A DNA stretch of 33,624 nucleotides from Isoptericola sp. (GTDB lineage Bacteria > Actinomycetota > Actinomycetes > Actinomycetales > Cellulomonadaceae). Below are positions 1 through 33,624 of the stretch, piece by piece. The notes beneath the pieces were generated by a model. It saw nothing but the letters and a program-made list of their open reading frames with translations, was not told where the DNA came from and ran no database searches. The stretch is from positions 1 through 33,624 of the forward strand of contig JAPSLD010000008.1 in NCBI GenBank assembly GCA_031181105.1. Reading direction: 5' to 3'. How positions within the stretch are numbered: the first letter of the stretch is position 1; each line of letters begins with the position of its first letter. The translations under genes were made by a program, and so were the position numbers.

Positions 1-2
1 CC

Positions 3-716
3 ACGGTCGAGGGCGAGGAGGCCGAGAAGACGATGATCGCCGGTGCGATCCGCACCGACCTCATCCTGTCGGCCGAGATCATGGTCATCGCGCTCAACGA
101 GGTGGCCGACGAGGGCTTCTGGTCGCGGCTGGCGATCCTGTTCGTCGTCGCCGTCGCGATCACCGTCGTGGTGTACGGCGTCGTCGGCCTCATCGTGAAG
201 ATGGACGACATCGGGCTCGCGCTCTCCCAGCGCTCGTCGTCGTTCAGCCAGCGCTTCGGCCGGGGCCTGGTGTCGGCGATGCCGAAGGTGCTCGCGGGCA
301 TCTCCCTGGTCGGCACGGTCGCGATGCTGTGGGTCGGCGGGCACATCCTGCTGGTCGGCTCCGACGACCTCGGCTGGCACGAGCCCTACGGCTGGGTCCA
401 CCACGTCGAGGAGAGCATCGCGCACGCCGTGCCCGCGATGGGCGGCGTGCTCGCCTGGCTGTTCAACACGCTGTGCTCGGCGGTCGTCGGCCTCGTGGTC
501 GGCGGCATCATCGTCGCGGTGATGCACGTGCTGCCGTTCGGCCGCAAGGACCACGGCACCGGGCGCGACCCCGGGCACGACGGCGAGCACGAGGGCGGGC
601 ACGAGGGCGGGCACGACACCGCGCTCGACTCCGGGCACGACGTCGCGCCGGCGGTCGAGCGGGACGGCACGGCGGGGGAGCGCGTCGACGACCGCCGCCC
701 GCCCGCCGACCACTGA
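3..716 (+). CDS. DUF808 (YedI-like) membrane protein, 5' end missing
   Basis: The reading frame is open from the left window edge, so the N-terminus lies outside; 237 residues are visible. The segment around IRTDLILSAEI, followed by several hydrophobic helices (roughly codons 40-65, 95-120 and 150-175), matches the C-terminal half of the DUF808/YedI family of inner-membrane proteins, whose function is unknown. After the last helix comes a hydrophilic tail of about 65 residues that is rich in His, Asp and Gly, with repeated GHD/GHE triplets. That tail is probably cytoplasmic or periplasmic and could bind metal, which is inference. The first visible ATG (position 33) is internal and is not the real start. 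Confidence 0.8.
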   Translation, partial: TVEGEEAEKTMIAGAIRTDLILSAEIMVIALNEVADEGFWSRLAILFVVAVAITVVVYGVVGLIVKMDDIGLALSQRSSSFSQRFGRGLVSAMPKVLAGISLVGTVAMLWVGGHILLVGSDDLGWHEPYGWVHHVEESIAHAVPAMGGVLAWLFNTLCSAVVGLVVGGIIVAVMHVLPFGRKDHGTGRDPGHDGEHEGGHEGGHDTALDSGHDVAPAVERDGTAGERVDDRRPPADH

Positions 717-720
717 CGAG

Positions 721-807
721 GTAGCGCTCGGTCCGGCGAGGTAGTGCTCGGCCCGGCGAGGTAGCGCTCGATCCGGCGAGGTAGCGCTCGGTCCGGCGAG
801 GTAGCGC
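721..807. repeat. Tandem repeat, 20-bp unit, four copies plus a partial fifth
   Basis: The units are 721-740, 741-760, 761-780 and 781-800, with a partial copy at 801-807. The unit is GTAGCGCTCGGTCCGGCGAG with one or two substitutions in copies two and three. Each unit carries AGCGCT or its variant AGTGCT. The array lies between the stop of the DUF808 gene and the end of the convergent DUF488 gene, and begins 4 nt after the DUF808 stop. I see no coding function. Confidence 0.9.
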
Positions 808-811
808 GGCG

Positions 812-1348
812 TCAGGTGGACGCGTCGTCGGCCTCGGGCGGGTACCAGACCCGCGTCCCGTCGACCTGCGCGAAGGACCGCAACGTGTGGGGCCGGGCCG
901 ACGTCACGGACATGATGTCCACGACGTCGATCCCGCGGGCGAGCAGGGCGTCGCCGACGAGGGACCGGTGGCATCGCCAGGGGACGGCCTCCGCGCACAT
1001 GATCGCCAGGTCGTCGTGGCGCGATCGCGTCACGAGGTCGTCGACGGCCGCCGCGAACTCGTCGGTCTGCATGTGGTCCGCGTAGCCGCGGAAGGAGGCG
1101 TTGCGCCATGCTCCGTTGGGGCTGTCCTTGCGCGGGTGGCGCAGGCCGCCGAGCTCGCGGACCCAGCGATACGTGATGTCCGCCTCGCGCAACGAGCCGG
1201 CCAGGGCGTCGCCCGCGAAATGGGGGTTGGACCGCGACTTCGGCACGGTCCGCACGTCGACGAGCCGGCGGATGCCGTGCGCCCGGAGGATGTCGACGAA
1301 CTCGTCGATCGTGCGGTTCGAGTGGCCGACCGTGTGCACCGTCGTCAT
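812..1348 (-). CDS. DUF488 family protein
   Basis: This 178-aa protein has the DUF488 signature: VGHSNR near the N-terminus (residues 7-12), DVRTVPKSR at 31-39, and a C-terminal CAEAVPWRCHR stretch with two conserved cysteines (C118 and C126). The biochemical role of the family is not settled. The frame is open further upstream, but the ATG at 1348 is chosen because the conserved domain begins there and a TACGGT hexamer ends 7 nt before it, as expected of a leaderless start. The gene is convergent with the DUF808 gene across the 20-bp repeat array and divergent from the cupin gene. Confidence 0.85.
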   Translation of the reverse strand: MTTVHTVGHSNRTIDEFVDILRAHGIRRLVDVRTVPKSRSNPHFAGDALAGSLREADITYRWVRELGGLRHPRKDSPNGAWRNASFRGYADHMQTDEFAAAVDDLVTRSRHDDLAIMCAEAVPWRCHRSLVGDALLARGIDVVDIMSVTSARPHTLRSFAQVDGTRVWYPPEADDAST

Positions 1349-1355
1349 GCACCTC

Positions 1356-1361
1356 ACCGTA
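1356..1361 (-). promoter_or_regulatory. Predicted -10 element, leaderless start of the DUF488 gene
   Basis: TACGGT ends 7 nt before the ATG at 1348. No Shine-Dalgarno sequence is present. Confidence 0.5.
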
Positions 1362-1500
1362 GGCGCGCCGTCCGTCGGCGCACACGCCCGGCCCGCGCAC
1401 GACCGCGGGCGACGCCACGGCAGGGCCTGTGCCGGACGCCGGGACCGGCGTATCGTGGAGCGGGGGCCACGAGTGATCACCGACGATCCGGGAGGCTCAG

Positions 1501-1869
1501 ATGGGCGGCGTGGAGTCGAAGAGCTTCGACGCACCCGACGAGGTGCGGTCGTTCGTAGACAAGGGCGAGGGGCGGGTCGTGACGCTCGCCGGCAGCACGG
1601 TGCTCAAGGGGCGGTTCGAGCCGGGCTGGCGGTGGTCGGAGCACATCCGCCCCATCGTGGGCACGGACAGCTGCCAGTCGCCCCACTTCCTCTACATGCT
1701 CGCGGGGCGGATGCACGTCGTCATGGACGACGGCACCGAGGCCGAGGCCGGACCGAACGACGTCGTGCGCATCGAGCCGGGTCACGACGCCTGGGTCGCC
1801 GGTGGCGAGGCGGTCGAGGTGGTCGACTTCGGCGTGTCGCCGACGTACGCGGTCAAGAGCAGCGGCTGA
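1501..1869 (+). CDS. Cupin-domain protein
   Basis: This small 122-aa protein contains one cupin barrel. The core covers about residues 38-112: a GxxxxxH-type first motif around W45-H48, then PHFLYMLAGRMHV, a GTEAEAGPNDVVRIEPG turn, and H95 in the second motif. Such single-domain cupins bind a metal or a small ligand, but the sequence does not give the substrate. The start is supported by GGGAGG 5 nt upstream of the ATG and a possible -10 (TATCGT) near 1451. The gene stands alone, divergent from the DUF488 gene and convergent with the large unknown gene that follows. Confidence 0.8.
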   Translation: MGGVESKSFDAPDEVRSFVDKGEGRVVTLAGSTVLKGRFEPGWRWSEHIRPIVGTDSCQSPHFLYMLAGRMHVVMDDGTEAEAGPNDVVRIEPGHDAWVAGGEAVEVVDFGVSPTYAVKSSG

Positions 1870-1913
1870 CCGCGGTCGGGCCCTCGCGGCACCCGCGGCA
1901 CCGGTGACGATGC

Positions 1914-3416
1914 CTACCCGGTGTGCACCACGGGTTCGTCGACGTCGGCGGCGGTGGCCTGCGCCGGGAGGAGGCCTTGACCGGCGAGCGCGGCGTGGGC
2001 GCGGAGGCGCAGCTCGCTGAGCGTGCCGGCGAACGCGGGCGCGAACGCGGCCATGGTGGCGGCCGTCGCCGGCTCCGTGTTCCACAGCCGGGTGAGGCGC
2101 GGGCGCAGCGTCCACTCGATGTACGGGTTCGAGAGCCCGATCAGCGCCGGCACCGGTATCTCGTGCCACAGGGCGTGCTCGAGGTGCTGCGTGTGCACGA
2201 GCGTCTCGATCGTGCCCATCAGCCGGGCGACGTCCCGCAGGACCGGGTCGTCGCCGTCGGGCCGCTCGAGCGGGTGGTGCGCCAGGTACGCGGACAGGGC
2301 GGCGCGTTGCCCCGGGGTCGCGGCCGGGTGGGTGGTGGTGCGCAGCACGTGTGCGGCGCGGTGCCAGTCGCCGTACGGGTCGTTGCTGTCGGCCCCCCGC
2401 GGGTGGCGCAGCGCCGCGAGGCAGATATCGATGTCGTCGGCAGTGGCGTTCTCGCGCAGCTGCGACGTGCGGGCGGCGACGGTCCACGCGGGAGACGAGG
2501 CGGCGGCGCGCCGCTCCTGCGGTGTGGCCACCGGCAGCCGGGGCCGCGTGACGGAGTCGTGCACGGGCGTCCCGCGCAGCCGCCGGCAGAGGTAGACCGC
2601 GCGCGCGACGGTGTGATGGTCGTGCCACTGAGGCGTCGGCACGTCCACGTCCGGGCAGGGGAAGCGCTCCAGGGCTGTCTGCGCGACGGCCGGCGAGGCG
2701 CTGCGGGTCACCGCGGTCGCCCACGCCTCCGCCGTGCCGACCGCCTCGGCGCGGCGCGTCAGGTGACGCACCCGCAGGGCGCCCGGGTCGGCGTCACCGG
2801 TCCGCGCGGCCTGCGCGTACGGGGCCAGCGCCTCGGCGAACGGCCGGGTGGCGACCTGCTGCAGGTGGACGAGCGCCGCGGCGGGCTCGTGGCAGACGGC
2901 GGTGACGGTCCGCTCGAGATCGTCGCGCGAGAGGTCGGGACCGTGCTGGGTGACCAGGCAGTGCACGGCCAGGCGGAGGGCCGCCGGGGTGGCGTCGGGG
3001 TGGTCGAGCACGGTCATGGCGGCGCGGGCTCGAGCCGGCGGATCGTCGATCGTGCCCAGCCGTACCGCCAGGTTCCCGACGATGCTGGGGTCGAGCGGCC
3101 TGGTGGTCGCGACGGTGCTGTGGGCGTCGTCCTCGACGCGCAGCAGCCCCACGAGCGTGTCGGTGGACGTGGCGTCCAGCAGTGCCGTGCGGCGACTCCC
3201 GCACGTGCGCGGGTAGGCCGCGGCGAAGGCCTCCCGGTCGGTGATCTGCACGCCGGCGACGGCCTCGTCGGGCGTGCCTCGCCGCGCGATGAGCTGCGCG
3301 AGGGTGTGCTGGTCCGGGTCGGGCAGGGCGCGCGCGGTGCGTGCGACGGCGGCCAGTGCGTCCGGCCGGGTGCAGGGGTCCGTGGCCGGTGCGTGCAGCA
3401 GGATCACAAATGTCAT
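1914..3416 (-). CDS. Hypothetical protein, 500 aa, probably all-helical
   Basis: I do not recognise this family. The protein is 500 residues, has no signal peptide and no membrane helix, and consists of short Ala/Leu-rich amphipathic segments separated by Pro/Asp turns, as in HEAT-like or other helical-repeat proteins. A HDHHTVARAVYLCRRLRG segment lies near the middle. Its residue composition is balanced, unlike the Arg/Gly-rich overlapping frames on the other strand, and this supports it as the true gene. The only plausible start is the ATG at 3416. It is divergent from the TPR/LuxR regulator gene, with 178 nt between the two starts, so regulation by that protein is possible. Confidence 0.7.
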   Translation of the reverse strand: MTFVILLHAPATDPCTRPDALAAVARTARALPDPDQHTLAQLIARRGTPDEAVAGVQITDREAFAAAYPRTCGSRRTALLDATSTDTLVGLLRVEDDAHSTVATTRPLDPSIVGNLAVRLGTIDDPPARARAAMTVLDHPDATPAALRLAVHCLVTQHGPDLSRDDLERTVTAVCHEPAAALVHLQQVATRPFAEALAPYAQAARTGDADPGALRVRHLTRRAEAVGTAEAWATAVTRSASPAVAQTALERFPCPDVDVPTPQWHDHHTVARAVYLCRRLRGTPVHDSVTRPRLPVATPQERRAAASSPAWTVAARTSQLRENATADDIDICLAALRHPRGADSNDPYGDWHRAAHVLRTTTHPAATPGQRAALSAYLAHHPLERPDGDDPVLRDVARLMGTIETLVHTQHLEHALWHEIPVPALIGLSNPYIEWTLRPRLTRLWNTEPATAATMAAFAPAFAGTLSELRLRAHAALAGQGLLPAQATAADVDEPVVHTG

Positions 3417-3431
3417 CTTGCCCCATGAATC

Positions 3432-3460
3432 CGACGAGTCGCCCTCGCGACCGCTCGTCG
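3432..3460. promoter_or_regulatory. Inverted repeat between divergent genes, possible operator
   Basis: CGACGAG (3432-3438) and CTCGTCG (3454-3460) form a 7-bp dyad with a 15-nt spacer, so the arms are 22 bp apart, two helical turns. It lies 16 nt upstream of the ATG at 3416. Chance is a real alternative in such GC-rich DNA. Confidence 0.3.
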
Positions 3461-3594
3461 CCCGGTGGGCGCGGGGCAGGAGGCGGTCGGGGCGCTCGCC
3501 AACCGCGCGCTACGGGACGGCGGAAGCGGCAAGGCCCGTCGATCGGCGCGCAGAACCCGGTCCGCACGAGGTCGCCACGGTGCACAATGGCTGG

Positions 3595-5142
3595 ATGGAG
3601 CCAGCCTCGGCCGCGGTCGAGAGCGCGCCCCCGATGCCGCCAGAGGCGATCGAGGCGCTGAGCTGGGACGCGTGGTGGCGCGACGACGTCGACGCTCTCT
3701 TCGAGACGCGTGAGCGCGCGTACCGCGCCTACCGGGCTGCCGGAGACGATCTCGGCGCGGCGCGGATGGCGTGCTGGTTGGGGACCGACTCGGTCGACTT
3801 CCGCGGCCAGACGGCGGTCGCCCGGGGGTGGCTGGCACGCGCGCGCCGCCTGCTCGAGGGGCGCACCGACTCGGTCGAGTACGGCTGGTTGCTCATGCAC
3901 GAGGCCGAGAAGATGATGCAGGCCGGGGACACGGCGGCCGCCGTCGAGCGCGGGACGCAGGCGCTCGCGCTGGCCCGCCGTGTCGGTGACCTCGACCTCG
4001 AGTCGCTCGCCGTCGCGACCGTCGGCCTCGCGCGGGTGTTCGCCGGCGAGGTCGACGAAGGTTCGCGCGCCCTGGAGGAGGCCGCCACGGCGGCGCTCGC
4101 GGACGAGCTGGACCAGCCGTGGGCGGCGGGGTGGTGCTGCTGCTACCTCATCTACGGCTGCGAGCAGGCACGAGACTACGACCGCGCCGCGCAGTGGTGC
4201 CGCCGGATCGAGTCGTGGGCCGAGCGCCGCATCGGGGCGCTGGCGTACACCTGCCGCGCGCACTACGCGAGCGTGCTCGTCTGGAGGGGGGCCTGGGCGG
4301 CGGCGGAGGCGCACCTCACGGAGTCGGCCGGCGCGCTCGCCGAGCTCCGTCCTCCGGCCGCGGTGGACGCGTGCGCCCGGCTCGGTGAGCTCCGCCGCCG
4401 GCAGGGTCGTGCGGAGGAGGCGCTGCGGCTGTTCGAGCACGCGCCGGACCACCCGATGTCGATTCTCGGCACGGGGGAGCTGCACCTCGCGCAGGGTGAC
4501 GCGCGAGTCGCGCGCGACCGGGCCGAGGAGTACCTGCGCGACGCGGCGTCCCGGCCGGTGGTACCGCGGTCCTCGGGCCTGGAGCTCCTCGTCCGGGCCG
4601 CCGCGCTCGAGGGAGACCTGGCCAGTGCGTCGGCAGCGCTCGACGAGCTGACGGCGATCACCGCGCAGGTCGGCACCGACCACAGTCGTGCGTCGCTCGC
4701 CTGGGCCCGAGGGTCCCTGGCGGAGGCCGCCGGCGAGCTCGACCGTGCCCGCATCGCCTTCGAGGACGCAGCCCGCCTCTTCCACCGGACCGCCGCGCCC
4801 TGGGAGGAGGCGCAGGCCGTGCTGGCCCTCGCCCGCGTGCTCGACCGGGTCGGCCGCCCTCAGGACGCCGGGGAGTACCGTGGCCGGGCCGCGGCGCTCC
4901 TCGCGGCCGTCGACGTACCGCCGCCACGGGATCCGGCTGCCGGGGCGACCCCATCCCTGACGGCGCGGGAGCGAGAGGTGCTCACGCTGATCGCGCGGGG
5001 GCTGACGAACCGTGCGGTCGCCCGCGCGCTGGTGCTCAGCGAGCACACCGTGAACCGGCACGTGACGAACATCCTCACCAAGCTCGGTACCGGGTCGCGC
5101 TCCGCCGCGGTCGCCGTGGCGCTCAGGAACGACATGATCTGA
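3595..5142 (+). CDS. TPR-containing LuxR-family transcriptional regulator
   Basis: This 515-aa protein has a long N-terminal region of TPR-like helical repeats (about residues 20-440, with Ala/Leu/Tyr helices and many WxxA, YxxA and LxxA patterns). A C-terminal LuxR/GerE helix-turn-helix follows at about 453-515 (SLTAREREVLTLIARG, then SEHTVNRHVTNILTKL). There is no Walker A motif, so it is not a full LAL/MalT ATPase. It is probably a cytoplasmic DNA-binding regulator whose TPR part senses a protein or ligand. The ATG at 3595 is chosen because CACAAT ends 6 nt upstream; an in-frame GTG at 3580 would overlap that element. The target is unknown, and the divergent 500-aa gene is the obvious candidate. 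Confidence 0.85.
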   Translation: MEPASAAVESAPPMPPEAIEALSWDAWWRDDVDALFETRERAYRAYRAAGDDLGAARMACWLGTDSVDFRGQTAVARGWLARARRLLEGRTDSVEYGWLLMHEAEKMMQAGDTAAAVERGTQALALARRVGDLDLESLAVATVGLARVFAGEVDEGSRALEEAATAALADELDQPWAAGWCCCYLIYGCEQARDYDRAAQWCRRIESWAERRIGALAYTCRAHYASVLVWRGAWAAAEAHLTESAGALAELRPPAAVDACARLGELRRRQGRAEEALRLFEHAPDHPMSILGTGELHLAQGDARVARDRAEEYLRDAASRPVVPRSSGLELLVRAAALEGDLASASAALDELTAITAQVGTDHSRASLAWARGSLAEAAGELDRARIAFEDAARLFHRTAAPWEEAQAVLALARVLDRVGRPQDAGEYRGRAAALLAAVDVPPPRDPAAGATPSLTAREREVLTLIARGLTNRAVARALVLSEHTVNRHVTNILTKLGTGSRSAAVAVALRNDMI

Positions 5143-5226
5143 GTGGCGTGAAGCCGCCATGCCCGCCCGGCAGCGGTTGGTGCCTTCCGGCGAAGTCTCG
5201 TCCCCGTCCGACGACGGACCCTGGCG

Positions 5227-5247
5227 GGGACCCCACCCAGGGGTCCC
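5227..5247 (+). terminator. Hairpin after the LuxR-family gene
   Basis: GGGACCCC (5227-5234) and GGGGTCCC (5240-5247) form a perfect 8-bp stem with a 5-nt loop, followed by TTC. It lies between the regulator stop and the acetyltransferase start, so it may act as a terminator or as a leader structure for the next gene. Confidence 0.55.
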
Positions 5248-5267
5248 TTCTCGAGGGGATGAGGACC

Positions 5268-5855
5268 ATGCTGCAGACCATCACCGTGCGCCGGGCCGTC
5301 GGGGACGACGTCGACACGCTGTCCACCACGCTCGCGGAGTCGTTCCACGCGGACCCCGTGATGACCTGGTGCTACCCGGACGCCGCCGAGCGGGCGGCGA
5401 TCCTGCCGCGAGCCTTCCGGGTGATCCTCGACGCTGCGATGCCGCACGGCGGCGTCGAGACGGCCGAGGAGGGCGCCGCGGGCTCGATCTGGATCCCGCC
5501 GGGCGCCGAGCTCGACGGAGAGCGGCTCGTCGAGGACCTCGGCGCGGTCTCCGCCCCGTACACCGAGCGGGTGCTCACCATCATGGGCCTGCTCGACGAG
5601 CACCACCCGCCCGCTCCCGAGCACCAGTACCTGTTCATCCTCGGGACGAGCAGCGCATGGCAGTCGCGTGGGCTCGGCTCGGCGCTGCTGCGGTCGGTGC
5701 TCTCCGGCTGCGACCGCGACGGCGTCCCCGCCTACCTCGAGGCGACGAGCGAGCGGAACCGGTCGCTCTACGAGCGCCACGGGTTCGAGGTGATCGAGGT
5801 CCTGCGCCTCCCGGACGGGCCGCCGCTGTGGTGCATGTGGCGCACGCCGGGCTGA
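5268..5855 (+). CDS. GNAT-family N-acetyltransferase
   Basis: This 195-aa protein has a single GNAT fold. The acetyl-CoA-binding motif A is visible at about residues 122-141 (LFILGTSSAWQSRGLGSALL, with QSRGLG as the pyrophosphate loop). The C-terminal EATSERNRSLYERHGFEV segment is typical of the motif B region. It resembles the branch of GNATs with a long N-terminal half and an IWIPPG motif, whose substrates are mostly unknown. The ATG at 5268 is preferred over the one at 5259 because GAGGGG lies 9 nt upstream of it. The gene stands alone behind the hairpin at 5227-5247. Confidence 0.85.
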   Translation: MLQTITVRRAVGDDVDTLSTTLAESFHADPVMTWCYPDAAERAAILPRAFRVILDAAMPHGGVETAEEGAAGSIWIPPGAELDGERLVEDLGAVSAPYTERVLTIMGLLDEHHPPAPEHQYLFILGTSSAWQSRGLGSALLRSVLSGCDRDGVPAYLEATSERNRSLYERHGFEVIEVLRLPDGPPLWCMWRTPG

Positions 5856-5879
5856 GCCGACCTGTGCGATCCCCTGCGA

Positions 5880-6072
5880 TCACGCCGCTTCGGCCTGGCG
5901 ACTGCCCCGCCGTCGTGGCCGGTGGCTGCGTCTGCAACGCCTCGAGGATCGCCCCCCGACGTCGTGGCGCAAGAATCGCGTCGCCGTCGGCTGCGCTTCC
6001 AGCAGCGCGGTGCCGTACCGCCGGCGCAGCAGCGTCGGGTGGCCGGGAGCCGACACCGCGTGTGCCGACGGT
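5880..6072 (-). other. Gene-sized gap with a possible decayed coding remnant
   Basis: On the minus strand, about 35 codons upstream of a run of six C (around 5951-5956) read like ordinary protein (GHPTLLRRRYGTALLEAQPT and following). Past the run, the natural-looking reading continues in a different frame (AILEALQTQPPATTAG). This suggests a frameshifted gene fragment. I cannot name a family, and no start codon or ribosome binding site is evident. Confidence 0.2.
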
Positions 6073-6939
6073 TCAGCCGACGAACGCGTCGTACGTGGCG
6101 ACGAGTCCGGCGCGGTCGCTGATGAACCGGGAGTAGACCTCCTCGAGCCTCGGGTCGAGGCCGCCCGGGTACCAGGTCCCGGCGCCGAGGCTGGCGAAGA
6201 TCTCACTGCCGCGAGTGAAGGCGGCGTCGTCACCGAGGGACCAGGCGATCTGCGCGTGGAGGGGGTGGGCGGGGTCGAGGGCGGCGAGCTCGGCCTCGAG
6301 GATCGGGCCGAGCGCGACCTGCTCGTGGACGCCGATGACCTCCCAGGCGGCGTGCAGCATCTCGTGCGCCGCGGTCGTGGTGAGGTAGCCGTACAGCTGT
6401 GGGTCCTCGGGCTCGGCGAGGTAGATGGAGCCGTCGCCGAACCCGTTGCCGACGTAGCAGCCTGCGATGCGGAAGTCTCCGTCGGCGCCGCGGTCGTCGT
6501 CGCCGGTGCGCCGGCAGTGCTCGGCCACCTCGGCGCGGTCGACGATCTGGGGCCGGGCGCCGTAGAAGACCCTGCGGCCCTCGTCGGTCATGTAGGCCGC
6601 ATCCGCCAGGGCGCGGACGTCCGGCACCAGCCCCGGCTCCTCGCGGCCGATGGCGCTGTTGACGCTGGCCACCCACTCGTTCGGGACGCCGGCCCAGCCG
6701 GTCTGTGCCCACCAGCCGACACCGATCACGACGGCGACCACGGCGACGACGACCTCGACCCAGGACGCGCCCTTGCGTCGGGCGCCCGCGACGTACTCGT
6801 GCTCGACCTTGGCCGGCGCTGGCTGCTCCCACTCGCGCCACCGGGGCGGCCCCTGACGACGGCCGACCGCTTCGTCGATCACCCACTGCGGCACGCGGCC
6901 GCTGCGGCTGCGTGGCAGGTCGTCGGGCGGGATGGACAT
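6073..6939 (-). CDS. Membrane-anchored putative zinc metallopeptidase (HExxH)
   Basis: This 288-aa protein has a basic cytoplasmic N-terminus (1-59), a single membrane helix at about 60-77 and an exported C-terminal domain. That domain contains TTTAAHEMLHAAWE, so H192 and H196 with E193 form an HExxH zinc site. E246 in GSEIFASLG is a plausible third ligand. Two cysteines (C142, C161) could form a disulfide outside the cell. The overall family is not one I can name, and peptidase activity is inferred only from the motif. TACGAT ends 6 nt before the ATG, indicating a leaderless start. The gene stands alone, downstream of the VOC gene and in the same orientation. Confidence 0.75.
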   Translation of the reverse strand: MSIPPDDLPRSRSGRVPQWVIDEAVGRRQGPPRWREWEQPAPAKVEHEYVAGARRKGASWVEVVVAVVAVVIGVGWWAQTGWAGVPNEWVASVNSAIGREEPGLVPDVRALADAAYMTDEGRRVFYGARPQIVDRAEVAEHCRRTGDDDRGADGDFRIAGCYVGNGFGDGSIYLAEPEDPQLYGYLTTTAAHEMLHAAWEVIGVHEQVALGPILEAELAALDPAHPLHAQIAWSLGDDAAFTRGSEIFASLGAGTWYPGGLDPRLEEVYSRFISDRAGLVATYDAFVG

Positions 6940-6945
6940 GGCGAG

Positions 6946-6951
6946 ATCGTA
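6946..6951 (-). promoter_or_regulatory. Predicted -10 element, leaderless start of the HExxH protein gene
   Basis: TACGAT ends 6 nt before the ATG at 6939, with no Shine-Dalgarno sequence between. Confidence 0.5.
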
Positions 6952-7115
6952 GGAGCGCCTGGGCGCTCGTGGGCCGTGCTCAGGGCAACTTCACCCTCCA
7001 GCCGTCTGGGTGAGGCGGTGAGCCGGAGGGGCGCTGCGATGTCCAGGCGCCTGTCGGGGCCTGGTGCGGGCGTGCACGACCCGCAGCCCTCGCGCGCTCG
7101 AAGCGCGGCGCAGGC

Positions 7116-7526
7116 CTACCGCCGCACGGAGGCGAGGACCTCGTCGTAGTGCGCGTTCTCCATGACGCCGAGCACGTTGCCGAACGGGTCGACGACGGAC
7201 GAGGTGACGTATCCGGGACCGCGCTCGGTGACGGGCTCGAGCTCGCCGGCTCCGAGCGCGAGCAGGCGAGCGTGGGCGACCACGACGTCATCCACGGCCC
7301 AGTACGCGACGGCGCCCGCGGGCGACGTCGCCCCGACCGGTGCGAAGCGGCGGTCGATGATGCCCAGCTCGTGCGCGTAGTCGCCGACGCGGAACTCGGC
7401 GTAGGCCAGGACGCCGCCTGCCTCGCGGGCGAAGTACGCCTCCGTACCGAGCACCTCGGTGTACCAGTCGCGCGCGGCGGCGACGTCGTCGGCGAACAGC
7501 GTGATGGTCGTGAGGCCTCGCAGCAT
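7116..7526 (-). CDS. VOC-superfamily (glyoxalase/bleomycin-resistance fold) protein
   Basis: This 136-aa protein carries one VOC domain: a first beta-alpha-beta unit (LTTITLFADDVAAARDWYTEVLG), a central AELRVGDYAHELGI-like strand region and a C-terminal DPFGNVLGVMEN. Such proteins include lyases, dioxygenases and ligand-binding resistance proteins, and the substrate here cannot be told. The ATG at 7526 is chosen because GAAGGGA lies 7 nt upstream and the domain begins there; an upstream extension of the frame crosses the operator. It is divergent from the WYL regulator gene and shares the inverted repeat at 7584-7610, which suggests control by that regulator. Confidence 0.85.
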   Translation of the reverse strand: MLRGLTTITLFADDVAAARDWYTEVLGTEAYFAREAGGVLAYAEFRVGDYAHELGIIDRRFAPVGATSPAGAVAYWAVDDVVVAHARLLALGAGELEPVTERGPGYVTSSVVDPFGNVLGVMENAHYDEVLASVRR

Positions 7527-7583
7527 GGTCGGATCCCTTCGTCGAGCGGCGCCCGGTGACGCCTGCACGACCAGCCTGACGGT

Positions 7584-7610
7584 GAAAGTGCTCACCGAAC
7601 GAGCACTTTC
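7584..7610. promoter_or_regulatory. Perfect 10-bp inverted repeat, probable operator of the WYL regulator
   Basis: GAAAGTGCTC (7584-7593) and GAGCACTTTC (7601-7610) are exact reverse complements with a 7-nt spacer. The repeat sits between the divergent VOC and WYL starts, 5 nt upstream of the predicted -10 (CAGTCT, 7616-7621) of the regulator, so it overlaps that promoter's spacer or -35 region. Confidence 0.75.
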
Positions 7611-7627
7611 CGTGGCAGTCTCGACGC

Positions 7628-8590
7628 ATGCGCGCGGACCGCCTGATCCAGGTCCTCATGATCCTCCAGAGCCGGCCACGGGTGACGGCGGCCGAGCTCG
7701 CGACGAAGCTCGAGGTCTCGGTCGCGACGGCGCGTCGCGACCTCGAGGCGCTCTCGACGGCCGGTGTCCCGGTCTACCCGCAGCCGGGGCGCGGCGGCGG
7801 CTGGTCGCTGCTCGGGGGTGCGCGCACGGACCTCAGCGGGCTCACCGAACCGGAGGTGCGCGCCCTCTTCCTGCGCGCGGGCCCGGCGACCTCCGCGTCG
7901 AGCGAGGCACGCGCCGCGCTGCGCAAGCTCGTGCGAGCACTCCCTGCCACCTTCCGCGAGGAGGCGGAGGCGGCCGCGTCCGCGACCGTCGTCGACGCGA
8001 ACCGCTGGGGAGCGACGCCGCCGGAGCGTCCGGGCCTCGTCGATGCGCTCCAGCGTGCCGTCGTCGCCCGGCGACGCGTCCGCCTGCGCTACACCGGCGC
8101 GACAGGGCGCACGTCGGACCGCCGTCTGGATCCGTGGGGCCTGGTCGACAAGCACGGCGTCTGGTACCTCGTGGCGGGGACGGACCGCGGTCCCCGCACG
8201 TACCGGGTCGACCGCATCGACGGGTTCGAGGTCACCGACGCCCCCGCCACCGTGCCCGCGGACCTCGACCTGGGACGGGTGTGGTCCGAGATCGTCGGCG
8301 AGGTGGAGGACCTGCGCTCGACGACGTGGGCGACCGTGCTCGCGCCCGAGCGCGACCTGCACGTGCTGCGGTCTCAGTTCGGGCGGCACTGCCGCGTCGA
8401 CGAGGTCGAGGGCGGTCGCGCGCGCGTGCGTCTCGGGGCGTCGTGCCCGCTCGACATCGCGCGCCATCTCGCGGGCTGGGGTGGCGCCGTCGAGGTCGTC
8501 GAGCCGGACTCCGTGCGCGCCGAGCTCGCACGGCTCGGGGAGGAGCTCGTCTCCCGGTACGGCCCGACGGCGGCGAGCGGCCGCGCCTGA
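7628..8590 (+). CDS. WYL-domain transcriptional regulator (YafY/DeoR-like)
   Basis: This 320-aa protein has an N-terminal winged helix-turn-helix (about residues 3-60, with VTAAELATKLEVSVATARRD as the HTH), a linker, and a WYL domain at about 137-205. The literal W179-Y180-L181 triplet is followed by GTDRGPRTYRVDRI. A C-terminal WCX-type domain runs to the end. WYL regulators respond to nucleotides or other small ligands and usually control a neighbouring gene. CAGTCT ends 6 nt before the ATG, so the mRNA may be leaderless. It is divergent from the VOC gene with a perfect inverted repeat between them, consistent with autoregulation plus control of VOC. No CRISPR or defence genes are nearby. 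Confidence 0.9.
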   Translation: MRADRLIQVLMILQSRPRVTAAELATKLEVSVATARRDLEALSTAGVPVYPQPGRGGGWSLLGGARTDLSGLTEPEVRALFLRAGPATSASSEARAALRKLVRALPATFREEAEAAASATVVDANRWGATPPERPGLVDALQRAVVARRRVRLRYTGATGRTSDRRLDPWGLVDKHGVWYLVAGTDRGPRTYRVDRIDGFEVTDAPATVPADLDLGRVWSEIVGEVEDLRSTTWATVLAPERDLHVLRSQFGRHCRVDEVEGGRARVRLGASCPLDIARHLAGWGGAVEVVEPDSVRAELARLGEELVSRYGPTAASGRA

Positions 8591-8706
8591 GGAGAGTCGT
8601 GTGCGGGGTGCACCTGGCCGTGGGCCGGCGCGGTCACGCGGCGGTCGCTGGGAAGCCGGGCCGGGCGACGACGGCGCGGGTGACGCGGGTGCCCAGCCGC
8701 GAAGCG

Positions 8707-8743
8707 CGGCACCCCCGCCGCCACGAGGGCGACGGGGGTGCCG
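8707..8743. terminator. Bidirectional terminator hairpin between the WYL gene and glnA
   Basis: CGGCACCCCCG (8707-8717) and CGGGGGTGCCG (8733-8743) form a perfect 11-bp stem with a 15-nt loop between two convergent genes. The rest of the 199-nt gap (8591-8789) shows nothing recognisable. Confidence 0.75.
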
Positions 8744-8789
8744 TCTGCGCAGGTCGGAGCCTCACGGCCGCAGCCGTGGGCGCCGACTG

Positions 8790-10214
8790 TCAGATGTCGT
8801 AGTACAGCTCGAACTCGTGCGGGTGCGGGCGCAGGCGGATCGGGTCGATCTCGTTCGTGCGCTTGTAGTCGATCCAGGTCGCGATGAGGTCCTCGGAGAA
8901 GACGTCGCCCTGGGTCAGGAACTCGTGGTCGCGCTCGAGGTTGTCGAGCGCCTCGCCCAGCGACGCCGGGACCTGGGCGATCTGCGCGTGCTCCTCGGGC
9001 GGCAGCTCGTACAGGTCCTTGTCGATCGGTGCCGGCGGCTCGATGCGGTTCTTGATGCCGTCGATGCCGGCCAGCAGCTGGGCCGCGAACGCGAGGTACG
9101 GGTTGGCCGACGGGTCCGGCACGCGGAACTCGACGCGCTTGGCCTTGGGCGAGGACCCCGTGACGGGGATGCGGATGCACGCGGAGCGGTTCCGGGCCGA
9201 GTAGACCAGGTTGACCGGCGCCTCGTAGCCCGGCACGAGGCGGTGGTACGAGTTGACCGACGGGTTCGTGAACGCGAGGAGCGACGGCGCGTGCTTGAGC
9301 AGGCCGCCGATGTACCAGCGGGCCATGTCGGACAGGCCGCCGTAGCCCTTCTCGTCGTAGAACAGCGGCTCGCCGTTCAGCCACAGCGACTGGTGGGAGT
9401 GCATGCCCGAGCCGTTGTCGCCGAAGATCGGCTTCGGCATGAACGTGACCGACCGGCCGGCGTTGAAGCCGACGTTGCGGATCACGTACTTGAACTTCAT
9501 GAGGTCGTCGGCCGCGTGCAGGAGGGTGTTGAACCGGTAGTTGATCTCCTGCTGCCCGGCGGTGCCCACCTCGTGGTGCGCGCGCTCGACGTCGAGCCCG
9601 ACCTGGCCCAGGACGGCGCACATGTCGTCACGCAGGTCCGCGAAGCGGTCGGAGGGGGAGACGGGGAAGTAGCCGCCCTTGTACCGCGTCTTGTAGGCGA
9701 GGTTCCCGCCCTCCTCCTCGCGGCCGGTGTTCCACGCGGCCTCGACGGAGTCGATCTGGTAGAAGCTGCGGTGCGAGTTGGTCTCGAAGCGCGCGTCGTC
9801 GAAGACGTAGAACTCCGCCTCGGGCGCGAAGTACGCGGTGTCCGCGATGCCGGTCGAGGCGAGGTAGGCCTCGGCCTTGGCGGCGATGTTGCGCGGGTCG
9901 CGGTCGTACGGCTCGTCGGTGAACGGGTCCACGATCGAGAAGTTGATGACCAGCGTCTTGCGCTTGCGGAACGGGTCGATGAACGCCGTCTTGACGTCCG
10001 GGACCAGCTTCATGTCCGACTCGTGGATCGCCTGGAAGCCGCGGATCGACGACCCGTCGAACATGAGGCCGTCGGTGAACGAGTCCTCGGAGAACTGCTC
10101 GACGGGGATGTTGAAGTGCTGCATCACGCCCGGCAGGTCGATGAACCGGACGTCGATGAACTCCACCCCCTCGTTGCGGGTGAAGGCGATGGCCTCCTCG
10201 GCGTTGCTGAACAT
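8790..10214 (-). CDS. glnA: Type I glutamine synthetase
   Basis: Glutamine synthetase joins ammonia to glutamate using ATP, the main ammonia-assimilation reaction. The 474-aa length is standard for the GSI-beta subunit of the cytoplasmic dodecamer. Visible signatures are [10 protein letters not shown] (51-60), the metal ligands in EAEF (132-135) and [12 protein letters not shown] (213-224), [11 protein letters not shown] (268-278), NRSACIRIP (342-350), and the adenylylation loop [10 protein letters not shown] with Tyr402. The adenylylation site implies control by GlnE in addition to transcriptional control. AAGGAG lies 10 nt upstream of the ATG, and a double GlnR box lies in the promoter. The gene is divergent from the RDD gene and ends at a shared hairpin. 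Confidence 0.98.
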
Positions 10215-10258
10215 GAGTGCGCTCCTTGGTGGGACGGTGCCAGGTGCTCGGCGCCTCG

Positions 10259-10264
10259 ACGCTA
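10259..10264 (-). promoter_or_regulatory. Predicted -10 element of glnA
   Basis: TAGCGT on the minus strand, about 45 nt before the glnA start and 10 nt downstream of the GlnR boxes. The transcript would carry a leader with a normal Shine-Dalgarno sequence. Confidence 0.45.
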
Positions 10265-10274
10265 GAGCCGCGTC

Positions 10275-10312
10275 GTTTCTCCGGCGTGGCGGAAGTGTTT
10301 CGGGCACGTAAC
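10275..10312 (-). promoter_or_regulatory. Double GlnR-type operator upstream of glnA
   Basis: On the minus strand the site reads GTTAC-N6-GAAAC-N6-GCCAC-N6-GAAAC, four 5-bp half sites at exact 11-bp spacing. This matches the published actinomycete GlnR consensus (gTnAC-N6-GAAAC, repeated). It lies just upstream of the predicted glnA -10, in the position expected for nitrogen-dependent activation. It is also 39-76 nt upstream of the divergent RDD start. Confidence 0.85.
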
Positions 10313-10337
10313 GCAGAGCCGCCTGGAGCTCGCCGCG

Positions 10338-10343
10338 TACGCT
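10338..10343 (+). promoter_or_regulatory. Predicted -10 element of the RDD gene
   Basis: TACGCT ends 7 nt before the ATG at 10351. The 7 nt include GGGAGG, but a transcript starting at or near the ATG would lose it. Confidence 0.45.
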
Positions 10344-10350
10344 GGGAGGC

Positions 10351-10833
10351 ATGGTGTCACGGGAGGGACTCGGGTCTTGGCTCGAGGGAGGATCTGTCTC
10401 GGGTGCCGAGACCGGCGGAGCCCGCCTCGGCCTCCCGGACGCGGGGCCCGGTTCGCGTGCGCGCCTGGGACGGCGGCTCGCGGCTCTGACCGTGGACTGG
10501 CTCGTGGCTACGCTCGTGGCCGTCGCGGTGTTCCGGCCGAGCGCGCCCGGCGTCCTCGAGCTCGTCTCGCACCTGCCCGCCTGGTCCCAGGTGGCGATCT
10601 TCGCGGCGATGAACCTGCTCCTCGTGAGCACGGCCGGCGCCACCATCGGGCACCGCCTGCTCGGCCTGCAGGTGCGTCTGGTCGGGGCCGGGGCGGACGA
10701 GGCGGTCGGCTTCGCGCGCGGCGCGGTGCGCACCGTCCTGCTCTGCCTGGTGATCCCGGCGGTGGTGTGGGACGCCGACGGCCGCGGCCTGCACGACAGG
10801 GCCGCGGGCACCGTCATCGTGCGACGGCGCTGA
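10351..10833 (+). CDS. RDD-family membrane protein
   Basis: This 160-aa protein has an Arg/Gly-rich N-terminus, then the RDD domain: [20 protein letters not shown] (first helix with the conserved R and D), a second helix near 80-98, an [14 protein letters not shown] loop, and a third helix ending with [21 protein letters not shown] proteins are small inner-membrane proteins, and some are linked to ion or solute transport. The position next to glnA is conserved in many actinobacteria. Its 3' end overlaps the convergent dihydrofolate-reductase-like gene by 20 nt, and no terminator lies between them. Confidence 0.9.
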
Positions 10834-11446
10834 CCCCGTCCCGGCTCGCGCCGTCGACCGCGTAGACCAGGACGACGTTGTCCGACCCCTCGAAGCGGCG
10901 GACGTCGCGCAGCCGCAGCCCGCGCACCTCTTCCCGAGGGAGCGGCCGACCGCCGCCCAGCATCAGCGGACCGACCATGAGGTGCAGCTCGTCGACGAGC
11001 CCCTGGACGAGGAGCGCCTGCCACGTCGTGGGGCTGCCGAACACCACGGCCTCGCCGTCGCGCGAGGCCTTGAGACCGGCCACGCCGCTGCGCGGGACCA
11101 CCGTCGTGCGGCTCGCCCACGGTGCGGCCGGGTCGACCGCCAGGGAGTCGGAGACCACCACGACGTCCACCTCCTCGAACCGGCGGCTCAGCGCGCGGTT
11201 GTCGTCGCTGTACGTCAGCACGGACTCCGGGTCGTCCGGGTCCGGCTCGTGGTGCTGGACGTCGGGCCAGTAGGAGCTGAAGAGGCGGTAGGACGCGACC
11301 CCGACCAGGACGGTGTCCGCCGCCGTGATCCGCTCGAGGTTGTAGGCGTCGAACGCCTGGTCCATCGGCAGGTCGAGGACGTCGTCCTGCGGTCCCGCCA
11401 CGAAGCCGTCGAGCGAGACGATGTTGCTCACGACGATCTTCATCAT
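10814..11446 (-). CDS. Dihydrofolate-reductase-like (RibD C-terminal domain) protein
   Basis: This 210-aa protein begins with [18 protein letters not shown], the typical N-terminal strand and NADPH-side loop of the RibD_C/DHFR-like family. It ends with [23 protein letters not shown] and [12 protein letters not shown], the usual dinucleotide-binding end. Members of this branch are generic NADPH-dependent reductases and are not proven folate enzymes. There are two adjacent ATG codons (11446 and 11443). GGAGGGAG lies 7 nt upstream but is buried in a perfect 16-bp hairpin. The gene separates RDD from DUF4191, which are often neighbours in relatives, so it looks like a later insertion. Confidence 0.85.
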
Positions 11447-11452
11447 GTGAGA

Positions 11453-11491
11453 GCTCCCTCCAGGTCTGTGCTGTGCAGACCTGGAGGGAGC
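11453..11491 (-). terminator. Perfect 16-bp hairpin: terminator of the lip operon that also hides a ribosome binding site
   Basis: GCTCCCTCCAGGTCTG (11453-11468) and its exact complement (11476-11491) flank a 7-nt loop. On the minus strand the hairpin starts 24 nt after the DUF4191 stop. Its 3' arm contains GGAGGGAG, the only Shine-Dalgarno sequence of the next gene (start 11446). Read-through RNA would therefore fold the ribosome binding site into the stem. Confidence 0.8.
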
Positions 11492-11515
11492 CCAGAAGTC
11501 ATCGTCCGGCGCCGG

Positions 11516-12256
11516 TCAGCGGCCGCGCATGCCCTTGCGGTCGGGCCGCGCCTTGGTCGGGTCGATGCCCTTGGGGATCGGCAGGCGGGCCGCGCCGAGC
11601 GCGCGCAGGCGCTTGCTCACCTCGGCGGCCTCCGGACGGGTCAGCGTCTTCTTGAGCTTGCGGACCTTGCCCGCCACCTTGGGCAGCGGGACCTGGCCCT
11701 CGTCGGTGCCGCACTGGATGGTCGTGATCGGCACGTTGGGCAGCACGCGCGCGACGCGCTTGCGCTCGTCCTCGAGCAGCCGCGTGACCCGGTGCTTCGG
11801 GCCCTCGCTGACGAGGACGACGCCCGGGCGGCCGACCCCGCGGAAGACGAAGTCCTGCGTGCGCGGGTTGACGGCGACCGGCTCGTCGTCGAAGACCCAG
11901 CCGCCGCGGACCGTGCCGAGCGCGGCGCGGACGGCGCCGGGCTGGCCCTCGATCTGGGTGTAGGCGGCCCGCTCGGCGCGGCGCGTCAGGATGAACATCG
12001 CGCCGAGCAGCGCGAACGGCAGGCCGACGATCGTCGCGTAGATCGGGTGGTCCGTGAGGAACCCGATCAGGAGCGCGACGGCGAGGATGCCCACGAACAC
12101 CGCCAGCATGACCCACGTGACGAGCGGGTCCTGCCGCTTGGTCATGGTGTAGGCGGCCCACACCTGGTGGTACCAGCGCTGCTTCTTGGGCTTCTTCTGC
12201 TTCTTCGGGGTGGGCGCCTCGGCACTGTCGCCGGCGCCGGACTTCGTGCGGGCCAT
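11516..12256 (-). CDS. DUF4191 membrane protein
   Basis: This 246-aa protein has a Lys-rich N-terminus (18-26), two membrane helices (about 45-63 and 68-90) and a soluble C-terminal domain with a VGRPGVVLVSEGPKHRVTRLL segment typical of DUF4191. The function is unknown. The family sits next to lipA in many actinobacteria. The gene starts 11 nt after the lipA stop, so it is in the lipB-lipA operon. TAGACT, which includes the lipA stop TAG, ends 8 nt before its ATG and may be an additional internal promoter. The operon probably ends at the hairpin at 11453-11491. Confidence 0.9.
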   Translation of the reverse strand: MARTKSGAGDSAEAPTPKKQKKPKKQRWYHQVWAAYTMTKRQDPLVTWVMLAVFVGILAVALLIGFLTDHPIYATIVGLPFALLGAMFILTRRAERAAYTQIEGQPGAVRAALGTVRGGWVFDDEPVAVNPRTQDFVFRGVGRPGVVLVSEGPKHRVTRLLEDERKRVARVLPNVPITTIQCGTDEGQVPLPKVAGKVRKLKKTLTRPEAAEVSKRLRALGAARLPIPKGIDPTKARPDRKGMRGR

Positions 12257-12264
12257 GGTCGTCG

Positions 12265-12270
12265 AGTCTA
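12265..12270 (-). promoter_or_regulatory. Possible internal -10 element for the DUF4191 gene
   Basis: TAGACT ends 8 nt before the ATG at 12256, and its TAG is the lipA stop codon. Confidence 0.35.
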
Positions 12271-13278
12271 CTGGCCGGTGCGGGCCACGAGGCTCGCCGC
12301 CTCCTGCCGCGACGTCGTCGGCTCCGCGAGGTGCGCGAGCGACTCGGGGATCGCCCGGCCGCGCTTCGTCATGGCCTGGCCCCACAGCCGGCCCGCGCGG
12401 TACGACGAGCGCACGAGCGGCCCGGCCATGACGCCGAGGAACCCGATCTCCTCGGCGTACTCCGAGAGCTCCACGAACTCCTCGGGCCGCACCCAGCGCT
12501 CGACCGGGTGGTGGCGCACCGACGGGCGCAGGTACTGCGTGATGGTGATGAGGTCGCAGCCGGCGTCGTGCAGGTCGACGAGCGCCTGCTTGACCTCGTC
12601 GACCGTCTCGCCCATGCCGAGGATGAGGTTGGACTTGGTGACCAGGCCGGCGTCGCGGGCGCGCGTGAGCACGGACAGCGACCGGTCGTAGCGGAACGCG
12701 GGCCGGATCTGCTTGAAGATGCGCGGCACGGTCTCGACGTTGTGCGCCAGCACCTCGGGACGCGAGTCGTTGACGGCGTCGAGGAGCTCGGGGATCGCGT
12801 TGAAGTCGGGGATGAGCAGCTCGACGCCGGTGCCCGGGTTGAGCGCGTGGATCTGGCGGACGGTCTCCGCGTAGAGCCACGCCCCGCCGTCGGCGAGGTC
12901 GTCGCGCGCCACGCCCGTCACCGTCGAGTACCGCAGGCCCATGGCACGGACGGACTCCGCGACGCGGCGCGGCTCGTCGGCGTCGAAGTCCGCGGGCTTG
13001 CCCGTGTCGATCTGGCAGAAGTCGCACCGCCGCGTGCACTGGTCGCCGCCGATGAGGAACGTCGCCTCCCGGTCCTCCCAGCACTCGAAGATGTTGGGAC
13101 AGCCGGCCTCCTCGCAGACCGTGTGCAGGCCCTCGCCCCGCACGAGCCCCTTGAGCTCCTTGTACTCCGGCCCCATGACGGCCCGGGTCTTGATCCACTC
13201 GGGCTTCTTCTCGATGGGTGTCTCAGCGTTGCGGGCCTCGATGCGAAGCATGCGGCGGCCCTCGGGTGCGATGGTCAC
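12268..13278 (-). CDS. lipA: Lipoyl synthase
   Basis: LipA is a radical-SAM enzyme that inserts two sulfur atoms into protein-bound octanoyl groups to make lipoyl cofactors. The 336-aa length is normal. The auxiliary 4Fe-4S cluster is bound by C55, C60 and C66 ([12 protein letters not shown]), and the radical-SAM cluster by C81, C85 and C88 (CTRRCDFC). The conserved RSSY serine that binds the auxiliary cluster is at 291-292. The GTG at 13278 is chosen because GGAGGG lies 9 nt upstream and the family N-terminus begins there; the longer open frame runs into lipB. It follows lipB by 26 nt. The nearby sucB product is a substrate. Confidence 0.97.
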
Positions 13279-13304
13279 GACGTCGGTCCCTCCGTAGACG
13301 TCCG

Positions 13305-13994
13305 TCAGCCTACGACGGCGGTCGCCGGCTGCGGAGGCTTCTGTCGCCCGGTCGGCGTGACGTCGGTCACGAGCGGCGCGAGGTGGCGCTGGAGCGCCTC
13401 GGCGAGGAGCGGCCGCACCTCGGCGACGGTCACGTCGCGGCCCAGCTCGGCGGACAGGGAGGTCACGTCCGCGTCGTCGATGCCGCACGGGACGATGCGC
13501 CCGAACGCGGCGAGGTCGGGGTCGCAGTTGAGCGCGAGGCCGTGCATGGTCACGCCGCGCGCGACGCGCGCGCCGATGGCGCACACCTTGCGCTCGCGCC
13601 GGTCGCCGTCGGCGGCGAACCACACGCCGGACCTGCCGTCGACCCGGATCGTGGTGAGCCCGAGGGCGGAGCACACGTCCATGACCGCCGCCTCGAGCGT
13701 GCGCACGTACTGCACGACGTCGACGGGGGAGCGCAGCGCGACGATCGGGTACGCGACCAGCTGGCCGGGCCCGTGCCAGGTGATCTTGCCGCCGCGGTCG
13801 ACGTCGACGACGGGCGTGCCGTCGGTCGGGTACTCGTCGCGCCGGGTCCGCCGTCCGGCGGTGTAGACGCTCGCGTGCTCCAGGAGGTACAGGGTCCCGC
13901 CGTGACCACCGGCCTGGACCTCCGCGTGCGTGCGCCGCTGCAGGTCCCAGGCCTCGTGGTAGTCGACGAGGCCCGGCAGGCTCATCAGCTGCAT
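13305..13994 (-). CDS. lipB: Lipoyl(octanoyl) transferase
   Basis: LipB moves octanoyl groups from acyl carrier protein to the lipoyl domains of E2 and GcvH, and LipA then adds sulfur. The protein is 229 aa. Key features are the [17 protein letters not shown] motif (67-83) and the catalytic pair K136 (RKVCAIG) and C170 (RIVPCGI). The ATG at 13994 is preferred to the one at 13985 because TAGCCT ends 7 nt upstream. It is the first gene of lipB-lipA-DUF4191 and is divergent from the MMPL exporter gene, with 57 nt between the starts. Confidence 0.97.
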
Positions 13995-14001
13995 GAGCCC
14001 C

Positions 14002-14007
14002 AGGCTA
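14002..14007 (-). promoter_or_regulatory. Predicted -10 element of the lipB operon
   Basis: TAGCCT ends 7 nt before the lipB ATG, predicting a leaderless mRNA for lipB-lipA-DUF4191. Confidence 0.5.
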
Positions 14008-14051
14008 TCCCCACCCGGCGCAGGCGGGGCCGCGCTGGCACGATGCTCAGC

Positions 14052-16295
14052 ATGCGAAGCGAGAAGCGCCGTGGAGCGCTGCGCGGGGCCCTCGTCGTGG
14101 CGGTCCTGGCGCTGTGGCTCGCCGTGGGTGCGGTCGGCGGGCCGGCGCAGGGGTCGCTGAGCTCGGTGCAGACCAACGACGCGGCCGCGTTCCTGCCGGC
14201 GAGCGCCGAGTCCACGCGGGTCGCCGGGATCGCGTCCCGGTTCGTCGAGTCCGAGACCCTCCCCGCCGTCGTCGTCGCGACGTCCGACGACGGGGACGCG
14301 CTCGGCGACGACCAGCTCGCGGCGCTGCAGCGCCTCGTGCAGCAGCTGCCGGACGCCGCGCTGCCGGGCGCCGGGCCGGGCGACCCGCGCACGGTGGGCG
14401 ACGTCCTCGCGGCCGACCCCGTCCTGGTGCCGTCCCAGGACGGGGACGCGGCGCTCGTCCTCGTCCCGCTCGACGCCGCCGTCGCCGAGCGGACCGTCGG
14501 CGCGGAGGCCGAGTCGGCGACCCTGCTCGCGGTCGAGGCGCTGCGCGAGCTGGCCCGCGGGGAGCCGGCCGACGCGGGCCTCACGGCGCTCGTCACCGGT
14601 GCGGCCGGCTTCGTGGCGGACCTCGTCGGCGCCTTCGGCGCGATCGACCTCGTCCTGCTCCTCGTCGCGCTCGGCGCGGTCCTCGTGATCCTCGCCGTCG
14701 TGTACCGGTCGCCGATCCTGCCGTTCGTGGTCATCCTCTCGGCCGTCCTCGCGCTGTGCCTCGCGGGCCTCGTGGTCTACGAGCTCGCCGCGCGCGGCGT
14801 GCTGACCCTCAACGGCCAGTCGCAGGGGATCCTCTCGATCCTCGTCGTGGGCGCGGCGGTCGACTACTCCCTGCTCCTGGTGGCCCGCTACCGGGAGGAG
14901 CTGCGCCGTCATCCCTCCGCGTCCGCCGCGCTGCGCCGTGCCCTGCGGGCGTCGTGGGCGCCGGTCGCGGCCAGCGCCGGCACGGTGGTCGCCGGCCTGA
15001 TGTGCCTGCTGCTGTCCGACCTCGCGTCGAACCGCAGCCTCGGACCGGTCGCCGGGATCGGGATCGTCGCGGCGTTCCTCGCCTCGATGACGCTGCTGCC
15101 GGCTCTGCTCCTCGTCGCCGGCGACCGCTCGCGCGTGCTCTTCTGGCCCCGGGTGCCGGCGTACGCCGGACCCGGGGACGGCGAGGCGGGCGGCGAGGCG
15201 CACGGCGAGGGGGGCGGCGTCCCTGAGGGCCACGGCGTCTGGTCGCGCGTCGCCCGTGCCGTGGGTCGCCGGCCCCGGCGCGCCTGGGTCGTGACCCTCC
15301 TCGCGCTCGTGGCCGCCGCGGCGTTCGCCCCGCAGCTCGACGCGAGCGGCACCGGGGACGACGAGGTGTTCCTCACCCAGGTCGACGCGGTCGACGGCGA
15401 GGCGGTCGTCCGCGAGCACTTCGAGGGGTTCTCCGCGCAGCCGGCCGTCGTCGTGGCGCCCGAGGACCGCCTGGAGGAGGTCCTCGACGCGGTCACCGCG
15501 CTCGACGGCGTCGCGTCTGCCGCCCCGGTGACCGAGGCGGGGTCGCCCGTGCCGGGCCGGCCGGCCGACGGTGCGCCGCTCGTCGTGGACGGGCAGGTGC
15601 GCGTCGACGTCACGACCGAGGCGCCGTCGGACAGCCAGGAGGCCGTCGAGACCGTCGCGCAGGTGCGCGAGGCGGTGCAGGAGGCGGTCCCGGGCGCGCT
15701 GGTCGGCGGCGCGGCCGCCGAGCGGCTCGACACCCAGCTCGCCGGCCAGCGCGACCTGGTCGTGATCGTGCCCGTGGTCCTGGTCGTGATCCTGCTCATC
15801 CTCATGGCCCTGCTGCGCTCGGTGCTGGCCCCCGTCCTGATCCTCGTGGCGAACGTGCTGTCCTTCGCGGCGTCCCTCGGCGTCGCCGCGCTCGTGTTCG
15901 AGCACCTCTTCGGCTTCCCCGGCGCCGACCCCGCCGTCCCGCTGTACGGGTTCTGCTTCCTGGTGGCCCTGGGCGTCGACTACACGATCTTCCTCATGAC
16001 CCGGGTGCGCGAGGAGACGGTGCTGTGGGGGACGCGCACCGGCGTGCTGCGGGCGCTCGCGGTCACGGGAGCGGTGATCACCTCGGCCGGCGTGGTCCTC
16101 GCCGCGACGTTCGCGGCGCTCGGCGTGATCCCGCTGCTGTTCCTCGCGCAGATCGCGTTCATCGTCGCCTTCGGCGTGCTGCTCGACACCTTCGTCGTGC
16201 GCAGCGTGCTCGTGCCGGCGCTCGTGCACGACGTCGGCCCGGGCGTCTGGTGGCCGAGCCGCCTCGACCGGTCCCCGCGCGAGCCCGCCCGCTGA
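14052..16295 (+). CDS. MMPL/RND-family membrane exporter
   Basis: This 747-aa protein has the two-fold layout of the MMPL family: one N-terminal helix (about 10-30), an extracellular loop, a helix bundle at about 195-360, then a repeat of the pattern with a bundle at about 569-740. The paired motifs [15 protein letters not shown] (about 270) and [15 protein letters not shown] (about 640) are the conserved proton-relay segments. A His/Gly-rich cytoplasmic linker lies between the halves. Family members export lipids, siderophores or drugs; the substrate here is unknown. The ATG at 14052 is preferred to 14043 because CACGAT ends 7 nt upstream. The gene is monocistronic, with a terminator following. 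Confidence 0.92.
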
Positions 16296-16332
16296 CCGAC
16301 CGCACCGGACCGCCCTGACGTGGTCTCGACCT

Positions 16333-16359
16333 GGACCGCGCCGGGCCTCGGCGCGGTCC
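16333..16359 (+). terminator. Terminator hairpin after the MMPL gene
   Basis: GGACCGCGCC (16333-16342) and GGCGCGGTCC (16350-16359) form a perfect 10-bp stem with a 7-nt loop, 37 nt past the MMPL stop. Confidence 0.7.
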
Positions 16360-16389
16360 CGACGGCGCCGCGTCGTGCACCATGGGGGC

Positions 16390-17436
16390 ATGGTGACGGG
16401 CAACGTACGGGTGGCGATCGTCGGGTACGGGGGAGCGGGACGGCAGATCCACGGCCGGCTCGTCCGCGAGGCCGGGCTGACGGTCACGGCGGTGGTGACG
16501 CGGGACGCGGGCCGGCGCACCCAGGCGGCGGGCGACTGGCCGGGGGCGCGGCTCGCCGACGACCTCGAGGGGCTGGTCGGGCTCCGCGCGGCGTACGACG
16601 TCGTGGTCGTGGCCAGCCCGACCGCGCTGCACGCGACGCACGCGGCGACGCTGGCGCGCGCCGGGATCCCGTTCGTGCTCGACAAGCCCATCGGCGTCGA
16701 CGCCCACGAGGCGCGGGCCGTGGTCGCGGAGGCCGAGCGCACCGGCACGCCCTTCACCGTGTTCCACAACCGGCGGTGGGACCCCGAGCAGCTCACGCTC
16801 CAGGCGCTGCTCGAGCGCGGCGAGCTGGGCGACGTGCACACGTTCGAGCGGCACTGGGAGCGGTGGCGCCCGACCCCGCGGCAGCGGTGGAAGGAGAACG
16901 ACCTCGCGGGCGGCGGCCTCCTGCTCGACCTGGGCCCACACCTCGTGGACTCGGCGACCCGGCTGTTCGGCCCCGTCACGTCGGTCTGGGCGCAGACGCG
17001 CGCCCTGACCACGCCGACCGAGGACGACGTCTTCCTCGTCCTCGAGCACGAGGCGGGCGGTGGCCTGGCGGCCAGCCCGCGCGCCGTGGTGTCGCGGCTC
17101 TGGGCCGGCTCGGTGGTCGGGGCGCCCGGGCCCCGCACGCGCGTGCTGGGCTCCGGCGGCGCGTACCTCGTGACGACGTTCGAGGAGGACGCGTCGCCGT
17201 TCGAGGTGCTCGACGTCGAGGCGCCGGACGGCACGCTCGGCTGGCTGACCCGGGGCCGCGAGCGGACGGCCGTGCCCGCGGCGACCGGCGGGCACGCCGA
17301 CTTCTACCGCGCGCTCGGTCCCTGGCTGCGCGGCGAGGGGCCCGCTCCGGTCGACCCCCGTGACGCCGTGCGCACCGCGGAGGTGCTCGACGCCGCGCGT
17401 GCCTCCGCGCGCGAGGGCCGGCGCGTCGCCGTCTGA
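16390..17436 (+). CDS. Gfo/Idh/MocA-family oxidoreductase
   Basis: This 348-aa NAD(P)-dependent dehydrogenase has an N-terminal Rossmann fold ([17 protein letters not shown], residues 8-24), the conserved DKP motif (98-100, with K99 as the catalytic or cofactor-contacting lysine), and the C-terminal [13 protein letters not shown] motif with H184. The layout resembles the YdgJ/YvaA-like sugar or inositol dehydrogenases, but no sugar gene lies nearby to define a substrate. The start at 16390 is chosen because CACCAT ends 6 nt upstream; the ATG at 16381 lies inside that element. The gene is flanked by the MMPL terminator and followed after 66 nt by the kinase-like gene. Confidence 0.92.
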
Positions 17437-17502
17437 CGACGGTTTTCCACAGGCGGAGGACGGCGCCGCCCGGGAGCGGACCCCGCGGTGTTCGATGGGT
17501 CC

Positions 17503-18831
17503 GTGCACGACGCGACCCTCACCGAGATCCCCGTCCCGGCGGACGCCGCCGCCCGCGAGGCCCTGCTGCACCGCGTCCGCGCGCTCGCGGCGACGTCGCA
17601 CCCGTGCCTCGTGCCCGTCGCCGACGTCGAGGTCCGGCCGGACGGCGTGCTCGAGGTGCGGCGCGCGGGCGCGGGGGCGGCGGACCTCGCGACCGTGCTG
17701 GCGGTGCGCGGCGCGCTCACGCCGCCCGAGGCCGCCGGCGTGCTCGTGTCGGTGGCGCAGGCGCTCGCCGCGCTGCACGGCGCCGGGCTCGCGCACGGGC
17801 CGCTGGAGCCCCGCGACGTGGTGGTCGGCACGGGCGGTGGCGCCGCGCTGCGCCCGCGCCTCGAGCCCGGTGCGCGGGACGTCGGCGGGCCGGCCGGCGA
17901 CGTGCACGCGGTGGCGCTCCTCGTCGAGCACCTCGTCGGGCGGCACGACGACGAGCCCGCGACGGCGCTGCGTGCCGTGCTCGCGGCCGCGCTCGCGCCG
18001 GACCCGGAGGTGCGGCCCGAGGCGGGCACGCTCGCCGCGTGGGCCCACGACGCGGTCGAGCCGCGTCCCGTGCGGCTGCCCGAGCCGGCGGCGCTCGCGG
18101 CGGCGGCGCTCGGCGGCGTGGCTCCCGGGCAGCGGCCCGGGGTCCCGACCGGCCGGCCCGGCGACGAGCGCGCCGCCCGGCGCCGGCGCCGGGCCTTCGC
18201 GGGCACCACCGCACCGACGGCGCGCACGCGCGCGGGCGCCGGGGCGCCCGCGGACGCCGCACGACGCCGCGCGGCGGGTCGCCGCGGAACGGTTCCGCGG
18301 GGCGTGGCCGTCGTCGGCGCGGTCGCGGTCGCGGTCGTCGCCCTGACGGCCGTCGCGCTCGAGGTCCGCGGGCCGGGCACGCCGGTCGTGTCCGCGGTGC
18401 CGACGGCGGACACGCCGGCCCCGTCGTCGGGGGAGGGTGCCGGCGGCATCGAGGGACGGGGTGGTGCCGGCAGCGGCGGCGACCCGACGCTCGTGCGGAC
18501 CGATCCCGCCGGGGCCGCCGCGGAGCTCACGCGCCGGCGCGTCGACGTGCTCGCCGCCGGCGGGGCGAGCGTCGAGGACCTGGGGGCGGTCAGCGCGGCG
18601 GGGTCGCCGGCGCTGGCGGCCGACGCCGCCCTGCTCGGGCGGATCTCGCAGGACGGTGCGGTGCTCGACGGCACCGCCGTCGTCGTGCGCGGCACGGACC
18701 TCGTGGCGCGCCCCGCCACCGACCGCGCCGAGGTGGCCGTCACCTACGCGCTCGGCGGCGGCGAGTCACGGACCGCGACGCTCGCCCTGGTCTGGACGAC
18801 GGACGGCTGGCGCGTGCAGGCCGTCTCCTGA
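17503..18831 (+). CDS. Membrane-anchored protein-kinase-like protein lacking catalytic motifs
   Basis: This 442-aa protein has a cytoplasmic N-terminal region (about 1-190) laid out like a bacterial Ser/Thr kinase. HGAGLAHGPLEPRDVVV at about 92-108 aligns with the catalytic HRDLKPxN loop, but the catalytic Asp is replaced and no DFG follows, and I see no glycine-rich loop or VAIK lysine. A basic Ala/Arg-rich linker, one membrane helix (about 268-290) and an extracellular Gly/Ser-rich stalk plus small domain (about 330-442) follow. It is probably a pseudokinase scaffold or sensor. The GTG at 17503 is chosen because TTCGAT ends 6 nt upstream; another GTG lies at 17488. Confidence 0.7.
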   Translation: MHDATLTEIPVPADAAAREALLHRVRALAATSHPCLVPVADVEVRPDGVLEVRRAGAGAADLATVLAVRGALTPPEAAGVLVSVAQALAALHGAGLAHGPLEPRDVVVGTGGGAALRPRLEPGARDVGGPAGDVHAVALLVEHLVGRHDDEPATALRAVLAAALAPDPEVRPEAGTLAAWAHDAVEPRPVRLPEPAALAAAALGGVAPGQRPGVPTGRPGDERAARRRRRAFAGTTAPTARTRAGAGAPADAARRRAAGRRGTVPRGVAVVGAVAVAVVALTAVALEVRGPGTPVVSAVPTADTPAPSSGEGAGGIEGRGGAGSGGDPTLVRTDPAGAAAELTRRRVDVLAAGGASVEDLGAVSAAGSPALAADAALLGRISQDGAVLDGTAVVVRGTDLVARPATDRAEVAVTYALGGGESRTATLALVWTTDGWRVQAVS

Positions 18832-18845
18832 GCGGCCCCCGACGG

Positions 18846-18884
18846 CACCGAGGGCGCCCCGGCCGTGCCGGGACGCCCTCGGTG
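18846..18884. terminator. Bidirectional terminator between the kinase-like gene and sucB
   Basis: Two 17-nt arms (18846-18862 and 18868-18884) pair at 16 of 17 positions around a 5-nt loop. The hairpin lies between two convergent genes, 14 nt after one stop and 15 nt before the other. Confidence 0.8.
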
Positions 18885-18899
18885 ACACCGACGGGACGG

Positions 18900-20762
18900 T
18901 CAGAGACCGACCTCGGACTCGAACGCACCCTCCTCGATGCGGGCCTTCATGGCCGTGAGGAAGCGTGCCGCGTCCGCACCGTCGACCAGGCGGTGGTCGT
19001 AGGAGAGGAACAGGTAGGCCATCTGCCGGATCGCGATGGTCTCCTCGCCGTCGGGCTGCGTCACGACCACGGGCTTCTTGGTGATGGTGCCCGTGCCGAG
19101 GATCGCCACCTGACCGACCGGGACGATCGGCGTGTCGATCAGCGCGCCGCCCGAGCCGGTGTTGGTGATCGTGAAGGTCGCGCCGCTGAGCTCGTCCGGA
19201 CCGATCTTGTTGGCCCGGGTCCGCGACGCCAGGTCCCCGATCTGGCGGGCGATGCCCGCCAGGTTGAGGTCGCCGGCGTTCTTGATCACGGGGACCACCA
19301 GGCCGCGGTCGGTGTCGACGGCGATGCCGACGTTCTCGGAGCCGTGGTAGGTGATCTCGCCCTTCTCGGGGTCGATCGAGGCGTTGATCTTCGGGAACGC
19401 CTTGAGCGCCTCGACGGCCGCGAGCGTGTAGAACGGCAGGAACGTCAGGTTCGCGCCCTCGCGCGCCTTGAAGGACTCCTTGGCCTTCGCCCGCAGCCTG
19501 GCGACCTTGGTGACGTCGACCTCGACCACCGTGGTGAGCTGCGCCTGCGTGTGCAGGGCCTCGACCATGCGCTCGGCGACGATCTTGCGCAGCCGCGACA
19601 TCTTCTCGGTCGTGCCGCGCAGCGGCGAGACCTCGGGGATGCTCGGGGCCTTGGGGGACGACGGGGCGGCGGGCGCCGCGGCCGCCGCCGGCTGGGTCGC
19701 CTGCGCGGCCTTCTCCGCCGCCGCGAGCACGTCCTCCTTGCGGATGCGGCCGCCGACGCCGGTGCCCTGGATGGTGCTGACGTCGACGCCCTTCTCCGCG
19801 GCGAGCTTGCGCACCAGCGGCGTGAGGTACGACGACTTGCCGCCGGACGGCGCGGCCGCCGTCTTCTCGGCGGGCTTCTCGGCCGCGGGTGCCGGGGCCT
19901 TCGCGGCGGGCTCCTCCGCGGGCTTCGGGGCCTCGGCGGGCTTCGGGGCCTCAGCGGGCTTCGGAGCCTCGGCGGGCTGCTGCGGCTCGGCCGGCTTCTC
20001 GGGCTCGGCGGGCGCCTCGGCGGCGGGCTCGGGCTCGGCGGCAGGGGCCTCGGCCTGCGCGGGAGCACCCGCGCCCGAGCCGACGACCGCGAGCACGGCA
20101 CCGACCTCGACGGTCTCGTCCTCCGCGACGCGGATCTCCTGCACCGTGCCGGCGACCGGCGACGGCACCTCGGTGTCGACCTTGTCGGTGGAGACCTCGA
20201 GCAGCGGCTCGTCGACCTCGACGGTGTCGCCGACCTGCTTGAGCCAGCGCGTGACCGTGCCCTCGGTGACCGACTCGCCGAGCGCCGGGAGGGTCACCTC
20301 GGTGCCCTCGCCACCGCCCGTCGAGCCGCCCGAACCGGAACCAGCCTCGTCGGAGCCGTCCTCGGCGCCGCCCGACGGCTCGGGCGCGCTCGGCCCGGGC
20401 GCCGCCTCGGCGGCCGGGACCTCGGCCTGCTTCGGTGCGGCGGCCTCCTGCGGCTCGGCCGGCTCCTCGGCAGGCGCCTGGGACTCCTCGGCGGCCGGGG
20501 TGCCGTCGCCGCCACCCGCGCCGGAGCCGTCGCCGACCACCGCCAGGTCGGCGCCGACCTCGACGGTCTCGTCCTCCTCGACGAGGATCCGCTCGAGCAC
20601 CCCGGCCACCGGCGAAGGGATCTCGGTGTCGACCTTGTCGGTGGAGACCTCGAGCAGGGGCTCGTCGACCTCGACGGTGTCGCCGACCTGCTTGAGCCAA
20701 CGGGTGACGGTGCCCTCGGTGACGGACTCGCCGAGTGCAGGCATCTGCACGTTCTCAGACAT
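18900..20762 (-). CDS. sucB: Dihydrolipoamide acyltransferase (E2), actinobacterial SucB/DlaT type
   Basis: E2 is the core of 2-oxo-acid dehydrogenase complexes and transfers acyl groups to CoA through lipoyl arms. The 620-aa protein has two lipoyl domains (about 3-77 and 154-228, with modified lysines K43 and K194 in STDKVDTE), Ala/Pro/Glu linkers with an EAPKPA repeat, a peripheral-subunit-binding domain (about 311-347) and the catalytic domain (about 385-620, with H590 and D594 in [10 protein letters not shown]). In actinobacteria this E2 may serve pyruvate as well as 2-oxoglutarate dehydrogenase. AAGGAG precedes the ATG by about 12 nt. No lpd gene is adjacent. The lipoyl domains share 40 identical residues. 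Confidence 0.95.
19921..19974. repeat. 18-bp tandem repeat inside sucB
   Basis: About three copies of an 18-bp unit related to GGCTTCGGGGCCTCGGCG encode the EAPKPA repeats (residues about 265-282) of the linker after the second lipoyl domain. Such linkers are flexible and vary in repeat number. Confidence 0.75.
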
Positions 20763-20916
20763 GACCTGTGGGGTCTCCTTCGTCGGTAGATCAGGCGACG
20801 TGCAGAGGCGTGGCGGCGCGTGCCGTCAAGACCTCTCCGGGTGCCGCTTGCGGGTCGCTGCCTGTCATCTTGTCACTTTCACGCCTTCTCCCCAATCCGA
20901 ACCACCGGACCTCTCG

Positions 20917-20945
20917 TGTGACGGTGCGTACACCGGCGGTAGTCT
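20917..20945 (+). promoter_or_regulatory. Promoter of the 115-aa protein gene
   Basis: TGTGAC (20917-20922), a 17-nt spacer and TAGTCT (20940-20945), with the ATG 6 nt later. This is a complete -35/-10 pair for a leaderless mRNA. Confidence 0.6.
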
Positions 20946-20951
20946 CACCGC

Positions 20952-21299
20952 ATGTCCTTGCGGTCAGCCGTCGCTCGTCTGCTCGGCCGGTCCCGTCCGC
21001 TCGAGACCGGCGCGGCCGGCCCGCGGGGCGGGCGCGCCGAGACGCTCGCGCACCTGGAGGACTTCGTGCGCACGCGCGTCGGCGTGGAGGCGTACGTCGA
21101 GCCGCCGAACGTGCACACGCCCAGCACCGTCCTGCTCGTCGCGACCACGGGGGAGTGGACGCGGCGCCGCGTCCCCGACGAGCGCACCGCGTTCGACGTC
21201 GCCCGCTCGCTCGGGGTGCCCGTCTACAACGTCCGCTTCACGGGCTACCCGCAGCGCATGCGCGACTGGACGTCCCAGCAGCGGCGCAAGGGCGGCTGA
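20952..21299 (+). CDS. Conserved small protein, function unknown
   Basis: This soluble 115-aa protein has a basic N-terminus and a compact domain from about residue 28 (ETLAHLEDFVRTRVGVEAYV) to the end (VPVYNVRFTGYPQRMRDW). No membrane helix or metal motif is visible. I recognise the type as a conserved actinobacterial hypothetical found near sucB and pepA, but I cannot assign a function. It has its own promoter and is followed after 2 nt by the methyltransferase start, so the two form an operon that diverges from sucB. Confidence 0.75.
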   Translation: MSLRSAVARLLGRSRPLETGAAGPRGGRAETLAHLEDFVRTRVGVEAYVEPPNVHTPSTVLLVATTGEWTRRRVPDERTAFDVARSLGVPVYNVRFTGYPQRMRDWTSQQRRKGG

Positions 21300-21301
21300 C
21301 C

Positions 21302-22057
21302 GTGGACGGTGGCGCCGCCGAGCGCTGGTCGGCCGTCGCCGATGAGTGGTCGCGCTCGTGGGGCTCCTTCGCGAGCCCGGCGTGGCCGCACCTGCTCGAG
21401 CACGCCGGCGTCGGTCCCGGCACGCGGGTGCTCGACGTCGGCTGCGGGAGCGGGGAGCTGCTCGCGCACGTGTCCCGGCTCGGGGCGGAGGCGGCCGGTG
21501 TCGACCCGGCGCCCGAGATGCGCGCGCGGGCGCGGGTCCGCGTGCCGGCCGCCGAGGTGCGCGACGGGCACGCGGAGCGCCTCCCCTTCCCCGACGCGAG
21601 CGTCGACGTCGTGGTCGCGGTCAACGCCCTGCAGTTCGCCGGGGACGTGCTCGCGGCGCTCGCCGAGATGTCGCGCGTCCTCGGGCCGGGCGGCGCCGTC
21701 GCCGTGGCGAGCTGGGCCGAGGGGTCGCGCAACGACCTCGACGTCGTCGAGCGAGCCGTGGCCGCCGCGCACGACGACGAGGTGCCGCCCGACGGCGAGC
21801 TGCGGCAGCCCGGCGGGCTCGAGGCGGTGCTCGCCGCGGCCGGGCTCGATCTCGTGGCCGCCGGCCTGGCGCCCGCACCGTGGCGGGCGCCGGACGACGA
21901 CGCGCTCGTGCGCGGGGTCCTGCTCGGCGAGGACCCGTCGACCATGGCCGAGCTGGCACCGGTCGTCGTCGACGCCGCGCGGCCCTTCCGGTCCGACGAC
22001 GGCTCCTACGTCCTGCGGAACGCCCTGCGGTGGGCCGTCGCCCGCACCCCGGCGTGA
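21302..22057 (+). CDS. Class I SAM-dependent methyltransferase
   Basis: This 251-aa protein has a Rossmann-type methyltransferase fold. Motif I is VLDVGCGSGELL (about 41-52), the acidic residue ending beta-2 is in AAGVDPAPEM, motif II is around VDVVVAVNALQF, and a SRVLGPGGAVAVASW motif III strand follows. It belongs to the Methyltransf_11 (UbiE/Coq5-like) group, whose substrates vary widely. The GTG at 21302 gives a start 2 nt after the stop of the preceding gene; the longer open frame upstream is only the overlapping frame of that gene. It is probably translationally coupled. A long hairpin follows directly. Confidence 0.85.
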   Translation: MDGGAAERWSAVADEWSRSWGSFASPAWPHLLEHAGVGPGTRVLDVGCGSGELLAHVSRLGAEAAGVDPAPEMRARARVRVPAAEVRDGHAERLPFPDASVDVVVAVNALQFAGDVLAALAEMSRVLGPGGAVAVASWAEGSRNDLDVVERAVAAAHDDEVPPDGELRQPGGLEAVLAAAGLDLVAAGLAPAPWRAPDDDALVRGVLLGEDPSTMAELAPVVVDAARPFRSDDGSYVLRNALRWAVARTPA

Positions 22058-22059
22058 CG

Positions 22060-22096
22060 CGTCGGCGCCCGTCCACCGGGTGGACGGGCGCCGACG
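22060..22096. terminator. Very long perfect hairpin between the methyltransferase gene and pepA
   Basis: The arms at 22060-22077 and 22079-22096 are exact reverse complements (18 bp, one central nucleotide; about 16 bp once a realistic loop is allowed). It begins 3 nt after the methyltransferase stop and serves both convergent genes. Confidence 0.85.
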
Positions 22097-22130
22097 GTGA
22101 GGACGCGACCTGCCGAGGGGCGACGGGGCG

Positions 22131-23633
22131 TCAGGCCCGGCCGCGACCCTCGAGGAAGCCGACCAGGGTGCGCACGCCGACGCCGGTGCCGCCGGCCGGC
22201 GTGTAGCCGAAGGCGCTCTTCTCGTTGTACGCGGGCCCGGCGATGTCGAGGTGCGCCCACGGGGTGTCGCCGACGAACTCCTTGAGGAAGTGCCCCGCGA
22301 AGAGCATGCCGCCCCAGCGGTCCGGCGCGGAGTTGACCATGTCGGCCACGGTGGACTTCAGGCCCGCCTTGAGCTCGGCCGGCAGCGGCATCGGCCAGAA
22401 GTCCTCGCCGACGGCGTCCGCGGCGGCCTTGACCTCGTCGCGCACGTCGTCGGTACCCATGACGCCCGACGTGCGCGTCCCCAGCGCGACCATCTGCGCA
22501 CCCGTGAGGGTCGCGATGTCGAGGACGACGTCGTGCCCGTCCTCGACGGCCGAGACGAGGCCGTCGGCCATGACGAGGCGGCCCTCCGCGTCGGTGTTCG
22601 TGACCTCGACCGTCTTGCCGCCACGCATCCGCACCACGTCGGCCGGGCGCTGGGCGTTGCCGCCCGGCATGTTCTCCGCCAGGCACAGGTAGCCGGTCAC
22701 GGCGACCGGCAGCCCGAGGCGGGCGGCGGCGAGCACGGTGTGCAGCACGGCGGCGGCGCCCGCCATGTCGGACTTCATCGCGGGCATGCCGGCCGGGGGC
22801 TTGAGCGAGATGCCGCCGGTGTCGAACGTGATGCCCTTGCCGACGATCCCGACCTTCGTCGTGGCCTTGGCGGGGGAGTAGGCCAGCTTCACCAGCCGCG
22901 GCCCGCGCGCCGAGCCCTGGCCCACGCCCACGAGGCCGCCGTAGCCGCCCGCGGCGAGCTGCTTCTCGTCGAGCACGGTGACCTTGACGCCCTTGGCGCC
23001 CAGGTCCTTGACGGCGGCGCGGGCCGCGTCGGCGAACGCGGCCGGGTACAGGTCGTTCGGCGGCGTGTTCACGAGGTCCCGCGCGCCGTGCACGGCTGCG
23101 GCGAGAACCTCGGCGCGCGCGACCGCCGCCCTGGCACGGGCCGAGCGGGCGAACGACGTGACCACCTCGACGGTGGCGACGGGCTTCTTCTTGGCGGCCG
23201 CCTCCTCGCCGCGGTAGCGCGTGTAGGAGTAGGCGCCGAGCAGCGCGCCCTCGACGACCGCGGCGAGCTCGTCCTCGTCGACGGCCGGCAGGGCCACGGC
23301 GGCGGACGCGGTGCCCGCGAGCGAGCGGATCGCGGCGCCCGCCGCGCGGCGCAGCGTCTCGGCCGCGAACGTCCCGTCCGGGCGGCGCTCGCCCAGGCCC
23401 GTGAGCACGACGACGTCGGCCTTGACGTCGGCGCCCGCGGGGAACGTGCGGACCTCGTCCACGGCGCCGCTGACGCCGAGGCGGGGGGCGAGGGTCTCGA
23501 CCTGGCGCACGAGGTCGGCCGGGAGCTGGTCCGCGACGACGGCGACGCCGTCGGACGTGGAGCAGGTCCCGACGACGAGCGCGTCGGCCCTGACGGAGGT
23601 GGGGTTCTTGGCGGAGAGCGTGAGGTCAGCCAC
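22131..23633 (-). CDS. pepA: Leucyl aminopeptidase, M17 family
   Basis: This cytosolic hexameric aminopeptidase removes N-terminal residues from peptides using two metal ions. The 500-aa length is standard. The N-terminal macro-like domain covers about 1-160. The catalytic domain carries VGKGITFDTGG (K266 and D271), the ligand D289, and the M17 signature NTDAEGRL (346-353, with D348, E350 and R352). The GTG at 23633 is supported by TAGCAT ending 6 nt upstream, with no Shine-Dalgarno sequence. It is convergent with the methyltransferase gene and divergent from the small membrane-protein/pyrD operon. M17 enzymes can also bind DNA in some bacteria; nothing here speaks to that. Confidence 0.96.
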   Translation of the reverse strand: MADLTLSAKNPTSVRADALVVGTCSTSDGVAVVADQLPADLVRQVETLAPRLGVSGAVDEVRTFPAGADVKADVVVLTGLGERRPDGTFAAETLRRAAGAAIRSLAGTASAAVALPAVDEDELAAVVEGALLGAYSYTRYRGEEAAAKKKPVATVEVVTSFARSARARAAVARAEVLAAAVHGARDLVNTPPNDLYPAAFADAARAAVKDLGAKGVKVTVLDEKQLAAGGYGGLVGVGQGSARGPRLVKLAYSPAKATTKVGIVGKGITFDTGGISLKPPAGMPAMKSDMAGAAAVLHTVLAAARLGLPVAVTGYLCLAENMPGGNAQRPADVVRMRGGKTVEVTNTDAEGRLVMADGLVSAVEDGHDVVLDIATLTGAQMVALGTRTSGVMGTDDVRDEVKAAADAVGEDFWPMPLPAELKAGLKSTVADMVNSAPDRWGGMLFAGHFLKEFVGDTPWAHLDIAGPAYNEKSAFGYTPAGGTGVGVRTLVGFLEGRGRA

Positions 23634-23639
23634 GGACCG

Positions 23640-23645
23640 ATGCTA
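23640..23645 (-). promoter_or_regulatory. Predicted -10 element of pepA
   Basis: TAGCAT ends 6 nt before the GTG at 23633, predicting a leaderless mRNA with a GTG start. Confidence 0.55.
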
Positions 23646-23706
23646 TCGCCAGCCCCGGCGTCGTCCGGTGCCGGCCGTCGCGGGCGGCGGCGAGCCGCCC
23701 TGCCGG

Positions 23707-23712
23707 TAGTCT
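23707..23712 (+). promoter_or_regulatory. Predicted -10 element of the pyrD operon
   Basis: TAGTCT ends 6 nt before the GTG at 23719. It has the same sequence and spacing as the element at 20940-20945. Confidence 0.55.
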
Positions 23713-23718
23713 GCGGGC

Positions 23719-24081
23719 GTGGTCCTTCCCCTCCTGATCCTCGTGGTCGTGCTGTGCGCGGCGCTCGCCGGGTGGGCGCTGTGGTTCGTCGTGCGGGACC
23801 GGGCGGTCGTCCTGAAGCAGCTGTTCGGTGCCGCGGCCGTCGAGGCCGTGATCGTGGTCCAGGCGGTCGTCGCGGGTGTGCTCCAGGCGACGACCGACCA
23901 CCCGGTGGACGGGCCCCTGTTCTGGGGATACCTCGTCACGGCCGCGATCGTGCTGCCGATCGCCGCGGTGTGGTCGTTCGCCGAGCGCACCCGGTGGTCG
24001 TCGGTCGTGCTCCTCGTCGCGGCCGTCACGGTGGCCTTCCTCGAGTGGCGCCTCTGGCAGATCTGGGGGGCGGCCGCATGA
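23719..24081 (+). CDS. Small four-helix membrane protein
   Basis: This 120-aa protein has four predicted membrane helices (about 3-24, 35-57, 68-86 and 92-112) separated by short loops such as RDRAVVLKQ and SFAERTRW. The family is unknown to me. The GTG at 23719 is supported by TAGTCT 6 nt upstream, so the mRNA would be leaderless. It is the first gene of a four-gene operon ending in pyrD and the 69-aa gene. Its stop overlaps the next start by 4 nt (ATGA), so the two membrane proteins are coupled and may form one complex. Confidence 0.75.
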   Translation: MVLPLLILVVVLCAALAGWALWFVVRDRAVVLKQLFGAAAVEAVIVVQAVVAGVLQATTDHPVDGPLFWGYLVTAAIVLPIAAVWSFAERTRWSSVVLLVAAVTVAFLEWRLWQIWGAAA

Positions 24082-24518
24082 GCGGCCCCACGACGACGCC
24101 GCGGTCCACCGGGAGCGGGTTCGGCCGGCTCCTGGTCGCCGTCTACGGCGTGCTGGCGCTCGCGGCGGTGGCTCGCTCCGCGTACCAGCTGACGCAGCGT
24201 CTCGCCGAGGCGCCGCTGCCGTACACGCTGTCCGCGTTCGCCGCCGTGGTCTACGTGGTGGCGACCGTCGCGCTGGCCAGGGGCGCCGGCGCCTGGCGCA
24301 CGGTCGCGTGGGCCGCGGTCGTCGTCGAGGCGGTCGGCGTGCTCGTCGTCGGCACCGACTCCCTGCTCCAGCCGGACGCCTACCCCGACGAGACGGTGTG
24401 GTCCGTCTACGGTCAGGGGTACGGTTTTGTGCCGCTCGTCCTGCCCTTCGTCGGCATCTGGTGGCTGTGGCGCACCCGGTCCGGCGGCGAACCCGTCACC
24501 GAGAGCGAGGCCTCATGA
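24078..24518 (+). CDS. Small membrane protein, second of a pair
   Basis: This 146-aa protein has a polar N-terminus (1-16) and about four membrane helices (about 17-36, 48-68, 72-92 and 112-130), with a Tyr/Gly-rich YGQGYGF segment before the last one. No family is recognised. The ATG overlaps the preceding stop, and its own stop overlaps the pyrD start, both as ATGA. This spacing implies coupled translation with pyrD. Since the class 2 enzyme encoded next is membrane-associated, a role near that membrane step is possible, but this is inference. Confidence 0.75.
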   Translation: MSGPTTTPRSTGSGFGRLLVAVYGVLALAAVARSAYQLTQRLAEAPLPYTLSAFAAVVYVVATVALARGAGAWRTVAWAAVVVEAVGVLVVGTDSLLQPDAYPDETVWSVYGQGYGFVPLVLPFVGIWWLWRTRSGGEPVTESEAS

Positions 24519-25591
24519 CCCCGTACCGGCTGCTGTTCGACGTCGTCCTCCGGCGCATGGACCCCGAGGACGCGCACGAGCGCGCCTTCCGGCTCATCGC
24601 GGCCGCAGGCCGCGTGCCGGTGCTGCGCGACGTCGTCCAGGGCGCCGTCGCCCCGTACCTCGGCCGCGCCGCCGGCCCGGGCAGCGTGCGCGCGTTCGGC
24701 CGCACGGTCCCCGCGCCGTTCGGGCTCGCCGGAGGGTTCGACAAGAACGCCCGCGCGATCCGCGGCCTGACGATGCTCGGCTTCGGCTTCGTCGAGGTCG
24801 GCACCGTGACACCGCTGCCGCAGCCCGGCAACGACCGGCCGCGCATGTGGCGCGAGCTCGACGTGCGGGGCGTGCGCAACCGCATGGGCTTCAACAACGA
24901 GGGCGCCGAGGCGGCCGCCGCACGCCTGCGCGAGCTGCGCTCGACGCCTGCCGGGCGCGCCGTCGTCGTCGGGGCGAACATCGGCAAGAACAAGACCACG
25001 CCGGCCGAGCGGGCCGCCGACGACTACGCGGCGTGCGCGCGGCTCCTCGCACCGTGGGCCGACTACCTGGTCGTCAACGTCTCGTCGCCCAACACGCCCG
25101 GCCTGCGCGACCTGCAGACCACGGCCGAGCTGCGCCCCGTCCTGACCGCGGCGCGGGCCGCGGCCGACGAGGCGACGTCGGACCTCGGGCTGCGCCAGAC
25201 GCCGCTGCTCGTCAAGATCGCACCCGACCTCGCGGACGATGACGTGGACGCCGTCGCGGACCTCGTCGCCGAGCTCGAGCTCGACGGCGTGGTCGCCGTC
25301 AACACGACCGTCGGCCACGACCGCGGGCCGGGCGGGCTCTCCGGCCCGCCGCTGCTCGAGCGCGGGCTCCAGGTCGTGCGACGGCTGCGGGAGCGGCTCG
25401 GGGAGGGGCCCGTGATCATCGGCGTCGGCGGCATCACGTCCGCCGACGACGTGCGCGCCTACGTGCGCGCGGGGGCCGACCTGACGCAGGGCTACACAGG
25501 GTTCGTCTTCGCGGGCCCGCTGTGGCCGTCGCGCATCAACCGGGCCCTGACGCGGTCCGCCGGCTCCGTCGCTGCCGGGAGGGTCGCGTGA
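24515..25591 (+). CDS. pyrD: Dihydroorotate dehydrogenase, class 2 (quinone-dependent)
   Basis: PyrD oxidises dihydroorotate to orotate in pyrimidine synthesis and passes electrons through FMN to membrane quinones. The 358-aa protein has the N-terminal amphipathic extension (about 1-40) that marks class 2, AGGFDKNA (72-79), RMGFNNEG (123-130), and [14 protein letters not shown] (188-201) with S191 as the catalytic base; class 1 enzymes have Cys here. IIGVGGI (301-307) is the phosphate-binding loop for FMN. It is the third gene of the operon, coupled by 4-nt overlaps at both ends. Other pyr genes are not in the window. Confidence 0.96.
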
Positions 25592-25797
25592 TCCGCCCTC
25601 GCTGGGAGTGGGTGCTCGACGACGCCGTCGGCCGGCCGGTCGCCGACGTCGTGAGCCCCGTGTTCGCCACGCAGTACGACGCCGAGCAGTGGCTGGGCGA
25701 GCACTGGCGCGAGCTTGCCGCCGCTGGTGCGACGACCGCGCGCCTGCTGCACGACGGCACCCAGGCGACGCCGAGCGTGGAGCTGCGGACGCCCTGA
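25588..25797 (+). CDS. Small conserved protein after pyrD
   Basis: This 69-aa soluble protein starts with [17 protein letters not shown] and contains FATQYDAEQWLGEHWREL, a pattern of short strands and one helix. I recognise no function. The GTG start overlaps the pyrD stop by 4 nt (GTGA), and GGAGG lies 6 nt upstream, so it is a real translated gene rather than an extension of pyrD. It is the last gene of the operon and convergent with the MocR gene, 41 nt away, with no obvious hairpin between. Confidence 0.75.
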   Translation: MIRPRWEWVLDDAVGRPVADVVSPVFATQYDAEQWLGEHWRELAAAGATTARLLHDGTQATPSVELRTP

Positions 25798-25838
25798 GCC
25801 GCCCGGCCCGCCGCTCGCCCCACAGTTCGACCCGGCGC

Positions 25839-27347
25839 TCAGTCGGTGACGCGGCGCCACGCGCGCCCGAGACGGACGACGGCGTCCTCGAGCTCCGCGG
25901 GCGTGCGCGCGAAGGTGAGCCGGACGCGGTCGCGCGCCGCGCCGTCGGGCGTGAACACCGGCCCGGGTGCGACCAGCACGCCCTCGGCGACCGCCGCGGC
26001 CGCGAACGCCTGCGCGACGGGCCGCCCGAGCCCGACCCAGAGGCACAGCCCTCCGGCCGGCGACGGGACGTCCCACGCGGGGACCGCCGAGCGCGCGCCG
26101 TCGACGAGCAGGTCGCGACGCGCGCGCAGGTCGGCGAGCCGGCCCGGCAGGATTTCGTCGCGCCGCGACAGCAGCTCCACGACGGCGAGCTGCTCGAGCA
26201 CCGCCGTGGCGATGTCGACCGACTGCCGCGTGCGGGCGAGCCGCTGCACGACGTGCTCCGGCGCGCGGACCCACCCGACGCGCAGGCCGCCCCAGAACGA
26301 CTTCGAGGCGGACCCGACCGAGACGACGTGCGGCGAGGCGCCGTCGCCGGCGAACGGCGACCGGATGGCGGCGTCGTCGTCCAGCGCGAGGTCGGTCAGC
26401 GTCTCGTCGCCGACCACGGTGACGCCGTACCGGTCGGCGAGGTCGCGCACGGACGCCCGCTCGTCCGCCGTCAGCGAGCGGCCGGTCGGGTTGTGGAAGT
26501 CCGGGACCAGGTAGACGAGCCGCGGCCGCGTCCGCCGGACCGCGGACGCGAGGGTCTCGACGTCGCCCGCGGGGACCCCGACGACGCGGGCACCCGTGCG
26601 CCGCAGGGCGTCGGCAGCGTGCACGTACGTCGGGGACTCGACGACCGCGGTCTCGCCCGGGCCGACGAACGTCGCCGCCAGCAGCGCGATCGCCTGCTGG
26701 GCGCCGGTCGTCACGAGCACCTGGTCGGGTGCGGTCGGCACGCCCCGGGCCGTGTAGCGGTCGGCGACGGCGGCCCGCAGGGGAGCGATCCCGTGGTGGG
26801 CGTAGCCGCCCGTGCCGAGGTACGCGGGCAGCGCCTCGAGCGCCCGGGAGAAGGCGGCGTGCAGCGCCGGGGTCGCGGACGGCGTCGCCTGACCGAGGTC
26901 GAGCGGCGTCGCGAGGTCGCGCGGCGTGGCGAGGTCGCGCGGGCCGTCCGGGGCGCCGGCGTCGGCCGTCGGGGCGTCCCCGGCTGACGGCGCCGGCGTG
27001 CGCGCGCCCCGGCCGCTCGCGGAGCCGCGCGGCAGCACCGCCACGGTGCCCGAGCCCACCCGGCTGACCGCGAACCCGAGGTCGCGCAGCCGGGCGTACG
27101 CGGCCGCGGTCGTCGTCCGGGAGACGCCGAGCGCCGCGGCGAGGTCGCGCTCGCTCGGCAGCCGGGTCAGCGGGGCGAGCGTGCCGGAGAGCACGGCCGA
27201 GCGCAGCGCGTCGGCGAGCGCGAGGTATGCCGGGCCGCCGCCGCGCCACTCGCCCAGCAGGCGTGCCGTGGCGGTGGCCGAGAGGTGGCACACGGCGGGT
27301 GCGGCGAGGCCGGCGGGGCGTGCCGGGACCGGCGCGGTGAGGGTCAC
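25839..27347 (-). CDS. MocR-type regulator (GntR HTH plus PLP aminotransferase-like domain), YczR-like
   Basis: This 502-aa protein has an N-terminal GntR winged helix (about 38-105, with [18 protein letters not shown] at the HTH), a linker with a repeated RDLATP, and a C-terminal fold-type I aminotransferase domain (about 160-500). PLP contacts are visible: N286 in HNPTG, D314 in GDET and K349 in [14 protein letters not shown]. MocR proteins use PLP adducts of amino compounds as signals. The GTG at 27347 is supported by TTGAGT-N17-CACAGT ending 6 nt upstream. It is divergent from a YczE-like gene, the arrangement known for the YczR subgroup, with a dyad between them. Confidence 0.92.
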
Positions 27348-27363
27348 GGGTCCACTGTGCGGC

Positions 27364-27390
27364 GATTGGCCATGGAACTCAAGACCAATC
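27364..27390. promoter_or_regulatory. Dyad between the MocR-type gene and the yczE-like gene, probable regulator site
   Basis: GATTGG (27364-27369) and CCAATC (27385-27390) form a perfect dyad with a 15-nt spacer; the arm centres are 21 bp apart, two helical turns. The -35 of the regulator gene (TTGAGT on the minus strand, 27382-27377) lies between the arms. The right arm ends 6 nt before the predicted -10 (CATGAT) of the yczE-like gene. Confidence 0.7.
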
Positions 27391-27409
27391 AGGGGGCATG
27401 ATCGGTCCC

Positions 27410-28078
27410 ATGAGTCAGACCCGTCGTGTCGTCCAGCTCCTGGTCGGCCTGCTCGCGTTCGCGTGGTCCATGGCGATGCTGCTGCACGCCGGCATGGGCG
27501 GCATGCCGTGGGACGTCCTGCACCAGGGCGTGGTGCGCACGACCGGGCTGCCGTTCGGCGCGGTCGTCGCGGCCACGTCGGTGCTCGTGCTGCTCGCCTG
27601 GATCCCGCTGCGGCAGCGTCCCGGCGCCGGGACGGTCGCCAACGTCGTGGTCATCGCCGCGGCGATCGGTCCGTCGATCACCGCCCTCGACGTGCTGCTG
27701 CCCGAGCCGGGCCTCGCGGCGCGCGTCGCGCTCGCGCTCGGCGGCATCGTGCTCAACGGCGTGGCGACGGCGGCCTACGTCGGCGTGCGGCTGGGCCCGG
27801 GGCCGCGCGACGGCCTGCTCACGGGTCTCGTCGCCCGCACGGGGTGGTCGGTACGGGTCGTCAAGACGGTCATCGAGCTCGCCGTCGTGCTCGCCGGCTG
27901 GGCGCTCGGCGGCACGCTGGGCTGGGCGACGATCGCCTTCGCGTTCGGCGTCGGCCCGGTGGTCCAGGCGTCGGTCCGCTGGCTCGCCCCGACCGGCCTG
28001 GGCGACGCCCGGACGAGGCCCTCCGAGGAGCCTGTCCGCGCGGGCGTTGCGACCGGGGAGCACAATCGGGAGGCATGA
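27410..28078 (+). CDS. YczE-like membrane protein
   Basis: This 222-aa protein has about five or six membrane helices and the motif [14 protein letters not shown] (about 26-39) after the first helix, as in YczE proteins of the YitT-related group. The biochemical function is unknown. The ATG at 27410 is preferred to 27398 because CATGAT ends 7 nt upstream, while the other ATG lies inside that element. It is divergent from the MocR-type gene, the usual YczR-YczE pair. Its stop overlaps the arginine deiminase start by 4 nt (ATGA), so the membrane protein and the enzyme are made together. Confidence 0.85.
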
Positions 28079-29337
28079 CACGGCCGCACGCCCCGACCAC
28101 CCGTCCGTCGTCCGCCTACGGCGTCCACTCGGAGGTGGGCCGGCTCCGCAAGGTGCTGGTGTGCCGGCCCGGCCTGGCGCACCGCCGGCTGACCCCGTCC
28201 AGCTCGGCCGAGCTGCTCTTCGACGACGTGCTGTGGGTCGACCGCGCCATGGAGGACCACGCCCTGTTCGTCGAGCAGCTGCGCGCCCGCGACGTCGAGG
28301 TCGTCGAGCTGCACGAGCTCCTCGCCGGGACGATGGAGGTCCCCGGGGCGCGCGACTGGCTGCTCGACCGCAAGATCGTGCCCGAGACGGTCGGCACGGG
28401 CCTGGTCGAGGCGACGCGCGCCTACCTCGACGACCTGCCGCCGGCGACCCTCGCCGAGTATCTGGTCGGCGGCCTCGCCGTCCAGGACGTGCCCGAGCTG
28501 CCCCCCGGCTTCCGCGCGCTGGCGGCCTACTCGCCCGACGCGCGCGAGTACCTCATGGCGCCCCTGCCGAACACGCTGTTCACCCGCGACACGACCTGCT
28601 GGCTGTACGGCGGCCTGACGCTCAACCCGCTGTACTTCCCGGCGCGGCGCGACGAGACGCTGCTGATGAAGGCGGTCTACGAGTTCCACCCCGACTTCGT
28701 GGGCTCGACCGTCTGGTGGGGCGACCCGGAGCACGACCACGGGCGCGCGACGTTCGAGGGCGGCGACATCATGCCGGTCGGCGACGGCGTGGTGCTCATG
28801 GGGATGAGCGAGCGCACGTCGCGCCAGGCCATCACCCAGGTGGCCTCGGCGCTGTTCGCGCGGGGAGTCGCCGACCGCGTCGTCGTGGCGGGGATGCCGC
28901 GGCTGCGCGCGGCGATGCACCTCGACACCGTGATGACGTTCGTCGACGTCGACACGGTCACGGTCTACCCGCGCATCGTGGGCTCGATCCACGCGTTCAC
29001 GCTGCGCCCGGGGGAGGGCGACGGCGGGGTCGCCGTGACCGACGAGGGCGCCACGCCCTTCCTCGACGTCGTGGCGCGAGCGATGGGGCTCGACCGGCTG
29101 CAGGTCATCGAGACGGGCGGGGACGTCTACGAGTCCGAGCGCCAGCAGTGGGACAGCGGCAACAACGCGGTCGCCGTCGAGCCGGGTGTCGTGTTCACCT
29201 ACGACCGCAACACCACGACGAACGACCTGCTGCGCAAGGCCGGGATCGAGGTGCTCGAGATCGCCGGCGCGGAGCTGGGCCGGGGGCGCGGGGGAGGCCA
29301 CTGCCTGACGTGCCCGATCGTGCGCGACCCGGTGTGA
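28075..29337 (+). CDS. arcA: Arginine deiminase
   Basis: ArcA hydrolyses arginine to citrulline and ammonia in the cytoplasm. The 420-aa length is standard. The guanidine-binding and catalytic residues are visible: D172 in FTRDT, E228 in FEGGD, H282 and D284 in HLDTVMT, and the nucleophile C410 in [15 protein letters not shown] lies just upstream, and the ATG overlaps the yczE-like stop by 4 nt. No arcB, arcC or arcD is in the window, so the usual ATP-yielding pathway is not encoded here. The divergent MocR-type regulator probably controls the pair. Confidence 0.96.
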
Positions 29338-29378
29338 GCCGGTGTGAGCCTGCGCCCCGACGGCGCGGCCCCGGCCCT

Positions 29379-29418
29379 GCCCGCCGTCCTCTCGCACCCG
29401 GCGGGGAGGACGGCGGGC
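29379..29418. terminator. Bidirectional terminator between arcA and the aldo/keto reductase gene
   Basis: GCCCGCCGTCCTC (29379-29391) and GAGGACGGCGGGC (29406-29418) form a perfect 13-bp stem with a 14-nt loop between convergent genes. Confidence 0.75.
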
Positions 29419-29427
29419 CGAGGAGGA

Positions 29428-30441
29428 TCAGGCCGGGCGGGTCTTCGGGGCGTTCTCGGCCGTCTTGCCCGGGTCGCGCTCGACGACGTCGCCGAGGACG
29501 TCGTCGATCCTCGCCAGGAGCTCGGCCGGGATCTCGACGCCCGAGGCCTTGACGTTCTCGGCGACCTGCTCGGGCCGCGAGGCGCCGACGAGCGCGGCCG
29601 CGACGTTGTCGTTCTGGAGCACCCACGCGATCGCGAGCTGCGCCATGGACAGACCGAGCTCGTCCGCGACCGGACGCAGCCCCTGCACGCGCTCGAGCAC
29701 CTCGTCACGCATGAAGCGCTGGATCATGCGCGCGCCGCCCTTGTCGTCCGTGGCGCGGGAGCCGGCCGGGAGCGGCTGGCCGGGGACGTACTTGCCCGTG
29801 AGCACGCCCTGGGCGATGGGGGACCAGACGATCTGCGACAGGCCGTTCTGCCGCGAGGCCGGGACGACCTCCTCCTCGATCACGCGCCACAGCATCGAGT
29901 ACTGCGGCTGCGAGCTGATGAGCTGGAAGCCGAGGTCCTTCGCGAGCTTCGCGCCGTCGCGGATCTGGTCGGCGGTCCACTCGGACACGCCGATGTACAG
30001 GGCCTTGCCCTGGCGCACGACGTCGGCGAACGCCTGCATCGTCTCCTCGAGCGGCGTCTCGGTGTCGTACCGGTGGGCCTGGTACAGGTCGACGTAGTCC
30101 GTGCCGAGCCGCTGCAGCGACCCGTTGATCGACTCCATGATGTGCTTGCGCGACAGCCCGGTGTCGTTGGGGCCACCGGGGCCGGTCGGCCAGTAGACCT
30201 TGGTGAAGATCTCGAGCGACGCGCGGCGCTGACCCTTCAGGGCGTCGCCGAGGACCTGCTCGGCCTTCGTGTTCGCGTAGACGTCGGCGGTGTCGAACGA
30301 GGTGATGCCCGCGTCCAGGGCGGCGTGCACGCACTGCGTCGCGACGTCGTTCTCGACCTGCGACCCGTGGGTGAGCCAGTTGCCGTAGGTGATCTCGGAG
30401 ATCTTGAGACCGCTGTTGCCGAGGTACCGGTAGTTGACCAT
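29428..30441 (-). CDS. Aldo/keto reductase
   Basis: This 337-aa TIM-barrel, NADPH-dependent reductase carries the catalytic tetrad D50 and Y55 (FDTADVY), K81 (FTKVYW) and H123 (YQAHRYD). The overall pattern (RYLGNSGLKIS at the start, then GVSEWTADQI and VGASRPEQVAENV) matches the AKR branch related to YghZ and potassium-channel beta subunits. The physiological substrate is unknown. The ATG at 30441 follows TAGGGT by 6 nt, with no Shine-Dalgarno sequence. The gene is monocistronic, and its 3' end lies next to the arcA terminator. Confidence 0.93.
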   Translation of the reverse strand: MVNYRYLGNSGLKISEITYGNWLTHGSQVENDVATQCVHAALDAGITSFDTADVYANTKAEQVLGDALKGQRRASLEIFTKVYWPTGPGGPNDTGLSRKHIMESINGSLQRLGTDYVDLYQAHRYDTETPLEETMQAFADVVRQGKALYIGVSEWTADQIRDGAKLAKDLGFQLISSQPQYSMLWRVIEEEVVPASRQNGLSQIVWSPIAQGVLTGKYVPGQPLPAGSRATDDKGGARMIQRFMRDEVLERVQGLRPVADELGLSMAQLAIAWVLQNDNVAAALVGASRPEQVAENVKASGVEIPAELLARIDDVLGDVVERDPGKTAENAPKTRPA

Positions 30442-30447
30442 GCACTC

Positions 30448-30453
30448 ACCCTA
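30448..30453 (-). promoter_or_regulatory. Predicted -10 element of the aldo/keto reductase gene
   Basis: TAGGGT ends 6 nt before the ATG at 30441. Confidence 0.5.
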
Positions 30454-30502
30454 CGCGGACCCTCGGATCGATTCGACCGGAGGCCGCCGCGCGCGACCGG
30501 AC

Positions 30503-30534
30503 CCCGGCGACGGCGCGGTGCGCGCCGCTCCGGG
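30503..30534 (-). terminator. Terminator hairpin after the DUF3043 gene
   Basis: CGGCGCG (30511-30517) and CGCGCCG (30521-30527) pair around GTG. An outer CCCGG (30503-30507) can pair with CCGGG (30530-30534). Confidence 0.6.
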
Positions 30535-30537
30535 AGG

Positions 30538-31167
30538 TCAGGAAGGGTAGCTGCCGTGCTTCTTCGAGGTGGGCCGCGGCAGGCGCGAGCGGCGCAGCTG
30601 GAACGCGCGCATCACCGCGTACATCGCCGTGCCGCGGGGCACCTCGCCGAACTTGGCGGTCAGGCGCTTCTTGAGCCCGCGCCACATGATGATCGCGTCG
30701 GCGACGGTCAGCAGCACCACGAGGTAGAGCGCGAGCAGCACCAGCACCGCCAGCTCGGGCAGCTGGGTCGCGAACAGGTTGATGAGGATGAACACGAACG
30801 CGACCGGCAGGAAGAACTCGCCCAGGTTCCAGCGCGCGTCGACGTGGTCGCGCACGTAGCGCTTGACCGGGCCGCGGTCGCGGACCGGCATGTGCGTCTC
30901 GTCGCCGTTGAGCATCGCCTGGTACTCGCGGTTGCGCTGCTCGCGGAGCCTGGCCTTCGCCTGCTGGCGCGCGGCGCGGCGGTCGTCCGGCACGAGGGGG
31001 CGCTTGTTCGCGGCCTGCGCGACGCTGCGCTTCGGGGTGGGACGGCCCTTCCTGCCCGGCGTCCCGGCCTGCTCGATCTCGGCCGCGTCCCGCGCGGCGT
31101 CGGAGGAGCCGTCGGTCGCGGAGCCGGGGCGGGGGACCTCGGCGACGTCACGCTTGCGGGAGAACAC
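30538..31167 (-). CDS. DUF3043 membrane protein
   Basis: This 209-aa protein has a highly charged N-terminal half (Arg/Lys/Gln-rich, about 1-110, including RRAARQQAKARLREQRNREY), then two membrane helices (about 119-136 and 140-162) and a basic C-terminus. This is the layout of actinobacterial DUF3043 proteins, whose function is unknown. The GTG at 31167 is supported by TACCCT ending 7 nt upstream; the open frame continues far beyond it without protein-like composition. It is divergent from the M20 peptidase gene with only 63 nt between starts, and both promoters fit in that space. Confidence 0.88.
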   Translation of the reverse strand: MFSRKRDVAEVPRPGSATDGSSDAARDAAEIEQAGTPGRKGRPTPKRSVAQAANKRPLVPDDRRAARQQAKARLREQRNREYQAMLNGDETHMPVRDRGPVKRYVRDHVDARWNLGEFFLPVAFVFILINLFATQLPELAVLVLLALYLVVLLTVADAIIMWRGLKKRLTAKFGEVPRGTAMYAVMRAFQLRRSRLPRPTSKKHGSYPS

Positions 31168-31174
31168 GGCTCCT

Positions 31175-31180
31175 AGGGTA
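31175..31180 (-). promoter_or_regulatory. Predicted -10 element of the DUF3043 gene
   Basis: TACCCT ends 7 nt before the GTG at 31167. Confidence 0.5.
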
Positions 31181-31217
31181 GTCGAGCCGCGCACCCGCCC
31201 GGGACGGGCCTCGACGG

Positions 31218-31223
31218 TAGCGT
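31218..31223 (+). promoter_or_regulatory. Predicted -10 element of the M20 peptidase gene
   Basis: TAGCGT ends 7 nt before the GTG at 31231, and this decides between that start and the GTG at 31222, which overlaps the element. Confidence 0.5.
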
Positions 31224-31230
31224 GGGCGCC

Positions 31231-32613
31231 GTGACCGACCAGCTGCCGGACGTGGCCGCCCTGCGCGCCCGCGTCGACGAGATCTTCCCCGCCCTCCAGG
31301 CCGACCTCGCCTCGCTCGTGCGCATCCCGAGCGTCTCGGCGGCCGCGTTCGACCAGACGCACGTGGCCACGAGCGCCGACGCCGTCGCCGCGCTGCTGCG
31401 CGACGCCGGTCTGCCCGACGTGCGCGTCCTGCGCTCCGCCCGACCCGACGGCACCCCGGGAGCGCCCGCCGTCGTCGCGCGGCGCCCCGCGCCCGACGGC
31501 GCCCCGACCGTGCTGCTCTACGCGCACCACGACGTGCAGCCTCCGGGGGACGCCGCGACGTGGGAGACCGACCCGTTCGAGCCCGTGCAGGTCGGCGACC
31601 GCCTCTACGGTCGCGGTGCCGCCGACGACAAGGCCGGCGTGGTGGCGCACCTGGGCGCCCTGCGTGCGCTCGCGGCGCTCGGCGAGGAGCCGGCCGTCGG
31701 CGTGACCGTGTTCGTCGAGGGCGAGGAGGAGTCCGGGTCCCCGAGCTTCCGGCAGTTCCTCGCCGACCACCGCGATCTGCTCGCCGCCGACGTCATCGTC
31801 GTCGCCGACTCGACCAACTGGAAGGTCGGCGTGCCCGCGCTGACCACGTCGCTGCGCGGCCTGGTGGACGGCACGGTCGAGGTCGAGGTGCTCGAGCACG
31901 CCGTGCACTCGGGCATGTTCGGCGGTCCCGTCCTCGACGCCAACACCCTGCTCGCCCGGCTCGTCGCGACGCTGCACGACGACGCCGGCAACGTCGCGGT
32001 GGAGGGACTCGTGCACGGTGCCGAGCCCGAGGTCGACTACGCCGAGGCGGACTTCCGCACGGACTCCTCGCTGGTCGACGGCGTCGCGCTCGCGGGCGAG
32101 GGCACGATCTCCGGCCGCCTGTGGGCCAAGCCCGCTCTCAGCGTGATCGGCATCGACGCCACGAGCGTCGCCCACGCGTCCAACACCATCGCCCCGCGCG
32201 CCGCGGCCAAGCTGTCGCTGCGCATCGCGCCGGGCCAGGACCCGCAGGCGGCCGACACGGCGCTGCGCGCGCACCTCGAGGCGCACGCGCCGTTCGGCGC
32301 CCGCGTCACCTGGCGCGCCGGCGAGCACGGCAAGGCGTTCCTCGCCCCGCGCGACTCGGCGGCCATGCGGGCGGCGCGGTCCGCGTTCGCGGCGGCGTGG
32401 GGCACCGACCCGGTCGACATCGGCGTCGGCGGCTCGATCCCGTTCATCGCCGACCTGCTCGAGTTCTTCCCGGACGCGGCCGTGCTCGTCACGGGCGTCG
32501 AGGACCCCGACTCGCGCGCGCACGGGGCGAACGAGTCGGTGCACCTGGGCGAGCTGCGCCGGGTGGTGCTCGCGGAGGCGCTGCTGCTGCGCCAGGTCGC
32601 CGCGCTCGCCTGA
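31231..32613 (+). CDS. M20-family metallodipeptidase
   Basis: This 460-aa cytosolic dipeptidase of the M20 (CNDP/PepV-like) type has a two-zinc active site: H99 and D101 in YAHHDVQP, the bridging D132 in GRGAADDKAG, and E166-E167 in VEGEEESGS (general base and metal ligand). The last ligand is the histidine in AHGANESVHLGEL near the C-terminus. The lid or dimerisation domain is inserted at about residues 200-330. The exact peptide substrate is unknown. The GTG start at 31231 follows TAGCGT by 7 nt. It is convergent with the thioesterase gene, only 5 nt between the stops and with no hairpin. Confidence 0.93.
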   Translation: MTDQLPDVAALRARVDEIFPALQADLASLVRIPSVSAAAFDQTHVATSADAVAALLRDAGLPDVRVLRSARPDGTPGAPAVVARRPAPDGAPTVLLYAHHDVQPPGDAATWETDPFEPVQVGDRLYGRGAADDKAGVVAHLGALRALAALGEEPAVGVTVFVEGEEESGSPSFRQFLADHRDLLAADVIVVADSTNWKVGVPALTTSLRGLVDGTVEVEVLEHAVHSGMFGGPVLDANTLLARLVATLHDDAGNVAVEGLVHGAEPEVDYAEADFRTDSSLVDGVALAGEGTISGRLWAKPALSVIGIDATSVAHASNTIAPRAAAKLSLRIAPGQDPQAADTALRAHLEAHAPFGARVTWRAGEHGKAFLAPRDSAAMRAARSAFAAAWGTDPVDIGVGGSIPFIADLLEFFPDAAVLVTGVEDPDSRAHGANESVHLGELRRVVLAEALLLRQVAALA

Positions 32614-32618
32614 ACCGG

Positions 32619-33164
32619 TCAGGCGCTCTCGACGTCCCGGTGCGCGACGTCGAGGGCGCGCGCCCAGGCGGCGACCTCGTCCGGCAGCGGCGGGCTCTCG
32701 GGCGGGGCGCCGTCGGCCATGAGCCCGACGACGTCGGGCGCGGGCACCCGGGCCCCCTTCGGGCCGAGGAACCGCCCGGCGACGTAGCCCTCGGCGTAGA
32801 GCCGGTCGCGGCACGTGAAGACCTGCTCGAGGTACACGACGCGCTCGTCCCAGCCGAGCACGCGCGTCGTCAGCGTCACCTTGTCGCCGAGGCGCAGCGA
32901 GCGCTTGTACCGCATCGTCGAGGCGGCGACGACCGGGTACCAGCCCCGCGGGCGCAGGCGCCGGAAACCGTCGACGTCGGCGAGGTAGTTCGACCGCCCC
33001 ACGTCCATCATCTGCAGGTAGGCGCCGTTGTTGACGTGGAGGTAGAGGTCGAGGTCGCCGGGGTGCACCCGCAGCACGGTCACGGACGGGTCGAGCAGGC
33101 CCTGCCCGGGGACGGGCCTGCGGGGCCGCGTGCTCGCCCAGGCCAGCTGGATCATTCGCGTCAC
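32619..33164 (-). CDS. Hotdog-fold acyl-CoA thioesterase
   Basis: This 181-aa protein has one 4HBT-type hotdog domain. The LDLYLHVNNGAYLQMMDVGR segment (about 38-57) gives the catalytic Asp/His/Asn-Asn pattern and the central hotdog helix. VVAASTMRYKRSLRLGDKVTL and YLEQVFTCRDRLYAEGYVAGRFL are the following strands. It probably cleaves an acyl-CoA, with unknown chain specificity. The start is the GTG at 33164, with TAGCCT ending 6 nt upstream; an ATG lies three codons further in (33155). A 24-bp palindrome directly upstream suggests tight repression. Confidence 0.85.
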   Translation of the reverse strand: MTRMIQLAWASTRPRRPVPGQGLLDPSVTVLRVHPGDLDLYLHVNNGAYLQMMDVGRSNYLADVDGFRRLRPRGWYPVVAASTMRYKRSLRLGDKVTLTTRVLGWDERVVYLEQVFTCRDRLYAEGYVAGRFLGPKGARVPAPDVVGLMADGAPPESPPLPDEVAAWARALDVAHRDVESA

Positions 33165-33188
33165 GGGTGCAGGCTATAGCCCGCACCC
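33165..33188. promoter_or_regulatory. 24-bp near-perfect palindrome over the thioesterase promoter
   Basis: GGGTGC (33165-33170) and GCACCC (33183-33188) flank the self-complementary core GGCTATAGCC (33172-33181); 22 of 24 positions are symmetric. It abuts the GTG start at 33164 and contains the predicted -10 (TAGCCT on the minus strand, 33176-33171). Confidence 0.7.
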
Positions 33189-33207
33189 GCGGTACCAGGT
33201 ACCTGTG

Positions 33208-33234
33208 CCGGCCGGGGTCTCCCGTCCCGGCCGG
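33208..33234 (-). terminator. Terminator hairpin after the partial DJ-1/PfpI gene
   Basis: CCGGCCGGG (33208-33216) and CCCGGCCGG (33226-33234) form a perfect 9-bp stem with a 9-nt loop, directly after the stop on the minus strand. It also shields the thioesterase promoter from read-through. Confidence 0.65.
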
Positions 33235-33235
33235 G

Positions 33236-33624
33236 TCACACCGGGGGGTCGGGGTCGTACTGGAGCTCCTGCCGGACGGCGCGCGCCACGTCGGGTGACT
33301 CGAGCCGGGCGACCAGGTGCAGCGCCATGTCGATGCCCGCCGAGATGCCGGCGGAGGTCACCACGTCGCCGTCGTCGACGAACCGCGCCTCCGTGTCGAC
33401 GACGACGCTCGGGTCGATCTCGGCCAGGTCGTCGTAGTGGCGGTGGTGCGTCGTGGCCGGCCGGCCCGCCAGGAGGCCCGCCGCGGCGAGCACCAGCGCT
33501 CCCGTGCACACGCTGGCGACGATCGGCGTCTGCGCCCGGACCTGGCGCAGCCACTCGAGGTGCCCCGGGTCGGCGAGCAGCCGGCGCGTGCCCCAGCCGC
33601 CGGGGTAGACCAGCAGGTGCAGGG
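33236..33624 (-). CDS. DJ-1/PfpI-family protein, N-terminus outside the window
   Basis: The C-terminal 129 codons are visible. The frame starts at the right edge with LHLLVYPGGWGTRRLL (the YPGG turn) and continues to ASVCTGALVLAAAGLLAGRPATTHH, the nucleophile elbow with the conserved cysteine. SAGISAGIDMALHLV follows. This pattern fits the isonitrile-hydratase-like branch of the DJ-1/PfpI superfamily, but hydratase activity is only a possibility. The N-terminal strand and any extra HTH domain are missing, so an AraC-type fusion would not be visible here. Confidence 0.85.
   Translation of the reverse strand, partial: LHLLVYPGGWGTRRLLADPGHLEWLRQVRAQTPIVASVCTGALVLAAAGLLAGRPATTHHRHYDDLAEIDPSVVVDTEARFVDDGDVVTSAGISAGIDMALHLVARLESPDVARAVRQELQYDPDPPV

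Follow-up and report, generated by a model that had tools for sequence, protein, structure and literature searches.

A likely co-regulated yczR–yczE–arcA unit confined to one clade of Isoptericola and probably formed by a single capture of arcA

The regulator YczR and the membrane protein YczE have been described as a divergently encoded pair with GTCCACT- and GGCCA-like repeats (Milano et al., 2016, PMC4944035; the available portion of that article). In the accessible text of a later classification of MocR regulators (PMC6677901), YczR is listed as the putative regulator for a sulfur-compound membrane protein, a label that does not point to arginine. The same holds for the available extract of a Bacillus study, in which YczE reportedly has a posttranscriptional effect on bacillomycin D synthesis (PMC6457013). 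The arginine deiminase gene arcA is known from two further arrangements, the actinobacterial arcD–arcA pair and the arcABC clusters with ArcD or ArcE, the latter being a precedent for an unrelated membrane protein that replaces ArcD (Noens and Lolkema, 2016, PMC5300872; the portion of the text available).

The locus analysed here lies in a 33,624-nucleotide stretch of Isoptericola sp. DNA (the window). It shares with the YczR–YczE pair, as far as the accessible part of PMC4944035 describes it, both protein families, the divergent gene order and the two kinds of repeat, and differs from it by a third gene, arcA, after yczE. With the actinobacterial arcD–arcA pair it has in common the deiminase subfamily and the position of the enzyme gene directly behind a membrane-protein gene; however, ArcD belongs to the basic amino acid antiporters, whereas YczE matched no such family in a profile scan. 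The comparison with the arcABC clusters is limited in that transport by YczE is hypothetical. In addition, carbamate kinase (arcC) exceeded the TIGR00746 cut-off in none of 18 Isoptericola genomes, with weak partial-profile matches in all 18, so that the system does not look like an ATP-yielding arginine deiminase pathway. No description of a yczR–yczE–arcA unit was found in one open-access literature collection.

The gene arrangement given by the original prediction, a MocR-type regulator followed on the other strand by yczE and arcA, was reproduced in coordinates and strands, and all three products scored above curated cut-offs (Table 1). The proposed overlap of 4 nt was likewise confirmed as an ATGA in which the yczE stop codon (TGA, 28076–28078) and the arcA start codon (ATG, 28075–28077) are interlocked, an overlap shared by the four Isoptericola genomes in which the two genes adjoin (hereafter the linked genomes). 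The yczE open reading frame runs from 27398 to 28078 (+); the three sister loci share the start codon at 27410 (ATG), and the in-frame ATG at 27398 is, by eye, absent from two linked genomes (G005 and G017). No promoter-like or terminator-like site was detected in 27300–29450 using a sigma-70 consensus scan, which says little for a high-GC actinobacterium. Because four species preserve the overlap and the divergent promoter region contains a YczR-type operator, a single yczE–arcA transcript under YczR control is likely, in line with the one promoter initially envisaged for both genes.

Table 1. Features of the yczR–yczE–arcA locus and its right border, in window coordinates.
Feature	Position	Strand	Remarks
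YczR-type MocR/GntR regulator	25839..27347	-	wHTH and aminotransferase-like domain; NCBIfam NF052290, 543.7 bits vs. cut-off 487.4; PF00392, PF00155
Putative YczR operator, divergent promoter region	27349..27389		GGTCCACT at 27349-27356; ATTGGCC..AAGACCAAT at 27365-27389
yczE membrane protein, 222 aa	27410..28078	+	NCBIfam NF052291, 225.6 bits vs. cut-off 205; start common to sister loci
ATGA overlap, yczE stop/arcA start	28075..28078	+	Kept in 4/4 linked genomes
arcA, arginine deiminase, 420 aa, Promicromonosporaceae-type	28075..29337	+	NF002381, 1rxx alignment, tree
Aldo-keto reductase, convergent	29428..30441	-	PF00248; right border of insertion site, outside unit

YczR aligns with 2-aminoadipate transaminase (2egy), and Asn286, Asp314, Lys349, and Arg476 are kept. 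These four residues align with the PLP-binding residues of a fold type I aminotransferase. Their retention is consistent with the original proposal that YczR would be a PLP-dependent regulator. In addition, the Asp-Glu-Thr sequence reported for YczR in the available part of PMC4944035 is kept as Asp314-Glu315-Thr316, together with Lys349, as judged from the 2egy alignment and the positions named there.

The putative YczR operator between yczR and yczE resembles the YczR motifs published in PMC4944035, to the extent that the accessible text gives them. It consists of GGTCCACT followed by ATTGGCY-ATGGA-N4-AA-N2-CCAAT, a layout visible in most loci compared. When two mismatches were allowed, the second element had exactly one genome-wide match in 17 of the 18 Isoptericola genomes, always upstream of yczE; in the remaining genome (G011) the contig ends before the operator position. 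Because the pattern was built from these very sites, the matches there arise by construction, and the real result is the lack of any further site. The reversed control pattern gave no match in the 18 Isoptericola genomes. Moreover, a scan of the 15 Isoptericola deiminase loci that are unlinked gave no operator match even when four mismatches were tolerated. Control of arcA by YczR is therefore expected only in the four linked genomes and would be novel for this clade.

Both yczE and arginine deiminase were found over their cut-offs in all 18 Isoptericola genomes. The two genes are adjacent in four of them (G000, which is that of the window, G005, G016, and G017), whereas the deiminase gene lies elsewhere in the other 14. 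The linked genomes form one clade by their flanking proteins (support 100/100), in a test based on three genes from the same region with the G010 row 31% filled. The whole order of pyrD-like gene (named by eye), small ORF, yczR, yczE, aldo-keto reductase, and M20 peptidase was seen in the window and at 15 of the 17 other loci, those of G010 and G011 being cut by contig ends. Only in the four linked genomes does arcA lie between yczE and the reductase gene; the reductase follows yczE with no intervening arcA in 13 of the 14 unlinked genomes, and in G010, the remaining one, the contig stops before that point.

The survey was extended to larger sets of genomes. Within the family, deiminase was over the cut-off in 91 of 221 genomes and YczE in 179 of 221, indicating that at least 88 family genomes contain YczE without the enzyme. 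Adjacency was seen in four of the 91 deiminase-positive genomes among the matches listed, the others having the two genes far apart, on different contigs, or no YczE; one of the 91 (G026, in which all YczE matches are weak) was left unplaced, and weaker second deiminase copies are possible beyond the matches listed. At the level of the order, 144 of 396 genomes had a deiminase over the cut-off. No yczE–arcA adjacency was found among the matches listed for the 137 deiminase-positive genomes outside the family, four of which (G230, G252, G269, and G437) were left unplaced. YczE matched at 1e-10 in 37 of 61 and 27 of 76 of these genomes, and all 19 family genomes included in the same search as the 61 matched YczE. 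Many surveyed genomes are drafts, in which location on different contigs is no proof of large distance. Furthermore, within 5 kb of the best 80 of 580 deiminase loci, which were named, yczE was detected (tblastn, 1e-8) at two only, those of G005 and G016. The pair was thus found in four genomes and not in a single strain, as the original prediction required of its link, yet it does not extend beyond one clade among the matches listed.

Other candidate neighbourhoods were not counted as operons. In G237, G253, and G268, which belong to one other genus, have the yczR–yczE pair and are the nearest cases among the matches listed, yczE lies 3 to 8 kb upstream of a deiminase of approximately 42% identity on the same strand, with intervening genes present, and in each of them yczE is followed by a called gene of opposite orientation. 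Among the genes between yczE and the deiminase of these three genomes, which are of another family, larB/larC-like genes were noted, with an acetyltransferase in at least one (by eye). In G266, yczE and the deiminase gene are 13 kb apart with hydrogenase-like genes between them (by eye), and the deiminase–yczE distance of 40–49 kb conserved in 12 genomes of genus g35 reflects gene order only.

The state of the junction before the arrival of arcA was suggested by gene calls at 35 yczE loci (three from Isoptericola and the rest from other genera), made with a crude GC-bias caller. At 32 of the 35 loci the gene called next has the opposite orientation, and in 23 of those 32 the C-terminal end of its product looks, by eye, like that of one and the same aldo-keto reductase. 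An opposite-strand gene in this position indicates that the yczE transcript normally ends with yczE and that arcA arrived afterwards. As side observations, an additional small gene, convergent and by eye acetyltransferase-like, lies between arcA and the reductase in G005 and G017 and was not called in the window or in G016, and G006 and G012 show a second, 82-residue match to the aldo-keto reductase 1.4 to 2.1 kb off, perhaps a partial duplication.

The deiminase of the window exceeds the cut-offs of NF002381 (539.2 vs. 414) and PF02274 (432.4 vs. 22.8) and falls short of that of the stricter equivalog TIGR01078 (463.8 vs. 489.1 bits). Its alignment with the solved structure 1rxx covers nearly the whole length of the protein and matches Asp172, Glu228, His282, Asp284, and Cys410, the catalytic residues of arginine deiminase. 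Its origin was assessed using a tree of 95 sequences, obtained from 133 rows after removal of 13 duplicates and 25 Streptomyces rows. The four linked deiminases form one clade (SH-aLRT 99) nested within a 30-row Promicromonosporaceae-type clade (97), which also includes Promicromonospora, Myceligenerans, Antribacter, one Cellulomonas, and one Isoptericola row. A separate clade (99) holds 14 of the 15 other Isoptericola deiminases. The fifteenth is a second copy in G001, of the Promicromonosporaceae type and at another location, 763 nt from arcD on the other strand; its presence points to repeated entry of this type into the genus or to frequent loss.

Relocation of a resident arcA was rejected because the linked enzymes group with the Promicromonosporaceae types and not with 14 of the 15 other Isoptericola deiminases. 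As the linked arcA is of the former type, it was most likely acquired once, and a single gain by transfer is the simplest reading of the tree; an old paralogue retained only in the linked clade would give an identical tree. Separately, Promicromonospora has a second deiminase lineage with arcD not upstream and mostly beside a VIT-type membrane protein (by eye), and a related deiminase of Myceligenerans likewise has no arcD upstream.

We consider that the locus is probably a known YczR–YczE pair whose operon gained arcA in a single capture, dating to the common ancestor of the small linked clade of Isoptericola. In the linked genomes a Promicromonosporaceae-type arcA stands between yczE and the aldo-keto reductase gene, which is convergent; its start codon is interlocked with the yczE stop codon in the ATGA, both genes show purifying selection, and the lone YczR-type operator upstream of yczE has been retained. 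YczR, probably with PLP, would govern the yczE promoter in response to an effector, and the transcript from this promoter would continue into arcA, whose translation may be coupled to that of yczE. The deiminase would then convert cytoplasmic arginine to citrulline and ammonia when the YczR signal permits, and YczE would retain its ancestral role, independent of the deiminase. The co-regulated YczR–yczE–arcA unit is therefore likely real, but derived and confined to one clade. The original claim that adjacency reveals the function of YczE was not supported, since the link is confined to a single clade (4 of 18 genomes), YczE occurs in at least 88 family genomes that have no deiminase over the cut-off, a convergent gene commonly follows yczE, and the linked arcA is of a non-resident lineage. 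The yczE–arcA link is weak evidence on the substrate of YczE.

Whether the arrangement has been maintained by selection bears on the strongest of the alternatives, a link that is adaptive through regulation only: YczR would sense an amino compound and the clade would profit from ammonia and citrulline, with YczE acting on another substrate. Among the four linked genomes, dN/dS is 0.08–0.14 for the deiminase and 0.09–0.21 for YczE, values that denote purifying selection, and the synonymous distances between the loci are 0.23–0.56. The arrangement has thus survived approximately 0.4 synonymous changes per site, suggesting that selection for it may exist. The overlap kept in four species, the single conserved operator, the PLP residues retained in YczR, and the sulfur-compound label (PMC6677901, within the text available) are also consistent with a regulatory link. 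However, its single origin provides no replication, and we regard this alternative as unlikely, though it deserves to be kept in mind.

A second alternative is that YczE carries arginine and citrulline (or ornithine) and serves the deiminase of the linked clade instead of ArcD, as ArcE does elsewhere. The distribution of ArcD, whose family was assigned by TIGR00905 (493 bits, over the cut-off of 409) and TIGR03810 (533.8, under the cut-off of 591), argues in part for this idea. At the named deiminase loci (best 80 of 580), arcD is directly upstream of arcA in 56 of 80, and ArcD is present in 12 of the 18 Isoptericola genomes, directly upstream of arcA in 10. No ArcD match at E 1e-20 was found in the four linked genomes, of which G005 and G017 are 100% complete and the other two, G000 and G016, come from incomplete assemblies, one at 74% and one at 86%; two unlinked Isoptericola, G006 and G015, gave no ArcD match either. 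The resulting contrast within the genus (ArcD-negative in 4/4 linked vs. 2/14 unlinked genomes) gives a Fisher p of 0.005 over 18 genomes, although the four linked genomes are one clade and represent one event. ArcE moreover provides the precedent of a non-homologous exchanger (PMC5300872, in the text available). Across the family, however, deiminase without detected ArcD is common: 36 of the 91 deiminase genomes lack an ArcD match at 1e-60, and 32 of these are unlinked, five of them being also YczE-negative among the matches listed. Neither ArcD nor YczE therefore seems needed beside the enzyme, and the absence of ArcD was rejected as proof of its replacement by YczE. The family genomes that possess YczE and no deiminase, and the unlinked arcA genes with no YczR operator match, also speak against this alternative.

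Properties of the YczE protein itself also count against this alternative. Columns invariant among 35 aligned YczE proteins are unchanged in the four linked ones. The YczE of the window has no Pfam match, and thus no C-terminal DUF2179 match. Its AlphaFold2 model is confident (pLDDT 90.6), but a Foldseek search against solved structures returned none at E 0.001 or better, the best VIA-align hit (Z 5.9 over 64 residues) is in the range common for helical bundles, and the best solved chain by sequence had an E value of 0.18. The fold was accordingly rejected as a pointer to the substrate, since a model with no significant solved relative yields none. Overall, a carrier function of YczE for arginine appears improbable.

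The placement of arcA could also be neutral, if arcA brought its own promoter in a leader that is now the yczE tail and the overlap arose through loss of the old yczE stop codon. By eye, the YczE of G005 still has a C-terminal segment resembling the one in unlinked Isoptericola, followed by an extra tail, and those of G000, G016, and G017 lack the segment; the tail, encoded directly before arcA and ending in ATGA, is common to all four, as is a nearly identical short block preceding arcA. These features fit such a history, but no consensus promoter was found in the scanned 27300–29450 and the block has, by eye, no well spaced -35 element, leaving a neutral placement a shade less probable still than an arginine carrier. 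The boldest proposal, that YczE is a third, unrelated arginine/citrulline exchanger replacing ArcD and YczR a PLP-dependent sensor of arginine-pathway amino acids, is the least probable of all; if true, YczE would across its family export or exchange a related amino compound.

YczE is widespread, and a gene that joins its operon is a cheap lead to its substrate. The present case shows how such leads are to be weighed, as the joining of yczE and arcA happened once and with an enzyme of a foreign lineage. The four species, in which no ArcD was found and yczE overlaps arcA, thereby form a natural test set for a link between YczE and arginine, and the captured unit makes YczR control of arginine deiminase testable.
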